Shown here: positions 1 to 64,000 of the stretch, one piece after another
Position numbering within the stretch: position 1 is the stretch's first letter
Layout of the letters: each line of letters begins with the position of its first letter
Assembly: GCF_003815675.1 (NCBI RefSeq)
Contig: NZ_CP033918.1
Span: forward strand, 1,054,001-1,118,000
Direction of reading: 5' to 3'
Length of the DNA stretch: 64,000 bases
From: Chryseobacterium sp. G0186
GTDB lineage: Bacteria > Bacteroidota > Bacteroidia > Flavobacteriales > Weeksellaceae
Made by a program: the position numbers and the translations under genes
The notes under the pieces: model-generated
Told to the model about the DNA's origin: nothing
Databases searched by the model: none
The model's input: the letters and a program-made list of their open reading frames with translations, nothing else

Positions 1-109
1 AGAACTCACAGGCAGAACCATTTCAGCTTCCATCCTATATTATGGAGATACAGATCACCAAAAACTAAAGGAAAACCTAAAAAAATACGATTCCTATAAA
101 AGTTGTCAA

Positions 110-1081
110 ATGGCAAATCTGAAGACAAAAGATTTGCCTATCTTTGATTTTTACAATTTCAACAGCATGAGTGATCAACTGGAAACCATAGAAGATTATT
201 ACAAACGCACCCGCAAGAATACGCTGGAAATGTCACATTCGGATTTCGAGGCAGGAAGATCTCATTTCAATATTTTCCCCCGAAAATACTGTAATTTCAA
301 AAGTCCTTATAACCGACGTGATTATTATAAAATATGTTTCATTGTAGGAAAAGGGACTGCTCATTATGGCCCTCATAAACTGCATGTTGACCGTCCTGTT
401 CTCTTTTTCCCTTCTCCCAACATTCCTTATTCGTGGGAGTGTGGTGATGATTTTCAGGAAGGCTATTTCTGCTTATTCAATCAGGAATTTTTTAATGGAA
501 ACCCGGAATTTAATTTGTTTAAAAAGACTTCTCTGTTTAAAGAATGGAGCAAACCTTTTGTATTTCTGAATGAAGAACAGACTCAACTGACCCATATGTA
601 TTTTGAGCAGATGCACAAACTGAATCATTCTACTTATCCGTTCCGTTGCAGTGGGATCAAAAGCAACCTTGCCTCTGTATTACATCTTGCCTTGGAAAGC
701 CGTGTAGAAGAAGATTTAAGCCTTAACGAGCTTCCTGCCAATGTTCGTTTGTACCGTTTGTTTGATGAACTGCTTAACAAACAGTTTCCTTTGGATTCTC
801 CTGCTTATCCTTTAGTTTTAAAGACCGCTTCTGATTTTGCTGATCATCTGAATGTGCATGTTAATCATTTGAATTCATCGGTAAAATCTGTCACTCATCT
901 TACTACCACACAGATCATTAAGGAAAAAATGTTTGAAGAGTCTAAAAACCTGTTGAAGTACACCAACTGGGATATTGCTCAAATAGGTTATACTCTTGGT
1001 TTTGAACAACCCTCTCACTTTAATAACTTCTTTAAAAAGCATGCCCAAATTTCTCCTTTAAGATTCAAGAACGCTATTTAA
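110..1081 (+). CDS. AraC-family transcriptional regulator
   Basis: A 323-residue protein. The N-terminal two thirds resembles an AraC-type cupin-like sensor region. The last ~100 residues hold the two helix-turn-helix motifs, the second recognisable from IAQIGYTLGFEQPSHFNNFFKK followed by SPLRFK. It probably controls the MFS exporter that starts 83 bases downstream on the same strand, a common pairing, but this is inference. The ATG at 110 precedes the family-like beginning DLPIFDFYNFN. The same frame stays open leftwards to the window edge (36 codons), so a longer protein cannot be excluded. The ligand is unknown. Confidence 0.85.
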   Translation: MANLKTKDLPIFDFYNFNSMSDQLETIEDYYKRTRKNTLEMSHSDFEAGRSHFNIFPRKYCNFKSPYNRRDYYKICFIVGKGTAHYGPHKLHVDRPVLFFPSPNIPYSWECGDDFQEGYFCLFNQEFFNGNPEFNLFKKTSLFKEWSKPFVFLNEEQTQLTHMYFEQMHKLNHSTYPFRCSGIKSNLASVLHLALESRVEEDLSLNELPANVRLYRLFDELLNKQFPLDSPAYPLVLKTASDFADHLNVHVNHLNSSVKSVTHLTTTQIIKEKMFEESKNLLKYTNWDIAQIGYTLGFEQPSHFNNFFKKHAQISPLRFKNAI

Positions 1082-1141
1082 ATATTTGAATTTTGTAATT
1101 TTTACTTTGTCTTTTAAAACTGGTTTTGTTATTTCTTGAAC

Positions 1142-1149
1142 TATTTTTG
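1142..1149 (+). promoter_or_regulatory. -7 element of the MFS exporter promoter
   Basis: TATTTTTG matches the Bacteroidota sigma-ABfr -7 consensus TANNTTTG and lies 14 bases before the exporter ATG, so the 5' leader is very short. TTG trinucleotides occur upstream, but spacing to a -33 box is not decisive. Confidence 0.5.
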
Positions 1150-1163
1150 CATGGTAAAAAAGA

Positions 1164-2375
1164 ATGAATATGTTGAGAGAAGCATCTGAACAACGCATCA
1201 GATTAATAACCATTATGGCTTTTGTGTCTATTCCCCTTTCGGGATTCGTCACTGATATTTACCTGCCGTCTTTCCCCTCCATGGCCAAGGAGATGATGGT
1301 TTCGGAAAAAGACATCCAGATTACACTAACATCTTATCTGTTAAGTTATGGAATTTCCCAGTTATTTGTAGGAGGAATTCTGGACAGCATTGGCCGCTAT
1401 CGCCCTAAATTACTTGCTTTATTTGTTTTAATATTGAGCAGTATTTTAATTACCACCACCAACAGTATTTTATTAATATGCCTGCTCCGTATTCTTCAGG
1501 GAGCTGCTGTTTCTGTTCTTGTTGTGGCTACCCGTGCCATTTTTGTAGACCTCTATGATTCGGAAAAAGTGAAGCATTATTTGAGTTATTTTACTATTGT
1601 ATGGTCCTGTGGTCCTATTCTGGCACCTTTTCTTGGAGGTTACCTTGAGAAATTATTCAACTGGCACGCCAACTTCTATTTCCTTGCCTTTTATGCAGGA
1701 TTTTTATTCCTGTTTGAATGGTTCTTCAGTGGCGAAAGTCTTCCCCAGAAAAAGAAGCTTGATCTTTCAGAAAATATCAGTTTATATAAGATGATGCTTA
1801 AAAACAGGATCTTTATGCTGGGTATTTTTATTCTGGGACTAAGCTATTCTATCGTCATGTTATTCAATATTACTGGACCATTTATCATTGAAAACACATT
1901 CCACTTTACCCCTGTAGTGATTGGATATTGTACCCTGATCTTAGGCTTCTCATGGATGATTGGCGGTTTTATCGGAAAGCGTAGGCTGACTCTGGACTTT
2001 AAACCAAGAATACTACAGCCTATTCTGCTTCAGCTGATCCTGATTACAGGTTTAATTATCACCAGCTACTTTGCAGAAAGTCTTTTCATTATGGTACCGT
2101 TCGCCTTTTTCATTCATATATGTTCCGGAATTTTGTTTACCTCATTTTTCACGACAAGTATGCTGTATTTTCCTAAAAATGCAGGAACAGCAGGTGGATT
2201 AATGGGTGGATTGGTCTATGTGATCACCTCAATAACCAGCTTTATTATTTCCATAAGCGGAACCGTGACGGAACAAAAGGATCTTTCCTGGCGATACCTC
2301 ATCATCGCCTGTTTACTTCTGGGAATCATCCTGATTATGAACCAGGCCGTTAAAAAAGAAAAAGCAGAGAATTAA
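1164..2375 (+). CDS. MFS drug-resistance transporter, Bcr/CflA type
   Basis: A 403-residue integral membrane protein with about 12 hydrophobic segments. The stretch FVTDIYLPSFPSMAKEM after TM1 is characteristic of the Bcr/CflA drug:H+ antiporter branch. GGILDSIGRYRPKLL is the MFS loop 2-3 signature with D and R retained. It is expected to export a toxic small molecule across the inner membrane using the proton gradient; the substrate cannot be read from sequence. Length is normal for the family. An in-frame ATG two codons later (1170) is an alternative start. The gene is monocistronic, with its own promoter and a strong terminator. Confidence 0.88.
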   Translation: MNMLREASEQRIRLITIMAFVSIPLSGFVTDIYLPSFPSMAKEMMVSEKDIQITLTSYLLSYGISQLFVGGILDSIGRYRPKLLALFVLILSSILITTTNSILLICLLRILQGAAVSVLVVATRAIFVDLYDSEKVKHYLSYFTIVWSCGPILAPFLGGYLEKLFNWHANFYFLAFYAGFLFLFEWFFSGESLPQKKKLDLSENISLYKMMLKNRIFMLGIFILGLSYSIVMLFNITGPFIIENTFHFTPVVIGYCTLILGFSWMIGGFIGKRRLTLDFKPRILQPILLQLILITGLIITSYFAESLFIMVPFAFFIHICSGILFTSFFTTSMLYFPKNAGTAGGLMGGLVYVITSITSFIISISGTVTEQKDLSWRYLIIACLLLGIILIMNQAVKKEKAEN

Positions 2376-2390
2376 TCTCTGCTTTTTCTT
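2359..2390 (+). terminator. Rho-independent terminator of the MFS gene
   Basis: A 12-bp stem (AAAAAGCAGAGA / TCTCTGCTTTTT) around the loop ATTAA, which contains the stop codon. The stem runs into a T-rich tail. Confidence 0.8.
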
Positions 2391-2443
2391 TTGGAATCCC
2401 TTTCCTATTATGTTGATAGAAAATAATCCCTTATTAAAATGAA

Positions 2444-2473
2444 AAGCACCATATAACTTTCTATATGGTGCTT
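2444..2473. repeat. 12-bp inverted repeat
   Basis: AAGCACCATATA and TATATGGTGCTT form a perfect 12-bp stem with a 6-base loop. No T-run follows on either strand, so it is a weak terminator at best. It could instead be an mRNA 3'-end structure or a binding site. Confidence 0.5.
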
Positions 2474-2541
2474 ACGTTAATAATAACTTTTTGACTGTGT
2501 GTTTTTCTAAGGTATAATCAATTGTAAACTTTTTTAGATAA

Positions 2542-2574
2542 AGGCCCTTTTACTGATTGTTCAGACAAGGGCCT
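2542..2574 (-). terminator. Probable terminator of the ferritin-like operon
   Basis: AGGCCCTT / AAGGGCCT form an 8-bp stem with a 17-base loop just after the stop codon of the minus-strand gene. Read on the minus strand, the stem is followed by a T-containing stretch. The long loop makes it weaker than a classical terminator. Confidence 0.45.
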
Positions 2575-2581
2575 ACCACAA

Positions 2582-3391
2582 CTAAACTATAAAAAGGGAA
2601 GCAATAGCCTGTGCATCACTACCACTCAAAATTTCATCATAGGCCGCAGAACCTGCTGCTGCTCCAAATAAGGTTCCTGTATTGTAACCTGCCTGATTTA
2701 CATTGTCTTCTCCGGCATAAACAGGATTGGTAGCTGACGGCATATTTCCGCCATTAGCAAGTTCAATCCAGCCTTTATTAGCTCTCATCCTTCTCACCTG
2801 AGAGGCATGTCTTGCTTCAACGGAATGAATCTGTAAAGCAGCCTGAAGCACCACTTTATTTGACATTACATTTCCTGCCTGTCCCTTATAAGCTCTTACT
2901 CCTGTATCTTCAAAAGCCTGTGACAGGGTAAGAAATTGACTGTAATCTGTAAAAGGAGAGAAATTACCATTCGCTGTAAAATCAAAAGTAGGCTTAGCTC
3001 CCGGAGTTGTCCCCAAGGAAGTCAGCGTGCTTTTGAGAAAGCTGACATGAGCTGACTCATGTTTTGAAATCTGCATGAAAACAGCTCTGTCTGCATTAGG
3101 AATCAACCCAGCTGTAGACAGTCCTATACTGTAGTATTCATCTTCAAGATATTCTAATACCAGCGCCAGTTGTAGCGCATCTGTTAAAGTGCTCTTTAAG
3201 GCAGCTCCTGTTTTTTTTACTGTTTCAGCCTTGGCCGGGGTAGCCATTAAAACTCCTAATCCAAGAGGAACAGCTGCTACCGCTGCTTTTTTTCCGAATA
3301 ATGATATATTCGTAAGGGTTTCTAATCTTGTGGCTTCTGCAGTGAAAAATTTATCATGAGAAAGCCTATCTAATAGTCTAAGAATATTCAT
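2582..3391 (-). CDS. Ferritin-like domain protein (Ferritin_2)
   Basis: A 269-residue protein. After a basic N-terminus it has a hydrophobic stretch ending ATPAKAE at about residues 35-56, which looks like an export signal or anchor. The four-helix ferritin-like domain carries the expected diiron ligand sets: LEYLEDEYY, HESAH, FEDTGV and VEARH. It probably binds two metals; the function in this family (PF13668, related to desiccation-associated proteins) is poorly known. It lies 25 bases after a paralogue on the same strand and is the last gene of the run msrB, fasciclin, ferritin-like, ferritin-like. It may protect against peroxide or metal stress in the envelope (inference). Confidence 0.8.
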   Translation of the reverse strand: MNILRLLDRLSHDKFFTAEATRLETLTNISLFGKKAAVAAVPLGLGVLMATPAKAETVKKTGAALKSTLTDALQLALVLEYLEDEYYSIGLSTAGLIPNADRAVFMQISKHESAHVSFLKSTLTSLGTTPGAKPTFDFTANGNFSPFTDYSQFLTLSQAFEDTGVRAYKGQAGNVMSNKVVLQAALQIHSVEARHASQVRRMRANKGWIELANGGNMPSATNPVYAGEDNVNQAGYNTGTLFGAAAGSAAYDEILSGSDAQAIASLFIV

Positions 3392-3416
3392 AATACAAGT
3401 TTTTGAAGGTAAGTGA

Positions 3417-4130
3417 TTAATTAATTCCTCTTTCTTTCCAGGTGAAACGGGTTTTTATAAATCCTCCTGCAGCCGCGACAATGTCTTTTGGCTCCTTGGC
3501 AAGATCAAGACCATTAGCATCCACTACATCGTCTCCCGAAAAAGCAGTGGTTCCCGGATTAATCAGGTTTCTGATAGCAGAAGCATGTCTGGCTTCCACT
3601 GAAACGATCTTACCTGCAATAACAAGGTAATCCGGATTGGTAATATATTTTCCGGCACCGTTATAAGCTGCTACCCCTGTATCTTCCAATGCTTTTGCAG
3701 TCGCGAGTACAGAATTTCTATCATTAAAATTGACATTAGCATACTGGAATTCCAGTTTAGGCAGTACATTTTGGGTAGCACCACTGATGGCCGCCTTAAA
3801 GAAATCCCGATGGATAACCTCATGATGATAGAGATCTGTAAATATTTCTTTTTCTACGCTGGAAATTCCGGTGTAAAAATTATTGACTACTTTGGTATAA
3901 AAGTCTGCCTCCAGTTGCTCAAGGGCATAAGCATAATTCAATATGCCCACATCACCCGTTCCAAGGTCAAAAATCTGATTATTATCTCCAAACTGAAAGT
4001 CATCATCATTATCACAGCCTACCAGGGTAAGTCCGGCAATAGCCAACCCCACGCCTCCTAATTTCAGGAAGTTTCTTCTGCTTGTATCAAGGGTAGCCCC
4101 CTGATTAGAAACATGAATCATTTTTTTCAT
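3417..4130 (-). CDS. Tat-type ferritin-like lipoprotein
   Basis: The start is placed at ATG 4130 (MKKMIHVSNQG). A more upstream in-frame ATG at 4181 would put an odd hydrophobic stretch before the signal. Residues about 16-40 hold the twin-arginine motif SRRNFLKLGG, a hydrophobic core and the lipobox LVGC. The protein is therefore probably exported folded and lipid-anchored. The ferritin-like domain shows LEQLEADFY, HHEVIH, LEDTGV and VEARH, the same ligand pattern as the next gene. Tat export would suit a metal-loaded ferritin-like fold. It is paralogous to, and co-directional with, the gene ending at 2582. Confidence 0.83.
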   Translation of the reverse strand: MKKMIHVSNQGATLDTSRRNFLKLGGVGLAIAGLTLVGCDNDDDFQFGDNNQIFDLGTGDVGILNYAYALEQLEADFYTKVVNNFYTGISSVEKEIFTDLYHHEVIHRDFFKAAISGATQNVLPKLEFQYANVNFNDRNSVLATAKALEDTGVAAYNGAGKYITNPDYLVIAGKIVSVEARHASAIRNLINPGTTAFSGDDVVDANGLDLAKEPKDIVAAAGGFIKTRFTWKERGIN

Positions 4131-4213
4131 AATATTATTTTTTAAGAGTTTGATTAAATAATAAGAAGAAAAAAACAGCATACACAGATATGCTGTTTAA
4201 AACTAATACATCA

Positions 4214-4783
4214 CTACGGCATCAAAACCGTATCTATCACATGAATTACACCATTAGACTGATTGACATCAGCGATGGTTACTTTTGCACTATTTCCTTT
4301 AGTATCGCTTACATAAAGATCTTTTCCTTTTGTCCAGAAAGTAAGCTCTTCGCCCTGTACTGTTTTCATCATACTTTTTCCTTTACCCATTTTTACAGCT
4401 GCCCATATATCTTTAGCACTGTATTTTCCAGGCAGAACATGATACGTTAATATACTTGTAAGCATAGCCTTATTTTCAGGTTTTACAAGATTTTCCACGG
4501 TCCCTTTCGGAAGTTTTGCAAATGCAGCATCTGTAGGTGCCAATACTGTGAAAGGACCGGCTCCCTGTAATGTTTCTACCAACCCTGCTGCTTTTACTGC
4601 TGCTACAAGTGTTTTATGGTCTTTGGAGTTTACGGCATTCTCTATAATATTCTTAGACGGATACATAGGGGCGCCTCCTACCATTACTGTTTTTTCTTTC
4701 ATCGTTTGTGCAGTTACCTTTCCACTGAATGCAAATGATAAAGCTACCATTGCGAAAACTGCGATTTTTGATTTTGTGTCCAT
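4214..4783 (-). CDS. Secreted fasciclin (FAS1) domain protein
   Basis: The start is chosen at 4783 (MDTKSK), because a cleavable signal ending KVTAQT follows directly; the frame is open to 4843. One FAS1 domain fills the mature protein. Markers are TLVAAVKAAGL, GPFTVLAPTDAAFAKLP (the H1 box) and GVIHVIDTVLMP (the H2 box). FAS1 proteins act in adhesion or as extracytoplasmic partners. In Bacteroidota they often sit beside ECF sigma/anti-sigma pairs, as here. It lies between msrB and the ferritin-like genes on the same strand, 84 bases from the next gene. Confidence 0.87.
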   Translation of the reverse strand: MDTKSKIAVFAMVALSFAFSGKVTAQTMKEKTVMVGGAPMYPSKNIIENAVNSKDHKTLVAAVKAAGLVETLQGAGPFTVLAPTDAAFAKLPKGTVENLVKPENKAMLTSILTYHVLPGKYSAKDIWAAVKMGKGKSMMKTVQGEELTFWTKGKDLYVSDTKGNSAKVTIADVNQSNGVIHVIDTVLMP

Positions 4784-4908
4784 TGTGTTAATTTTTTTAA
4801 ATTTTTTAAATTTTATAGATAATATTTGTGTTCTTATTGTCATTTACGAGGTTGGTTTTATTTTAGATTGAAAAAAAACAAAATAAATTACAAAACATTG
4901 ATAATCAG

Positions 4909-5436
4909 TTATTTATTTTTCTTAAAAGGAATGAAATCAAGACAAACAGAGTTCATACAGAACCGTTTTCCTGTGGGTTTTGGACCGTCATCGAAAATAT
5001 GTCCCAGATGAGAATCGCATCTTCCGCATAAAACTTCTGATCGCACCATGTTATAAGAGGTATCTTTTCTATACTTCACACTGTTTTTACGGAGTGGCTG
5101 ATAAAAAGAGGGCCAACCACAGGTAGTGGCAAATTTGGAGGTAGAGAGAAACAATGCATTTCCACAGACCGCACAATAATAGGTTCCCTTTTCATCAAAT
5201 TCATAATATTTTCCCGTAAAAGCAGTCTCTGTAGCTCCTTCTCTGGCCACCTGATAGAGTTCCGGTTTCAAAATCTTCTTCCATTCTGTATTACTTATGC
5301 GCAATGTATTTTCTGCAGTGCGGGAGTAATAAGGGTTTTTGGTTTTAAATTGATCTGTCTGTGCCTGATATTTTCCAACAGCAATAGCAGTACAGCAGAT
5401 GAGCATTACTTTTGAAATTAAATTTTTCATATTCAA
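4909..5436 (-). CDS. msrB: Peptide-methionine (R)-S-oxide reductase MsrB
   Basis: A 175-residue protein that reduces methionine-R-sulfoxide in proteins. The four zinc cysteines are visible as CAVC (C88, C91) and CGRC (C137, C140). The catalytic cysteine is in GKRFCMNS (C160), with the family box SHLGHIFDDGP before it. A hydrophobic N-terminus ending KYQAQT suggests export, so this copy probably repairs periplasmic or surface proteins. It is first in the minus-strand run and divergent from an ECF sigma factor, which fits an oxidative-stress unit. Start 5436 or the next ATG at 5430. Confidence 0.92.
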   Translation of the reverse strand: MNMKNLISKVMLICCTAIAVGKYQAQTDQFKTKNPYYSRTAENTLRISNTEWKKILKPELYQVAREGATETAFTGKYYEFDEKGTYYCAVCGNALFLSTSKFATTCGWPSFYQPLRKNSVKYRKDTSYNMVRSEVLCGRCDSHLGHIFDDGPKPTGKRFCMNSVCLDFIPFKKNK

Positions 5437-5515
5437 TATTTTTTAAATATTTACTTAAAATCATATACGGAATAAAAGATTATTCGGATTTTGTTGGGTA
5501 TATGATTTATTTTAT

Positions 5516-5523
5516 TACATTTG
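5516..5523 (+). promoter_or_regulatory. -7 element of the ECF sigma operon
   Basis: TACATTTG is an exact TANNTTTG match. Transcription would begin near 5530, only about a dozen bases before the ATT proposed as the sigma-factor start. Confidence 0.5.
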
Positions 5524-5541
5524 GAAAGAAAATAAAGAGCT

Positions 5542-6090
5542 ATTAAAACAACCTATTCGGAAGAAGAACTTATCGTTTTATTAAAAGAAAAAAACGAAAA
5601 CGGGTTTCATTATCTGTATGACCACTATTCTGGTGCGTTGTACGGAATTATCTTTCGTATTGTTCAGTCTAAAGAATATACTGAAGAAGTAATTCAGGAT
5701 GTCTTTGTTAAAATATGGAATTCAATTCATCAGTATGACTCCTCTAAAGGGAGATTTTACACCTGGATGATCAATATAGCCCGCAATACAGCGATAGACT
5801 ATTTAAAGTCTAAAGGATTTCAGAATGAGCTCAAAAACCAATCGCTCCCAGATTTCGTATATAATACTGCAGACCTTTCAACCCACAACAATTCGTCCGA
5901 TTATATTGGATTTAATAATGTGCTTGAAGGGTTGGAAGCTGATAAGCAGAAACTTATCAACATGGCTTATTACCAAGGGTATACTCAAAATGAGATATCT
6001 GAAAAACTGAAGATACCGCTTGGAACCGTAAAAACAAAAATGCGGAGCGCACTGATGAAATTAAAGGATTTGCTAAAAGATTATCAATAA
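5542..6090 (+). CDS. ECF RNA polymerase sigma factor, apparent ATT start
   Basis: Sigma-70 family factor. Region 2 contains TEEVIQDVFVKIWNSIHQYD and GRFYTWMINIARNTAIDYLK; region 4 contains YTQNEISEKLKIPLGTVKTKM. The first ATG/GTG/TTG-type codon is TTG 5638, which would remove the first part of region 2. The frame remains open upstream and encodes sigma-like sequence (SEEELIVLLKEKNENGFHYL) back to a stop at 5533-5535. The only initiator-like codon there is ATT at 5542, giving 182 residues beginning (M)KTTYSEEEL. Translation from ATT is rare; a sequence error or TTG initiation are the alternatives. It lies one base before the anti-sigma gene. Confidence 0.8.
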   Translation: MKTTYSEEELIVLLKEKNENGFHYLYDHYSGALYGIIFRIVQSKEYTEEVIQDVFVKIWNSIHQYDSSKGRFYTWMINIARNTAIDYLKSKGFQNELKNQSLPDFVYNTADLSTHNNSSDYIGFNNVLEGLEADKQKLINMAYYQGYTQNEISEKLKIPLGTVKTKMRSALMKLKDLLKDYQ

Positions 6091-6091
6091 A

Positions 6092-6913
6092 TTGAACACT
6101 AAAGAATACATATCATCCGGAATTATAGAATCTTATATTCTAGGCCACGCTTCTCCTGAGGAAGCTGGAATTTTGGAGTGTGTGATGAAGAATAATGCTG
6201 AAGTAAAAGCGGCTTTTGAAGAAGCCCAGAAAACTTTGGAAAATCTCGCTACAGCACAGGCTATGACACCTCCACGTGATTTGAAGTCCAAGATCTGGAA
6301 TAAAATTCAGCAGGAGCAATCTACTGACGAAATGTCTATTTCTGCCCCTGTACAAATTCCGACAGCAGAAGATCAAGAAAGAAATGAAACCAAAGTAGAA
6401 ATTAAGAGAACTACAAATTGGAAAACGTATGCTGTTGCAGCCTCAGTTTTATTCCTTCTAAGTATTGCCGGAAATCTATTTTGGATCAATAATCAGGCTT
6501 CAACGAAGCAGGAATTCGCAAAACTGACCGCTGAAAAAGAATCTCAGAATGTAGCTATGCAAAAAATGAACCTGAAACTTAATATGCTTTCAAACCCAGA
6601 CATGCAGATCGTCATGCTAAAAGGAGTAGAAAAGCATAAAGATGCCAAAGCAATAGTTTTCTGGGACAAAAAAACGAGAGAAGTTTATCTCAACGCAGAA
6701 AGTCTTCCAAAGGCTCCAACAGGAATGCAATATCAGCTTTGGGCTATTGAAGACGGAAAACCCGTAAGTGCGGGAATGTACTCTGAAGATAAAGACAGCC
6801 AGACTGCATTAGCCAGTATTTCAAAGGCACAGGCTTTTGCCATTACCCTTGAAAAAGAAGGCGGAAGCGCTGCCCCTACTATGGAAAACATGTATGTAAT
6901 GGGAGGAATATAG
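6092..6913 (+). CDS. Membrane anti-sigma factor (RskA-like)
   Basis: A 273-residue protein starting at TTG, one base after the sigma-factor stop, which implies translational coupling. Residues 1-90 form the cytoplasmic sigma-binding part (YILGHASPEEAGILE resembles a zinc-less anti-sigma domain). One membrane segment follows at about 110-128 (YAVAASVLFLLSIAGNLFW). The periplasmic C-terminal half has the RskA signature MQYQLWAIEDGKPVSAGMYS. It should hold the preceding sigma factor at the membrane until a signal releases it. The adjacent divergent msrB/fasciclin/ferritin-like genes are plausible targets. Confidence 0.85.
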   Translation: MNTKEYISSGIIESYILGHASPEEAGILECVMKNNAEVKAAFEEAQKTLENLATAQAMTPPRDLKSKIWNKIQQEQSTDEMSISAPVQIPTAEDQERNETKVEIKRTTNWKTYAVAASVLFLLSIAGNLFWINNQASTKQEFAKLTAEKESQNVAMQKMNLKLNMLSNPDMQIVMLKGVEKHKDAKAIVFWDKKTREVYLNAESLPKAPTGMQYQLWAIEDGKPVSAGMYSEDKDSQTALASISKAQAFAITLEKEGGSAAPTMENMYVMGGI

Positions 6914-6933
6914 GAATTCTTATTTTATAATAT

Positions 6934-6967
6934 AAAAAATGAGGTACGTTGTTACCTCATTTTTTTT
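6934..6967 (+). terminator. Terminator of the sigma/anti-sigma operon
   Basis: AAAAAATGAGGTA and TACCTCATTTTTT make a 13-bp stem with a 6-base loop and a run of T residues. Confidence 0.85.
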
Positions 6968-7245
6968 GTAGACACATTACGTCAAATAATAATTTTCTTC
7001 TTCTCAAATAGACTCTTTCAGCATATATACAATCAAATCCTTTGTATTCATATGAGAAATTCTTATAGAAACATACAGATTACAAAAAAAGTCTTAATTC
7101 AACCTTTTATTATTTAAAATAATTCTAAACTAAGTGAAAACAAAGTCGCTTAAAACACTCTGATATAAAGACTTTCCAAAGATTATTTTTAAAATTTAGA
7201 TAAAAATTACGTAGAAATACTGAATCCAATACAATCCTATCTAAT

Positions 7246-7253
7246 TATTTTTG
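7246..7253 (+). promoter_or_regulatory. -7 element upstream of the GMC operon
   Basis: TATTTTTG fits TANNTTTG and would give a leader of about 165 bases before the first operon gene at 7424. The AT-rich 6968-7245 stretch before it shows no gene or clear repeat. Confidence 0.4.
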
Positions 7254-7273
7254 AGTAAACAAAACTGATAGTA

Positions 7274-7351
7274 ATGGATAGCTTAGAAAACAAACAAACA
7301 TTTCTAAAAAAAGAGATGCGTTCTGCAATGGTATTCCAAAAGGTCGAATAG
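7274..7351 (+). CDS. Possible 25-residue leader peptide
   Basis: ATG to TAG encodes MDSLENKQTFLKKEMRSAM followed by six more residues. It lies in the predicted 5' leader of the GMC operon. It has no recognisable family, hydrophobic segment or amino-acid run that would suggest attenuation. It may be a chance open frame. Confidence 0.25.
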   Translation: MDSLENKQTFLKKEMRSAMVFQKVE

Positions 7352-7423
7352 TACTAGATCAATCAACAAAATCACTCCTTATAACGGGGAGCTGAAAATA
7401 CTTTAACCTCAAATTTTCACGAA

Positions 7424-7867
7424 ATGATTATTAACAAAATCCTCAACATTGATGATTATTACTTCGATGTGTTTATGTCGATCTCGGAAGCTCTTACCGG
7501 GTTTTCCATGAACGAGCTGCAGTCTACAGGGTTGGCAGAGACCTACTATACCCACATTTTAAAAAATTTAGATGCAGGAACCTTTGTAGAGTTTCTTACA
7601 ATCTCTAAAAATGTATTTAAAAATTCTTACACCGGAGATCAACTGAGAAACGCCATTGCCTCCGAAATCATGGCTGATCCAGGACTGAATGATATGGCCG
7701 GAAAAGTGATTACCCTGTGGTATCTGGGAACCTGGGAAGGAGCTTACGTTAACGATCTCTCCTACCAGGAAGGTCTTGTATGGAATGTAATGCATTCTCA
7801 TCCTCCGGGAGCTAAACAACCCGGCTATAAATCCTGGAATATTAAACCTGTAAACAGTAACTCATGA
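7424..7867 (+). CDS. Small subunit of a sorbitol/gluconate-type dehydrogenase
   Basis: A 147-residue protein resembling the FAD-dependent sorbitol dehydrogenase small-subunit family (PF12318). The C-terminal stretch SYQEGLVWNVMHSHPPGAKQPG is the clearest match; it corresponds to the conserved Y..GLVW element with a proline-rich end. Such subunits stabilise and export the large GMC-type FAD subunit. This one lacks the usual twin-arginine leader, so the complex is probably cytoplasmic, which is atypical. Its stop overlaps the ATG of the GMC gene (ATGA), indicating coupled expression. Confidence 0.72.
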   Translation: MIINKILNIDDYYFDVFMSISEALTGFSMNELQSTGLAETYYTHILKNLDAGTFVEFLTISKNVFKNSYTGDQLRNAIASEIMADPGLNDMAGKVITLWYLGTWEGAYVNDLSYQEGLVWNVMHSHPPGAKQPGYKSWNIKPVNSNS

Positions 7868-9951
7868 GCGAAAAAGATAACAAAAAAGATGTGATCATTG
7901 TGGGAACAGGGATCGCAGGATCATTGATTGCAAAACTTTTAAGTGATCATGTATTTGACACTGAAAAAGGAAAAATGATTCACCGTGCAGATGCCAAAAA
8001 AACAGGCAAAATTCGTGAATTATCCATTCTTATGTTTGAAGCTGGCCTTGAGGCTGGTCTGGAACTGGATTCGGTATCATCTATGACGACCTACAATGAG
8101 TATGTACGTACTTTTTATAGAAAAGAAGCCAAGGTTCCGAATTCTCCTTATCCTAACTTAAAGCAGGCTCCCTCTCCGGATGTTTTGGATATGACCCAGA
8201 TCAACCCGCCATTCCCTGATAAAAAAGGATATTTGGTTCAGTTTGGCCCGATGCCTTTTGCAAGTGATTCCATCAGAATAGGAGGCGGAACAACACTTCA
8301 CTGGCTGGGAACAACACCAAGAATGCTTCCGAATGACTTCAGACTTACAGAAAAGTACGGGATTAAAATAGATCATCCCAATTCAAAGGAAAAAACACCT
8401 ATCGACTGGCCTTTAGAATACGATGACTTAAAACCTTATTATGAAATGGCAGAGTTTGAAATCGGGGTTTCGGGAGATGTTTCAAAACAGGAATACCCTA
8501 TTTCTGAAAATATGAAAGAGTATTATGGAGACTATGTTTTCCCTATGGAGGAAATTCCTCAAAGTTATATGGATCAGAAAATTATTGATGGTCTTGCAGG
8601 CACGAGTGTTCAGTTAAATTTTGAAGACATTCCGTTATTGATGGTTCCCTCTCCTCAGGGGAGAAACTCCACCCCCAATCCAAGATACGGAAATACAAGG
8701 ATCATTAAAGCTGAAAACATAAACGGAGCTTACAAACTGGTTCTGGACAGTTCAGGAAAAGAAGAATATAAGGCTCTTGGCTCTGTCTGGAATCCTTATA
8801 TGGGCGAGCGATGTGAGGGAAACGCTTCCTGTGTCCCGATCTGTCCGGTTCAGGCAAAATACAACGCCTTAAAAACATTAAAAAAGGCACTTTATAAAGT
8901 CAATGAAAATGACAACCTAAAACGAAACCCTTATCTTGATATCAAGGCCCAGAGTGTTGTTTACAAACTGAGTGTAGATCAGAATGACGGAGAAAAAATA
9001 TCAAAGATTCACCTGAGAAGATACATTTCAAAAGAGAAAACAGATTTCATTGAGGAAGTGGTGAATACATCAGATGCCATCGTAATTCTGGCCGCTAATG
9101 CGCTTGAAAATCCAAAAATTTTATTAAACTCAAAATACACTATTGAAAAGCACGGGCAAAAGATTGATAAAGTTGTTGCCAACCGAAGTGATCAGGTAGG
9201 AAGAAACTTAATGGATCATATGGTCATGCTGACTTGGGGGCTATTTCCGGAACCGGTTTATCCATACAGAGGACCAGGTTCTACGACCAATATTTCGTCT
9301 TTCCGTGATGGTAATTTCAGGGGCGATTTTTCAGCATGGATTTCTCCACTCGACAACTGGGGATGGGGCTGGCCGGCATTTTCTCCGGGATCAGATGTTG
9401 CAGAATTCATTGGAGACGGTCTTTTTGGGGAGGATTTAAAGGATGCTTTAACGGATAGACTTTCAAGACAGGTTCTATTCCATTTTGAAATTGAGCAGCT
9501 GCCACATCCCAACAACAGAATTACGATTAATGATCAGTATATGGATGTTATGGGCATTCCACGTCCCGTTATTCATTATGAACTGACAGATTATGAAAAG
9601 AAAGGCATGGAACAGGCTAAGCTGGCTTCAGATCAAATGTTTACAAGATTAGGCATTAGGGATTTCACTACCTATAATGCGACCGACAACAACACCGTTG
9701 TTTACAATAATGTGAGATATTCTTATAACGGAGCGGGCCACATTGTAGGAACTCACAGAATGGGATCTACTCCAGATAATTCTGTAACGAACAGCTACTG
9801 CAAATCCTGGGATCATCCCAATTTATACATCGTGGGAGCCGGAAATATGACTACACTAGGAACCTCCAACCCTACTTTAACCTTATCTGCATTTACCATC
9901 CGTTCGGTGGAATCTATCCTGACCGATTTGGAAATTCAACTTAAAAAATAA
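7864..9951 (+). CDS. GMC-family FAD oxidoreductase with CX5CX3C motif
   Basis: A 695-residue flavoprotein. The Rossmann FAD motif VGTGIAGS is at residues 13-20, a GGGTTLHWLG substrate-side loop follows, and the C-terminal GMC domain has GTHRMG (H631) and SNPTLT (N669) as the catalytic pair. C317, C323 and C327 form CX5CX3CP. That spacing matches, from my knowledge of the FAD-glucose dehydrogenase large subunits, the ligands of a 3Fe-4S cluster. It should oxidise an alcohol or sugar-like substrate and pass electrons through FeS. The usual cytochrome acceptor gene is absent; the next two genes encode a ferritin-like protein and an unassigned protein. No export signal is present. Confidence 0.85.
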   Translation: MSEKDNKKDVIIVGTGIAGSLIAKLLSDHVFDTEKGKMIHRADAKKTGKIRELSILMFEAGLEAGLELDSVSSMTTYNEYVRTFYRKEAKVPNSPYPNLKQAPSPDVLDMTQINPPFPDKKGYLVQFGPMPFASDSIRIGGGTTLHWLGTTPRMLPNDFRLTEKYGIKIDHPNSKEKTPIDWPLEYDDLKPYYEMAEFEIGVSGDVSKQEYPISENMKEYYGDYVFPMEEIPQSYMDQKIIDGLAGTSVQLNFEDIPLLMVPSPQGRNSTPNPRYGNTRIIKAENINGAYKLVLDSSGKEEYKALGSVWNPYMGERCEGNASCVPICPVQAKYNALKTLKKALYKVNENDNLKRNPYLDIKAQSVVYKLSVDQNDGEKISKIHLRRYISKEKTDFIEEVVNTSDAIVILAANALENPKILLNSKYTIEKHGQKIDKVVANRSDQVGRNLMDHMVMLTWGLFPEPVYPYRGPGSTTNISSFRDGNFRGDFSAWISPLDNWGWGWPAFSPGSDVAEFIGDGLFGEDLKDALTDRLSRQVLFHFEIEQLPHPNNRITINDQYMDVMGIPRPVIHYELTDYEKKGMEQAKLASDQMFTRLGIRDFTTYNATDNNTVVYNNVRYSYNGAGHIVGTHRMGSTPDNSVTNSYCKSWDHPNLYIVGAGNMTTLGTSNPTLTLSAFTIRSVESILTDLEIQLKK

Positions 9952-9955
9952 AACC

Positions 9956-11410
9956 ATGAGACAAAGACTTATCAATAAAACAGAACCACAGGAAACTTTA
10001 TTACAGGGCGCAAAAATATCAGGCAGAAGCGCTAAAGTTGCAGATGCCGGTATTTCACTACAATCTTTATTATTGGATTCAAAAATCAGTAAAGAAGATT
10101 GGATTGAAGGATTAAAACACCACAGCAAAACACTTACTAATCTTCTATTAAATGATCAAATCGAAGAATTTAATCAATATTTAGGATCGCAATTTGGTCC
10201 TGAAGTTTCTGAGATCAATAAAAACCTGATCGATATTGATTATCGTCCAATTTTACAGGATCTTTTACAGACCGCCGTTCTTATTGAGCATTCCACGATC
10301 CCCCCTTATCTTACAGCTTTGTATTCAATTAAGGACGGAACGAATGCATTGGCTTCCCAGATCATCAGAAGTGTAGCCGTGGAAGAAATGCTCCATCTGA
10401 TTATGGTTTGTAATGTGCTGAATGCAGTAAATATTCAGCCCTCAGTCAACAAACCACAAAATTATCCTACCTATCCGATGAAATTACCTATGAACGTTGA
10501 TTTCTATGTAGGTTTGGAAACTTTCTCGGCTAATAGTATCGCAACTTTCATCGCCATCGAAAGTCCTAGTAATCCTTTGGTAAAAGCCCCTGTATATGAA
10601 CAGGAAACTGAGGGAACAGCATTATTCGCCAAAAGAGCTGCAGTACAGGAAAATAACCTATGGACCCTTGAGAACATGAAAGGATTCATCATGGAGCATG
10701 TACATACCATTGGTGAATATTATGATGTTTTATTCTTTTATATTGTTGTTTTCCAAATCATTGCTTATTACAAGGAGCATGGGAGTCTTCCTCAAAATTT
10801 CAGTGAATTAAATACCGGTGGAATCTTTACAGGAGATCCTGCAAAACAAATTCGTCCTGAACAATATTATGGAAGTGGTGGAAAATTACATTCTGTGGAA
10901 GCTTTAGAGGGTGTCATTGCTGTTTTTCAGGAAATTAAAGGACAAGGTGAGGGAGCAGATGATTCTATCTTCGATGTGGATCCGTCTCAGTTTGAAGAGG
11001 GAGCAGAATTGGCTCATTATTTCAGATTCAAGGAAATATTTCATGAACATTTCTATGTAGGCGGAAATTACAAACCTTTTATGGATGAAAATGGAATGAT
11101 GCCCGTAACAACCCCACCTACAGGAAAATCGCTGGAAGTAGACTGGAACGCTGCCTACCCTATGAAACAAAACCCTAAACTTAGTGACTATGCCGGAAAT
11201 AATGAGTTATATGCGCAGGGTCTTGAGTTCAATAAAACCTACAGAAGATTACTGGATGCTATTCAAAGCGCTGTGGAAGGGAATCAAAGAGAACTTGAAA
11301 AATCAATTATGTATATGTATGCGCTGAAAGAGCAGGCTGTAGGCTTATTAAAACAGCCATTAGACTCTCAAACCAATGCAGGTCCCACTTTTGAGTATAC
11401 AAACTTATAA
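9956..11410 (+). CDS. VioB/RebD-type ferritin-like domain protein
   Basis: A 484-residue protein. Residues about 95-270 match the ferritin-like family PF12902, found at the N-terminus of VioB and related iminophenylpyruvate dimer synthases. The signatures are IEHSTIPPYLTALYSI (E111), VAVEEMLHLIMVCNVLNA (E143, E144, H147) and HTIGEYYD (E254), with ELAHYFRFKEI further on. E111, E143, H147 and E254 are candidate diiron ligands. The family supports oxidative coupling or oxygenation in pigment pathways, but no violacein or rebeccamycin partner genes are present. The gene starts 4 bases after the GMC gene, so the two products probably act together. Confidence 0.8.
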   Translation: MRQRLINKTEPQETLLQGAKISGRSAKVADAGISLQSLLLDSKISKEDWIEGLKHHSKTLTNLLLNDQIEEFNQYLGSQFGPEVSEINKNLIDIDYRPILQDLLQTAVLIEHSTIPPYLTALYSIKDGTNALASQIIRSVAVEEMLHLIMVCNVLNAVNIQPSVNKPQNYPTYPMKLPMNVDFYVGLETFSANSIATFIAIESPSNPLVKAPVYEQETEGTALFAKRAAVQENNLWTLENMKGFIMEHVHTIGEYYDVLFFYIVVFQIIAYYKEHGSLPQNFSELNTGGIFTGDPAKQIRPEQYYGSGGKLHSVEALEGVIAVFQEIKGQGEGADDSIFDVDPSQFEEGAELAHYFRFKEIFHEHFYVGGNYKPFMDENGMMPVTTPPTGKSLEVDWNAAYPMKQNPKLSDYAGNNELYAQGLEFNKTYRRLLDAIQSAVEGNQRELEKSIMYMYALKEQAVGLLKQPLDSQTNAGPTFEYTNL

Positions 11411-11429
11411 TCATACAAACTAATATATC

Positions 11430-12965
11430 ATGCTTAAACGAAGAAAAGAAAGTTCTGAGGCTGGTGAACAGATGCTCCTCAGAAGTACAGGTGAAGGCCC
11501 AAAAGGGGTTCTGGATACATTGATGTCCGGATATTCAAAACTTCTTATTGAAGATCCTGTAAGACCATTTAAGGAAGAAAATCTACAGGATATAGAAAAT
11601 AATGTGGACTATGGAATTCTGGCAGCACTGGACGGAACATGGGTGAGCTATAATGTGAATTACAATAAAAATGTAGGTAAACCATCATTGGCAAGCGGTG
11701 TACATACCACCATTATGCCTTCTCCCGGCACCAATTCAGGAACAATCCCAGGTAAATTCAGCTTTGATTGTGAAGAATATATTGAAAAACTGACATTTTC
11801 GTTGGTTCCCGGTGGTGTCCGTAACCGTGGTGGCGCCAGTGAGTTGTTTTGTGGAGCCGTGAAATATGAACAAAGCATTAAAAGTGTAAATACTGTAGAG
11901 GGGCAGCCAAATTTGAAATACACTCCTATTCATGAGGAAAACGGCATGTATTTATGGCTGAGTGATGTCTACAACCATGCGGCTACGAAAGAATCCATAG
12001 AAAGAGATCGTGGTATTCACGCTTTTTCTGAACAGGATTTTAAAGACTATGGTTATAAGGGAGAATACAGAAATGAACCCTTGGTTCAGATTTCAAAGGA
12101 TGAAAACAACAAAAAGTATATCCTTTTAAGTGAACTACAGGAGGGACAGGAATATTATGAGATTATTCCGGCTAAGGAATTAAAGCCTGGTGCAGGTATT
12201 GATGGACCTTATTTTATCCCGGACTACTCTATCTCACGAAGTGGCGTTATTCCTCATGGAAGCACCATTACACTGCTGGGAGATATTGAAACAAAAAAAG
12301 GGCAGTATCTGGTAAATGGTTTTCCTGAATTCCCTTATGGGGATGCTGCATGGGAGACCGATCACCTTAGCATCTCACGGACGATGGGAGGTGCAGGAGC
12401 AAATGCATGTAATCCTATTGATCTGGACCAACCTGCACCAGCCTGGGTTCATGAAAAACTAAACGACATTAATGATCCGGGTGAGAATAAAATCTATACC
12501 CAAAGAATAATGGCCGATGATCTGTATCCTTATTCTGTACGTCCTGATCTCAGGCTTCGGGATACGTTAAGAGGACAGGAAGTGAAAAACTATGTACATG
12601 TAAAAATGTCATCTAAAATGAAGACAGGCGCACAGGGAGGAATTCTAAACGTTCCGTTTGTGAACCGTTTTGTGCCTACCGTTGAGGTAGATATGCATAT
12701 GTGGATAGAAACTGTAGTGGAAGATGGAAAAGAAATTCTTCAGCTTCAATATGAGCAAATCGTATTCTTTGAATTTGATTTTGGGGATGATGGAGGAACT
12801 ACCAGCTGGCCTCACATTCAGGTTAATACTCTTCGTAAGCTGGAAGATATTCCTGAAGAGCAGAGAAACGTAATTGAAGAGCAATTCTTTGATAAGAAAC
12901 CTCAGGCAACCATTGTCGGAGATTCCGAAGCTCCGGCTACCGGATGTCCTTATCATAAAGAGTAA
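11430..12965 (+). CDS. Unassigned 511-residue partner of the GMC/ferritin-like pair
   Basis: I do not recognise this protein with confidence. It is soluble, has no signal peptide, and is rich in beta-type sequence. ALDGTWVSYNV (about residues 66-76) looks like the first strand of a lipocalin- or nitrobindin-like barrel. A second barrel-like part has EVDMHMWIETV and LQLQYEQIVFFEF. A glycine-rich patch ISRTMGGAGANACNP lies between. The protein ends with GCPYHKE, and a Cys-Pro with neighbouring His could bind heme or metal. It follows the ferritin-like gene by 19 bases and closes the operon, so it may be the electron acceptor or a substrate-binding partner. This is inference only. Confidence 0.55.
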   Translation: MLKRRKESSEAGEQMLLRSTGEGPKGVLDTLMSGYSKLLIEDPVRPFKEENLQDIENNVDYGILAALDGTWVSYNVNYNKNVGKPSLASGVHTTIMPSPGTNSGTIPGKFSFDCEEYIEKLTFSLVPGGVRNRGGASELFCGAVKYEQSIKSVNTVEGQPNLKYTPIHEENGMYLWLSDVYNHAATKESIERDRGIHAFSEQDFKDYGYKGEYRNEPLVQISKDENNKKYILLSELQEGQEYYEIIPAKELKPGAGIDGPYFIPDYSISRSGVIPHGSTITLLGDIETKKGQYLVNGFPEFPYGDAAWETDHLSISRTMGGAGANACNPIDLDQPAPAWVHEKLNDINDPGENKIYTQRIMADDLYPYSVRPDLRLRDTLRGQEVKNYVHVKMSSKMKTGAQGGILNVPFVNRFVPTVEVDMHMWIETVVEDGKEILQLQYEQIVFFEFDFGDDGGTTSWPHIQVNTLRKLEDIPEEQRNVIEEQFFDKKPQATIVGDSEAPATGCPYHKE

Positions 12966-12992
12966 GAACATTTCATCAAGAATACAAAATTA

Positions 12993-13018
12993 AGGGGCAA
13001 TAATTTGCCTCTTTTTTA
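12993..13018 (+). terminator. Terminator of the GMC operon
   Basis: AGGGGCAA and TTGCCTCT pair over 8 bp with one G-T wobble and the loop TAAT. A T-rich tail follows. Confidence 0.75.
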
Positions 13019-13137
13019 TTTTCGACAGAGGCGTATTGACAAAAATCAGATTTTACCACTTCAAATACCATCTATTTTAGAATTTATTCAACTGATAAAC
13101 AAGTAATTGAATAAAATTTTATTTTTTTATTTTTTAG

Positions 13138-13170
13138 ACACTTGTCAGTGTCTTATTTTTCATATATTTG
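13138..13170 (+). promoter_or_regulatory. TetR-type operator and promoter, copy 1
   Basis: ACACT-TGTC-AGTGT at 13138-13151, extended here to 7-bp arms by the flanking AG and CT. It is followed 11 bases later by TATATTTG (13163-13170), an exact TANNTTTG -7 element. The operator would cover the -33 region. The same unit occurs twice more in front of the two TetR genes. This copy has no divergent TetR gene of its own. Confidence 0.7.
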
Positions 13171-13176
13171 CATAAA

Positions 13177-13294
13177 CTAAAAACCATTCTATATATTTTA
13201 AACACTGGTTGAAAAAAATTTAAACCAATTTCGAAGGTAAAAACACTCAATGCAGCAGCGTCATTAGAATCCTAATGGCGCTGTTTCTATTTTT
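13177..13294 (+). ncRNA. Candidate small RNA, copy 1
   Basis: A predicted transcript of about 120 nt running from the TATATTTG promoter to a hairpin (13256-13283; arms CAGCGTCATTAG / CTAATGGCGCTG with a G-T wobble) and a T-rich tail. It shares AACTAAAAACCATTCTA near the 5' end and AAGGTAAAAACACT before the hairpin with copy 2. The longest internal ATG frame is five codons, so it looks non-coding. The stem differs from copy 2 yet still pairs, which argues for selection on structure. Confidence 0.55.
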
Positions 13295-13342
13295 ATAGGT
13301 TAAATTCATTCATATTAAAGGAAAGAGTTTGATTTGAAAAAA

Positions 13343-13981
13343 TTACAGATTTTCATAAGCCTGCTCTAATAAAAAAGACACCGCCTTTTTGATCATATCA
13401 CGACCTTCAGGAGAATTGATATTTACTCCACAAAAAATATCGCTGTCAACACAAGATCTTAAGTTAAGATAGTAAAGTCCGGAAACCATTATCGCCATTA
13501 TTGCCCGAAAATCTTTTGCGTGGTCTTTAAAATGATCATCCATCATCAATCTAAAGATATATTCTCCGTTCTCTTCTTGGGTATCAGTCAGTTTTCTTAA
13601 TGACTTTCGGGATTCAGATAAGCGCCACAGCAATAATTTCTGAGCCTCTTTGTTCTTGTAAATGTAATCATATTGCTTGTGTAGCATGTCTTCCATAAAC
13701 GATCTTCCGCCATCCTCTATATTTGGTTTTATTTTTTCAATTTCGTCTACGGTAATCCTACTCCAGTAATCATGTGATCGAATATATTCATCCATCAAAC
13801 CATTCATCCCGCCAAAATAAGTGTAGATCATTTTTTTATCCACTCCTGCTACAGCAGCAATATCATTGATCTTTAGCGCTGCATGACCCTTCGTTTTCAA
13901 AATTTTCCCAACTGCATCCAGAAATTTTTTTTTACTGCGTTCTTTATTCCGAATACTGCCTGCTGATGACTTTCTTTCCAT
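13343..13981 (-). CDS. TetR-family regulator A
   Basis: A 212-residue repressor-type protein. The N-terminal HTH is LKINDIAAVAGVDKKMIYTYFG at residues about 36-57, with a basic stretch SIRNKERSKKKF before it. The ligand-binding part has EAQKLLLWRLSESRKSL. It is nearly identical to the TetR protein encoded at 14260-14913 through the first 60 residues and clearly related throughout, so the two arose by duplication. Its start lies 47 bases from the operator at 14028-14041, which it shares with the divergent small transcript; autoregulation is likely. No efflux or catabolic target lies beside it. Confidence 0.88.
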   Translation of the reverse strand: MERKSSAGSIRNKERSKKKFLDAVGKILKTKGHAALKINDIAAVAGVDKKMIYTYFGGMNGLMDEYIRSHDYWSRITVDEIEKIKPNIEDGGRSFMEDMLHKQYDYIYKNKEAQKLLLWRLSESRKSLRKLTDTQEENGEYIFRLMMDDHFKDHAKDFRAIMAIMVSGLYYLNLRSCVDSDIFCGVNINSPEGRDMIKKAVSFLLEQAYENL

Positions 13982-14027
13982 GATTAAACTTCAATTCTAC
14001 AAGTTTAAGAAAAATTAATCACTTTAA

Positions 14028-14059
14028 ACACTAAAAAGTGTCTTATTTTTGTATATTTG
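14028..14059 (+). promoter_or_regulatory. TetR-type operator and promoter, copy 2
   Basis: ACACT-AAAA-AGTGT at 14028-14041, then TATATTTG at 14052-14059 with 10 bases between. It sits between the divergent TetR gene A and small-RNA copy 2, so bound repressor could shut both. Confidence 0.7.
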
Positions 14060-14065
14060 CACAAC

Positions 14066-14183
14066 TAAAAACCATTCTACATACTTTTAAGCACAATCTG
14101 GGTGAAAAATTATTTTAAACACTAAGGTAAAAACACTAACGTAACAGCATCATTAGAAATCTAATGATGCTGTTTTTATTATT
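14066..14183 (+). ncRNA. Candidate small RNA, copy 2
   Basis: A transcript of about 115 nt predicted from the TATATTTG promoter to a perfect 14-bp hairpin (14143-14174, arms AACAGCATCATTAG / CTAATGATGCTGTT, loop AAAT) with a T-rich tail. It conserves AACTAAAAACCATTCTA and AAGGTAAAAACACT with copy 1. No plausible coding frame is present. It is divergent from TetR gene A. Confidence 0.55.
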
Positions 14184-14259
14184 GACAAAGAATTGTACTT
14201 TTCAGATTACTATCGTTTATCCATCAGAAAAGTCCTTAAAACATAAAATTGCTCTTTTA

Positions 14260-14913
14260 TTACTTTTCCTGTGACTTCAGATTGTCGTAAGTCTGTCCTA
14301 CCATAAAAGTGATGGCATTTTTTATCTTTTCACGTCCCTCAGGGCTATTCATATCCAGACCACAAAAAATACTGCCATTTACAGAAGCAAACATATTCAG
14401 ATAATAAAGTCCGGACACCATAATAGCCATTACCCCACGGAAATCACCTGAATTTTCCTTAAAATAAGGGTCAAACATATTATTAAAAATATGTTCTCCG
14501 TTTTCCTCCTGTGTATCAATCAGTTTTTTTAATGATTTTCGGGATTCGGATAAGCTCCAGAGTAACACTTTCTGTGCCTCCTTGTTTGTATAGACATAAT
14601 CAAACTGTGACAATAGCATTTCTTCGATAAATGATTTTCCACCGTCTTTTATTTCCGGTATTATTTTATCAATTTTATCTGTTGTTGCATTAATCCAATA
14701 ATCCTGTGAGCGAATATATTCGTCCATCAGACCATCCATTCCTCCAAAATAGGTATAGATCATTTTTTTATCCACTCCTGCTGTAGCAGCAATATCGTTT
14801 ACCTTTAACCCCGCATAACCTTTTGTTTTCAGGATTTTTCCAACTGCATCCAAGAATTTCTTTTTACTGCGTTCCTTATTTCGGATACTGCCTGCTGCTG
14901 ATTTTCTTTCCAT
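14260..14913 (-). CDS. TetR-family regulator B
   Basis: A 217-residue paralogue of TetR regulator A. The HTH LKVNDIAATAGVDKKMIYTYFG differs from its partner at two positions only, neither in the recognition part DKKMIYTYFG, so both proteins should bind the same operator. The divergence is greater in the effector domain (for example TNKEAQKVLLWSLSESRKSL against NKEAQKLLLWRLSESRKSL), allowing different ligands. The gene is divergent from small-RNA copy 3 and is separated from the operator at 14963-14976 by 49 bases. Confidence 0.88.
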   Translation of the reverse strand: MERKSAAGSIRNKERSKKKFLDAVGKILKTKGYAGLKVNDIAATAGVDKKMIYTYFGGMDGLMDEYIRSQDYWINATTDKIDKIIPEIKDGGKSFIEEMLLSQFDYVYTNKEAQKVLLWSLSESRKSLKKLIDTQEENGEHIFNNMFDPYFKENSGDFRGVMAIMVSGLYYLNMFASVNGSIFCGLDMNSPEGREKIKNAITFMVGQTYDNLKSQEK

Positions 14914-14962
14914 GATTAAACATTCAATGATACAAGTTTATGAAAAATTTTTATCATTTTAA

Positions 14963-14993
14963 ACACTACATAGTGTCTTAATTCATATATTTG
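14963..14993 (+). promoter_or_regulatory. TetR-type operator and promoter, copy 3
   Basis: ACACT-ACAT-AGTGT at 14963-14976 (6-bp arms here), then TATATTTG at 14986-14993 with 9 bases between. It is located upstream of TetR gene B on the other strand. Confidence 0.7.
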
Positions 14994-14999
14994 CACAAA

Positions 15000-15482
15000 C
15001 TAAACCATTCTATTATATATTTAAACACTATCTGGATAGAAAAAAATTAAAACTAAATGCGATTGCATTATGATACATTTTAGGAAAAAATAGCAGTAAG
15101 GTACAGGAGCAATAGGAAATGTAGAGACTTCCTTTCCCATACCACACCAATGTCAATTCTAAAACAGTAATAAATCAGAATACAAAATTCGAATAGGGGT
15201 AGCCAATAATATTTTTGTCACAACATACATCTCAAAAGCTGTATAAATAGATACATCTAAATTGAACAATCCTTTCGTTAAATGGTTTTTAGTTTAAAAA
15301 TGCTTCAAGATAGTAGAAAGAAGCAATAGTGAAGTGATATTGAACACAATAATAAATGATCAACTAATTGAGGCCGCAAAAACGGCTGGTGAAATAAAAT
15401 AATTTTGAACAAATCACTAAGGTAAAAAACACTAAACGCTAAGCAGCACCATTAGATTTCTAATGATGCTGTTTTTTATTTT
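15000..15482 (+). ncRNA. Candidate small RNA, copy 3, with internal extra DNA
   Basis: The 5' part (15000-15058, with TAAACCATTCTA and TTTAAACACTATCTGG) matches the other two copies. The 3' part (15412-15482, CACTAAGGTAAAAAACACT then a hairpin at 15444-15471 with one C-A mismatch and a T tail) matches their ends. About 350 bases lie between them that the other copies lack; I see no coding frame or terminal repeats in that segment. It may be a longer variant RNA or a copy interrupted by insertion. This unit accounts for most of the gap 14914-15578. Confidence 0.45.
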
Positions 15483-15578
15483 TTTGAATAATTATAATTG
15501 ATACAATATAATAGTTGACAAAATCATTATTTTTTTATTTTTAATTAAAATTAACAACCAAACAAACTCATTAAACTC

Positions 15579-16253
15579 ATGAAGAAAATCATAGCGATAT
15601 GCGGATTAGGATTAGTATTACTAACTGCCTGCTCCAATCCTACAAACAAAAAATACAATGAAGCTACCATGGCTGAAGACCTTAAAGAAATTGGGGAAAG
15701 CAAAAAATGGAGCGAACAGGATGCCGGTTTATTTGCCGGATGGCTGATAAAATCAAAATTAAAAGGAGAATCCCTAGAAAATAAGACTTATCAGGGTATT
15801 CTGGACGAAGCAAAAAAATTCAAGGCAGAGGAAGAAGCATTAGCTGAAAAAGCAAAAAAAGAAGCTGAAGCAAGAAAACAGAAAATGAAAGAAGCACTTA
15901 TTGTGACAATCTTTGATAAAGAATACGTTCCAAGTAACTTTGATGCCGGAAGACTGGATGATTATAACCTATTCAAATATGCTATACAAAACAAATCAGC
16001 AAAGGAAATAAAGGCTGCTAAAATTAGTTTTAAGATCTTTAATTCCCTTGGAGAGCAAATTGGAGATTCTTACAGCATGGATTTTACAGATGACAGAATT
16101 GCAGGGAACAGTACCTTCAAAGGAGACGCTGCTTTTGATTACAATCAGTTCTCTAATGAAGACAAGAAAATAGCTAATGCAAAGCTTGAGGACCTGAGCT
16201 TTGACTTTGATGTTCAGAAAATTGTCTATTCTGACGGTTCAGTTTTAGAATAA
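15579..16253 (+). CDS. Lipoprotein with coiled-coil, function unknown
   Basis: A 224-residue protein with a type II signal ending LLTAC (Cys19). Residues about 85-112 are a charged Lys/Glu/Ala helix (EEEALAEKAKKEAEARKQ), probably coiled coil. The C-terminal half (KYAIQNKSAKEIKAAKISFKIF) resembles an immunoglobulin-like beta domain of the kind that describes protein-protein contact in the periplasm. It has no operon partner; an AT-rich leader lies upstream. I do not assign a function. Confidence 0.75.
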   Translation: MKKIIAICGLGLVLLTACSNPTNKKYNEATMAEDLKEIGESKKWSEQDAGLFAGWLIKSKLKGESLENKTYQGILDEAKKFKAEEEALAEKAKKEAEARKQKMKEALIVTIFDKEYVPSNFDAGRLDDYNLFKYAIQNKSAKEIKAAKISFKIFNSLGEQIGDSYSMDFTDDRIAGNSTFKGDAAFDYNQFSNEDKKIANAKLEDLSFDFDVQKIVYSDGSVLE

Positions 16254-16334
16254 CTTTCTACCCCAAATAAAGTCCGTTTTCAATATCAAATAAATTAATA
16301 CTGAATTAGTTATGCTTTTTAAAATTAAATTGCC

Positions 16335-16342
16335 TAATTTTG
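16335..16342 (+). promoter_or_regulatory. -7 element of the J-domain/KTSC gene
   Basis: TAATTTTG fits TANNTTTG and lies 25 bases before the ATG at 16368. Confidence 0.45.
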
Positions 16343-16367
16343 CACCCCGAAAATAGGGATTCAAATT

Positions 16368-16814
16368 ATGAAAAGAGTTGGAGAACACAGAAAGCTTCTT
16401 GGAGTAGACAAAAATGTTACTTTAAAAGAATTAAAAGCCATTTACAGAAATACGATGAAAGATTCGCATCCTGATAAATTTATTAATGATGAAGCGGGAA
16501 AACTGGATGCAGAAGAAAAAAGCAAGGCTGTCATTGAAGCATATCATTTTTTGGTAAGCATTAATCAGGAAACGCAGGAAAAATATAAGGAAGAGTATAC
16601 TGAAACAATAACAAAATCTAATATTCACGATTTTTATTTTGAAAAACAGGTTTTAAACGTTCAGCATTTGAACGGGAAAATGTATGAATACCTTGGTGTT
16701 CCAAGAAATACTTATATCAAAATGGTCAATTCTGATTCGCCAAGCCGTTTTGCAAGAAGACATATTTATGGAAATTTTATTTACAGAAAAGCCGGTGAGG
16801 CTATGGAAGACTAA
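16368..16814 (+). CDS. J-domain protein with C-terminal KTSC domain
   Basis: A 148-residue protein. Residues 7-60 form a compact J domain with the invariant HPD in MKDSHPDKFIND, so it should stimulate a DnaK ATPase. Residues about 90-145 resemble a KTSC domain (VQHLNGKMYEYLGVPRNTYIKMVNSDSPSRF then IYGNFIYRKA), whose function is unclear but which is often linked to nucleic-acid or stress proteins. No zinc-finger or peptide-binding DnaJ domains are present. The gene stands alone with its own promoter and terminator. Confidence 0.8.
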   Translation: MKRVGEHRKLLGVDKNVTLKELKAIYRNTMKDSHPDKFINDEAGKLDAEEKSKAVIEAYHFLVSINQETQEKYKEEYTETITKSNIHDFYFEKQVLNVQHLNGKMYEYLGVPRNTYIKMVNSDSPSRFARRHIYGNFIYRKAGEAMED

Positions 16815-16831
16815 TTTTTCATATAAACACC

Positions 16832-16864
16832 AAAAACTTTCAGTTCATTCTGGAAGTTTTTTTT
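16832..16864 (+). terminator. Terminator after the J-domain/KTSC gene
   Basis: AAAAACTTTCAG / CTGGAAGTTTTT pair across the loop TTCATT with a single T-G wobble, followed by a run of T. The remaining 16865-17159 is AT-rich with no visible gene. Confidence 0.75.
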
Positions 16865-17159
16865 ATATAAATAATGAAAAGACAGAGGTGCTGTTTATTT
16901 CTCTTTAAAGCAGACCTGCCTGATTTCATTTATTCTTTCATATAATGTTATTAATAATTCTCATTAAGTTTTCACTCAAAAACACTTGTTAAATTCAATT
17001 AGAATCCTATATTTCAATATATTATCAATAAAAATTGCGTTTTATAAATATACTACTCCCAATCAATTGAATAAAATTCAATCATTATGATGGGAATGTT
17101 CTATTAAAATACGCTGTTATTTGTTATAATTAAACTTATATTTACCAAAATTTAAAATA

Positions 17160-17519
17160 ATGAATTATAAGCTTGAGCTCAATACTCAAGAGCCTAACTC
17201 TAAAATTGTTTTTAACAACATTGTATTCGATGCGTTTAAGATTAATGTTGTTGAAAGATATATTGGGTCAATGAAGTCTCGTCCAACATTATGTGAAGTT
17301 TTATTTAAAGTCAGAACTATAGATAATGAAATCATTAAAAGAAAAGATGGTAACATCAGAGTAAAGATTAAAGGTAATGATTTTGAAACCTATCAGAAAT
17401 TAGTATGGGATCTGGGTTCTTACGAGTATAAAAACAGACTGATCAACAGAAAAGACGTGGAACAAAACTACGTTCATTTCATTTTGAGCCTGGTAATTGC
17501 AAATTATAATCTGAATTAA
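17160..17519 (+). CDS. Hypothetical 119-residue protein
   Basis: A soluble protein without signal peptide or membrane segment. I recognise no family. It has a regular alternation of charged and hydrophobic residues (IIKRKDGNIRVKIKGNDFETYQKL) suggesting a small alpha/beta fold. Codon use resembles the neighbours, and the ATG follows a sigma-ABfr-like stretch TATATTTA, so it is likely a real gene. It is flanked by independent transcription units. Confidence 0.6.
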   Translation: MNYKLELNTQEPNSKIVFNNIVFDAFKINVVERYIGSMKSRPTLCEVLFKVRTIDNEIIKRKDGNIRVKIKGNDFETYQKLVWDLGSYEYKNRLINRKDVEQNYVHFILSLVIANYNLN

Positions 17520-17696
17520 TATTTTCAGTATTTATATCTATTGACACTAGTGTTGTGCTCGTGTCCCTTTTATCACTCACCTTTTTATACTTTTATTAAA
17601 ACCTGGTTATTATTTAACCCAGGTATTATGATCTTACTTTAAAGATGATGGGATAATATTAACAAGAAAATAGTTTAAAAAACAGATTATCAGTAT

Positions 17697-17736
17697 AAAA
17701 ATAACCTTTACCAAGATTGGTAAAGGTTATTTTTAT
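17697..17736. terminator. Bidirectional terminator
   Basis: AAAATAACCTTTACCA and TGGTAAAGGTTATTTT form a 16-bp perfect stem with loop AGAT and A/T runs at both ends. It can stop transcripts from the gene ending at 17519 and from the minus-strand gene ending at 17886. The rest of the 366-base gap shows nothing clear. Confidence 0.75.
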
Positions 17737-17885
17737 GTATTCCTCTTAGATCCATTAAAGATTCAATTAGCTTATACCCTATAAATTGTATGGTTTAGTT
17801 CTTCTGGTAGAAAAGCAAGGTTTTAAGTTTCCCGATACCTCCCCTGCTCTAATAAAGTAAAATATTTTAAAATCTCAATGATTAA

Positions 17886-19685
17886 TTAGTTTCCAAAATT
17901 AACAAAGTGAGGAATATCCGTTGCAAAACTATTCATTGGTAAAAGATTATTTCGATTACTGTTAAAGTCAAAAACCGAATTATTATCGAAGGGAACGCGG
18001 GGATAATACATAAAAGAGATTTGAATTCTGTTGAAAACCAGATACGGATTATTAATTAAGACCCCAATTCCTATTTTGGTGTTTGTATTTGTTTTAAAGA
18101 GTTTATCGTTAGGCATTCCCAACCACCCCACGGCAGTGGTTAAATACGGACTGAAATGGAAGTTCTTCCAGGTTTTCCTGATAAACAACTGAAGCTGATA
18201 TCTTAAAATCAATTTTTTAGTTCCGATATAATCTGAATTGTATACAGGAAATTCGTCTGCAGAAGAAAGATTAATTCTGTCTTTGTAGGAAAAATTATGC
18301 TGTGGATTTCCTAATGCCAGAGTCGGGGAAAAGAAATGTCTCGCCTTGGCAAATTTCCAATCCATTAGATTGGTAAAATAGGTTCCATCCAGGCGAAAAG
18401 ACTCACGATTTTGGCTATCTTCATTAAAAAATCTTCCAAACTGAGCTTTCACAGTAAAATACCCCAACTTTGTAAATTTACCGTAGGACGCTGAAATTCC
18501 CACATAGGGATTCACTTCCTTGCTTCTTGATAAAAATCCACCGGTAAGATTCAATGAATTCCCATAGGCAATATCTTCCGGTAAATCATATTGAAAAATA
18601 TTTTTCTGAACCGAAAAGTTTCTGTGAACAAATCCGGCAGACATCAGAAAACTGCTGTAAGAACTAAAATATTTATATTGGTCAATTCCGGGGCTATCTT
18701 TGTATTGATAATTCTGAAATCTTCCTATCAAAGCAATATTACTAAGGTTTTTTTCACTTTTATTAGATGAAACAGGAATTTGATAACCACCCCATAAATC
18801 CTGGCTGTAAACCTTAATTTGAACTTCCGGAAGAGTATTGCCTACTTCCGTCGGAAGTAAAACATTTCTTAAAAAATATTCAAACGTAAGACCTCCTGCC
18901 CATTTCGTTAAAGGTGAGAAAAAATCTCTTCTGACATTGAAATTGATTCTTTCATTTCTCAAGAAATCTCGTTCTCCCAAAATCTGAGCATTGATATAAG
19001 AACCAAAAAGATTATAGGCGGTGTAGCTTCCTATAAGATAGTCTTGTTTTTCTTTGGAATCATTTCTGTAAAGGAAATTCAATTCATGACCTAATCCTAA
19101 TACATTTTCTTCGGTAACTCCCAGGCCAATCTTACTTCCTGAATAACTTAGTCTCGGTTTCAGGCTCCAGGAATCCAAAACCTTGACAACAACATCAATG
19201 GAATCTTTACTGGAAGTACTATCAGATACACTGATATTTACCCTGTTTATAAAAGGCATTGTTCTCAGTAATCGTTCTGACTCGTAGAGTTTTTGAGCAT
19301 TATATTCTTCTCCCTCCTGAAAAAGTAAATAATTATTGACTGTAGATATTTTTGTAGTGGAGTGAAGATGATCCGTCAGCCAATCATACCATTTCAGTAT
19401 TACTTTCTGATCTTTAGAACTGTATCCAAAAGGGTCAATTGCTTCTATCCTGATATTTCTGATGTACTTCTTATTATATGTTTCCTGTGGCAGTTTTTCA
19501 GTAACGGTTTTTACGGAAGTGGAATCTGCCTCTCTACGAAATATAAAGCGGTGGATGAATTTGGTCACTTTTCTTTGATCAGAAAATTTTTCTATTTTAT
19601 AATAAAGTGAATCTTTCTTCTCCTGGGCATTTAAAAATAAAAAGCTGCTTAAAAAGAAAATTAAAAATATAATCGATCGATTCAT
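17886..19685 (-). CDS. Outer-membrane POTRA/beta-barrel protein
   Basis: A 599-residue protein with a cleavable signal (LSSFLFLNAQ). Residues about 70-170 look like one or two POTRA-type repeats (NKKYIRNIRIEAIDPFGYSS; LYESERLLRTMPFINRVNIS). The remaining ~400 residues alternate aromatic and polar residues as in a 16-strand barrel and end in a phenylalanine-containing strand (FATDIPHFVNFGN). It is related to the surface-antigen/BamA-like superfamily but lacks the five-POTRA length of BamA. It may insert or export a partner; no partner gene is adjacent. Confidence 0.75.
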   Translation of the reverse strand: MNRSIIFLIFFLSSFLFLNAQEKKDSLYYKIEKFSDQRKVTKFIHRFIFRREADSTSVKTVTEKLPQETYNKKYIRNIRIEAIDPFGYSSKDQKVILKWYDWLTDHLHSTTKISTVNNYLLFQEGEEYNAQKLYESERLLRTMPFINRVNISVSDSTSSKDSIDVVVKVLDSWSLKPRLSYSGSKIGLGVTEENVLGLGHELNFLYRNDSKEKQDYLIGSYTAYNLFGSYINAQILGERDFLRNERINFNVRRDFFSPLTKWAGGLTFEYFLRNVLLPTEVGNTLPEVQIKVYSQDLWGGYQIPVSSNKSEKNLSNIALIGRFQNYQYKDSPGIDQYKYFSSYSSFLMSAGFVHRNFSVQKNIFQYDLPEDIAYGNSLNLTGGFLSRSKEVNPYVGISASYGKFTKLGYFTVKAQFGRFFNEDSQNRESFRLDGTYFTNLMDWKFAKARHFFSPTLALGNPQHNFSYKDRINLSSADEFPVYNSDYIGTKKLILRYQLQLFIRKTWKNFHFSPYLTTAVGWLGMPNDKLFKTNTNTKIGIGVLINNPYLVFNRIQISFMYYPRVPFDNNSVFDFNSNRNNLLPMNSFATDIPHFVNFGN

Positions 19686-20266
19686 TAGGTATCAAAAATT
19701 CAATAAGGTTTGTGATCTCAATTGCTGAGCAAATAGTAATTAAATATACAAATATCTCGAAATTTTTCCATGCAAAGGACTAAAAGTGATTGTTATTTTT
19801 TGAACTGCGAATCCAAATTAAGTTTCCTTTTATTCAAAAGTATCCCCAAGCGGTAATTTTCGAATACTTTTCTGGAATATCTTCTGGAACCACATAATCA
19901 TAAAACTCATTTCTACCTCAATGGGGGACAATCTTAACAATTTTCTAAACATCAATTATTTTTAGATTCAATGGGAAGCTGTCATCCTTTTTTATATCTG
20001 TCCCTATACTATTGTTTGTAAGTGTAGATTATAGGTAAGAAAATATAAATCGCATAAAAATTTAAAAAAAAACATGGATAAACGTTTAACCAAACTTAAC
20101 AACTAATTTTAAATATGTTAACAATTTATTCATATTACCATTAATAACTCAATATAAATAATTGAAAATCAATATATTATATATTTTTAAGAAAATGCGC
20201 TAAATTACACTTTTTTTCTAAACCACCAAAAAAACAGCACTATTGTATTTCTACTATTTTATGAAA
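19686..20266. other. Intergenic region before the LacI gene
   Basis: About 580 AT-rich bases with no gene-like frame. The one recognisable element is the palindrome TAAACGTTTA at 20079-20088, listed separately. Confidence 0.5.
20079..20088. promoter_or_regulatory. LacI-type operator, distal copy
   Basis: TAAACGTTTA, a perfect palindrome with the central CpG typical of LacI/GalR operators. A 12-bp version occurs directly before the kinase gene at 21339. It lies about 190 bases upstream of the regulator promoter and could allow looping or autoregulation. Confidence 0.55.
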
Positions 20267-20274
20267 TATTTTTG
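20267..20274 (+). promoter_or_regulatory. -7 element of the LacI-family gene
   Basis: TATTTTTG fits TANNTTTG. It overlaps a TTG codon that could otherwise be taken as the start (20272), which supports ATG 20293 as the real start. Confidence 0.5.
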
Positions 20275-20292
20275 TGTCTGAAAAAAAATAAG

Positions 20293-21300
20293 ATGAAAAG
20301 GTCTTCCATAAAAGATATTGCTAAACTGGCAGGAGTTTCCGTAGCCACAGTATCCTATGTTCTCAATAGAAAGGAAGGGCAGCGCATCAGTAAGGAAACC
20401 CAGGAAAAAATTTTTGAAATTGCTGAAACGATTAACTATACCCCAAATAAGATAGCAAAAAGTCTTAAAAGCAGTAAAACAAAACTTTTAGGACTTATTG
20501 TTGCAGATATCTCCAATGACTTCTACTCCAATATGGCAAGAAATCTTGAAGATAAAGCCTTAAAGTTGGGATATACCCTGATCATTGGAAGTTCAGATGA
20601 AAATGCTGAAAAATTCAAGAAATTAACAGAACTTTTCTCACAACAACAGGTTGATGGAATGATTGTTGCCCCTGTAGCCGGATCAGAAGAAACACTTGAA
20701 AATCTTATAAAGGTTAACTACCCTATCGTTACCATCGACAGGTATCTTAAGGGAATTATGATTCCGGGAATTACCATTAACAATCAGGAAATTGTGGAAA
20801 ATACAACTCAATCCTTGCTTCATAAAGATTTTGACAAAATTATCTATGTAGGCTACCAAACGCAACTTCAACATTTGTTGGATCGTCAGTATGGTTTTGA
20901 AAGAGCGCTAAAATCAGATGGAAAAATACCTGAAGTACAATATATCCTAGTCGGCCTAGAAAATATTCTTCATGAAATTCACCAACAGCTTGATAAAGCT
21001 TTAGGAAAGACACCAAAAAATACGGCACTTTATTTCTCCAGTAATAAGCTTGCAGTAGCAGGGCTTTCTTATCTCGTTAAAAATAATATTAAGGTTCCGG
21101 ATCAGGTTTCTGTTCTGGCATTTGATGAAACTGAAGCTTACAATCTGTTCCCTACCGACATTACCTACATCCAACAGCCTATTGAAGAAATGGCTGAGGC
21201 GGCTATTAAACTTCTGGATGAACAGATCAATAGTTATGTAACCACAGGAAAAAGGGTGATATTATCCGCAAAACTTATTTCTAAATCATCATTAAAATAA
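20293..21300 (+). CDS. LacI-family transcriptional regulator
   Basis: A 335-residue regulator. The HTH and hinge are classical: SIKDIAKLAGVSVATVSYVLN at residues 4-24, then INYTPNKIAKSLKS. The effector domain is a periplasmic-binding-like fold (LLGLIVADISNDFYSNMARNLE). ATG 20293 is preferred because the upstream TTG overlaps the promoter. It opens a cluster with a PfkB kinase, a sugar symporter, a porin and a ketose 3-epimerase. The palindromes at 20079 and 21339 are its likely operators. The expected inducer is a ketose or its phosphate (inference). Confidence 0.9.
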   Translation: MKRSSIKDIAKLAGVSVATVSYVLNRKEGQRISKETQEKIFEIAETINYTPNKIAKSLKSSKTKLLGLIVADISNDFYSNMARNLEDKALKLGYTLIIGSSDENAEKFKKLTELFSQQQVDGMIVAPVAGSEETLENLIKVNYPIVTIDRYLKGIMIPGITINNQEIVENTTQSLLHKDFDKIIYVGYQTQLQHLLDRQYGFERALKSDGKIPEVQYILVGLENILHEIHQQLDKALGKTPKNTALYFSSNKLAVAGLSYLVKNNIKVPDQVSVLAFDETEAYNLFPTDITYIQQPIEEMAEAAIKLLDEQINSYVTTGKRVILSAKLISKSSLK

Positions 21301-21338
21301 TGAATATAAGCCTAAAAACATTTTTTTTAAATATTAAC

Positions 21339-21350
21339 TTAAACGTTTAA
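21339..21350. promoter_or_regulatory. LacI-type operator before the kinase gene
   Basis: TTAAACGTTTAA, a perfect 12-bp palindrome ending six bases before the kinase ATG. Bound repressor would block initiation or read-through from the regulator gene into the sugar operon. Confidence 0.65.
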
Positions 21351-21356
21351 CCTAAT

Positions 21357-22271
21357 ATGAATTTAAATACACCTAATTATGTCGTATGCTTTGGCGAGGT
21401 TTTATGGGATATTTTCCCCTCCGGCTCTAGGGCAGGTGGTGCTCCATTTAATGTAGCCTACAATCTTTTCAAAATGGGAATCGATACAAAAATGCTCAGT
21501 AAAATTGGAAATGATGAACTAGGACATCGTTTACTCAGTCAAATTGAAAACTGGGGAATCACCACAGATTTCATACAGATAGATAAGGAAAAACCTACCG
21601 GAACTGTACTTGCTGAATTTGATGAACATGGAGATGCTCAATACGAAATTGTAAAGGAAGTAGCATGGGATTATATTGAGACTCTTCCGGAACATAAAAA
21701 ACTGATTCAGGATTCAAAGGCATTTGTTTTTGGAAGTCTAATCGCCAGAAGTGAAACCTCAAAAAAGACGTTACTGGAGCTTTTGGAATATTCAAGATTC
21801 AAAATATTTGATGTCAATTTCCGTCCACCCTTCATTGATTTTAACTTCATAAAAAAACTATTGTATAAGGCCGATCTTGTTAAAATGAATAAGGCAGAAC
21901 TTAGAACAATTCTGGAGTTTCTAGGTGAAGACTATATTGATGAAGAGGTAAGTATTAAGCATATTCAGGATTATTTTAACCTTAACGAAATCGTTCTTAC
22001 CAAAGGAAGTAAAGGGGCTAGATACTTTGTGGGGAATACTTCCTGTAATTTTCCGGCAGTTCATATTGAGATTGAAGATACGGTGGGAAGTGGAGACTCT
22101 TTTCTGGCCGGATTCCTGTCTCAAAGAATTCAGGGGAGATCACCGGAAGAAATTATGAAGGAGGCAACCTCATTGGGAGCCTTTATTACCTCAAAATCAG
22201 GAGCATGTCCTGACTATACCTATGAAGAATTCAGGGTTTTCAGGGATAATAACAACTATAAAATCTATTAA
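21357..22271 (+). CDS. PfkB-family sugar kinase, probable fructokinase
   Basis: A 304-residue ribokinase-fold enzyme. The N-terminal substrate signature is CFGEVLWDIFPSGSRAGGAPFN, where GGAPFNVA is typical of bacterial fructokinases. The ATP/anion-hole signature DTVGSGDSFLAGFL lies at about residues 241-254, with the catalytic Asp in GSGDS. It should phosphorylate a ketohexose, most simply fructose to fructose-6-phosphate. It precedes the symporter gene by 11 bases and follows the LacI operator, so it is first in the regulated operon. Confidence 0.85.
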   Translation: MNLNTPNYVVCFGEVLWDIFPSGSRAGGAPFNVAYNLFKMGIDTKMLSKIGNDELGHRLLSQIENWGITTDFIQIDKEKPTGTVLAEFDEHGDAQYEIVKEVAWDYIETLPEHKKLIQDSKAFVFGSLIARSETSKKTLLELLEYSRFKIFDVNFRPPFIDFNFIKKLLYKADLVKMNKAELRTILEFLGEDYIDEEVSIKHIQDYFNLNEIVLTKGSKGARYFVGNTSCNFPAVHIEIEDTVGSGDSFLAGFLSQRIQGRSPEEIMKEATSLGAFITSKSGACPDYTYEEFRVFRDNNNYKIY

Positions 22272-22282
22272 AACTAAATAAT

Positions 22283-23527
22283 ATGAGTACTCCAAAATTC
22301 ACAGATAAGAGGTACTATATCATCCTCTTCTTTGTTACGTCATTATTCTTCTTTTGGGCCATTGCGCTTACGATGGGTGATGTGCTGAATAAGCATTTTC
22401 AAAATGTTCTTAACATTTCAAAATCCGAATCAGGACTGGTACAGCTTTCCATTTTTGGTGCCTATGCATTGATGGGAATCCCGGCAGGAATTTTTATGAA
22501 GAGATTTGGATACAAATTGGGAGTGATACTAGGCCTTTCGCTGTTCGCATTCGGATCCTTTTTGTTTATTCCGGCAGCCAATGCTTCTTCATTTGATTTT
22601 TTCAGACTTGCCCTTTTTGTTCTGGCAATGGGGATGGCTACTCTTGAAACCGTGGCGCATCCGTTTGTAGCAGCTTTGGGTGACGAGAGAACCAGTGACC
22701 AGAGGGTTAATTTCGCACAGTCATTCAACGGATTGGGAGCTATTATTGGACCTCTGTTAGGTGGATATTTTCTTTTTGGAACTCCTGATTCAGGATCAGA
22801 CTCTCTAGATTCCGTAAAAGACCTTTATACCTGGATTGGTGTTGTAATTTTGGTTATTACCATTATTTTTAGCTTCATTAAAGTTCCGGACCTTAAGGAT
22901 CCTCATGCAGAAGATATCCTGATTTCTGAAAATAAGAATGAGGAAGATCTATCCATATCAGACCCCCATGCCCCACTTTATAAACAAAGACATTTTATAT
23001 GGGCAGTCATTGCCCAGTTTTTTAATATTGCTGCGCAGGGTGGAACCTGGGCTTATTTCATCAACTACGGTGTCGAAAAAATGCATCTCCCAGAAATACA
23101 GGCGTCCTATTATTTTTCTTTGAGTATGGCTATGATGATGATTGGAAGATTTATCGGAACTTTCCTGATGAGATTTATTGCGCCCAACAAACTGCTGGCC
23201 ATCTCTACAGCATGTAATATTGTTTTGTGCCTGGTTATTTCCGAGAGTTTCGGATGGGTATCATTCATCAGTCTTATTCTGCTCAACCTTTTTCTGAGCG
23301 TCATGTATCCCACCATCTTCAGCCTTGGCCTCAAAAGATTAGGTTCAAAAGTTCAGCAGGCTTCATCATTTCTGGTTATGGCTATGTTTGGAGGAGCTGT
23401 TTTTCCTCCTATAATGGGTAGAATTGCTGAAAAGGACATTGCGCTGGCTTACCTTCTTCCTATTATCTGTTATGCAGTTATATTAATATTTGCATTAAAG
23501 TATTATAAGCCTAAAACACTTAAATAG
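22283..23527 (+). CDS. Sugar:proton symporter, FucP/FHS family of MFS
   Basis: A 414-residue membrane protein with about 12 helices. Helix 1 holds FFVTSLFFFWAIALTMGDVLNKHFQ, the FHS-family beginning in which the Asp/Asn pair after helix 1 is diagnostic. SGLVQLSIFGAYALMGIPAG and ATLETVAHPFVAALGD are further family marks. It carries a monosaccharide across the inner membrane with H+. The operon context (kinase, porin, 3-epimerase) points to a ketose rather than fucose, as no fucose genes are present. Confidence 0.87.
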   Translation: MSTPKFTDKRYYIILFFVTSLFFFWAIALTMGDVLNKHFQNVLNISKSESGLVQLSIFGAYALMGIPAGIFMKRFGYKLGVILGLSLFAFGSFLFIPAANASSFDFFRLALFVLAMGMATLETVAHPFVAALGDERTSDQRVNFAQSFNGLGAIIGPLLGGYFLFGTPDSGSDSLDSVKDLYTWIGVVILVITIIFSFIKVPDLKDPHAEDILISENKNEEDLSISDPHAPLYKQRHFIWAVIAQFFNIAAQGGTWAYFINYGVEKMHLPEIQASYYFSLSMAMMMIGRFIGTFLMRFIAPNKLLAISTACNIVLCLVISESFGWVSFISLILLNLFLSVMYPTIFSLGLKRLGSKVQQASSFLVMAMFGGAVFPPIMGRIAEKDIALAYLLPIICYAVILIFALKYYKPKTLK

Positions 23528-23532
23528 CCCCC

Positions 23533-24942
23533 ATGAAAATAAAATTTTTACTCGTCTGGTGCATCTTACTTTTATGTACCAGCAGGGAAATTAATGCCCA
23601 GATTACGATAACAAACAAAAAATTTTCCTTTGGAACTACCGGAAGAATCGGAGCAGGTTATTCTCCGAATGCCGATGGAAAAACAGGAAAACAGTTAAAC
23701 CTGAACAATCAGGGATCTTTGGGAGGAAGAATGGATCAGGATGATTATGTTGATTTTCTACCTGCATTTCATTTTAGTCCGGTTGTAAATGGGGACAGTA
23801 TAAAAAGTACAAAAATCGACATGCAGGCAAGACTAAGCTTCTATTCCGGGGGAACTTTTTTGGGCAATGTAGATTCAAAATCCAATCGGGGGATGATTAT
23901 AGCACTACCGGAAGCATTTGTAGAAGCCAGAAATATAATGGGAAGTGATTGGGATGTCTGGGCAGGATCAAGATGGCTTAGGTATGACGATGTTCATATT
24001 GCGGATTATTTTTATTTTGATGACCACTCGGCAACGGGTTGGGGTGTAAGACATAAAAATACCCGATTTTCTATGTTTTTCCCCGCAGCCATTGATACTG
24101 CAACAAGTAACTCAACCCCATATTCTTATACCAATGTTATCAGTGGATCAAAAAATCTGATCTACAGACAAAGAGAAGTCTTTGTTCTTGAGCAGACCCT
24201 CCCTTTTAAAAATCCGAAGCATAAGCTTAAGCTCCTTGCAGAATTCCATCACGTGGAAAAATCAGGGGAAAATTCCATAGAAAGATACCCATCAGACCGG
24301 GGTTGGGTTTTTGGAGCTAAGCTAAATACAGATATCACTACAGGAATTCAGGGGTCATTTAATCAGCTTTCGGTAAGATACGGAACAGGAATTGCCAATG
24401 GCGGAGATAATGGAAATACACAGACCTGGAGGACATATGGAGCTCCTGATGAGATTACAAAAACGTATAACGGGGCCTACTCTCTTACCATTGTTGAGCA
24501 TTTTCTTTGGAATATTTCAAAACGATGGTCATTGAATCCCTATGCAGTATTTACCAAAAGTAAAGGCGCATCGGCTCATGACGATAAAGCCTTGGACTAT
24601 TATAACCGTGAAATTTTTAATAGGAAAACAGAATTTAATACCGGACTGAGAGCTACCTATTACTTTAACAACTGGTTCCATATCCTTTCTGAATGGCATT
24701 ATGCTTCCAGAAAAAACGGGACAGAGAATGCTGCAACAATGGTAAAACTGGTTTTGGCTCCAACCATTGTGCCTACTGCGGAGAGAAGTGTCTGGGCAAG
24801 GCCTCATATCCGTTTTATAGCAGAAGTTTCAAGGTATAATGATCAGGCAATGAATAGGCTTTACTCACCATTTTTACAACAATCAGGAGCAAAAAGATTC
24901 GGAACTTACTTCGGAATACGAACAGAATGGTGGGTTTTTTAA
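23533..24942 (+). CDS. LamB-like carbohydrate porin
   Basis: A 469-residue protein starting 5 bases after the symporter. The signal peptide ends INAQ. The mature part resembles maltoporin-type barrels: FSFGTTGRIGAGYSP at the start, WDVWAGSRWLRYDDVHIADYFYFDD with the aromatic-rich segment typical of LamB, and a C-terminal strand ending EWWVF. It should form the outer-membrane pore for the sugar. Size fits an 18-strand barrel. The substrate is not fixed by sequence. Confidence 0.75.
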   Translation: MKIKFLLVWCILLLCTSREINAQITITNKKFSFGTTGRIGAGYSPNADGKTGKQLNLNNQGSLGGRMDQDDYVDFLPAFHFSPVVNGDSIKSTKIDMQARLSFYSGGTFLGNVDSKSNRGMIIALPEAFVEARNIMGSDWDVWAGSRWLRYDDVHIADYFYFDDHSATGWGVRHKNTRFSMFFPAAIDTATSNSTPYSYTNVISGSKNLIYRQREVFVLEQTLPFKNPKHKLKLLAEFHHVEKSGENSIERYPSDRGWVFGAKLNTDITTGIQGSFNQLSVRYGTGIANGGDNGNTQTWRTYGAPDEITKTYNGAYSLTIVEHFLWNISKRWSLNPYAVFTKSKGASAHDDKALDYYNREIFNRKTEFNTGLRATYYFNNWFHILSEWHYASRKNGTENAATMVKLVLAPTIVPTAERSVWARPHIRFIAEVSRYNDQAMNRLYSPFLQQSGAKRFGTYFGIRTEWWVF

Positions 24943-24964
24943 AGAATAAAACAACAAGAATACT

Positions 24965-25822
24965 ATGAATATACAATTAGGGGCTTCCCTACTCTCTTGG
25001 ATTACTCCTTTATGGACAGCAGAATCAGGAAAATATGCTATAGAAAAAACCGCACAGGCAGGTTTTGACGTCCTTGAAATACTACTCCCTAACTCAATGG
25101 ACTTTGATCCCATAACGGTAAAAAAACAGCTACAACAAAATAATCTGGAAGCGGTATGCTCCCTGAATCTACCAAAAGACGCTCATATTGCATTTCATCC
25201 AGAGACTGCAGAAAAGCTCATCAAACAGGCAATCGACAAAGTATATGAATTGGAAACCAAACTGCTGGCAGGAGTTTTACATGGAGGCATTGGAGTTTTC
25301 ACAGGAAAGCCACTCACAGAAAATGAAAAAGAAACCATCGTTGATGTGTGGTGCAATGTGGCAGATTATGCCCAAACCAGAAATATAGATATCGCAATAG
25401 AACCTATTAACCGCTATGAATCCTATGTATGCAATACAGCAGAAAATGTTCTGGAGCTTATTAAGAAAACTGGCAGACCTAATCTTTTCCTTCACCTTGA
25501 TACCTTTCATATGAATATTGAGGAAAACAATTTTTATGACCCGATTATACATTCCGGAAAAAAACTCAAGCACATCCATGTTACAGAATCTCATCGGGGT
25601 ATGCTTGGAGAAGGGATGGTAAACTGGGACGATCTTTTCTCTGCATTGAAAAAAATCAATTTTGCAGGAAATCTGGTTCTTGAAAATTTCAGTTCCTCAA
25701 TTCCGGGAATGCAGGAACAGGTTTCGTTATGGCAGACATCACCCTATAATGCCCAGGAACTTGCTGAGGGAAGTCTCGAGTTTTTAAAAAACAAACTAAA
25801 AAGTTATGCTATTGAAAAGTAA
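24965..25822 (+). CDS. Ketose 3-epimerase (tagatose/allulose 3-epimerase family)
   Basis: A 285-residue TIM-barrel enzyme. All four metal ligands of the D-tagatose/D-allulose 3-epimerase family can be aligned: Glu in IAIEPINRYES, Asp in LHLDTFHMNIEE, His in HIHVTESHRGMLGEG and Glu in LVLENFSS. It interconverts ketoses at C3, for example allulose and fructose. With the fructokinase this gives a route from an uncommon ketose to fructose-6-phosphate. It is last in the operon, 22 bases after the porin gene. Confidence 0.82.
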   Translation: MNIQLGASLLSWITPLWTAESGKYAIEKTAQAGFDVLEILLPNSMDFDPITVKKQLQQNNLEAVCSLNLPKDAHIAFHPETAEKLIKQAIDKVYELETKLLAGVLHGGIGVFTGKPLTENEKETIVDVWCNVADYAQTRNIDIAIEPINRYESYVCNTAENVLELIKKTGRPNLFLHLDTFHMNIEENNFYDPIIHSGKKLKHIHVTESHRGMLGEGMVNWDDLFSALKKINFAGNLVLENFSSSIPGMQEQVSLWQTSPYNAQELAEGSLEFLKNKLKSYAIEK

Positions 25823-25894
25823 TATGATCGGCTGTTATTCAGGTTTTACAGGCATCCATCAAAACACAGGCAGACCAGCTTCAATTCTGATTTT

Positions 25895-26579
25895 TTACAG
25901 AATCTCCTGAAATAAGAACTCCCTGTAAAAGGTATCTATCAGTTCATCTAAATGGATATTTCTCGAAAAATAGAATAATGAAAAAGCTCCAGCTTATTAA
26001 GAGTTGAGATAAGATTCATTTTTTCTTTATAAGTGAGGTTTCAGGCAACACTATTGGTAGCCTGACGAATTTTTTCATCTGCCTTTTAAGCACCTCCAAT
26101 CCTTTATCAGAAATACGGATTAATTTGCTTAGCCTGTCTATATCAGATTCCGTTTTTTCAAGCAATCCCTGACGAAGTAGCCCTTGTAATAATAAGCATA
26201 CCAAAAGGCTTATCAATGATATTCTTTTTAATAAGTGCCATCTTGGTCATTTCTCCGAAGGCTTTTAAATTGATTAAGTAAATAAAGTCTTCCTGGGCAG
26301 AAAATTCAGAATCTGATAAGGCTGATTTCGAGTAAGTCTTTGCGTATTGGTTAAGATGAACAAGTCATGTACATATGGCACCTTCAGGGGGGGCTTTCTC
26401 TTTATTTTCCCAGAATGATTCCTCTGCGCCCTCTGCTTTTATGGTATTCTATTTATCAGAAAGCCATGCTTTAAAATAAACCCCTGAATAGTTCCCGAAT
26501 ATCAATCAGGACAAGTAATGACTTCCGTCTCAAAATCCTACATTAGATCTATTAAATCTTTAATAAGCATATAATTCAT
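25895..26579 (-). pseudogene. Decayed MarR-family regulator
   Basis: On the minus strand a MarR-like protein can be reassembled across frames. ATG 26579 gives MNYMLIKDLIDLM, then a stop. Next come EESFWENKEKAPPEG, another stop, NQYAKTYSKSALSDSEFSAQ and FIYLINLKAFGEMTKMALIK. A frame change leads to GLLRQGLLEKTESDIDRLSKLIRISDKG, the winged-helix wing with its conserved DR. Another change gives LISTLNKLELFHYSIF, and a third gives DELIDTFYREFLF up to a stop at 25895. At least four in-frame stops and three frameshifts make it non-functional. It lies between the ketose operon and hemH. Confidence 0.8.
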
Positions 26580-26626
26580 CTCTTTCAAATAGTATACACA
26601 TATATCTGACCCGTTACATAGCTATA

Positions 26627-27655
26627 CTATATCAAATAAAATTGATTGAGTTGCTCCTCACAAAGGTTTCGGATAACTTCAATCCAAGGGTCCTCGTCAT
26701 TCAGACAAGGTATATAGCTGAAATTTTCGCCACCTGCTTCCAAAAACGACTCTTTTCCTTCCACTGAAATTTCTTCCAGGGTTTCCAGGCAGTCTGAAAC
26801 AAATGCGGGACAGACAATCGCAAGATTTTTAATTCCTTGTTGAGGTATCGTTTCTAATGTATGGTCTGTATAAGGCTCCATCCACTTGTCTTTTCCTAAT
26901 CTGGACTGAAAAGAAACAATCACTTTATCTTTTGGCAATCCAAGTTTTTTGATGACCCGCTCGGTGGTATTAAAACATTGATGGCGATAACAAAACGCAT
27001 GACTTGGATGACTATCTTTAGAACAGCAATCATTCATATTACACGTTTTTGTTGGATCTGTTTTGTAAATATGTCGTTCAGGAACGCCATGGTAAGAAAA
27101 TAATAAGGCATCAAAATTTTCAGGAAGCTTCTCCCGGATACTTTCAGCCAGACAATCCGTATACAAATCCCGATTATAAAAAGGCTGCACGTAATTGATT
27201 CTTACCCCCGGAAATTTTTTCTTTCTTACCTCTTCTGCTTTTTCAATCACAGTTTCAGTCGTACTCATTGCGTACTGAGGATAAAGAGGAAACAATACAA
27301 TTTCTGTAATTCCTTTTTCAACAAGATTCCTGATACCTGTTTCAATACTTGGTTCTGCATACCTCATTCCGATCTCAACCGGTATATCGACTATCTTTTG
27401 TAATTTTTGCTGTATTTTTTTGGTGATCACAATGAGAGGAGATCCTTCGTCTGTCCATACCGTTTTATAAGCTTCTGCTGATTTTGCCGGTCTGGTCTTT
27501 AAAATAATCCCCTGAACCAAAAGTGCCCGAAAAATCCACCGATAATCAATCACTTTTTCATCCATCAGGAATTCATCCAGATATTCTTTTACATCTTCTA
27601 CCGACGTTGATCTTGGAGAACCAAGATTGATTAATAAAATTCCTTTTTTAGCCAA
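26627..27655 (-). CDS. hemH: Ferrochelatase
   Basis: A 342-residue enzyme inserting iron into protoporphyrin (or coproporphyrin) to make heme. The catalytic His is in LFSYHGVPERH (H189), and the family beginning KKGILLINLGSP and the C-terminal LAIVCPAFVSDCLETLEEI with its Glu are present. Five cysteines cluster at 205, 210, 211, 222 and 227 (CNMNDCC, CYRHQC), an internal set that could bind FeS or another metal. It begins 36 bases after the photolyase stop on the same strand. Confidence 0.93.
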   Translation of the reverse strand: MAKKGILLINLGSPRSTSVEDVKEYLDEFLMDEKVIDYRWIFRALLVQGIILKTRPAKSAEAYKTVWTDEGSPLIVITKKIQQKLQKIVDIPVEIGMRYAEPSIETGIRNLVEKGITEIVLFPLYPQYAMSTTETVIEKAEEVRKKKFPGVRINYVQPFYNRDLYTDCLAESIREKLPENFDALLFSYHGVPERHIYKTDPTKTCNMNDCCSKDSHPSHAFCYRHQCFNTTERVIKKLGLPKDKVIVSFQSRLGKDKWMEPYTDHTLETIPQQGIKNLAIVCPAFVSDCLETLEEISVEGKESFLEAGGENFSYIPCLNDEDPWIEVIRNLCEEQLNQFYLI

Positions 27656-27691
27656 TTTCTTTTATTTTATCTGTAAATAATACAGTATTAG

Positions 27692-28975
27692 TTATTCTGC
27701 CAGTCCCTCCTTGTATACTTTCAATGCTCTTTCCCTCGCTTTTGTATGTTCTACAATGGGAACTTCCACATAGTCTTCAGAAAGCCATTTTCTGATATAT
27801 AGGCTGTCTTTATCAAATTTCTTCGTCTGCTCATATGGGTTGAATATTCTGAAATAAGGAGCTGCATCACAACCACAACCTGCAGCCCATTGCCAGTTTC
27901 CGTTATTTGCTGCCAGATCATAGTCTAACAGTTTATCAGCAAAATAAGCTTCTCCCCACCTCCAATCAATAAGCAAATGTTTAGTCAGGAAACTTGCAGC
28001 AATCATCCTGACTCTATTATGCATAAATCCGGTTTCATTGAGTTCCCTCATTCCGGCATCCACAATCGGATATCCCGTTTTACCTTCGCACCATGCCTTA
28101 AATTCTTTTTCATCGTTTCTCCAGGAAATATTCTCATACTTCTTTTTAAAACAGTGATGGACCACCTTTGGGAAATGATATAGAATCTGCATGAAAAATT
28201 CTCTCCAGATAAGCTCATTAAGCCATACTTCACTGTGTTTAAGCGCATATCGTACACATTTCCTGATCGAAATAGTTCCAAATCGAAGAGCGATCCCTAG
28301 ATGGGTAGTATGATCCATTGCAGGAAAGTCCCGGTATTTCCCATAAGAATCTATGATCTCTTGACTCAGTTTGGGTTCTTCGAACTCAAGGTCCGACTTC
28401 TCAAATCCAATTTTAATCAATGAAATAATCTCTGACGGTCCGTTATAATCTGCAAAATGAGTCCAATCTACAGTAACACTTTCTATATTTTTCAGATTTT
28501 CTTTCCATTTCTTTGAGTAAGGTGTAAAAACGGTATATGGAGAAAGATCGTTTTTCAAAATGTCATTTTTTTCAAATATGACCTGATCTTTAAAATCTTT
28601 AAACTGAATATGATTTTTTAACAGCAGATCAGCTACTTGCTGATCCCTTTGTATGGCTTGCGGCTCATAATCCCTGTTGCAAAAGACTGTATCCACATTA
28701 AAATCTTCTGTTATTTTTTTTAAAACCTCCATTGGATTCCCAAAATAAACGGAAAGCCCACTGTTATGTGTTTGCAACTCTTTATGAATCCGTTCTAAAG
28801 CCCGATGAATATAATCTACTCTTTTATCATTTTTGTTGTGAAGCTGATTCAGGATATCAGTATCAAAAATAAAAATCGGAACAACTTTCAATCCTGAATT
28901 AAGGGCATGATGAAGCCCGACATTATCTTCCAGCCTAAGATCTCTTCTGAACCAAAAAACATTTACTCTCTCCAT
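27692..28975 (-). CDS. phr: Deoxyribodipyrimidine photolyase (class I)
   Basis: A 427-residue flavoprotein using light to split cyclobutane pyrimidine dimers. It begins VNVFWFRRDLRLEDNVGL, the antenna-domain signature. The FAD-binding part has WLNELIWREFFMQILY, GKTGYPIVDAGMRELN, MHNRVRMIAASFLTKHLLIDWRWGE and the Asn-rich loop DYDLAANNGNWQWAAGCG. Length is slightly short for the family but all domains are present. A cryptochrome function cannot be excluded from sequence. It is followed by hemH. Confidence 0.92.
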   Translation of the reverse strand: MERVNVFWFRRDLRLEDNVGLHHALNSGLKVVPIFIFDTDILNQLHNKNDKRVDYIHRALERIHKELQTHNSGLSVYFGNPMEVLKKITEDFNVDTVFCNRDYEPQAIQRDQQVADLLLKNHIQFKDFKDQVIFEKNDILKNDLSPYTVFTPYSKKWKENLKNIESVTVDWTHFADYNGPSEIISLIKIGFEKSDLEFEEPKLSQEIIDSYGKYRDFPAMDHTTHLGIALRFGTISIRKCVRYALKHSEVWLNELIWREFFMQILYHFPKVVHHCFKKKYENISWRNDEKEFKAWCEGKTGYPIVDAGMRELNETGFMHNRVRMIAASFLTKHLLIDWRWGEAYFADKLLDYDLAANNGNWQWAAGCGCDAAPYFRIFNPYEQTKKFDKDSLYIRKWLSEDYVEVPIVEHTKARERALKVYKEGLAE

Positions 28976-29340
28976 GGTCTGTCCTTAAAAATATGATTTT
29001 TATGAAATTAAAACACAAATATACCATAATATAACCACAAAAGAATATTAATAAACTAATTTTTATCTACTAAGAATGTTTAATTAAGTTGGGAATAAAA
29101 AATAGTATCTGAATGATAAAATTGAATGTATAGATCCACATACGAACCTTAAATATATTTAAAACAGTATGAGTACTTTAGAAAAAGATCACCAATAAAA
29201 TGATCAGGTCAATTAGCGACAAGTCTTTGAATTAGATAAATGATTATTTTATTTATAAAATAATTTTTATAATGGAATATAAATAGACTAAAAAATAAAT
29301 AACCAGAACTATAAAGTCCTGGTCATCTATTACATTAAGA
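28976..29340. other. Intergenic region without recognised features
   Basis: About 365 very AT-rich bases between the divergent photolyase promoter side and the next minus-strand gene. I see no coding frame, palindrome or repeat of note. Confidence 0.5.
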
Positions 29341-29640
29341 TTAATTTGTTTTCTTTCTGATTTCTGCTTTTACATCTTCAGCAGCGTCTTTTGTTTTTTC
29401 CCATGCATCATCCGCTTTATCCTTGATATCCTCCCATGCATCGGAAAAGTTTGATTTTACTCTTTCCAGCCAGTCTTCCTGAGTTGCTTCCTCATCATTA
29501 TTCCTTTTTTCATTGATATAATCCTTGGCTTTATCTGCCAACTCAGTAATCTTCCATTTTGCATTATCAGCGGCATTTTTTAAAGAGTTTTTTGTTTCGT
29601 TAACGGCATCTTCTGCTTTGTTGTAATCTGAATTGTTCAT
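29341..29640 (-). CDS. Small amphipathic-helix stress protein
   Basis: A 99-residue highly charged, cysteine-free protein made of repeated 11-residue-like helical units (NAADNAKWKITELADKAKDY; DAWEDIKDKADDAWEKTKDAAEDV). This is the pattern of LEA/apolipoprotein-like or YtxH-type stress proteins. It is probably cytoplasmic and induced in stationary phase or desiccation (inference from composition). It stands alone. Confidence 0.65.
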   Translation of the reverse strand: MNNSDYNKAEDAVNETKNSLKNAADNAKWKITELADKAKDYINEKRNNDEEATQEDWLERVKSNFSDAWEDIKDKADDAWEKTKDAAEDVKAEIRKKTN

Positions 29641-30136
29641 AATATAATATTTAGGTAATTAGTATATAAATAAACAATGTCTGTGCCTAAAAAACAATTA
29701 TTATGTTAAAATATTCTTAAAGTTAAATTTTCCAATTATCTCCGTTCTTTAACCTCTTAAATATCCGGTATTTCCAGACAAATATTTCATAGCAACATTG
29801 AATTGTTGTTCACATTCGCATTTTTTTGGAATGAAAAATTCTCTTATAATCCGTTTTTAACGAAAATTCATTGGTTTATCTTATTGAAATCTGTATTTTC
29901 TACAACCAAAATCAAATGAAAACTCCAGCACTTCCCATTTTCACCAAATGCACACATCCCTTTATAGATAAGCAATTCAATTAAGTGTAGTATCTGTGTA
30001 GACACTACCTACTTTTAATTTACAAAAGAAAAAAGGAAGAAATAATATTTTTTATCCTAGTTTTAATTCCCACATAAATGATAAATAATTTTTCTGTAGT
30101 TTTTAAAAACATTAATCAACATAAACACCAAATATT
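29641..30136. other. Intergenic region with an imperfect inverted repeat
   Basis: About 500 AT-rich bases before the metalloprotease gene. The only visible structure is at 29987-30008: GTAGT-A-TCT / AGA-C-ACTAC around GTGT, with eight of nine positions pairing. It could be an operator for the gene at 30137 or chance. Confidence 0.4.
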
Positions 30137-30964
30137 ATGGAATTACACAAGAAGATCTTATTAGGATCATTTATTTCAATGGCTATGGTATCATGTAATA
30201 CTACAAATGATAACGTAGAATCAATCCCACAAGAACAATCACGTTCAGAATTGCTAGCCATACCTACAGCAGATATTCCTGCAGGTTTTGAACAAACGCA
30301 AATGTGCAAAGATGTTTATCTTCCCGGAGAAGATAATACATCATCAAGGGGAGCTGTTATCACCAATAAAAAATGGCCCAATGGCAGTGTTATTACTGTG
30401 AGTCTTAATGGAGGTACCACTAAAGTTCGTAACAAAGTGATGCAATATGCTAAAGAATGGTCTCAATATGCTAATATCACCTTTAATTTTGTTACCAGTG
30501 GAACAGCACAGATCCGTGTTACTTTCACTCCGAACGCAGGATCTTATTCGTATATAGGAAAAGATGCTCTTAGTATTGCTTCGAATAAGGAAACCATGAA
30601 CTTCGGTTGGTTTAATGATTCAACAAGTGATGCAGAATTCAGCAGAACAACCATTCATGAATTTGGACATGCACTTGGGATGATACATGAACATCAGCAT
30701 CCTTTAGCTGCTATTCCATGGGATAAACCAAAAGTATATGCATACTATGCAGGATATCCAAATTACTGGACTCAAGCTCAGGTAGACAATAATCTTTTTG
30801 CAAAATATTCTACCTCACAAACACAATACAGTGCATACGATAAGCTTTCCATTATGCATTATAGCATCAGTTCAACACTGACAACAAACGGATTCAGTGT
30901 TGGTAATAATACAGTGTTATCTGCTACAGACAAGCAATTCATTGCAACAGTATATCCAAAGTAA
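30137..30964 (+). CDS. Astacin-like zinc metalloprotease lipoprotein
   Basis: A 275-residue protein with a lipoprotein signal (lipobox MVSC, Cys21). The zinc site is the metzincin motif HEFGHALGMIHEHQHP: H174, H178, H184 with catalytic E175. The Met-turn is in KLSIMHYS. The HEHQHP tail of the motif points to the astacin (M12A) branch, as in flavastacin-like enzymes of this group. It is probably anchored on the cell surface and digests proteins or peptides outside. The short pre-region suggests a small or absent pro-domain. It has its own terminator. Confidence 0.88.
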   Translation: MELHKKILLGSFISMAMVSCNTTNDNVESIPQEQSRSELLAIPTADIPAGFEQTQMCKDVYLPGEDNTSSRGAVITNKKWPNGSVITVSLNGGTTKVRNKVMQYAKEWSQYANITFNFVTSGTAQIRVTFTPNAGSYSYIGKDALSIASNKETMNFGWFNDSTSDAEFSRTTIHEFGHALGMIHEHQHPLAAIPWDKPKVYAYYAGYPNYWTQAQVDNNLFAKYSTSQTQYSAYDKLSIMHYSISSTLTTNGFSVGNNTVLSATDKQFIATVYPK

Positions 30965-30985
30965 GGAATCTACTTATCACCATAT

Positions 30986-31025
30986 GAGTCTATCTTGTGA
31001 AAAACCAGGGTAGACTCTATTTTTT
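30986..31025 (+). terminator. Terminator of the metalloprotease gene
   Basis: GAGTCTA / TAGACTC form a 7-bp stem with an 18-base loop, followed by TATTTTTT. Confidence 0.55.
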
Positions 31026-31098
31026 GGAACAATAACTTATCTGATATTGCAAAAGCTTACCCTTATTAAATAATGATTTGTCTAAATACGTAGTAATA

Positions 31099-31134
31099 AA
31101 AGAAGCCAGATAACTAAAGTTATCTGGCTTCTTT
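31099..31134. terminator. Bidirectional terminator between protease and tRNA
   Basis: AGAAGCCAGATAACT and AGTTATCTGGCTTCT are a perfect 15-bp stem with a two-base loop, extended by A/T pairs. On the minus strand it lies 20 bases after the tRNA 3' end, so it probably ends the tRNA transcript. Confidence 0.7.
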
Positions 31135-31154
31135 GCTACTCAAAGGTAATTTTG

Positions 31155-31226
31155 TGACCGCAGAAGGATTCGAACCCTCACTGTCGGAGCCGAAATCCGA
31201 AGTTCTATCCATTAAACTATGCAGCC
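31155..31226 (-). tRNA. tRNA-Arg (anticodon UCG)
   Basis: A 72-base cloverleaf on the minus strand. The acceptor stem GGCTGCA pairs with TGCGGTC (two G-T wobbles), the anticodon stem TCGGA pairs with TCCGA around TTTCGGC (anticodon TCG), and the T arm GAGGG/CCTTC encloses TTCGAAT. The discriminator base is A and CCA is not encoded. It reads CGA-type arginine codons. Confidence 0.92.
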
Positions 31227-31299
31227 TGTTTCCGGTAGTAGATGGTAGAGATTAGGTAATAGGGAGCCGGGCTTTTTTACCAATTTTCTACATTTACCT

Positions 31300-33066
31300 C
31301 TAGAACGTAATCTTTACTCCTCCCAAAATTTGAGCCCCAAGGACCTTATATCCTTTGTACGTCTGGTATTTTGAGCTTAGAAGATTATTTCCGAGTGCGA
31401 AAATACTGAAATTTTTGTGAATTTTATACTCTGCGGAAAGATTTAAATCAGCATAGCCACCAACTTTATCGTTTGTGTTCTCTGTAGACTGGAAAATCAT
31501 GGCAGGACTTCCTACACCCTCTATTGCATAAGAGTTTGTTGTTCTGTCACTTGCAAAAATTCCTTTGAAACCTAACAACAATTTCTTGTCAAGCATCGTA
31601 TATTTTGCACCAATGCTAGCATTTAGCAATGGAACGTTATAAATATTCTCATAGTTCTTCAAGTTGTACTTGGTAAATCTTACTTCACCGTCAATCATTA
31701 AGTTTTCCAGTGGAAAGTACTGTACACTTCCCTTGATATCACTTACATTTCCGTCATCATACACTGCAGAGAATGTGTTGGCGAAATCATAAGCAGAACG
31801 GTTTAAGGTATATACGTTATCAAAAAGACCGTTTGCCTTAAAGAACATAATATCTTTCATTTTTCCAAATCCTGCAGAGAAGTCATACTTTAAGGTTTCG
31901 TCAATATCTCCTCTTAATCCTACATAAAAATGATATTTCGTTTCCGTAGGCTTTAAATACTGATCAGAAAGGACATATGGATTGGCCTGTAAAAGATCTC
32001 CATATGTATTGAGCTTAAGACCACCGTCTACCCCACCATAGAACTTAAATTCTTTCGCGGCAGCAAACTGGAATTCAGCTTTTGGAAACCAATAAGACTT
32101 ATTATTCTTCATCTGCTCCATCTGATTATTGGAGTTCTTTGCATTCAGGAAAGAGAATGAAGACCCAAGCATCAAATAGGATTCTCCTTTTCTAAAGGTC
32201 ACCTTTGGAGCTAAATCCGCATTAAAGAAATTAGAAGAATTCTTATCTCCTATTTCAAAATCTGTTTTCACCGCTTCTAAACCTACTCCTAAATCCGCAT
32301 TCAGATTGATTCCGGACTTCCCTAGTTCAACAGCATGCTTAGAAAAATTCGCCAGAATGGACACCTGATTCTCCTGAGCATCGAAATGATCCTTTAGAAA
32401 TGAAGATTTTACCCTTACGTCATTTAAAATTTCATTAGAGTAAAAATCATAATATCCGTTGACCTTGAACTGATTGACCTTTTGCTTCAAATCTACATCA
32501 GCAGAAGGTTCCAGGGCATAGATCCCATAATAGTTGTAATTATTCAACCCATATTCAGCATTGATGTTGAATTTTCCTTTTTCTCCATAGGAATTCAGAA
32601 AAGCTCCGATACTGGCTGAAGTTTGTTTTGATTTCCAGTCATAATCATTTTTAAGACCACTGGTTGAAAGCAAATGAACATCCGCTCCTACTTCAAACTT
32701 GTTTTCAAGGGTCTTGGAAACATTTCCGTCCAGCAGAATCTTTCCATAGTTACCCATTCCAAACTGAACGTAGTTATTTTGTGCTGTTGCATCAAACTTT
32801 GGAGCAACATCTTCCCCCTGAATCGTAGAAGTCTTGAAGTCTGAAACTGCAGGAACATCTGTAATATTATATTTTACAGGGTTCTGGGATTTCTCTTCCG
32901 GCGGATAGTTTTTGATGGTTTCCACAGAAGTCTTCTTCTTTTCGATCTTCTTCACCTCCGGCTCTCTCTTTTTATTAAGAACCAGTTTTTCCTCCTTGAT
33001 CTGGGAAAACGCTACCGACGAAATCCCTAAAAATAATATGGATAATAATTGAATTTTCTTGTTCAT
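31300..33066 (-). CDS. TonB-receptor-like outer-membrane beta-barrel protein
   Basis: A 588-residue protein with signal peptide (SSVAFSQ). A Lys/Glu/Pro-rich periplasmic linker (EPEVKKIEKKKTS) comes next, then about 480 residues of barrel-type alternation. The end LGAQILGGVKITF with a terminal Phe fits outer-membrane insertion. It resembles the barrel of TonB-dependent receptors, but the plug domain and TonB box are missing or too short. It is placed 68 bases after the large TPR gene on the same strand, so the two may form one functional unit. Confidence 0.7.
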   Translation of the reverse strand: MNKKIQLLSILFLGISSVAFSQIKEEKLVLNKKREPEVKKIEKKKTSVETIKNYPPEEKSQNPVKYNITDVPAVSDFKTSTIQGEDVAPKFDATAQNNYVQFGMGNYGKILLDGNVSKTLENKFEVGADVHLLSTSGLKNDYDWKSKQTSASIGAFLNSYGEKGKFNINAEYGLNNYNYYGIYALEPSADVDLKQKVNQFKVNGYYDFYSNEILNDVRVKSSFLKDHFDAQENQVSILANFSKHAVELGKSGINLNADLGVGLEAVKTDFEIGDKNSSNFFNADLAPKVTFRKGESYLMLGSSFSFLNAKNSNNQMEQMKNNKSYWFPKAEFQFAAAKEFKFYGGVDGGLKLNTYGDLLQANPYVLSDQYLKPTETKYHFYVGLRGDIDETLKYDFSAGFGKMKDIMFFKANGLFDNVYTLNRSAYDFANTFSAVYDDGNVSDIKGSVQYFPLENLMIDGEVRFTKYNLKNYENIYNVPLLNASIGAKYTMLDKKLLLGFKGIFASDRTTNSYAIEGVGSPAMIFQSTENTNDKVGGYADLNLSAEYKIHKNFSIFALGNNLLSSKYQTYKGYKVLGAQILGGVKITF

Positions 33067-33134
33067 TACTACATTTTGTATTTATGTATGCATGTAAAAT
33101 GTTGAATGATTTTTACATGAACACGATAGTACAT

Positions 33135-36098
33135 TTACTTTTTAATCTGCTTTTTAACCTCTTTCGCCTCCGCAATAATTTCAGGGAAATCTTTATAGTT
33201 GGCAATGATCTGATCACATGTATAACTTGCCTGGTAGTTGTCTTTCAGGCCGATATAATTTTTCGCCATCAATACCAAGGCCTTAGCGCCCCAATATTCT
33301 TCTGATGCATAGTTATTCGCAAGCTTAAAGATCGTTTCATTGGAAGACTTGAATGCCTTACCTTTATTCTGATAGTAAGCTTTTGCATAGAATGCCTCTG
33401 CAGCCACTGATGTATTTGATGATTTTTCAAGGGAAACATAAGCAGATTGAGCATCTTTATCCTTTCCTGAATTCATCAGACTTCTTGCCTTAATCACTTT
33501 TGCCGCTTCAATCACAGCAGCCGAGTTTTTAGAATTGGCAATTACGGCATTGGCTAATTTTTCAGCTTCTGAGAAATTATTTTCTTCTGCATACAGCTTC
33601 ATTAACTCAACATTTGCATAATTTTTAATACCGATATTGGAAGAGTTTTTAATGCCTTCCAGATACTTCTTCGCTTCAGTTGTATTCCCCTGAGCTAAGA
33701 AGATTTGAGCTAAACGAGTTTGTGCATCATCCTGGTAATCATTCTGAATTACAGCTACTTCCTGCAACACAAGTAAAGCTTTTGTTGAATTGTTAGTTTG
33801 ATAATAACTTTCTCCCAATTCATACTTCGCCTGGTACAATCCTTCTCCTGTAGGATTCTGTGTCAGGTACTTTTCATAATAAGAAATGGCATTCTTATAA
33901 TCTTTCTTAGAGAAGTATTGTTTACCGGTAGATAGGTTGATCTCATCTATTTCAGAAGCATCAACATTTACTCCAATATTTCTTGCAAAGCTTTCATATC
34001 CTGAAACATCCCCGTTCTTCGTGAAAATAGGTTTTGCCGCCTGAACAACTTTTGCAGCGTAGGCTGTATTTTTATATTGCTCACCCAGAGATTTCAATTC
34101 AGAAAGTGCCTTGTCATTCTGGTTTTGATCAATATAATTCTGAGCTCTGTAAATAGAAGCATTTGCAATCAGATCTTTATCTGAAGATGTTTTGATTACC
34201 TTTCCAAAATAATCATTGGAATTGGCAAAATCATCCTGAGCCGCATATGCTGTTCCTATTTCATATTGTGCATCATCGTAATATTCGGAATCCGGATATT
34301 TCGATAAAAGGTTTTTCAGGTTGTTGATCTTCGCCTGAGTATCACCTTTAAACCCTAAAGCCATGGCTTTTTGATATACGGTGTAGTCTGTAGCGTCTTC
34401 ATTTTTATCGTAGATAGCAATCGCTTCATTCAGATCGTTATTCGCATAATGAATATCTGCTAAACGAAGTTCTGCATCATTTTTAAATTCAGGCTTCGGA
34501 TTGGAAAGGTATTGCTTGAAGTAAGCCTGTGCCTGATCAAATTTCTTGGATTTAAAATACGCATATCCTAAATCATAAGGTAATTGCTGCTTTTCAGGGA
34601 AGGTTTCGTTAAGAAGTTTTTCGTAACGAACAATAGCAGACGGGTAATTTCCTTTTTGGTAATATACCTGAGCCAGCCAATATAAAGCTCTGCTGTTAAA
34701 TTCTTTATTGATATTGAACCCAAGACTTCTTAAGAAATATTTTTCAGCTTCATCATAATTCCCTTTATTGAATTCTTCTGTTCCCAATAGATAAGAAACT
34801 TCCTGATCCACTTTATTGATATCAGGAGTAGAGCTCTGCAGCTTGTCGATTGCATTCAGCGTTTCCTTATAATTTCCGGAATATAAATATGATTTTACCA
34901 ATAACGACCTCATTTCTGAAGCATTAGAAGCGTTCTGATTGTCATTGATATAGCTTTGAATAACCGCAGACGGACTTTCAAACGGATTACCGATATCATA
35001 TCCTAATTTAGCATACTGCTCGTGAGCCAGCTTTTTTACCTTTGGATCATAATCCATCTGGTAAGAAGAACGGAATGCTGAAAGGGCTTCCTGCTTTTTA
35101 TCAACAGCCAGATAAGCATTTCCTAATTGATAATAAGCATTCTGTGCCAATGCTGAATTGCTGTTAAGAAGTTGGTTGTAGTAAGAAACCGCCTCATCAT
35201 ACTTTTTAAGCTGTGCTGCAACGAATCCCATTTCATAAAGGTCATTTTCAGACGGATTCTGCTGTACATTCAGATAGTCTTTCAAATGCGGATAGGCAGA
35301 AGTATAGTCATTTTTCATAAAGTAACTCTCCCCGATGATTTTATGAACCTCTGCTTTATAGGATTCTGAAATATTTTCGTTCAATAATGCATTTCCTTCA
35401 GAAATAGCCTTATCATAGTTTTTATCATTATAGTACATCTGTACATAATAAGGACGCACCAGCTTTGAGAATTTATCCTGATCCTTAATGGAATCAAAAT
35501 ATTCGAAAGCTTTATCATTTTGTCTGTTGCTGTAATACAAATGTCCCAACATGTAAGCAATATCTCCTTTTTGAGATTGATCTGCTGTTTTATAGGCTTC
35601 TTCCAGAGCATCTGTAGCTCCTTTAGAGTCTCCCATCATAAATTTTGCATATCCCAATTTCAGAATATACTGTGTATTCTCCTCTTTTGAAAGCTGATAC
35701 TGGTTCACCTTTTTCAGGGTTTCCAATGCTTTATCAAAATCTTTTTTTGCCAGATAATAATCCGCCAGGGGAAGATTGGCCTGAGCAAAGTAAGCAGAGT
35801 TTGGATATTCTTTCATGAAAGCAGTCAACCCTTCTTCAGCATGATTTTTCTGAAGAATAACCCCTATCACATTGTCAAAAAACTGAGCCGCTTCCTTTTT
35901 CGAACGAGACAAATTCTGATTATAGAAGTATTGTCTTGCATATTCGTATTGGGAAGCGTTGTATATTTTTGTCTGATAAAGATTTTCAGCTAGATTGAAT
36001 CTGTAATTTTCTTTCTGTGTAAAATATTGGGACTGTTGAGCATCGGAAATTCCGAAGTAAATGACCGCAGCCGCTAAAAGTATTTTTTTTGATTTCAT
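33135..36098 (-). CDS. Large periplasmic TPR-repeat protein
   Basis: A 987-residue protein with a signal peptide ending SDAQQ and then an almost continuous array of tetratricopeptide repeats, about two dozen. Typical units are NQYQLSKEENTQYILKLGYA, ALAQNAYYQLGNAYLAVDKK and NSRALYWLAQVYYQKGNYPS. Such solenoids bind other proteins, so it probably scaffolds an envelope complex. The downstream barrel gene is its only neighbour in the operon. Part of it resembles YbgF/BamD-type repeats, but no established name applies. Confidence 0.78.
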   Translation of the reverse strand: MKSKKILLAAAVIYFGISDAQQSQYFTQKENYRFNLAENLYQTKIYNASQYEYARQYFYNQNLSRSKKEAAQFFDNVIGVILQKNHAEEGLTAFMKEYPNSAYFAQANLPLADYYLAKKDFDKALETLKKVNQYQLSKEENTQYILKLGYAKFMMGDSKGATDALEEAYKTADQSQKGDIAYMLGHLYYSNRQNDKAFEYFDSIKDQDKFSKLVRPYYVQMYYNDKNYDKAISEGNALLNENISESYKAEVHKIIGESYFMKNDYTSAYPHLKDYLNVQQNPSENDLYEMGFVAAQLKKYDEAVSYYNQLLNSNSALAQNAYYQLGNAYLAVDKKQEALSAFRSSYQMDYDPKVKKLAHEQYAKLGYDIGNPFESPSAVIQSYINDNQNASNASEMRSLLVKSYLYSGNYKETLNAIDKLQSSTPDINKVDQEVSYLLGTEEFNKGNYDEAEKYFLRSLGFNINKEFNSRALYWLAQVYYQKGNYPSAIVRYEKLLNETFPEKQQLPYDLGYAYFKSKKFDQAQAYFKQYLSNPKPEFKNDAELRLADIHYANNDLNEAIAIYDKNEDATDYTVYQKAMALGFKGDTQAKINNLKNLLSKYPDSEYYDDAQYEIGTAYAAQDDFANSNDYFGKVIKTSSDKDLIANASIYRAQNYIDQNQNDKALSELKSLGEQYKNTAYAAKVVQAAKPIFTKNGDVSGYESFARNIGVNVDASEIDEINLSTGKQYFSKKDYKNAISYYEKYLTQNPTGEGLYQAKYELGESYYQTNNSTKALLVLQEVAVIQNDYQDDAQTRLAQIFLAQGNTTEAKKYLEGIKNSSNIGIKNYANVELMKLYAEENNFSEAEKLANAVIANSKNSAAVIEAAKVIKARSLMNSGKDKDAQSAYVSLEKSSNTSVAAEAFYAKAYYQNKGKAFKSSNETIFKLANNYASEEYWGAKALVLMAKNYIGLKDNYQASYTCDQIIANYKDFPEIIAEAKEVKKQIKK

Positions 36099-36354
36099 TC
36101 TTCTCGATATAAGAAAATTAGTCTAAATAAGTTAACGAAAATATTAAAAACTTATTGTTTAAGCAAGTTTTAACAGATTTAATCCTCTAAGATAAATATT
36201 TAACAATAATGAAAACATTTCACTATTAAATGATAAATTTTATTAATTTCGTCTGATAAAATCTAACCAATTTTAGTAAACATTTATCAAAAATACATTT
36301 TGATCTGATACTTTTTCAACAGCAGCTAAAAACATACCATAAACATACTGTAAT

Positions 36355-38595
36355 ATGAAATTTAAGATACTTTTAGCATTATTCTTTGTTAACCTGATAC
36401 AGGCCCAAAAGTTTTATTTTCCCCAATCAACTGTAACAGACTCTGTTATTTTGGAAAAACAAATACCTGGTCTTGCATTACAGGTAATCTCTCAACTTCA
36501 ATCCAAGAAGCACAAACCTGAAAATAATGTAGATTTTCTGGATCATCTTTTCCGCTTACAAATTGTTGCCAAAGATTATAAAAAGTCTGTTACTACCCTG
36601 TCTGATTTTCGCAATGAATTTGCAGATCACAATATGGCGGGATATAAATTCATGGAATATGAAGTATACAGCATGGCTAAATTAGCTGAGGCAGAAACTA
36701 AAGTTTCCTTTTCTAAGGCTCTTCAAACTGCATTTAACAGGAAATATGAAAGTCTTGATGAAAAACTGGTTCCCAGAATAGGCACATCTGTTGACGGAGA
36801 TGTAAACAATTCCAGGAAACTTTTGAAAAAAGCACTGGACAAACAAAAAGGAAAAGACAGCATAGATTATGGTTCTGCCTTGGCATTATGCAAAAGTTAT
36901 CTTAACTACAAAACATTTTCCGGCATTAAACCTCAGGTTATGCAACTGCTTGCCTCAAAAGATCAGGAAAGATTTATTATCGAAACCAAGGACTTCAGGA
37001 CGAAAAAAGGAAATACCCTTACCATCACTATCATCAGAAAAAAGGATGATCAATCTCCACTTCCGGTTATCCTTACCAATAATATCTATGCCGGGCAATT
37101 TGATGGCTTTTTTGGAAAAAGAGCAGCGGTTCATCATTATGTAGGAGCAATAGTAAACACCCGTGGTAAAAGAAACAGCAATGATGAGAACAATCCGTTC
37201 GAACATGAATCACAAGATCTTTATGAAGTGATCGACTGGGTAAGCAAACAACCTTGGAGCAACGGAAAAATAGGAATGATTGGTGGAAGCTACCTGGGAT
37301 TCAGCCAATGGGCAGCTGTAAAAAAACTCCATCCTGCATTAAAAACGATTGTACCACAAGTTGCAGTAGGAGTTGGCATAGACTATCCGGCTCAAAACAA
37401 TGTATTTATGAGTTATATGCTTCAATGGATCCAATATGTTACCAATAATAAATTTACAGATGATGCTGATTTCGGCAACTTCGTAAAATGGGATTCAATC
37501 AATAAGACTTGGTATAAAAGTGGCAAATCGTTCAGATCATTAGATTCTATGAGTGGTAAGCCCAGTAAAATATTTCAAAGATGGCTGGATCATCCGTCAT
37601 ATGATCAGTATTGGCAAAAAATGGTTCCTTACAAAGAGGACTTTGCCAACATCAACATTCCAATTCTGACAACTACCGGATATTACGATGATGACCAGAT
37701 AGGGGCCCTCTATTATTTTAACCAGCATCATCTATACAATAAAAAGGCAAATCATTATCTGGTGATGGGACCTTATAATCATGGCGGTGCACAAAGTTTT
37801 GGATTTACCTATGTAAATGGCAGTCCTATTGATCCGGTGGCCAGAATAAGTATTGATGAACTCGCTTTTTCATGGTTTGATTACATTCTTAAAAATGGAA
37901 AGAAACCTGAAATTTTAAAAGATCAGGTAAATTTTCAGATAATGGGGACCAACACATGGAAACATGTTCCCAGTCTTGATAAAGTGTATACTTCTTCTCT
38001 TAAATTTTATCTGCAGAATCATAAAAACAATATGTCTGTCTTTAACAGCCCCACAAAAGTAGATTTCACCAGTCAAACCATTGATTTCAAAGACAGAAGC
38101 GACAAGGATTCTTACTATGTCATCAGCAAAAAAGACAGTATCAAAACCACCAATATGGTTTCTTTTGAGAGTGAGGTACTGGATAAAGATGTTATTATCA
38201 GTGGAAATATTTCGGGATTTTTTAGTGTTTCCATCAATAAAAAAGATTTGGACACTGACACTTCCCTATACGAAATACAGCCGGATGGAAAGTCATTTTT
38301 ATTATCAAACCATATCGGGAGAGCGAGCTATTCAAAGAACAATGAGGTACGCCAACTGCTTACACCGAATAAAATTGAACAGATTCCAATTAAGCAATCC
38401 ATCTTCATAAGTAAGAAGATTGCAAAGGGAAGTAAGCTGTTATTATTGGTTGGAGTTAGCAAAAATCCAAGCTGGCAGATCAATTATGGGACAGGTAAAG
38501 ATGTAAGTGATGAAACAATACAGGATTCCGGAGAGCCACTTAAGATAAAATGGTATAATGACAGCTATGTGGAAATACCTGTTTATAAAGACTAA
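36355..38595 (+). CDS. CocE/NonD-family (X-Pro dipeptidyl-peptidase-like) hydrolase
   Basis: A 746-residue protein with signal peptide (NLIQAQ). Residues about 215-550 hold the alpha/beta-hydrolase domain. The nucleophile is S312 in IGMIGGSYLGFSQWAA, the acid lies in TTTGYYDDDQIGALYYF, and the His is in VMGPYNHGGAQSF. The C-terminal ~200 residues form the jelly-roll domain of this family (PF08530-like). It hydrolyses acyl or peptide bonds next to proline or in beta-lactam-type substrates in other members. It is probably periplasmic. The N-terminal ~200 residues are helical and not part of the core family. Confidence 0.82.
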   Translation: MKFKILLALFFVNLIQAQKFYFPQSTVTDSVILEKQIPGLALQVISQLQSKKHKPENNVDFLDHLFRLQIVAKDYKKSVTTLSDFRNEFADHNMAGYKFMEYEVYSMAKLAEAETKVSFSKALQTAFNRKYESLDEKLVPRIGTSVDGDVNNSRKLLKKALDKQKGKDSIDYGSALALCKSYLNYKTFSGIKPQVMQLLASKDQERFIIETKDFRTKKGNTLTITIIRKKDDQSPLPVILTNNIYAGQFDGFFGKRAAVHHYVGAIVNTRGKRNSNDENNPFEHESQDLYEVIDWVSKQPWSNGKIGMIGGSYLGFSQWAAVKKLHPALKTIVPQVAVGVGIDYPAQNNVFMSYMLQWIQYVTNNKFTDDADFGNFVKWDSINKTWYKSGKSFRSLDSMSGKPSKIFQRWLDHPSYDQYWQKMVPYKEDFANINIPILTTTGYYDDDQIGALYYFNQHHLYNKKANHYLVMGPYNHGGAQSFGFTYVNGSPIDPVARISIDELAFSWFDYILKNGKKPEILKDQVNFQIMGTNTWKHVPSLDKVYTSSLKFYLQNHKNNMSVFNSPTKVDFTSQTIDFKDRSDKDSYYVISKKDSIKTTNMVSFESEVLDKDVIISGNISGFFSVSINKKDLDTDTSLYEIQPDGKSFLLSNHIGRASYSKNNEVRQLLTPNKIEQIPIKQSIFISKKIAKGSKLLLLVGVSKNPSWQINYGTGKDVSDETIQDSGEPLKIKWYNDSYVEIPVYKD

Positions 38596-38662
38596 AGGGC
38601 TTTCGTTAAGTATTTTTGGCTAAATCTTCTTAACGACTGTTAACATCAAAATAAAAAATCAT

Positions 38663-38670
38663 TACATTTG
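38663..38670 (+). promoter_or_regulatory. -7 element of the permease gene
   Basis: TACATTTG is an exact TANNTTTG match, 28 bases before the permease ATG. Confidence 0.5.
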
Positions 38671-38698
38671 TTTTTTTCAAATCAAATATAGTTATTGA

Positions 38699-40369
38699 AT
38701 GAGTCAACTTTTTAGAAGAAAAATCTATTCAGATACAGATACTTCAACAGGACTTTTAAGAGTTTTAGGTGTATGGGACATTGTATTTTTTGGTATTGCG
38801 GCAATTATAGGGGCTGGAAGTTTCAGCAGTTTGGGAGAAGCCGTTTTTAGAGGAGGTCCCGGAGTTATTCTTTTATATTTGATTTGTGGTTTTGCCTGTG
38901 GTTTTACCGCTTTATGCTATGCTGAATTTGCCAGCAGAATTCCTACAGCAGGCTCTGCCTATACGTATGCCTATGCCAGTTTCGGAGAACTGATTGCCTG
39001 GATTATTGGCTGGGCTTTAATTATGGAGTACTCCTTTGGAAATATTTATGTGGCCTTTTCATGGTCAGATTATTTCACAAGTTTCTTAGGGCGTATTGGA
39101 CTGCATATTCCCGACTATCTTACCTGTAGCTATACAGAAGCCAGCAAGGCTTTTCGAAATGGTTCAGAAAATAAGGAACTACTGAATGCATGGAACACTG
39201 CTCCGCTTATCGGAAGCCTGAAATTCATCGTAGATATTCCGGCTTTGGTAATCAATGGTTTAATTACCTGGCTTTGTTATGTTGGGGTAAAGGAAAGTAA
39301 AAACTTTAACAACTCTTTAGTGATCTTAAAGCTAGGAGTAATTCTACTGGTTATTCTTGTTGGTTTTGCTTATATCAATACTGATAACTGGACTCCGGTA
39401 AGCCCTATAACAGGTTCTCCATCCTTTATGCCAAATGGTTTCACAGGAGTGATGAGTGCTGTTTCGGGGGTATTCTTTGCCTATATTGGGTTTGATGCGT
39501 TAAGTGTTCTTTCTGAGGAGACCAAAGATCCCCAGAAAACATTACCAAAGGGGATGATTATCTCTCTTGTGTTATGTACAGTAATCTATATTGCCCTTAC
39601 TTTGGTATTAACCGGTATGGTGGACTACAAAAAATTTGACGGTGTGGGTGACCCGCTTTCTTTTATTTTTGAAAAAACGAATGCTAATGTAGCGTGGATG
39701 GAACTTGTTGTATCTTTCGTTGCTATTGTTGCCATTACCACGGTATTATTGGTTTTCCAGATGGGACAGCCAAGAATCTGGTATGCAATGAGCCGTGATG
39801 GATTAATGCCTCAGAAGTTTCTGAAGATTCATCCAAAATATAAAACCCCTTCTTTTGCCACCATCGTTACGGGTATTGTAGTAGGAATTCCTATTTTATT
39901 TACGGATAAAACTTTCATTCTGGACTTTACAAGTATCGGAACGATCTTCGCCTTTGTATTGGTTTGCGCTGGGGTACTTGTTCTTCCGGCTAAGGAAAAA
40001 ATAAAAGGAAGATTCCACCTTCCATACATTAACGGTAAAATTATTTTTCCTGTTATTTTTATTGGTGGCTTGATCGTTTTCTATTACTGGCAACCGGAAT
40101 TTTTTCAAACTCTTATGAACTGGAGCGATCCTAATGAAGGTGAATTTAGGGCATCTATTTTCTTCTTTATTATCGTAAACCTGATCTTGTGTCTCGTAGC
40201 TTTTGTAAAGAACCTTTCACTGATCCCTCTCATAGGTTTAAGCTCTTGTTTATATCTTCTAACCGGAATGAGCCACGAGAACTGGTTCTGGTTTGGAATG
40301 TGGTTTGTAATAGGTTTAGTAATTTATTTCTGTTATGGTTACAAAAACAGTAAACTGAATAAAGCTTAG
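38699..40369 (+). CDS. APC-superfamily amino-acid permease
   Basis: A 556-residue membrane protein with about 13-14 hydrophobic segments. Helix 1 contains VFFGIAAIIGAGSFSSLGEA, the APC unwound substrate-binding motif G-I-G-A-G-like. CALCYAEFASRIPTAGSAYTYAY-type sequence follows in helix 3 (here starting TALCYAEFASRIP). Length and architecture resemble the cationic amino-acid transporter (CAT) branch. It should import an amino acid; specificity is unknown. It precedes the small lipoprotein gene by 6 bases, so they may be co-transcribed. Confidence 0.87.
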   Translation: MSQLFRRKIYSDTDTSTGLLRVLGVWDIVFFGIAAIIGAGSFSSLGEAVFRGGPGVILLYLICGFACGFTALCYAEFASRIPTAGSAYTYAYASFGELIAWIIGWALIMEYSFGNIYVAFSWSDYFTSFLGRIGLHIPDYLTCSYTEASKAFRNGSENKELLNAWNTAPLIGSLKFIVDIPALVINGLITWLCYVGVKESKNFNNSLVILKLGVILLVILVGFAYINTDNWTPVSPITGSPSFMPNGFTGVMSAVSGVFFAYIGFDALSVLSEETKDPQKTLPKGMIISLVLCTVIYIALTLVLTGMVDYKKFDGVGDPLSFIFEKTNANVAWMELVVSFVAIVAITTVLLVFQMGQPRIWYAMSRDGLMPQKFLKIHPKYKTPSFATIVTGIVVGIPILFTDKTFILDFTSIGTIFAFVLVCAGVLVLPAKEKIKGRFHLPYINGKIIFPVIFIGGLIVFYYWQPEFFQTLMNWSDPNEGEFRASIFFFIIVNLILCLVAFVKNLSLIPLIGLSSCLYLLTGMSHENWFWFGMWFVIGLVIYFCYGYKNSKLNKA

Positions 40370-40375
40370 CAACGA

Positions 40376-40984
40376 ATGAAATACCTGTCCTTTTTATTAC
40401 TGATTATTCTAATTGGTTGTAAAAAAACAGATAAAAGGACTGAGACTACAGAAACGAATGTTAATCATGTTAATGCTCCTACCTACAAAGAGCTATTAGC
40501 ATCCATTAACAATAAAACAAAAAAGGAAAAGAAAGCGTATTTCTTTTCCTTTATACATTATGATGTTCCTCGATATTGGTCCAATACCCCCTGGTCATTT
40601 TCCGGAACATCCCAAGAACCACGGAAAGGAAGTATTGCATGCGGATATTTTGTAACGAATACCCTTTCTGATTACGGATTTGACATCAACAGAACCTATC
40701 TGGCTCAGCAAGCCTCGTCTGTAATGATCAAAAAGCTGTGTAAGGACATTCAATATTTTAATAAAAGACAGGATCTAGAAAAATATATTGTAAGTAAGGA
40801 TAAAAACCAGGTTTATATTGTTGGATTAGATTTTCATACTGGTTACATCACCAGAGAAAACAGAGACACTTATTTTATTCATTCCAGCTACATTCAAAGT
40901 AAAGGCGTAGTGAAGGAACTGACTAAAAATTCACAGGCACTCAATGCTTCTAAAACGTATATGATTGGAACTTTAAATTATTAA
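40376..40984 (+). CDS. Lipoprotein with Cys/His pattern of an NlpC/P60-like peptidase
   Basis: A 202-residue protein with lipobox LIGC (Cys15). GSIACGYFVTNTLSDYG places a cysteine at the start of a helix, and VGLDFHTGYI plus DTYFIHSSY supply histidines on strands. This is the order Cys-His-His/polar found in papain-like NlpC/P60 peptidases, so cell-wall hydrolysis is possible. The match is by pattern only. It lies between the permease and the Mpo1-like gene with almost no spacing. Confidence 0.55.
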   Translation: MKYLSFLLLIILIGCKKTDKRTETTETNVNHVNAPTYKELLASINNKTKKEKKAYFFSFIHYDVPRYWSNTPWSFSGTSQEPRKGSIACGYFVTNTLSDYGFDINRTYLAQQASSVMIKKLCKDIQYFNKRQDLEKYIVSKDKNQVYIVGLDFHTGYITRENRDTYFIHSSYIQSKGVVKELTKNSQALNASKTYMIGTLNY

Positions 40985-40986
40985 TC

Positions 40987-41319
40987 ATGTCTGAAAGAAT
41001 CAAAACATACAAGGAATTTTATCAGTTTTATCTTACTGAACACAGTAAAACAGGAACCCGAATTTTTCACTTTATCGGTACTCTGCTCATATTTTTTGTT
41101 ATAGGCTATGTGATCAGCTCCGGAAAGGAAAGATTTCTATGGTACATCCCAATTGTGGGCTATGGATTTGCATGGTTTAGTCATGCGGTTATTGAAAAAA
41201 ATAAACCGGCCACCTTTAAGTATCCGTTGTGGTCGCTGATCTCAGATTTCAAGCTGTTTCTTGAGCTTTTGATTGGGAAACAGAAGTTTATTACGAAAGC
41301 TGACAAACAGCCCCATTAA
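40987..41319 (+). CDS. Mpo1-like (DUF962) membrane protein
   Basis: A 110-residue protein starting 2 bases after the preceding stop. The family signature is complete: the N-terminal YKEFYQFYLTEHSKTGTRIFHFIGT, two membrane segments, and the C-terminal WFSHAVIEKNKPATFKYPLWSLISDFK. The conserved His residues (H19, H27, and those after the second segment) are proposed iron ligands in the yeast homologue Mpo1, a dioxygenase acting on 2-hydroxy fatty acids. Activity here is inferred. Confidence 0.85.
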   Translation: MSERIKTYKEFYQFYLTEHSKTGTRIFHFIGTLLIFFVIGYVISSGKERFLWYIPIVGYGFAWFSHAVIEKNKPATFKYPLWSLISDFKLFLELLIGKQKFITKADKQPH

Positions 41320-41422
41320 TTTCATTTTTTCACGATCTATAGTACTGCAAAATAGAAAATATCATTGCAGAAAGGTTGCTTGTGCCTTAAATAATAAGAC
41401 AAAAATACAATTCCCGCCACTT

Positions 41423-41881
41423 CTAACTTCTAACTTCTTTTCGAGAATGGATTTTTATCCCTATCAAATATCCTAAAGATGGCAGTACAAATGACAATAA
41501 CAGGGGTAAAACCAATGAAAAACCACTGCCCTCCAACACAACAACTAAGGGAAATACATAAGCATTATAGGCAATGAAAGCCAAGGTAAACATAAAACTA
41601 TCGCTACCACTTGATGAAAGAATATTAAAATCATTTCCAAACTGATCAAAAAGCCCAGACATTGCAAAGAATAAAACGTTTACAAAAAACATCCACAGAA
41701 CAGACCTGTACTTCATTTTTTGCTTTGCATTAAGGTATCCGGCAATAATTAAAAGAAGCGACATGGTTGCAGAAATTGAGTAATCTACAATAGTAATAAC
41801 CTCAATATTACTTCCTTTTCCAAAGAAGTAAACAGCATACAACAACAGGTTGATCAGATAGATTACTGTAACGAAATTCAT
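41423..41881 (-). CDS. Hypothetical four-helix membrane protein
   Basis: A 152-residue protein with about four hydrophobic segments (VIYLINLLLYAVYFFG; ISATMSLLLIIAGYL; VLWMFFVNVLFFAMSGLF; LVLPLLLSFVLPSLGYLIG) and short charged loops. No family is recognised. It reads away from the GC-rich hairpin upstream and converges with the Mpo1-like gene. Confidence 0.55.
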   Translation of the reverse strand: MNFVTVIYLINLLLYAVYFFGKGSNIEVITIVDYSISATMSLLLIIAGYLNAKQKMKYRSVLWMFFVNVLFFAMSGLFDQFGNDFNILSSSGSDSFMFTLAFIAYNAYVFPLVVVLEGSGFSLVLPLLLSFVLPSLGYLIGIKIHSRKEVRS

Positions 41882-41985
41882 AAGGCTAAAATTTAATGTT
41901 TATATTCAATATTGCTTTTCAAGAATATCATCATGAATGGTATTCAATATCCTTTCTCTTGTTTATTTCTTGCTACTCATATATT

Positions 41986-42024
41986 ATTTTGGGCTGGGGC
42001 GGCTTTGCCGCCCCAGCCCAAAAT
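41986..42024. repeat. GC-rich 18-bp perfect inverted repeat
   Basis: ATTTTGGGCTGGGGCGGC and GCCGCCCCAGCCCAAAAT around the loop TTT. Its G+C content is far above the surrounding DNA. It sits after the stop of the transglutaminase-like gene and may terminate it, although no separate T-run follows the stem. It may belong to a family of dispersed genomic hairpins. Confidence 0.7.
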
Positions 42025-42047
42025 AGGATTATCTATAAATCAATTTC

Positions 42048-44069
42048 TTATTTAAATTTCTTTTTAAAACTGAATTTAAGTCTGTTTATCAATCCCGGTT
42101 CAATAATATCAATTCCCAGTCCGAAATTGCTGTCTGCTACCGTATGATGATCATTTCTGAATTGTTCAAATTCACTTTGTGGAATCTCCACATTAATCAA
42201 TGGATTGGATTCAATATAAACCGTTGCTCCATTTTTGGTGACTTTCTTACGGCTTTTATACTCAAAATAAGGGTTATTGATAGTGCTTTCCTGTACCGTA
42301 TACCTCTCTTCCGTATCAATTTTCTGATCCGTGTACAGGTTGATTTCATATCTCTCACTGTCAAAGTTATGCCAGAACGGTAGATCTTTATGCATAAAAT
42401 CCCTTGCACTGGCTTTTACCAGATTTCTATCGAAGTACATCAGAAAACGATTATTCTGAGGATCTGTATAATAAGGATTCTCAACTGTGGCTGTATATTG
42501 AATCTTTACTTCATTTTGCTTCTTATCATCGCTTACCACGTCAATGGCTGCATCCTTGAATATATTTCTTACATCAGTCCCGTTTCTGTCATTAGAATAG
42601 TTAAGACCATAAAAAAGGAAGCTGTTCCAACTGTCTATAATCTCTCTTTTATTGGTGACTTTAAAATATCTTCTCATGGCATTGGCACGATTTCCTTTAT
42701 AGGTAGTCTCCAGATTTAATTTCCCTACGTTTCCCTGTACATTGAAGTCTACTTTTTCATTAACTCCATAGTACAGAAATTTGAATGGCTCTCTCTTCTG
42801 AAGTTCCTGATCTCTTTTCATTTCCAGATAGTGCATAAAATAGATAAAGCCTCTGTTTTCTATCAATCCAAACTCATCCCTGATGGTAGCATCAATAAAA
42901 TATTCCTGATTTTTATAATTCACCTTCACCACCACGTGATTGAAACTTAGTAATGATGGCAGATAATATTTGATATAATAATCTGTATTAAAGTTTACCA
43001 GTACCACGGATGCCTCAACTCCTATATAATCCAAAATAACCTTTAATAAAACAGATTTTGCCTTGCAGTCTCCTTGTTTATTTTCATAGGTTATGGCAGG
43101 TTCCTGCGGCTTATGTCCATTCATTTCATCGGCATTAAAGATGTAGTAAATGTGATTCTGAACATATTCTATGGCAAACTGAAGCTTTTCATCCTGATCA
43201 TTGATGGCATCCAGTTTTTCTACCAGATTTGGGGCAAAATCCTTTAAAGAAGCCTTATTAAAAATTTCTTCATAAAAAGGGACAATATAATTGGAAAGCT
43301 CTTTCCAGTTGTTTTCTGTAGCGAAGTCTATATAAGGAAAGATCTCACGTCCTGCATCTACAGCGTTGATATAATTCTGCTCTTCAATCACAAAGCGCTC
43401 TCCTTTCTTCAAATGTTTAATTTCCGGTTCCAGTACATTCCCTTGTTCATCTCTGAAGAACGTTTTTTTATAGGCAATCGTTTCCTCACGTTCATTGATG
43501 AATGTAAACTTAAAACTACCATATGCCCAGTAATTATCAGGGCTTATCAAAACATACTTTGAAAATTCCTTTCTCAGAAAATCACGGTCTGTAAAAACCT
43601 TAACCCTTGAATCTTCCAACACCAAAACATCATATAAACGAAGATCCTTGATGGTAATATTAATTTTTTTATTACTGCTCAGGACTCCTCCACTGCTTTG
43701 ATTTTCACTGTCAAGAACTTTAATCTTAGTATCCGGAATTTTATCAATCAAAACGCCATCCCTTACCACACTGATCCTATGAATCTGATAGACTTCATTT
43801 TCCTCTACAATAACATCGGAAACAGAGGCTCTTTCCAGATTTCCCGGTTCGTTCAGGGTATAGGCCATGCAGGTATACTCGCTGTTTTCCTTATTGCTTG
43901 TGTAATATTTTCTATCTAAAAAGTAGCAGTAATCTCTGCCCTCATCGGTTTGTTTTCTGGCAAATTCGGAGTCCTTGACATGATCTATAATCTCCTGGTC
44001 CCCAATATTTCCCGCCCACACTTCAGGCTTCTGAATCTTATAGTTTTCAACTTGAATTTGATTATCCAT
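42048..44069 (-). CDS. DUF3857/transglutaminase-like protein
   Basis: A 673-residue protein. The first ~290 residues form a DUF3857-type beta domain. The transglutaminase-like core follows with Cys in QGDCKAKSVLLKVIL, His in LSFNHVVVKV and Asp in EYFIDATIRDE, the papain-like triad in order. A C-terminal beta domain of about 220 residues closes the protein. Most relatives are secreted, but this one starts MDNQIQVENYKI without a signal peptide, so it may be cytoplasmic or use another route. The reaction (cross-linking or proteolysis) is unknown. Confidence 0.75.
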   Translation of the reverse strand: MDNQIQVENYKIQKPEVWAGNIGDQEIIDHVKDSEFARKQTDEGRDYCYFLDRKYYTSNKENSEYTCMAYTLNEPGNLERASVSDVIVEENEVYQIHRISVVRDGVLIDKIPDTKIKVLDSENQSSGGVLSSNKKINITIKDLRLYDVLVLEDSRVKVFTDRDFLRKEFSKYVLISPDNYWAYGSFKFTFINEREETIAYKKTFFRDEQGNVLEPEIKHLKKGERFVIEEQNYINAVDAGREIFPYIDFATENNWKELSNYIVPFYEEIFNKASLKDFAPNLVEKLDAINDQDEKLQFAIEYVQNHIYYIFNADEMNGHKPQEPAITYENKQGDCKAKSVLLKVILDYIGVEASVVLVNFNTDYYIKYYLPSLLSFNHVVVKVNYKNQEYFIDATIRDEFGLIENRGFIYFMHYLEMKRDQELQKREPFKFLYYGVNEKVDFNVQGNVGKLNLETTYKGNRANAMRRYFKVTNKREIIDSWNSFLFYGLNYSNDRNGTDVRNIFKDAAIDVVSDDKKQNEVKIQYTATVENPYYTDPQNNRFLMYFDRNLVKASARDFMHKDLPFWHNFDSERYEINLYTDQKIDTEERYTVQESTINNPYFEYKSRKKVTKNGATVYIESNPLINVEIPQSEFEQFRNDHHTVADSNFGLGIDIIEPGLINRLKFSFKKKFK

Positions 44070-44218
44070 ATTTATAGTTAGGTATTATGTTTCTCTGGTT
44101 TGAATCATTAGGAACCTCAAATTAAATGATTAAAAAATGAAAAAACAATAGAAGAACTGCTACAATTCCCGAAAAATTTCGGCATGGTAATTGCCAGGTA
44201 AGGTTTAAAATCAAGTTT

Positions 44219-44830
44219 ATGAAAAGTATAGCAACAATTCTAAAAGGGGCAGCACCCGCATTAGCATTATTTGCAATGACGCAATGTACAACGACTGCAG
44301 GAGCATCCTCAACTGATGAAAAAACATTCATCGTAGGACCTCAAACCGCAGATTGTACAGGAGTGGCTCCAATGAAATGTCTGCAGGTAAAGGAGAAGGC
44401 TTCAGAAAACTGGACTAATTTCTACACCAACATCGATGGATTTACCTATGAGCCCGGATATGAATATGTATTAAAGGTAAAAACAGAAAAAATCGCTAAT
44501 CCTCCAGCTGATGGTTCTTCTATTAAATACACGTTGGTAAAGCAGGTTTCCAAAGTTAAAAAAGGAGCTGAAGCCAATGAAAAAACACTTATTATTGGTG
44601 CACAGACCGTAGATTGTTCTGCAGGAGCCGGACGTATGAAGTGCATGCAGGTGAAAGAGAATGCTTCTGAAAGCTGGAGCAATTTCTACAGCAATATTGA
44701 AGGATTTACTTATGAACCGGGGTATGAATATGTTTTGAAGGTAAAAACAGAAAAAATTGACAATCCACCGGCAGATGCTTCTTCAATAAAATATACATTG
44801 ATAGAGCAGGTTTCTAAAACCAAAAAATAA
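44219..44830 (+). CDS. Lipoprotein with two tandem DUF4377 domains
   Basis: A 203-residue protein with lipobox AMTQC (Cys22). The mature part contains two near-identical copies of one domain. The first includes KTFIVGPQTADCTGV, MKCLQVKEKASENW and EPGYEYVLKVKTEKI; the second KTLIIGAQTVDCSAG, MKCMQVKENASESW and EPGYEYVLKVKTEKI. Each has two cysteines (in DC and MKC) that could form a disulfide. DUF4377 domains are usually present once, often next to HslJ/META domains; the duplication looks recent. Function unknown. Confidence 0.8.
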   Translation: MKSIATILKGAAPALALFAMTQCTTTAGASSTDEKTFIVGPQTADCTGVAPMKCLQVKEKASENWTNFYTNIDGFTYEPGYEYVLKVKTEKIANPPADGSSIKYTLVKQVSKVKKGAEANEKTLIIGAQTVDCSAGAGRMKCMQVKENASESWSNFYSNIEGFTYEPGYEYVLKVKTEKIDNPPADASSIKYTLIEQVSKTKK

Positions 44831-44835
44831 TACAC

Positions 44836-44868
44836 AAAAAAACTCCCGAAAATTTCGGGAGTTTTTTA
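44836..44868 (+). terminator. Terminator after the DUF4377 gene
   Basis: AAAAAACTCCCGAA / TTCGGGAGTTTTTT form a long stem with a three-base loop and a T-run. A-runs on the other side allow bidirectional use. Confidence 0.85.
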
Positions 44869-44951
44869 TTTGTTGTCTGAAGATTAAAAGTGATTATTAA
44901 ATGACATCTAATGATTTATACTTTGTAACAATCACGACTTTCTTCAATATT

Positions 44952-45890
44952 TTAAAGTCCTGCCTCTTTTTGAGGAGGTTCAGGATATTTCCCTTTACTT
45001 ACTTCTCCTACAGTATTCGCAGTAGTCATCGCCACAACAAGATCATTCAGCATATTGCTTGCTGCAGTAGGTGAGTTGGGAAGAAGCACCAGATTACTTC
45101 GGGTACTTGCCCCCACAGAATGCAAGGTATCATAATGCTGTGTGACTACAATAAGCGCCGATGCTTCATGTGAATTGATATCTACATTGTTCAGCATCCT
45201 TACGGATTCCTCAAGCCCTTTTGCAATTTCTCTTCTTTGATCTGCAATCCCCTGCCCCTGTAGTTTTTTAGATTCAGCCTCAGCTTTTGCAACAGCTACA
45301 ATCCTGATTCTCTGCGCTTCAGATTCATATTCTGCAGCCGTTTTTTCTCTTTCGGCAGCGTTAATTCTGTTCATCGCATGTTTTACCTGCTCATCCGGAT
45401 CTATATCTGTTACCAATGCCTTAATAATATCGTATCCGTAGCTGTTCATTGCTTCCTGAAGCTCACCTTTTACAGCTACCGCAATATCATCCTTTCTTAC
45501 AAAGACATCATCCAGTTTCATCTTTGGAACTTCTGCACGCACAACGTCAAATACAAAGGATGTAATCTGGTTCTCAGGATTTTCCAGACGGTAATAGGCA
45601 TCTCCAACCTGGTTTCTGATCACCTGATACTGAACAGAGATTTTCATTTTAATAAAAACGTTATCTAACGTTTTCGTGTCAATCATTACATCAAGCTGCT
45701 GAATTCTGAGATTCAGTCTTTTAGCAATCTGATCAATAATAGGAAGTTTCAAATGAAGCCCGGAGTGCTTTACTCCCTGAAATTTTCCAAAACGTTCAAT
45801 AATCGCAGCAGTTTCCTGCTTCACGACAAAGAACGATGCAAATAAAATAATTAGCCCGAAGAAGATAACGGGCGCTAGAAAAATACCCAT
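44952..45890 (-). CDS. SPFH/stomatin-family membrane protein
   Basis: A 312-residue protein. One N-terminal membrane segment (IFFGLIILFASFFVV) is followed by the Band 7 domain: TAAIIERFGKFQGVKHSGLHLKLP at the start, QVIRNQVGDAYYRLENPENQI, and the coiled-coil AAEREKTAAEYESEAQRIRI. Relatives (QmcA, stomatin-like proteins) form ring oligomers that gather membrane proteases or microdomains. An NfeD partner gene, common elsewhere, is not adjacent. It ends close to the DUF4377 terminator and is transcribed on its own. Confidence 0.88.
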   Translation of the reverse strand: MGIFLAPVIFFGLIILFASFFVVKQETAAIIERFGKFQGVKHSGLHLKLPIIDQIAKRLNLRIQQLDVMIDTKTLDNVFIKMKISVQYQVIRNQVGDAYYRLENPENQITSFVFDVVRAEVPKMKLDDVFVRKDDIAVAVKGELQEAMNSYGYDIIKALVTDIDPDEQVKHAMNRINAAEREKTAAEYESEAQRIRIVAVAKAEAESKKLQGQGIADQRREIAKGLEESVRMLNNVDINSHEASALIVVTQHYDTLHSVGASTRSNLVLLPNSPTAASNMLNDLVVAMTTANTVGEVSKGKYPEPPQKEAGL

Positions 45891-45997
45891 AGTTTAATTT
45901 TTATAATAAGTAGTAATAATAGATGTTTTGTTAAAACGATCTAAGACCTTTTAACAGGTTTAATCAGTTTTTCATAAATATACTACTTATTTTCAAA

Positions 45998-47356
45998 TTA
46001 AACGGTCATTCCGATGTCTATTCCTTTAATTTTTCTATATAAATCGGTAGCATAGTTATCTGTCATTCCGGAAACGAAATCGATAATACCAAGAACTTTC
46101 TGATAGTCTGTACCATTATCGTATACAAACTGTCTAGGAAGAAGCTTCAATGCTTTTTTATCGTAGGACTTTCTTTCGTCTTCCGGTTTCAGAATGGAAG
46201 GAATAAAATGATCCAGCAATTCGTACATTACATTGTATCCGGCATTCTCAATTTCCACTACGGCTTTATGGTTGTAGATTTTTTCAATAGAGAATGATTC
46301 TATATCCTGCAAAGCATTGTTTTCAGATTTGTAGACATCCAAAAGTCCCTTATCCAGGTTACCCTTCAAAATTGTTTCAAAGTTTTGCTTATAGATCTCA
46401 AGTGATTTATTGATTAAAGCATTGATGGCTTTTGCTCTTAAATAGGAGATCTTTTCATTTTCATTGGAAATGGAAGTCAGTTTATTTTTAACCTTATCCA
46501 TATCATTGCTTTCAGACTTCACCAGTTCAAAGAACAGGTTTTCGCAGTCGGCTGTAGAGACAATTCCCAATCTGTGGGCATCTTCCATATCAATAATATT
46601 ATAGCAGATATCATCGGCAGCTTCTACGAGCCAAACAAATGGGTGCCTTTTGAAAATATGAGGTTCTTCACTTTCAACAATAAGCTGAGTTCCTTTTGCA
46701 ATTTCAAGAAATATATCTTTCTCATTCTGGAAGAAACCGAATTTCTTTCTGTGGATGATTCCTTTTGTTTTGGCTACGGCCTCACATGGATATTTTGCAA
46801 TACTTGCCAAGGTAGAAAATGTCAACTGAATCCCTCCTGCATCTTTTCCCTGCTGTTGTTGGGCCAATACTCTGATCGCATTAGCATTCCCCTCAAAATT
46901 AACCAGATCCGCCCACTCCTTTTCATTGAATTTAGACTTCAGATCTTTTTCATTTCTTTCAAAGTAACTGGCAATGGCATCTTCTCCGGAATGTCCAAAA
47001 GCCGGGTTTCCCACATCATGACAAAGACATGCTGCTGCAATTACATTTCCTAAGTTATACAGATAAAAATTCTTTGAATCTTCGGTAAGCTCATTTTTGA
47101 AATCCTCAGCTATAAATTCACCAATAATACTTCCTAAACTTCTTCCTACAGATGACACCTCCAGTGAATGCGTCAGCCTGTTGTGAACAAAAACACTTCC
47201 GGGAAGAGGAAAAACCTGAGTTTTATTTTGCAGTCTTCTAAATGCGGAAGAGAAGATGATTCTGTCAAAATCCCTTTGAAAATCAGTTCTTGAAACCTTG
47301 GTTTGTGGATTGTTTCCTGTACGTTGATTGGTGAAAATCTGGTTTAAATTCATCAT
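45998..47356 (-). CDS. dgt: Deoxyguanosinetriphosphate triphosphohydrolase (dGTPase)
   Basis: A 452-residue HD-domain enzyme that cleaves dGTP to deoxyguanosine and triphosphate, adjusting dNTP pools. Metal ligands are seen at H63 (NRLTHSLEVSSVG) and H113-D114 (CLCHDVGNPAFGHSGEDAI), with a further Asp in VWLVEAADDICYNIID. The beginning RTDFQRDFDRIIFSSAFRRLQNKTQVF is the family signature. Length fits Dgt. Start 47356 or the next codon (MMN). It stands alone. Confidence 0.9.
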   Translation of the reverse strand: MMNLNQIFTNQRTGNNPQTKVSRTDFQRDFDRIIFSSAFRRLQNKTQVFPLPGSVFVHNRLTHSLEVSSVGRSLGSIIGEFIAEDFKNELTEDSKNFYLYNLGNVIAAACLCHDVGNPAFGHSGEDAIASYFERNEKDLKSKFNEKEWADLVNFEGNANAIRVLAQQQQGKDAGGIQLTFSTLASIAKYPCEAVAKTKGIIHRKKFGFFQNEKDIFLEIAKGTQLIVESEEPHIFKRHPFVWLVEAADDICYNIIDMEDAHRLGIVSTADCENLFFELVKSESNDMDKVKNKLTSISNENEKISYLRAKAINALINKSLEIYKQNFETILKGNLDKGLLDVYKSENNALQDIESFSIEKIYNHKAVVEIENAGYNVMYELLDHFIPSILKPEDERKSYDKKALKLLPRQFVYDNGTDYQKVLGIIDFVSGMTDNYATDLYRKIKGIDIGMTV

Positions 47357-47484
47357 TTTTCAAAATTACTCCAAATTTTAATGTTATGGAATAGTATTAA
47401 GATATTTATTAAACACTGCTTGTCATTCAAAAAATCTATTGACATCAGAGTTTTTTCCGTTGCCTATTCATGTTAAAAAGACCT

Positions 47485-47492
47485 TACATTTG
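47485..47492 (+). promoter_or_regulatory. -7 element of the methyltransferase gene
   Basis: TACATTTG matches TANNTTTG. It lies inside the longer open frame that begins at 47439, which supports ATG 47514 as the true start. Confidence 0.5.
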
Positions 47493-47513
47493 ATACAATT
47501 AAAAACAATTACA

Positions 47514-48140
47514 ATGAAAGACAACACATGGCTTGACAAATGGAATGAAAGATATACTCATGAAGAATTTGTATATGGAACTGCACCTAATCTTTATCTG
47601 GAGGAACAGCTTAAAAAATTAACCCCAGGTACCATCCTATTTCCTGCCGATGGTGAAGGCAGAAATTCCGTTTATGCAGCGTTAGAAGGTTGGAAAGCTT
47701 CATCATTTGACATTAGTGAACAAGGCAGACACAAGGCTTTGCAACTTGCAGAGCAGAGTGGTGTAGATATCGATTATCAGGTTGGTGAACTGCAAACATT
47801 AAGTTATCACAAAGAACAATTTGATGTAATTGCCCTTATCTATGCCCATTTTCCCGGTGATATTAAATCATCAATACATCAAATGCTGAATCAATATCTT
47901 CGGAAAGGCGGATTCATTATTTTTGAAGCCTTCAGTAAAAAGCATCTTGATTACGTCATCAAAAATGAGGAAGTAGGCGGACCAAAAGATATAGAGTCTT
48001 TATTTTCCGTTGAAGAAATTAAAGCAGATTTTCCCAATTATTCCATCATCGAGCTTCAGGAAACGGAAGTTGAGCTTAAAGAGGGATTATTTCACAACGG
48101 AACCGGATCTGTGATACGTTTTGTAGGACAAAAACAATAA
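47514..48140 (+). CDS. SAM-dependent class I methyltransferase
   Basis: A 208-residue protein from ATG 47514 ([14 protein letters not shown]). Motif I is degenerate but recognisable as [20 protein letters not shown]. The acidic end of strand 2 is SSFDISEQG, and motif IV is [12 protein letters not shown]. Relatives act on small molecules including tellurite or thiol compounds. The substrate is unknown. It is divergent from dgt and monocistronic. Confidence 0.8.
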
Positions 48141-48238
48141 ATACACTTCCTGACGAGTCGAATATAGCTCATCTTCTTTATTGAGTTTTATTTCGATCTA
48201 TTTTCTTAGTGCTACATAATTTATAACAACAATCTTGT

Positions 48239-48296
48239 TATTCCGGTGAATCCTAACGATGTATTTTCAAAATATGGGTTAGATTCCTCCGGAATG
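48239..48296. repeat. Long imperfect intergenic hairpin
   Basis: ATTCCGG (48239-48246 region) pairs with CCGGAAT (48289-48295), then AATC with GATT and AAC with GTT. At the tip TATTTT pairs with AAAATA around one C. It lies between the methyltransferase and the LytTR gene. From general familiarity with Chryseobacterium intergenic DNA, a GGAATGACA-ended hairpin looks like a dispersed family, but this window holds only one copy. Confidence 0.5.
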
Positions 48297-48399
48297 ACAG
48301 CTGGGTAAGCTATTTTTTCATTTTAAGTCTCGAGTAAAATTCGGTTCTATTGCTATAAATAGACATTGAACTTTAACAGCAATATTATCGATCACAAAG

Positions 48400-49125
48400 T
48401 TAATCTGCTCCCAAAAGTCCGCCTGCATATTTTGCAAAAAATTCAGCCTTATAAACTTCTCCGATGGGAATCTCAGCTTCTTCAATGTATATATTATGAT
48501 TATCAAAGGAGTCAATATAGTCTACATTCACTACATATGATTTACTTACCCGAATAAAGGTCTCTTCAGAAACTTTCTGATGAATTGTTTTCAGGTTCAT
48601 TGCGGTAATAAGCTTCTGCTGCCTGGTATGAATGACTACATAATCTTTAAGCCCTTCTATGAATTTAATATCTGAGAAACTGATCTTATAAAACCGTCGG
48701 TCTGCCTTAATGAACAGAAAATCTGCCGTATTGGATTCTACCGTATTTTTCACCGTATTCTGAGACAGCATTTCTGTGTATAATATCGCTTTATCAATAG
48801 CTTTTTCCAGCCTTTGAGGATCAATGGGCTTCAAAAGATAATCTACCGCTTCCAGTTCATAGCTCTTCAATGCATATTGGGAATAGGCGGTGGTAAAAAT
48901 AATCAGGGATCTTTTGGGAAGCATTTCTGCAAATTCAAGACCTGTAACCATGGGCATTTCAATATCCAGGAAAATAATATCTACATCATTATCCTTAAGA
49001 AAATCCAGGGCAGATGGAGCATTGGAGAACTCCCCGAGGATATCAATTTTAGCAGCTTCTTCTATTAATGACCGCATTTCAGCTCTTGCCAACGGTTCAT
49101 CATCCACTATAATACAGTTCATCAT
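48400..49125 (-). CDS. LytTR-family response regulator
   Basis: A 241-residue regulator. The receiver domain has the acidic pair in IIVDDEPLARAEM, phospho-acceptor D54 in IIFLDIEMPMVTG, and Lys in VDYLLKPIDPQ. The LytTR DNA-binding domain covers residues about 135-235 (FLFIKADRRFYKISFSDIKFIEGLKDYVVIH). It is translationally coupled to the kinase gene (4-base ATGA overlap). The paired 21-bp-period direct repeats upstream of the kinase and of the divergent gene at 50392 are its expected targets. Confidence 0.92.
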   Translation of the reverse strand: MMNCIIVDDEPLARAEMRSLIEEAAKIDILGEFSNAPSALDFLKDNDVDIIFLDIEMPMVTGLEFAEMLPKRSLIIFTTAYSQYALKSYELEAVDYLLKPIDPQRLEKAIDKAILYTEMLSQNTVKNTVESNTADFLFIKADRRFYKISFSDIKFIEGLKDYVVIHTRQQKLITAMNLKTIHQKVSEETFIRVSKSYVVNVDYIDSFDNHNIYIEEAEIPIGEVYKAEFFAKYAGGLLGAD

Positions 49126-50198
49126 ACAGGAATTTTTAGGTTAACAGTATATTCTTTCTCCTCTGAGTTAATATGCAGTTCAAAGGTATTATTATAAAGA
49201 AGTTCCAGCCTTCTGGTAATATTGGCAAGCCCAAGCCCACTGTTTTTCTTATCTGAAATAATGTAATCAGGATTTCGGGAATTTACACATATAAAGTGGA
49301 GCAACTTATTTTCAATACGAATCTCAATATTTATATAGGATTCTTTTCCACTGATATCTACACTGTGCTTTACTGCGTTTTCTACAAAGGTTGTAAATAA
49401 GTTCGGAGGGATAAAAGTTGTACTTATCATTCTTTTATCGGTTTCTGTATGGATATCAAAGGAAAAATGCTCACGCCTTATTTTTTCAAGATTTAAAAAA
49501 TTAGACAGAAAATCTATTTCAGAAGTTAATAATGTTTTTTCTTCGCTGTTTTCATACAGCTGGTATCTGAGAAACTCCGAAAGCTTAATAATAACGACTG
49601 AAGCTTTTGCCGGATCTGTTCTGATTAAAGCCTTTACATTATTCAGCATATTAAACAAAAAATGCGGATTGATCTGATTTCTGAGTTCGTTAAGCTCCAT
49701 ATTCAGGGTAAGATTGCTCAGTTCGTTGATTCTTTTATTATCACTGATCCATTTCTGTAATAGCTTTATGGTGGTGGTAGTCAGAATAATGGGAATACAC
49801 ATCAGCACCCCCTCATAAATTCCACCCTTATCACTTTCACGCTGAATATTTACAATCTTGAAGTCTTCAAAAAACATCTTAAAACTATATCCTATCATAT
49901 TAAGCCCTATAACTCCCATTATCACAAGCAATGCGAGGTAGGTAAGATATCTTGTTTTAAAAAAAAACCGTGGAACCAACACATAAATATTAATGTAAAC
50001 CATTGCAATCAATACTATATAAACAAAGAATAAAACATAGTACTGGTATACTCCGGAGTACCAATGCCAAAATCTGGCACTGTAAATCATAAAGAAAAAG
50101 AAGGCAAGAAATAAAAGATGCCTTGGAAATCTATACTTTCTTTCCACCAGAAAATCGATGACCAATGTTTCTTTAAATTTCCACGGAATGTATTTCAT
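49122..50198 (-). CDS. LytS-type sensor histidine kinase
   Basis: The start is placed at 50198 (MKYIPWKFKE), giving 358 residues. The frame is open to 50342, but that extension would cover the promoter and operators. Four membrane segments occupy residues about 28-145. The His_kinase domain (PF06580) has ELRNQINPHFLFNMLNN with phospho-acceptor H179, and the ATPase part has FVENAVKH and GLGLANITRRLELLY. It should phosphorylate the coupled LytTR regulator. The signal is unknown and there is no separate sensor domain, so membrane state or a membrane partner may be sensed. Confidence 0.9.
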   Translation of the reverse strand: MKYIPWKFKETLVIDFLVERKYRFPRHLLFLAFFFFMIYSARFWHWYSGVYQYYVLFFVYIVLIAMVYINIYVLVPRFFFKTRYLTYLALLVIMGVIGLNMIGYSFKMFFEDFKIVNIQRESDKGGIYEGVLMCIPIILTTTTIKLLQKWISDNKRINELSNLTLNMELNELRNQINPHFLFNMLNNVKALIRTDPAKASVVIIKLSEFLRYQLYENSEEKTLLTSEIDFLSNFLNLEKIRREHFSFDIHTETDKRMISTTFIPPNLFTTFVENAVKHSVDISGKESYINIEIRIENKLLHFICVNSRNPDYIISDKKNSGLGLANITRRLELLYNNTFELHINSEEKEYTVNLKIPV

Positions 50199-50223
50199 AA
50201 TGATGAAGCTAATTTTAGCATAA

Positions 50224-50231
50224 CAAAAATA
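50224..50231 (-). promoter_or_regulatory. -7 element of the kinase/regulator operon
   Basis: On the minus strand TATTTTTG fits TANNTTTG, 25 bases before the ATG at 50198. The inner edge of the adjacent direct-repeat pair is 21 bases upstream of it. Confidence 0.5.
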
Positions 50232-50252
50232 ATTATTAACGTAATTTACAGC

Positions 50253-50289
50253 TATTTTATTATACCAAACCTTTATTTTATTATACCAA
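50253..50289 (-). promoter_or_regulatory. LytTR direct-repeat site facing the kinase operon
   Basis: TATTTTATTATACCAA occurs at 50253-50268 and again at 50274-50289, a period of exactly 21 bp. On the minus strand the unit reads TTGGTATAATAAAATA and points to the kinase promoter. Known LytTR proteins bind two direct repeats about two helical turns apart. Confidence 0.75.
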
Positions 50290-50304
50290 TGATCAACGTC
50301 CTGG

Positions 50305-50339
50305 ATTTTGTATAAAAAACCGGCCATTTTGTATAAAAA
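50305..50339 (+). promoter_or_regulatory. LytTR direct-repeat site facing the gene at 50392
   Basis: ATTTTGTATAAAAA occurs at 50305-50318 and 50326-50339, again a 21-bp period. The unit is the same motif as the other pair (shared core TTTKGTATAAWAAA) but in the opposite orientation. It ends 25 bases before TTCCTTTG (50365-50372), a one-mismatch -7 element for the plus-strand gene. Confidence 0.75.
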
Positions 50340-50391
50340 CAAAACCTGCCTTTCATTTTCTATCTTCCTTTGTACAGTAAAATAAACACAT

Positions 50392-50820
50392 ATGAAATTA
50401 GCCGATTTTCATGAATTGACTCAGGAAATATCATTAGAATGTTTCTTTATGACAGACTCTCAAAAGGAAGAAAAAATAATCCAGCTTATTGATTTGCATC
50501 ACTTTGTAGAATGCTTTGATCCTGAAATAACAATTCTGAGCTACCTCCATCATCCAATTAATACCATTGAACAAAACGGTGAGAAAAAAGGTATTCTTTT
50601 TTGTGATCTGAACCACTCTCCTGTTCCGGATAGTAATGCTGCTGAAGACTTTAGAAGAAGACATCATCTCTCGGAAATCTGGTTTGTTTTTGTAGAAGAA
50701 ACTCCTGCCTCCAATAAGGCAAGTTATACGGATGCTATTATCGAAAACAGTCTGGATATTTTCTATGATAGAATCTTTTCATTCAATTTTTTCCAATCTA
50801 TCATTCACTCCTTAAAATAA
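50392..50820 (+). CDS. Hypothetical protein, probable LytTR target
   Basis: A 142-residue soluble protein with no signal peptide and no recognised family. It has paired acidic and aromatic segments (IQLIDLHHFVECFDPEITIL; LSEIWFVFVEETP). It is followed after 5 bases by the outer-membrane protein gene, so the two form an operon. The direct-repeat site 50305-50339 lies upstream, so it is likely under the neighbouring two-component system. Its role may be in sensing or secretion linked to the barrel. Confidence 0.65.
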   Translation: MKLADFHELTQEISLECFFMTDSQKEEKIIQLIDLHHFVECFDPEITILSYLHHPINTIEQNGEKKGILFCDLNHSPVPDSNAAEDFRRRHHLSEIWFVFVEETPASNKASYTDAIIENSLDIFYDRIFSFNFFQSIIHSLK

Positions 50821-50825
50821 CAATC

Positions 50826-51782
50826 ATGAAAACATTGAGAAAAGTCTTTCTGCCATTGGTGATACTTCCTTTCAAAAACATTATTTACGCTCAGAAAAAA
50901 GATAGCATTCCATTGAAGGTACGTGCATTCTTTGCTGATAAGATCCCACAGTCAAGAAACTTTAATATTGAGTATACTACCGTTACGCCCTATTCTTTCT
51001 CCTCCCAACTTCAGGATAAGGATCAACCGGACAATAAGGTAAAAAACTTTCAGCAGGCGAAAGCAGATGTCAACATTTACTTCATCAAAAACAAAAGCTG
51101 GCTCTTAAGTACCACATTAAATTATCGTTATACCTCCATCAAAAATGAAACCCCAATCATTCCCGGAATTGAAAATGAAGAAAATTTTCATTATCATTCT
51201 GAAGCCATTAATCTTACTTATTTTTCAAAGCTATTGAAGAAAACAGCCATATATTCTGCAAGTATTTCTACAGATGGAAGCAATAAACATTTTGAAAGAC
51301 TTAGAGGGATGGTGAACGTTTCCCTAATTTTAAAAGCAACTCCAAAAACAAAAATGAGAGTCGGATTGGCAGGTCTTATTGATCCCAGTGCTCAAATTCC
51401 GGTACTTCCCGTCTTTACATACGAAAACAGGTTCAACAATGGATGGGTGCTTGATGTCTTACTTCCGAGAAAGGTACTGGTAAGAAAAAATATCTTTTCA
51501 AATGGAAGAATTTCTTTTGGATCTGAAATGGATAATACCTCCCTTTATACATACCGAAATAATAAAACATACGAATTCAGGCAGACAGAACTTAACTCAG
51601 GTACAATTTACGAGCATAATCTGGGTGGAAATTTCATAGGAACCTTTAAGACAGGAATCAGAACATTTATTAATGCCAGAGCTTTCAACAAAGAGGATTC
51701 CTTTAATGATTATATATGGAAAGCCAACTATAAACCTACTTTCTATTTTAACGTAGGAATTTCTTATAATGCATGGAAATAG
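50826..51782 (+). CDS. Outer-membrane barrel protein, DUF6268-like
   Basis: A 318-residue protein with a signal-like N-terminus ending IIYAQ. The rest has alternating beta-strand character (NIEYTTVTPYSFSS; LLSTTLNYRYTS; NLTYFSKLLKKTAIYSASIS) and the terminal strand FYFNVGISYNAW. This fits a small 10-14-strand barrel and resembles DUF6268 proteins. It is second in the operon after the gene at 50392, presumably under the LytTR pair. The function is unknown. Confidence 0.68.
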   Translation: MKTLRKVFLPLVILPFKNIIYAQKKDSIPLKVRAFFADKIPQSRNFNIEYTTVTPYSFSSQLQDKDQPDNKVKNFQQAKADVNIYFIKNKSWLLSTTLNYRYTSIKNETPIIPGIENEENFHYHSEAINLTYFSKLLKKTAIYSASISTDGSNKHFERLRGMVNVSLILKATPKTKMRVGLAGLIDPSAQIPVLPVFTYENRFNNGWVLDVLLPRKVLVRKNIFSNGRISFGSEMDNTSLYTYRNNKTYEFRQTELNSGTIYEHNLGGNFIGTFKTGIRTFINARAFNKEDSFNDYIWKANYKPTFYFNVGISYNAWK

Positions 51783-51960
51783 AAAATATAAAGCATTATA
51801 AATTCATATTCTTTATGTTCTCAACTTAATTTTATTTGCCTGTTTTCTCTTTATGATGTATCTGATCTATATTAATTTTGCTTAACAATTTTCTAATGTA
51901 GTTCTAATCTTCTTAATAACATTTTAATTCCATTCACAAGAACTTCTAATTTAACCTTTT

Positions 51961-51968
51961 TATTTTTG
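51961..51968 (+). promoter_or_regulatory. -7 element in the region before the glycosyltransferase
   Basis: TATTTTTG fits TANNTTTG. It would give a leader of about 270 bases that contains the small frame at 52153. The rest of the gap 51783-52152 is AT-rich with nothing else visible. Confidence 0.4.
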
Positions 51969-52152
51969 CACTATCAAAGAAAAAAAATTCAAGTATTTAA
52001 TTATCAAGCAATTACAAACCTAAACAAAAAGAAAAAAAGTTTAGAATGGTCAAATTTTAACTAAAAAATTCAATCAATTAGATTAAAAAAATATCAAAAT
52101 ATTGATTAAAAAAACAAAAGTTGAAAATTCAACATATTAAAAAACACAAGCC

Positions 52153-52233
52153 ATGAAAATCTACAATGCATATATCATGCAGAGATCATCCTTGAAAACA
52201 ATTCAAGAGTTATCAAATGAACGATATGATTAA
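52153..52233 (+). CDS. Possible 26-residue leader peptide
   Basis: ATG to TAA encodes MKIYNAYIMQRSSLKT plus ten residues ending in Asp. It ends 11 bases before the glycosyltransferase start. No family is recognised; it may be a real micro-protein, a coupling leader, or chance. Confidence 0.3.
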   Translation: MKIYNAYIMQRSSLKTIQELSNERYD

Positions 52234-52244
52234 AAAGATAGAAT

Positions 52245-52901
52245 ATGGCAATACCGAAACAAATATTTCAGACCTTCAAAACAAAAAAACTTCCCTTGAT
52301 TACCAGATATCACATCTGGAATATGAGAAGAAAGAACCCAGAATACAGCTATTTCTTTTATGATGACCACGATATAGAACAATTTCTCACAGAAGAATTT
52401 CCGCCCCAATATATTGAGAGTTATCATAAACTGACCATTGGCGCTGCAAAAGCTGATTTCTTCAGATATGCCATTTTATATAAAAAGGGAGGCATCTATC
52501 TGGATATCGACAGCTGCATTATAAAACCATTCAGAAACTTTATCCTAGAAAGTGACGAAGCATTAATCAGCGTAGAAAGACACAAAAACTTATATGTACA
52601 ATGGGCACTAATCTTCAATAAAGAGCATCCTTTTTTAAAGAAAACATTAGAACTGATGCTTGATAACATCAATAATCACCGGTATCCGAATAATATACAT
52701 GCTACTACAGGGCCAACTGTATTCAGTAAAGGAATCACACAGTCGCTGGCTGAAAATCCATCAATACCCTTTACTCTGTTTGGAGGTATTGAATTTCGCG
52801 GATTTTTAAAATTCAAATATAAACTGGGAAAGTTCTTTTTGTACAAAAAAAGATCTGAGCACTGGAAAGAACAGCAACTGCATCAGGACATTATTATTTA
52901 A
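52245..52901 (+). CDS. DXD glycosyltransferase (OCH1/Gly_transf_sug type)
   Basis: A 218-residue enzyme. It begins IPKQIFQTFKTKKLP, like IPKIIHQ-type starts of the family, and contains AAKADFFRYAILYKKGGIYLDIDSC with the DXD metal-nucleotide motif DID. It should transfer a hexose onto a glycan or lipid, probably in surface polysaccharide synthesis. No other polysaccharide genes are beside it. Its stop overlaps that of the convergent SMR gene by four bases. Confidence 0.82.
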   Translation: MAIPKQIFQTFKTKKLPLITRYHIWNMRRKNPEYSYFFYDDHDIEQFLTEEFPPQYIESYHKLTIGAAKADFFRYAILYKKGGIYLDIDSCIIKPFRNFILESDEALISVERHKNLYVQWALIFNKEHPFLKKTLELMLDNINNHRYPNNIHATTGPTVFSKGITQSLAENPSIPFTLFGGIEFRGFLKFKYKLGKFFLYKKRSEHWKEQQLHQDIII

Positions 52902-53233
52902 TGAGTTCCCATCTTTGAGAATACATTAATAACAATCACACCGATTACAATCAGGGCAATTCCAAGAATGGCTGGCAGATCCGGAACCTGCTTGAATGCA
53001 ATCACTCCAATCATGGTGATAAACACAATCCCTACTCCTGACCAAATAGCATACGTAATCCCTACAGGGATCTGGCGAAGCGTTAAGCTCAGACAATAAA
53101 ATGCACAGGCATATCCTATTACTGTAACAATGGATGGCCATAACTTTGAAAATTCCTCAGATTTCTTCAGAAAGGTAGTAGCGATGATTTCAAATATAAT
53201 TGCCAAGGCAAGAAAAATATAACTGCGTCCCAT
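52898..53233 (-). CDS. SMR-family multidrug efflux protein
   Basis: A 111-residue protein with four helices. The membrane-embedded Glu essential in EmrE-like pumps is in IIFEIIATTFLKKSEEF (E15 region), and GITYAIWSGVGIVFITMIG is the family helix 3 signature. It exports cationic compounds in exchange for protons, normally as an antiparallel dimer. The KKSEEF start of loop 1 suits the Qac branch. No second SMR gene is adjacent. Confidence 0.88.
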   Translation of the reverse strand: MGRSYIFLALAIIFEIIATTFLKKSEEFSKLWPSIVTVIGYACAFYCLSLTLRQIPVGITYAIWSGVGIVFITMIGVIAFKQVPDLPAILGIALIVIGVIVINVFSKMGTH

Positions 53234-53862
53234 ACAATGTATCCTTTATACAAAAGTACTAAAACCTGCTTCGCCTTTCTCTATGTCAGGACAAAATAAC
53301 TCCTGAAAAGCTAACCAACATCTTTATACTCAAGATCATTCTTCATTATGATGTATTCGCAACTCTGTATTTTCAAAACTCATAAGAACCACACAAAGCA
53401 TTATCATTAAGTATTTTAACCTATAAAACAATTATTGTTTATTTTTTACAAAGTACCCAAACATTCAATGAAAGGGAGATGGCAGCTTGTTCTTTTTTTC
53501 TCGTTTTGGCATAAATAAACATATTATCGTATGTCATAAATCCTGTCACCTGACAAAAGTATCAGCGTAAAAAACGAGGATAAAAATAAATTTTGTTAAC
53601 ATTAGAATTCATTTCTCGCTAAAATTTTACAACCTCCAGGAACTCTTTACGTCAATATTATGCAATGCATTATTTCTTATTTGTTTTATCAAGTCCAATA
53701 TAGAAGTCTGGAAACGGTTAACATTTTCATATTTTTTTAAAGACAGAACAATAAATATATTAATAAATTCACAATAATACATTAACATATTGTAAACAAA
53801 AAATCACTGTAAAATTAAATAACAAACCCATAACACACTGATATACATCATAACTATTTGCT
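53234..53862. other. AT-rich region upstream of the sigma-54 unit
   Basis: About 630 bases with no gene-like frame. TGTCA-CC-TGACA (53544-53555), an inverted repeat about 310 bases upstream of the sigma-54 element, could be an enhancer-type activator site. Nothing else is clear. Confidence 0.4.
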
Positions 53863-53878
53863 TTGGCACGCAATTTGA
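53863..53878 (+). promoter_or_regulatory. Sigma-54 (RpoN) type promoter
   Basis: TTGGCACG-CAAT-TTGA matches the -24/-12 consensus YTGGCACG-N4-TTGC except for the last base. The GG doublet and the -12 G are separated by the required 10 bases. Transcription would start near 53890. Confidence 0.65.
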
Positions 53879-53881
53879 AAG

Positions 53882-53895
53882 TTGCAATATTGCAA
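53882..53895. promoter_or_regulatory. 14-bp palindrome at the predicted start site
   Basis: TTGCAATATTGCAA is a perfect palindrome overlapping the predicted sigma-54 transcription start. It could be a repressor site or an element of the 5' end. Confidence 0.4.
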
Positions 53896-53941
53896 TTGAA
53901 AGATTGATAAAAAAAAGTCAAATAATTAAAAATAATACAAA

Positions 53942-54022
53942 ATGGTAACTTATATCGGTATCGCAACATGTTTAGTCGTATTCTCATCATATTTCATGAC
54001 AGTAAGAAGAGAAAGAAACTAA
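53942..54022 (+). CDS. 26-residue single-helix membrane micropeptide
   Basis: ATG to TAA encodes MVTYIGIATCLVVFSSYFMT followed by VRRERN. This is one hydrophobic segment of about 19 residues with a basic C-terminal tail, which would place the tail in the cytoplasm. The start is about 50 bases downstream of the predicted sigma-54 start. The transcript is closed by a terminator at 54181. Size and topology resemble KdpF-like subunits, but no kdp genes follow and the sequence does not match closely. Likely a regulatory or complex-stabilising peptide. Confidence 0.5.
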   Translation: MVTYIGIATCLVVFSSYFMTVRRERN

Positions 54023-54101
54023 TCATTAAAACAAAGAAGCCTATAGCAAAACTATACTAATTATATTGTTTTATGTTTTTACTCTGAGAAATCAGATTGC
54101 T

Positions 54102-54122
54102 CTTTTACCATTAGGGTAAAAG
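54102..54122. repeat. Hairpin in the 3' part of the micropeptide transcript
   Basis: CTTTTACC / GGTAAAAG with a 5-base loop, no T-run. It may be a structured 3' UTR element. Confidence 0.4.
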
Positions 54123-54180
54123 GGCCCAAAAACATAACAAAAAGATCTTAGTTTCATAACAAATTTTAATATCCAAATGA

Positions 54181-54217
54181 GTAAAGCCAGACATTAGTTT
54201 GGCTTTACTTTTTGTTT
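54181..54217 (+). terminator. Terminator of the sigma-54 transcript
   Basis: GTAAAGCCA / TGGCTTTAC, a 9-bp stem with a 10-base loop, followed by TTTTTGTTTT. Confidence 0.8.
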
Positions 54218-54352
54218 TATATCCATTAAAAGCATACAAAAGCTAAGTTCCAAATTATTTCTCTGGCCTAGCTGTTTATTCTCCATCAGGATTTTATATG
54301 GCATTCAATAAAGTTTTATCTTTGTTAATCCAAGAATTTTTTAATCATCATC

Positions 54353-55072
54353 ATGAATCTTTACAACCTTATTATTCAAGACAAAGAGCCGGTAACACTC
54401 AATGAAGTATTTCTCGATAAAAACAACAGGGATCAACTTGTACAGCTTATTAAAGAAAATACTTACAGCAAGGAGCTACAGGAATACGGTCTTCCGGTGA
54501 ACAATAAGATCTTACTTCAGGGAAGTTCTGGATGTGGAAAAACAATGACCGCAAAGGCTATTGCCAACGCTCTGGGAAAAAATATTATTATTTTGAATTT
54601 AAGTAATATTGTTTCATCCCGTATTGGCGAAACTTCTCAGAACATTAAAATGATATTTGATAAAGCAGCCAGAGAAAGATCTGTTCTTTTCCTTGACGAG
54701 CTGGACCAGATCGGAAAAGCAAGAGGCAGTGATGATAAGGACGTGGGAGAAATGAGAAGACTGGTCAATACCCTCATTCAGCTGATTGATTATTATCCTG
54801 AAAATGCTCTTCTGCTCTGCGCTACCAATCACCCTGAGATCATTGATACTGCCATATTGAGACGATTTCAGCTGAAGATCAATTATGTGATGCCTTCCAA
54901 TGAATTTTTGGATAGGTTCTATGATCAACTTCTGAATCAATTTCCTGAAGATATGAGAAGCATCGAAAGAAGATACACTATTTCTTTTGCGGAAGCCAAG
55001 GATCATGCTTTAACATCTGTAAAGGCCGCCCTTATCAAAAAACTGGAAGCTAAAACAACCATCGAATCATGA
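54353..55072 (+). CDS. AAA-family ATPase
   Basis: A 239-residue protein that is almost only an AAA module. Walker A is QGSSGCGKT (residues 56-64), Walker B is VLFLDELDQIG (111-121), sensor 1 is LLLCATNHPE, and the arginine finger lies in TAILRRFQLKI. It lacks an N-terminal substrate domain, so it is probably a partner-dependent remodeller similar to the Vps4/FtsH-type ATPase core. It overlaps the yggS start by four bases (ATGA), an unusual neighbour. Confidence 0.82.
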   Translation: MNLYNLIIQDKEPVTLNEVFLDKNNRDQLVQLIKENTYSKELQEYGLPVNNKILLQGSSGCGKTMTAKAIANALGKNIIILNLSNIVSSRIGETSQNIKMIFDKAARERSVLFLDELDQIGKARGSDDKDVGEMRRLVNTLIQLIDYYPENALLLCATNHPEIIDTAILRRFQLKINYVMPSNEFLDRFYDQLLNQFPEDMRSIERRYTISFAEAKDHALTSVKAALIKKLEAKTTIES

Positions 55073-55815
55073 AAGAAGACATTCTCCATCATCTTGAAAT
55101 CATCAGAGATCGAATAAAATATGCCTGTGAGAAAGCAGGCAGAAATTCTAATGAGGTTAAATTATTATTGGCTACCAAAACCGTTTCTGCAGAACGCATT
55201 AAAATTGCCTTAGAAAATGGACAAAATTTAATTGCAGAAAATAAAGTTCAGGAATTAAAGGAGAAATATGAGGAATTAAAGCATACACCTCATACAAACC
55301 ACTTTATAGGACATCTTCAGACCAATAAGATTAAGGATATTCTTAGATATGATGTGAGCTGCATCCAATCTCTTGACCGATTGGATTTAGCCGAAAAACT
55401 TCACCAAAAGCTTTTTACAGAAAACAAAACCATCGAAGTCCTTATTCAGGTAAACACCTCTAATGAGGAAAGCAAATTTGGAGTCGATCCCGCCAGAGCC
55501 ATTGAGCTCACTAAAAAGGTAGCCGAACTTTCTACATTAAAAATAAAAGGGTTGATGACCATCGGACTGTTCAGTGCTGAAACAGAAAAGGTAAGAACCT
55601 GTTTTAAAATCCTGAAAAATTTACAGCAGGAAATCATCCGGGAAAACATCTCCAACATAGAAATGAATGAACTTTCTATGGGAATGAGTGGTGACCTGGA
55701 AACAGCCATTGAAGAAGGAGCAACGATTGTACGGGTGGGAACTGCCGTTTTTGGAGCAAGAATTTACCCGGACAGCTATTATTGGGATGAAAGAAAGGCT
55801 GAAAATAAACAATAA
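55069..55815 (+). CDS. Pyridoxal-phosphate homeostasis protein, YggS family
   Basis: A 248-residue PLP-binding TIM-barrel protein. The PLP lysine is K37 in LLLATKTVSAE. HFIGHLQTNKIKDIL, LSMGMSGDLETAIEEGATIVRVGTAVFG and LIQVNTSNEESKFGVDP are the family signatures. It buffers free PLP rather than catalysing a known reaction. It is slightly longer than most members. It is coupled to the upstream ATPase. Confidence 0.92.
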   Translation: MKEDILHHLEIIRDRIKYACEKAGRNSNEVKLLLATKTVSAERIKIALENGQNLIAENKVQELKEKYEELKHTPHTNHFIGHLQTNKIKDILRYDVSCIQSLDRLDLAEKLHQKLFTENKTIEVLIQVNTSNEESKFGVDPARAIELTKKVAELSTLKIKGLMTIGLFSAETEKVRTCFKILKNLQQEIIRENISNIEMNELSMGMSGDLETAIEEGATIVRVGTAVFGARIYPDSYYWDERKAENKQ

Positions 55816-55820
55816 AAATT

Positions 55821-56261
55821 ATGTTTTCATTTCACTATACATTTGAAAGGGCAATACAAGGCGAAAAGACGGTAAAAGATGTGACTGATGTTGCGTGCAA
55901 TTCATTCCGTGAAAGAGAAGTGAATGACATCCATATTCAGGATAATACCATTATGGGAAAAGACAGCCTTATTAAGCTTGATTTTTCAAGAAAATCTCCT
56001 CTCATCCTATCGCCTGGTAAAGAATATTTCATCTACAATGAAGGCACAAAAATTCTCACGTATAAGGTAGAAGCCTTTTATCCCATCCTGTTTAATTTGA
56101 TATACGCCGGTATTCTTTTCCTAATTTTATATTTCTTTGCCCGTCATTGGATAATAGAGCTTGTGATTCCTGGCTTATTTTTTATTATTATCACCATTGT
56201 TGATTACTTTCAACACCAAGCAGTCATTGATAAGATTTCCAGAATTTTAAATATAAACTGA
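55821..56261 (+). CDS. Hypothetical protein with two membrane segments
   Basis: A 146-residue protein. A soluble N-terminal region (residues 1-85) precedes two hydrophobic segments (ILFNLIYAGILFLILYFF and LVIPGLFFIIITIVDYF). It has no recognised family. It follows yggS by 5 bases and is probably co-transcribed. Confidence 0.6.
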   Translation: MFSFHYTFERAIQGEKTVKDVTDVACNSFREREVNDIHIQDNTIMGKDSLIKLDFSRKSPLILSPGKEYFIYNEGTKILTYKVEAFYPILFNLIYAGILFLILYFFARHWIIELVIPGLFFIIITIVDYFQHQAVIDKISRILNIN

Positions 56262-56352
56262 GCTTAAAAGCCTTTATAGCGGCATCAACTTTAGTCTATA
56301 AATTCGGTATACTTTTTGATCATAAAAAACTAATAACCAAACAAATGCATTT

Positions 56353-56526
56353 ATGATTAAAAAATTACTATCGGGCTGTCTATTAATGACAGTATTATTC
56401 TTTTTTTCATGTGAAAAAGAAAACACACAGATGAAAAGTGGAATGTCAATTGAAACTATTTCAATGATAACTGTCCTCATTATGGGAGTAGCCATTATAG
56501 TGGCCTACAGCTATAAGAGAAGATAA
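56353..56526 (+). CDS. Small lipoprotein with C-terminal membrane segment
   Basis: A 57-residue protein. A lipoprotein signal ends FFFSC (Cys20) and a second hydrophobic segment (TISMITVLIMGVAIIVAYSY) sits near the C-terminus before KRR. An alternative reading is a bitopic membrane protein with two spans. No family is recognised. It lies between the small membrane gene and the terminator at 56549, so it is likely the last gene of that unit or its own. Confidence 0.5.
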   Translation: MIKKLLSGCLLMTVLFFFSCEKENTQMKSGMSIETISMITVLIMGVAIIVAYSYKRR

Positions 56527-56548
56527 CAGAATACATATAAAAATACAA

Positions 56549-56580
56549 AAAAATCCCTCTCATTACTGAAAGGGATTTAT
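56549..56580. terminator. Bidirectional terminator
   Basis: AAATCCCT and AGGGATTT form the base of an imperfect stem, with A- and T-rich flanks on both sides. It separates the small lipoprotein gene from the convergent gcvP. Confidence 0.6.
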
Positions 56581-56602
56581 TAGTTATATCTAAAAATTAA
56601 GA

Positions 56603-59461
56603 TTACATATAAGCTTCAATAGGCTCACAAGTACATACTAAGTTTCTGTCTCCGTAAGCTTCATCTACTCTTGATACGGAAGCGAAGAATTTGTGGTCTC
56701 TTACCCACTCTAGCGGATAAGCTGCCTTTTCTCTGCTGTATGGTTTATCCCAAGAATCTGAGATGACCAATTGTTCTGTGTGAGGAGCATTTTTCAATAC
56801 GTTGTTTGTAGCATCTGCTTCACCGTTTGCAATTTCATCGATTTCTTTTTTGATAGAGATTAATGCTTCTGCAAAACGATCGATTTCAGACTTGCTTTCA
56901 GATTCTGTAGGCTCAATCATCAATGTTCCTGCAACAGGGAAAGAAACAGTAGGAGCATGGAAACCATAATCCATTAATCTCTTCGCCACATCTGCTACTT
57001 CAATTCCTAAAGATTTGAACTGACGGAAGTCTACAATACATTCGTGAGCTACTCTTCCACTCTCGTTTGAATACAGAATTGGGAAATGCTCTGCTAAAAT
57101 TTCCTTAAGGTAGTTAGCATTCATGATAGCGTGTCCTGTAGCTTTTTTCAAACCTTCAGTTCCTAACATCTTGATGTAAGAATAAGAAATATTAAGGATC
57201 AATCCTGAACCGTATGGTGCTGCAGAAATCCCTTCAATAGCTTCTTTAGCTCCGATTCTGATATTGGCATTAGATGGTAAGAATGGTACCAGGTGCTTAG
57301 CTACACAAATTGGACCTACTCCAGGACCTCCACCTCCGTGAGGAATTGCAAAAGTCTTGTGAAGGTTAAGGTGGCAAACGTCTGCTCCGATGTTTCCAGG
57401 ACTTGTAAATCCTACCTGAGCGTTCATGTTGGCACCATCCATGTATACCTGTCCTCCGTGTTCGTGGATCAGATTGGTAATTTCCTTGATGTTAGCATCA
57501 AAGAATCCGTAAGTAGACGGATAAGTAATCATTACAGCTGATAAATTCGCTGAATGTTGTTCTGTTTTAGCTTTAAGATCTTCGAAGTCGATTTCACCGT
57601 TTTCAAGGTTTTTAACAACAACGATCTTCATTCCTGCCATTGCTGCTGAAGCCGGGTTAGTTCCGTGTGCAGACTGAGGAATCAATACTACATTTCTGTG
57701 GTGATCTCCTCTTGAGATATGATATTCTCTGATCACCATTAATCCTGCATACTCACCCTGAGCTCCAGAGTTTGGCTGTAGTGAAGTTCCTGCAAAACCA
57801 GTGATTTCAGCAAGGTCTTTTTCAAGTTCTGCAATCATCTGCTGATATCCTCCAGCCTGATCTACCGGTACAAATGGATGTACACTACCCCAGTCTGCCC
57901 AAGAAAGTGGCAACATCTGAGTAGCAGCGTTAAGCTTCATTGTACAAGATCCTAAAGAAATCATTGAATGCGTTAAGGATAGGTCTTTTCTCTCAAGACG
58001 CTTGATGTAACGCATCAATTCTGTTTCTGTATGGTATTTGTTGAATACTGATTCTGTAAGAATTTCATCCTTTCTAAGGTTTTCTTCCGGAATACTGTAT
58101 CCTTCTTTAATTTCTAATTTGAAAGTCTGCTTGTCTTTAAACTGAGCGAAAGAAGCCATCAGATAGTTTAATTTCTCCAATGTTGTACTTTCGTTGATCG
58201 CAATACTCACTACTCCATCTGTAAAATAGTTAAGGTTAAGTCTGTGATCCTGCATCAGTCTCATCAATCTTCCTTTCTCATCCTCAGCCATTAGAATTTT
58301 TACTGTATCAAAGATTGGCTCTTCTACGGTCTGGTATCCTAATGCCTTAAGACCGTTCTTCAATGCATTAGCCTTAAAGTGGATCTGATCAGCGATGTAG
58401 TTTAATCCTTTTGGACCATGGTAAACAGCATACATTCCTGCCATTACAGCTAAAAGAACCTGAGCAGTACAGATATTTGAAGTTGCTCTTTCTCTCTTAA
58501 TGTGCTGTTCTCTGGTCTGTAAAGCCATTCTCAATGCACGTTTTCCGTACATATCCTGAGAAACTCCAATGATTCTTCCTGGAATATCTCTCTTATATTC
58601 TTCTCTACAAGCAAAGAATGCTGCGTGAGGACCTCCGTATCCTAATGGAATACCAAATCTCTGTGAAGTTCCCACAGCACAGTCAGCACCCATATCAGCC
58701 GGCGACTTCAGTTTTACCAAAGCCATTGGGTCACAGGCAACCGCTACCTGAAGATCTAATTTTTTATATTCTACAATATTTTCGGTGTAATCAAGAACAA
58801 TTCCGTTTTTCCCAGGATATTGCAATAATACTCCATAGTAAGAAGCATCAAATGCATGAGTTCTGTGATCTCCTACCACGACTTCAATTCCAAGTCCCTC
58901 CGCTTTAGTATTCAAAACAGAGATGGTTTGAGGCAATACAAGGTCAGAAATAAAGAATTTATTAGCATCAGCCTTCTTTTGATCTTTAGTTCTGTTGTTG
59001 AAGAACATATGCATTGCTTCCGCTGCAGCAGTAGATTCATCCAATAGAGAAGCATTTGCCAATCCAAAACCGGTAAGATCACATACGACAGTCTGGAAAT
59101 TAAGAAGTGCTTCCAGTCTTCCCTGTGCTATTTCTGCCTGGTAAGGAGTATAGGCTGTATACCAGCTTGGGTTTTCAAAGATATTTCTTTGAATAGCTGA
59201 TGGTAAAAGTGTATTGTGGTATCCGAAACCGATATAACTTGTATAATCAGTATTTTTGGATGCCAGCTCTTTTGAATGGTTCAGCATTTCGTATTCTGAA
59301 AGTGGCGCTGAGATCTCAAGATCTTTCTCTAAACGGATAGAAGAAGGAATGGTCTGAGAAATTAACTCTTCAATACTAGAAACGCCAAGTTTTTCCAACA
59401 TCGCCTGTTTATCGGCTTCATTAAGAGAAATGTGACGGCTCACAAACTGTTCTGTATTCAT
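56603..59461 (-). CDS. gcvP: Glycine dehydrogenase (decarboxylating), P protein
   Basis: A 952-residue homodimer-type P protein of the glycine cleavage system; it decarboxylates glycine and passes the aminomethyl group to lipoyl-GcvH. It begins FVSRHISLNEADKQAMLEKLG. The PLP lysine is K702 in HLNLHKTFAIPHGGGGPG. SLGSCTMKLNAATQM and QPNSGAQGEYAGL are further signatures. Both halves are present in one chain, as in most Bacteroidota. gcvT and gcvH are not in this window. Confidence 0.97.
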   Translation of the reverse strand: MNTEQFVSRHISLNEADKQAMLEKLGVSSIEELISQTIPSSIRLEKDLEISAPLSEYEMLNHSKELASKNTDYTSYIGFGYHNTLLPSAIQRNIFENPSWYTAYTPYQAEIAQGRLEALLNFQTVVCDLTGFGLANASLLDESTAAAEAMHMFFNNRTKDQKKADANKFFISDLVLPQTISVLNTKAEGLGIEVVVGDHRTHAFDASYYGVLLQYPGKNGIVLDYTENIVEYKKLDLQVAVACDPMALVKLKSPADMGADCAVGTSQRFGIPLGYGGPHAAFFACREEYKRDIPGRIIGVSQDMYGKRALRMALQTREQHIKRERATSNICTAQVLLAVMAGMYAVYHGPKGLNYIADQIHFKANALKNGLKALGYQTVEEPIFDTVKILMAEDEKGRLMRLMQDHRLNLNYFTDGVVSIAINESTTLEKLNYLMASFAQFKDKQTFKLEIKEGYSIPEENLRKDEILTESVFNKYHTETELMRYIKRLERKDLSLTHSMISLGSCTMKLNAATQMLPLSWADWGSVHPFVPVDQAGGYQQMIAELEKDLAEITGFAGTSLQPNSGAQGEYAGLMVIREYHISRGDHHRNVVLIPQSAHGTNPASAAMAGMKIVVVKNLENGEIDFEDLKAKTEQHSANLSAVMITYPSTYGFFDANIKEITNLIHEHGGQVYMDGANMNAQVGFTSPGNIGADVCHLNLHKTFAIPHGGGGPGVGPICVAKHLVPFLPSNANIRIGAKEAIEGISAAPYGSGLILNISYSYIKMLGTEGLKKATGHAIMNANYLKEILAEHFPILYSNESGRVAHECIVDFRQFKSLGIEVADVAKRLMDYGFHAPTVSFPVAGTLMIEPTESESKSEIDRFAEALISIKKEIDEIANGEADATNNVLKNAPHTEQLVISDSWDKPYSREKAAYPLEWVRDHKFFASVSRVDEAYGDRNLVCTCEPIEAYM

Positions 59462-59912
59462 TTTTATTTATTAGATTTTGTTTGTAAAAAGATGGGTAAA
59501 ATTACAATTTTTTACACGATTGTACAACATCATGAAATCATATATAATTCACTAAGCAGTTGAGTTGTTTTAATCTGCTGTGCTATTGTTAGCCATCAGA
59601 TAAGGTTTTATCTCTTTTAAACATCAATTATATTGATTTTGTAAATAATATTCAATAATAGCATCAATTTATTGCTAATAAAATAGTGAAATACACATTG
59701 GAAATTTGAAAAATTTTTCAACGATGAAAAACTTAATTCTTTTTATGATAGAGAAAAAATGATTAGCATTGAGATGTTAAAATGGAGCATCTGAATCTCA
59801 ATTATTGTAAAATTCAAAGGTGATTTAAACCTTTAAAAAGCCATTCATACAGCTATTCATCAGGTTTTAAGTTTTTTATGAAATTTTATTAATTATATTT
59901 ATTCTAAATTAA
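59462..59912. other. Intergenic region upstream of gcvP and the Cys-rich peptide gene
   Basis: About 450 AT-rich bases between divergent genes. No riboswitch-like structure, palindrome or coding frame stood out. Confidence 0.45.
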
Positions 59913-59920
59913 TATATTTG
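59913..59920 (+). promoter_or_regulatory. -7 element immediately before the Cys-rich peptide gene
   Basis: TATATTTG is an exact TANNTTTG match and is followed by only four bases before the ATG. The predicted transcript therefore begins at or next to the start codon (leaderless). Confidence 0.5.
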
Positions 59921-59924
59921 CAGT

Positions 59925-60077
59925 ATGAATATGATTGTCCCATTTAAAGTTCAGCCTTTGGCCCCTGCTTACTCATTCAACAATGAAGAGATGTTCTGCG
60001 AAAAGAAATCCTGCTGCAAAAAATTTAAGAAAGGAAAAAGATGTAAAAAGTGTCCGGGAAGAAAGAAAATGGCCTAG
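59925..60077 (+). CDS. 50-residue cysteine- and lysine-rich protein
   Basis: The peptide begins MNMIVPFKVQPLAPAYSF. Cysteines lie at residues 25, 30, 31, 40 and 43 in a very basic second half (CCKKFKKGKRCKKCPGRKK). The spacing CX4CC and CX2C could hold a zinc or iron-sulfur site, and the basic charge would suit RNA or membrane contact. No family is recognised. Its stop adjoins the convergent J-domain gene. An alternative start is ATG 59931. Confidence 0.6.
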   Translation: MNMIVPFKVQPLAPAYSFNNEEMFCEKKSCCKKFKKGKRCKKCPGRKKMA

Positions 60078-60078
60078 G

Positions 60079-60726
60079 CTAGATCACTTCTTTTATTAGG
60101 AAATATAAGGCTATCGCCAATATAACAACTCCCCAAAAGAGCATTACAATCTTGGGCTGTCCATATCTGTTTGCCACTGTTTTTGGCTGTGGTTTAAATA
60201 TTTCTTCAGCTTGATTTTTGAATTTCTCAGTATCATTTTCAAAAACCTCCGTAATGGTAATTCCCTGTACTACGGTTTTATGCAAAAGTGAATTGGTTAC
60301 ATGAAGCAAAAGCTGGAATTTTCCATCTTTAAACTCAGTGATCTTAAAAATCCTTTCCCCATACGGTTTTTCCAACCCGAAAGGCAATACTTTCACCACA
60401 TCGGCATTACTGGTTTGCCAATTGATAATAATCTCCTCTCCTTTTTTTGCATGAATTTTATTGGCTGTAAAAGTCTTTATTGCAGGCGGAACATTATACC
60501 TGAAGCTTCTCTCATGACTTTCCAGATTCTGATCATAGGAACGTCTTCTGCCGGGATCACTCAACGTTTCATAAGCCTCCTGAATCTCACGAAAACGATC
60601 TGCAAAGAAATCATCATTCTCATTTTTATCGGGATGGTATTTTAAAGAAAGCTTTCGATACGCTTTTTTGATGTCTTCTTCTGAAGCATCCTGGGATATA
60701 CCGAGAAAATAGTAGTAATCTTTCAT
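60079..60726 (-). CDS. Membrane-anchored J-domain protein
   Basis: A 215-residue protein. Residues 2-66 are a complete J domain with [11 protein letters not shown] (HPD) and [18 protein letters not shown] beta-rich middle part ([25 protein letters not shown]) resembles an immunoglobulin-like fold. One membrane segment ends the protein ([18 protein letters not shown]). It should bring DnaK to the inner membrane; the client is unknown. No DnaJ zinc finger is present. Confidence 0.8.
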
Positions 60727-60840
60727 TGAACACTACAAAAATAAGGATTTATTTTTCTTTTTACTTTGTGTTTAGGGTAAAAATAAGGTCTCCCTTTAAC
60801 CATAAAAATCAACTTTTAAAAGAATAACCGGAATTGTTGG

Positions 60841-61003
60841 AAAACGCGAAGACGCCAAGGATTGGAAATGTTTTTCGTAGTAAGGCGCAAGGATTTTATC
60901 TGTGATAAAATTAAATGACTTTTATCTTTTATTTCTCGCAAATTACGCTGATTCAGACAAAAATCTGCGACATCTGCAAAATCTGTGAGAACATAATAAA
61001 AAT
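60841..61003. repeat. Candidate dispersed intergenic repeat element
   Basis: A repetitive stretch in the gap 60727-61028. GCCAAGGATT (60854-60863) is echoed by GCGCAAGGATT (60885-60895). Three 9-base units follow at 60963-60989: ATCTGCGAC, ATCTGCAAA, ATCTGTGAG. Composition differs from the AT-rich surroundings and there is no coding sense. Similar phrases are familiar from intergenic DNA of Chryseobacterium, but this window cannot prove dispersal. Confidence 0.45.
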
Positions 61004-61028
61004 AGCATCTACCCAGCAAAAGCAGAAT

Positions 61029-61667
61029 TTATTTACGGTAAACCCAACTCTTAACCGGAATAATCCAATCCTTGAGAGCCTTGAAAAGAAAACCATGATT
61101 CAGGCCTGTATTAAGCTCTATTTCTTTAAAATCCTTAATATCTGATCTGATAAACCGCTGTTCGTGTGATAAAGGAACGTGGCTATCATCCGACTTTTCA
61201 GTAATGGAAAGAATTCTTCCATACAACCTGAAATTTTTGTCTTTTTCCAAAGAATCATCTTTAAAACTGGCTCCAATGAACACAAATTTCAATTGCGGGT
61301 TCTTTTCATAATATGATACATATTGAGCAATATATCCTCCCTGTGAAGTTCCTACAATGGTAATCATTCCTGCCTTAACTCCTTTTCCCATCAAGCTATC
61401 AATCTGTTTTTTTACTTTCTCAGCATAGACTGATGGTTCTGTATTGGCTTTTCGCTTTTCAGAAATGATGATGGTATTTTTATCTTTTAGTTGATGAAGT
61501 ATAGATTCATATTCTGCAACTCCATATTTGGGATGTTTTTCCTGCAAGGAATGGTCTTCTAAAAACTTATTATGCAAAAAGAAAATATAATGTTTTTTAG
61601 AATTTTGTCCATAGATCACCATCGAGAAAAGAGACAGTACTGCAATAAAAATGTTCCTAAGTTTCAT
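61029..61667 (-). CDS. Secreted alpha/beta hydrolase
   Basis: A 212-residue protein with a signal peptide ending VIYGQ. The nucleophile Ser lies in VGTSQGGYIAQY (GXSXG), and a His near the C-terminus is in NTGLNHGFLFKA. It is shorter than most lipases, close to a minimal hydrolase core. The substrate is unknown. No operon partner. Confidence 0.7.
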   Translation of the reverse strand: MKLRNIFIAVLSLFSMVIYGQNSKKHYIFFLHNKFLEDHSLQEKHPKYGVAEYESILHQLKDKNTIIISEKRKANTEPSVYAEKVKKQIDSLMGKGVKAGMITIVGTSQGGYIAQYVSYYEKNPQLKFVFIGASFKDDSLEKDKNFRLYGRILSITEKSDDSHVPLSHEQRFIRSDIKDFKEIELNTGLNHGFLFKALKDWIIPVKSWVYRK

Positions 61668-61729
61668 ATTCTTCTGAAAAGCTTTTAATAGTTATACAAA
61701 TTTAGTATTAAATTCTTTTTTAAATAAAA

Positions 61730-61768
61730 AATTCCGACGCGGGAAGCTCTGCTTCCCGCGCCGGAATT
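61730..61768 (-). terminator. GC-rich hairpin, terminator of the ECF sigma operon
   Basis: AATTCCG-A-CGCGGGAAGC and GCTTCCCGCG-C-CGGAATT pair except for one A-C mismatch, loop TCT. On the minus strand a T-rich stretch follows, so it closes the operon ending at 61797. It resembles the hairpin at 41986 in having a GC-rich stem and three-base loop. Confidence 0.65.
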
Positions 61769-61796
61769 AAACAATTTCAATTTAGTCTTTTACGAA

Positions 61797-62054
61797 TTAT
61801 GCTTCGCAGGTATTATCCTTTTGGCAGCATCTTGAACGAAATTCTTTTTTGAATTTCCCTTTCAAATTCTGATAGTCTTCATCATTCATTTCTCTGATCT
61901 TATCTGCTAATCCGAAAGGAGACTTTTCCTTGATTCCGTATTCATCAAAAATACCTTTGATAAATCTTTTTCTTTGTATTGCTTTTTTAGCGATTAAGGC
62001 TACGCCCACAACGGCTAGTGCTCCAAGAGCTCCTTTTAATGCTGAATTTTTCAT
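61797..62054 (-). CDS. Small membrane-anchored protein of the sigma operon
   Basis: An 85-residue protein. One hydrophobic N-terminal segment (GALGALAVVGVALIA) is followed by a basic helical region and the end FRSRCCQKDNTCEA with three cysteines. No family is recognised. It is third in the run behind the sigma factor and the two-helix protein; it may be part of the signalling unit. Confidence 0.6.
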   Translation of the reverse strand: MKNSALKGALGALAVVGVALIAKKAIQRKRFIKGIFDEYGIKEKSPFGLADKIREMNDEDYQNLKGKFKKEFRSRCCQKDNTCEA

Positions 62055-62145
62055 TTTTTCAAAATTTTAAATTTTACTACTTCTTGTTTTTTATATAGAC
62101 GAATGAATTGTAATTTTACTTTACTACTTCTTTAAAATTGTTAAA

Positions 62146-62478
62146 TTATTCGTTGTTTCTGTTGAAGAATCCTCCGGAGCATTTGTTTCTCCATACTTCC
62201 TTGAATTTTTCTTTTTCTTCAGGCGACCATCCTTCCATGCTCTGTCTCATTTTTCTTTCTTTGAAGTCCCTCATACCTTTACCAAAATGAAAACCTCCGA
62301 AAAGAATCTTACTTAAGATCAGAATTCCCATCGACTGCCAGAATGTAATGGCCTTTACGCCTAAAATTTCGGGAAGCAGGCAATTCCAAAGCATCATTAC
62401 AATCCATGTAACAGCTAAGAGGATTAATGGTGGACATAACAATAAAAAAATCCAGCCTTTTTTGTGTTTATGATTCAT
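62146..62478 (-). CDS. Two-helix membrane protein, candidate anti-sigma partner
   Basis: A 110-residue protein beginning 11 bases after the sigma-factor stop. Two membrane segments (WIFLLLCPPLILLAVTWIVMM; QSMGILILSKILFGGF) precede a charged cytoplasmic tail (MRDFKERKMRQSMEGWSPEEKEKFKEVWRNKC). The position and topology suit a membrane anti-sigma factor or sensor, although no classical anti-sigma motif is present. Confidence 0.55.
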   Translation of the reverse strand: MNHKHKKGWIFLLLCPPLILLAVTWIVMMLWNCLLPEILGVKAITFWQSMGILILSKILFGGFHFGKGMRDFKERKMRQSMEGWSPEEKEKFKEVWRNKCSGGFFNRNNE

Positions 62479-62489
62479 AATTTCTTTTT

Positions 62490-63068
62490 CTAACTTTTTA
62501 AATCTTCGTATAACTTTCTCAATCTGTTTCTCAAGTGCTTCACAGCATAGTTTTTTCTACTGATGATGGTCTTGATGTTTTCTCCCTGTTCATCGGCGAT
62601 CTCCTGGAGGGTTTTGTCGTTCAGTTCGTTTTCTACGTAAACCAGCCTTTGTTTTTCGGGGAGTTCATCAAGTGCTTCAAACAGTTTTTTCCAGATTTCA
62701 TCCTGAAACATCTTTACTTCAGGACCAGCGCTTTCATCCATCAATAGGATATCCTTGATGGAAAAACCTCCGTCTTCGTCTTCATAGACGAAATCTTCAA
62801 GATTTTCTGTTTTCTTTTTACGGTAACGGTCCGTTATTTTATTCGCCGTCACCCTGTACAGCCAGCCTCCTACATTCACAATCTCAGAAAGATTGGTAAT
62901 GCTGCTGAACTGGTACCACACTTCCTGGAGAATATCTTCCGCATCTTCCGTATTTTTTACCTTGGGACGAATATAGGACATCAGCTTTCCTCCGTAGTTG
63001 GAAACGGTCTGTGAGATGATGCTTTCTTTCTCTTTCTGTGGCATTGTTATTTTTTCGACAACCTCCAT
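62490..63068 (-). CDS. ECF RNA polymerase sigma factor
   Basis: A 192-residue sigma-70 family protein. Region 2 contains MSYIRPKVKNTEDAEDILQEVWYQF and VGGWLYRVTANKITDRYRKKK; region 4 contains LPEKQRLVYVENELNDKTLQEIADEQGENIKTIISRKNYAVKHL in overlapping blocks. It has no close relation to the factor at 5542. The two small membrane genes downstream probably modulate it. It is transcribed towards the hairpin at 61730. Confidence 0.88.
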   Translation of the reverse strand: MEVVEKITMPQKEKESIISQTVSNYGGKLMSYIRPKVKNTEDAEDILQEVWYQFSSITNLSEIVNVGGWLYRVTANKITDRYRKKKTENLEDFVYEDEDGGFSIKDILLMDESAGPEVKMFQDEIWKKLFEALDELPEKQRLVYVENELNDKTLQEIADEQGENIKTIISRKNYAVKHLRNRLRKLYEDLKS

Positions 63069-63246
63069 ATTACTATGACGACTATCCTTTTGGTTTTACT
63101 TTAATAAATTTAAAATATTTTTCTTACAATTCAATTTTTCTTTTATTCATCGGCTGTATATTTCATAGAATAAATTTCTATTCCATAAATAATTAATTTT
63201 CTTGCCATTCTCCCAACCTCTACTTCCCTTTCCTAATAATAAAAAA

Positions 63247-63275
63247 GAAACGGAAGACCTTATATCTTCCGTTTC
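63247..63275 (-). terminator. Terminator of the S9 peptidase gene
   Basis: GAAACGGAAGA / TCTTCCGTTTC, an 11-bp stem with a 7-base loop, followed on the minus strand by a run of T. Confidence 0.8.
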
Positions 63276-63297
63276 CATCATTATAAAAATTTTAAAC

Positions 63298-64000
63298 TTA
63301 CTTAGCCTTATTGAAATTCTCTGCAAAGAATCCTAGCATAGATTTGTACAGTTCAATTCTGTTAGGTTCTTTTCCAAATCCGTGTCCCTCGTCGTATTTC
63401 ACCATGTAAGGTACTTCAAATCCCTTGGCTCTCATAGCTTTTACAATCTGATCAGACTCATTGATATTCACTCTAGGGTCATTGGCACCCTGTACTACAA
63501 ATAAAGGTTTTTTAATTTTATCAATCTGGAATACCGGTGATACTTCCTTAGCAATCTTTGCTTCTTCAGGGTTATCTAAATCATACCAGATCTGTTTTAC
63601 CATCTCTTTGTAAGGCTTCCAGTATTCCGGGAAGGAATCAAAGAATGTAAAGATATTGGATACTCCTACGTAGTCTACCCCACAAGCATATAGATCCGGA
63701 GTTTTAATCAGGCCCATCAAGGTTGCATATCCTCCGTGGCTTCCTCCATAGATGGCAATTTTATCTTTATCTACCCATCCTTGGCTGATGGCATATTTTA
63801 CCCCATCTTCCACGTCATCCATTGCTTTTCTTCCGATCTGCTTGTATCCTGCTTTTTGAAATTCTTTTCCATATCCGCCTGAAATTCTGAAGTTCACCTG
63901 AAGTGTTGCATATCCTCTGCTTGCAAACAGCTGTGCTTCCGGGTTAAAGCCCCAATGATCCCTGATTCCCTGAGGACCACCGTGAGGGTTTACCACTAAA
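63298..64000 (-). CDS. S9 prolyl-oligopeptidase family serine peptidase, C-terminal part
   Basis: At least 233 residues of the catalytic domain are visible; the gene runs off the right edge. VNPHGGPQGIRDHWGF is the start of the peptidase core. The nucleophile Ser lies in IYGGSHGGYATLMG, the Asp in VQGANDPRVNINES, and the His in YDEGHGFGKEPN, the S9 triad in order. The missing N-terminal propeller should lie in the adjacent DNA. It cleaves peptides, probably in the periplasm. Confidence 0.85.
   Translation of the reverse strand, partial: LVVNPHGGPQGIRDHWGFNPEAQLFASRGYATLQVNFRISGGYGKEFQKAGYKQIGRKAMDDVEDGVKYAISQGWVDKDKIAIYGGSHGGYATLMGLIKTPDLYACGVDYVGVSNIFTFFDSFPEYWKPYKEMVKQIWYDLDNPEEAKIAKEVSPVFQIDKIKKPLFVVQGANDPRVNINESDQIVKAMRAKGFEVPYMVKYDEGHGFGKEPNRIELYKSMLGFFAENFNKAK

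Follow-up and report, generated by a model that had tools for sequence, protein, structure and literature searches.

How does a LytS/LytTR two-component system of the Bacteroidota recognise the promoters that it controls? The question is posed by a 193-bp spacer (50199-50391) in Chryseobacterium sp. G0186, which separates an operon for a LytS-type kinase and a LytTR regulator on the minus strand from a divergent operon of two genes, P0004 and P0001, on the plus strand. The window, meaning the whole stretch of 64,000 nucleotides that was analysed, covers positions 1,054,001 to 1,118,000 of the forward strand of contig NZ_CP033918.1 (assembly GCF_003815675.1), and all coordinates are counted from its first letter. 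LytTR regulators are abundant in the Bacteroidota. An operator that is resolved to the base, has a defined distance to its promoter and is kept in several families is directly searchable to assign targets.

In the open-access literature that we searched, no LytS/LytTR system of the Bacteroidota had a mapped operator, the nearest being the repeats of two Bacteroides LRS-like operons. The general form of such LytTR operators, and their mirrored use in a divergent spacer, were known already; the half-site described here, its promoter spacing, the link to a regulator subfamily and P0004 were not found in the open-access literature searched.

Results

The sensor-regulator genes

P0002 carries a receiver domain (Pfam Response_reg PF00072, 3.4e-23) and a LytTR DNA-binding domain (PF04397, 8.1e-18), both above the curated cut-off, and is by this composition a LytTR-family response regulator. 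Its phospho-acceptor was assigned by position to D54, which is invariant among 17 aligned relatives. P0003 matches Pfam His_kinase PF06580 (3.4e-23, 82.1 bits) and HATPase_c_5 (23.4 bits against a cut-off of 22), and so combines the PF06580 domain and the GHKL ATPase of a LytS-type kinase. The pair is not an equivalog of BtsS/BtsR, P0002 reaching 156.8 bits against the NCBIfam BtsR model NF008677, for which the cut-off is 246; nor is it a LytTR Regulatory System of the HdrRM type, since P0002 contains a receiver domain and is partnered by a PF06580 kinase.

The kinase most likely starts at ATG 50198, and not at TTG 50342 of the longest open frame, because residue 1 of the former is where the alignment starts in most orthologs. 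In 50199-50342 (minus strand) the longest frame opens at its TTG within the repeats described below, and as 21 bp make seven codons the kinase-side pair appears in it as a repeated peptide. Features of the locus are collected in Table 1.

Table 1. Genes, predicted promoter elements and half-sites of the locus, in window coordinates.
Feature	Position	Strand	Description
Response regulator P0002	48400..49125	-	241 aa, REC + LytTR domain
LytS-type sensor histidine kinase P0003	49122..50198	-	358 aa
-7 box TATTTTTG, kinase/regulator operon	50224..50231	-	TAnnTTTG; predicted +1 near 50219
Kinase-side promoter-proximal half-site TTGGTATAA	50260..50268	-	exact repeat
Kinase-side distal half-site TTGGTATAA	50281..50289	-	exact repeat, 21 bp upstream of proximal
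Target-side distal half-site TTTGTATAA	50307..50315	+	exact repeat
Target-side promoter-proximal half-site TTTGTATAA	50328..50336	+	exact repeat
-7 box TTCCTTTG, divergent operon	50365..50372	+	TTnnTTTG; predicted +1 near 50377
P0004	50392..50820	+	orphan 142 aa, predicted PD-(D/E)XK-like alpha/beta fold
P0001	50826..51782	+	318 aa, predicted outer-membrane beta-barrel, DUF6268 group; optional second gene

Two mirror-image repeat pairs in the spacer

A first, sequence-only reading of this spacer had described two direct-repeat pairs with a period of exactly 21 bp and opposite orientations, and the coordinates bear this out. Within 50224-50372, an exact pair of 16 nt on the kinase side (50253-50268 and 50274-50289) and one of 14 nt on the target side (50305-50318 and 50326-50339) both have a start-to-start spacing of 21, and stand as mirror images of each other around a common half-site, TTNGTATAA. 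On both sides the 9-nt half-sites are separated by 12 bp, which is the form of LytTR sites given in the excerpted text of PMC4847170. The motif originally put forward, TTTKGTATAAWAAA, is exact in two of the four half-sites and carries one mismatch in the other two.

Each pair had also been said to end 21-25 bases from a -7 element; from the coordinates, the 14-nt motif ends 24 bp from its box on each side and the 9-bp core 28 bp from it, so that the mirror symmetry holds to the base. There is indeed one -7 box per operon, the plus-strand box reading TTnnTTTG and not TAnnTTTG. The Bacteroidota -7 box occupies positions -12 to -5 (PMC9723704, in excerpt), from which the +1 positions of Table 1 were placed; on this numbering the proximal half-sites would lie at about -49 to -41 and the distal ones at about -70 to -62. 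The stretch 50366-50386, which overlaps the target -7 box, matches the kinase-side half-site region (50272-50292) in inverted orientation, though imperfectly (81%).

When the 193-bp spacer was shuffled with its dinucleotides preserved, none of 20,000 shuffles contained a run of at least 14 matches at period 21, and none contained two runs of at least nine at that period. The native spacer itself reaches a run of 16 at period 21, and no more than six when the other periods between 5 and 60 are tried.

Conservation across orthologous spacers

Scanning genome contigs for the kinase produced 80 loci, in 76 of which P0004 is directly divergent; together with the window these gave 77 spacers, leaving four loci (L064, L067, L078 and L085) outside the set. 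Both pairs are present in the window and in all 76 relatives, and the repeats are thus conserved along with the gene order, as the original proposal demanded. With the period left free between 17 and 25, 21 came out best in all 77 scans of the target side and in all but one of those of the kinase side (76 of 77); the exception was L077, whose kinase-side pair is degenerate (12/16). Over periods 10-39, 21 was the single best on 148 of 154 strand scans. Matches to the consensus, out of 16, ranged from 12 to 16 on the kinase side and from 14 to 16 on the target side, the reversed consensus giving 10-12 in all 77 spacers; among 42 spacers mutually dissimilar by 6-mers, both pairs scored at least 14/16 in 41. 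Within the half-site, conservation reaches 1.5-2 bits at G4, T5, A6, T7, A8 and A9, with a free third base and weakly conserved surroundings.

The distance from each pair to its promoter is similarly constrained. On the kinase side, a TAnnTTTG box lies 28 bp from the end of the core in 70 of 77 spacers and 27-29 bp from it in 76, and on the target side a TnnnTTTG box lies at 28 bp in 71 (where several boxes fitted, the one nearest 28 was counted). A box of the expected form was absent from the kinase side in L066 and from the target side in three of the 77 spacers, and stands at 19 bp on the target side of L080. The gap between the two pairs, by contrast, varies from 4 to 26 bp across the 77 spacers and keeps no fixed helical phase, the commonest state being 17 bp (47/77). 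Since the distance to the -7 box is constant and that between the pairs is variable, each pair is tied to its own promoter and not to the other pair. The -33 element shows no conservation, TTG occurring within the expected stretch in 17 of 77 spacers on the kinase side and 10 of 77 on the target side, counts that carry no baseline; both predicted promoters have a good -7 box and no conserved -33 element.

Loci outside the 77 spacers include arrangements with one pair only. The near-identical L064 and L067 have no P0004 and no pair toward the kinase; their target-side pair (16/16) stands 28 bp, by manual count, before TTCTTTTG/TTCATTTG of a DUF6268-matching gene, which in L064 is followed by an outer-membrane efflux gene and then an HlyD-type gene. 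L078 has the kinase-side pair only, with a score of 15. L085 has both pairs at the locus, and further pairs (15 each) precede its TonB-dependent receptor gene and a second P0004 copy that is intact, each with a box or near-box 28 bp on. The P0004-like copy at the usual place in L085 is broken by stops, the intact copy having its own pair (130-570, 623-652, 3300-3900).

The operator follows one regulator subfamily

A search for exact motif pairs at the 21-bp period, as the sequence-only reading had suggested, found 63 matches in 34 of 60 genus genomes, and 61 of them fell at this locus; a reversed control gave five. The same 34 genomes contain P0004 at no less than 53% identity and the kinase at no less than 65%. 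The cassette is patchy, in that 24 of the 60 genomes have neither a P0004 match nor an exact pair, and G051 and G053 possess a diverged P0004 (30-32%) and kinase (46-48%) with degenerate pairs in the same layout. When P0004 was searched for in the family, all 27 loci had a target-side pair scoring at least 14, which at most one in 500 shuffles reached, and 20 of the 27 had a -7 box at 28 bp.

We then defined a full pattern as the pair, 28 bp and TNNNTTTG. Among 148 family genomes it matched in 12, always at this locus except for one match in G166, which precedes a paralogous LytS/LytTR operon. G166 therefore has the operator at two LytS/LytTR systems (C9 near 306383-306531 and C5 894954-895019), so that cross-reading between paralogs is possible. 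Across 395 phylum genomes there were nine matches in six genomes and none for the reversed control, and all nine adjoin a LytS/LytTR system of this subfamily: three genomes account for six of them, all at this locus, and the others (L246, L247 and L248) lie elsewhere, beside kinases 41-50% and regulators 52-61% identical over the part covered. Of the genes that these three sites face, one is TolC-like, one encodes a 229-aa protein whose C-terminus resembles that of P0004 and one encodes a second LytTR regulator. The 229-aa protein (L247, 1584-2273), encoded across from a related kinase, has a short C-terminal motif in common with P0004 (61% over 18 residues, E 0.002) and is perhaps a distant relative of it. 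When up to one mismatch was allowed, with TANNTTTG, a search of 158 order genomes yielded 14 matches, of which 13 fall at LytS/LytTR loci of this kind and one, L249, lies away from them.

Five paralogous systems whose regulators show about 47-56% identity (L240, L241, L243, L244 and L245) have kinase-side pairs scoring 14-16; target-side pairs are present in L241, L243 and L245 and absent from L240 and L244. A box lies at 27-28 bp in L240, L241, L243 and L244 and was not found in L245, and the divergent gene in L241 and L243 encodes a TonB-dependent receptor. L242, a stretch without such a regulator, is also without any pair. Searching 196 order genomes with the regulator alone returned 11 matches, comprising six orthologs, three systems already found through P0004 or the full pattern (G167, G051 and G399) and two new ones, L259 (51%) and L260 (50%), in genomes G482 and G138. 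Both new systems, recovered by regulator similarity only, have mirrored pairs (scores 16/16 and 16/15) and a kinase-side TAAATTTG box at 27 bp; on their target side a -7 box of the expected form was not found. In other genomes, members of the same regulator subfamily are accompanied by the operator at different targets, where the operator and its 28 bp precede a DUF6268-efflux operon, a TolC-like gene or a second P0004 copy. In L256 (G167), the regulator reading frame has an internal TAA.

The genome of strain G0186 itself (5.04 Mb) contains three exact pairs, two at this locus and a third inside an open reading frame, and only the two sites of this locus remain when a -7 box 28 bp on is required. 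A large regulon in this genome was accordingly rejected. L139, a match with one mismatch, has a surrounding 3 kb in which none of the four proteins has a relative. Sites with more changes would be missed, as a search at three mismatches was uninformative, the reversed control giving 520 matches and the pattern 318. The genome encodes 19 LytTR regulators, and at all 18 other loci no TTNGTATAA pair rose above shuffled sequence within 4 kb upstream, their LytTR domains being at most 39% identical where aligned. The operator is thus a feature of this one regulator subfamily rather than of LytTR regulators in general.

The divergent target genes

P0004 has no match in Pfam or NCBIfam and no sequence match among solved structures. 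Its AlphaFold2 model (mean pLDDT 89.3) finds 2inb as its best Foldseek hit (E 3.2e-4), a resemblance to PD-(D/E)XK proteins that is only suggestive. D72 is nearly invariant; downstream of it the alignment consensus is DLK, the window protein has DLN and distant members vary, and on this alignment the catalytic motif appears not to be kept. P0001 is modelled as a barrel (pLDDT 88), and 21 of its 33 aligned members match DUF6268 (PF19783) at E up to 0.1, the best at 8.5e-13; the window protein has no match.

P0004 is found in 77 of the 80 kinase loci and P0001 in 52, one of these being a fragment. In the 25 loci with P0004 and without P0001, P0004 is divergent in 24, with L085 as the exception. 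Given that P0004 persists where P0001 is missing, it is P0004 that forms the constant output. Across the subfamily, targets are mostly envelope proteins.

Discussion

We consider it very likely that both promoters are activated by the LytTR regulator, bound to each pair as a tandem dimer, which would combine positive autoregulation with activation of the divergent target. A stimulated LytS-type kinase would, from what is known of the family, phosphorylate the regulator, and two regulator molecules would come to lie next to each other, each occupying one of two TTNGTATAA half-sites that are separated by two helical turns; a period of 21 places the two LytTR domains on one face of the DNA. The dimer would sit just upstream of the would-be -33 position and recruit RNA polymerase to the promoter. 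The module appears to be built twice, in mirror image, such that one copy would drive the kinase/regulator operon in a positive feedback and the other P0004, with P0001 where present. The binding, phosphorylation and activation in this scheme are drawn by analogy with family members (AgrA, HdrR and YpdB), and its transcription starts are predicted from the -7 boxes; the sequence comparisons show two modules with a fixed internal geometry, mutual independence and a tie to the regulator subfamily. A fixed distance from pair to promoter and a free distance from pair to pair suggest two independent activation modules, and this independence makes positive autoregulation with divergent-operon activation the most likely outcome. 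Wherever the sequence-only reading could be checked against sequence, its predictions held. The original assertion that the binding site is defined from sequence alone is fair as regards the site and goes too far as regards function. As both predicted transcripts run away from the sites, these should act as DNA, and an RNA-level reading (an attenuator or leader element) was set aside.

The regulator might instead bind the pairs and repress both promoters, or block one while activating the other, and negative autoregulation is common at divergent shared spacers. Moreover, AgrA represses bsaA from a site downstream of that promoter (PMC4227749, in excerpt). We think repression unlikely at this locus, however, since in nearly all relatives each pair stops 28 bp short of the -7 box, on its upstream side, and leaves it clear, and since neither promoter keeps a -33 element, as is expected of activator-dependent promoters. 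The position of the sites next to RNA polymerase likewise argues for activation, short of proof, and autoregulation by HdrR through repeats just upstream of its promoter is activation (PMC6193735, in excerpt).

It is also improbable that the four half-sites form one co-operative four-subunit complex, by looping or as a sandwich, with both promoters switched together. All four are kept in one short spacer in most relatives, as such a complex would have it, but the 4 to 26 bp between the pairs have no fixed helical phase and single-sided loci exist (L064, L067, L078, L240 and L244). Some other regulator could be the main binder, the adjoining LytTR pair being only one of the operons that it regulates; the G166 site, standing before a paralogous LytS/LytTR operon as well as at this locus, would fit one regulator serving both. 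This we judge very unlikely, for the sites and this regulator subfamily are gained and lost together across genomes, the 21-bp direct-repeat form is of the LytTR type (PMC4847170, in excerpt) and the 18 other LytTR loci of the genome are without the operator. That the repeats are a chance or structural feature of an A+T-rich divergent spacer, such as curved DNA or a UP-like element, is extremely improbable even with a half-site that is A/T-compatible at 8 of 9 positions, in view of the 0/20,000 shuffles, the base-level conservation at G4 to A9 around a free N with weak surroundings, and the absence of reversed-control matches in 395 genomes.

Several described systems come close to this locus. 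In agr the divergent target is RNAIII, whereas here it is a protein operon. Both loci have a LytTR regulator with paired sites in a divergent spacer, upstream of its own and the opposite promoter; AgrA of Staphylococcus aureus binds direct repeats in the agr P2-P3 region, the proximal ones centred near -60 (PMC4227749, in excerpt), compared with a pair centre here placed near -55. The agr half-site in that excerpt differs in sequence, and its promoters are of the -35/-10 type with long spacers, in contrast to a Bacteroidota -7 box without a conserved -33 element. The locus would seem to work like agr, which is not to claim it as agr. HdrRM and BrsRM share the layout of 9-bp repeats, 12 bp apart, just upstream of a promoter, and HdrR autoactivation has been shown (PMC6193735, in excerpt); their partner, as described there, is a membrane inhibitor without a kinase, in contrast to the LytS-type kinase and REC domain found here. 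In the same excerpt, the repeats of the Bacteroides LRS-like operons stand before a TATCTTTG box and are of 11 bp with 11-bp spacers, and neither these nor the HdrRM/BrsRM repeats have the sequence of those at this locus. YpdB and BtsR of Escherichia coli, which also belong to LytS/LytTR pairs, use two repeats of 9-11 nt, 11-13 nt apart, with a motif kept across related species that have the system; according to the same excerpts their targets are transporters elsewhere in the genome and the YpdB motif is GGCATTTCAT (PMC4847170, PMC5552118).

The locus ties the uncharacterised protein family P0004 to one regulator, and offers a clean test case for class-II-like activation at -7-box promoters without a conserved -33 element. 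More tentatively, and with more doubt than confidence, we suggest a three-part cassette in which P0004 would be more than an output and form the standing third component, for example by acting on nucleic acids as a binding effector or by taking part in feedback with the kinase or the regulator. It would belong to a Bacteroidota LytS/LytTR subfamily with one operator word and one promoter spacing, whose paralogs in one cell may read each other's operators and drive different envelope genes (a DUF6268 barrel, a TolC-like channel or a TonB-dependent receptor).

Elsewhere in the genome of strain G0186, 21-bp repeats of other sequence stand upstream of LytTR operons at three of the 18 other loci (L171, L175 and L177). 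Each has P of about 0.005-0.015 by simple shuffles, a value for the single locus that is uncorrected for the 18 examined, and these repeats are possibly the own operators of those LytTR operons.
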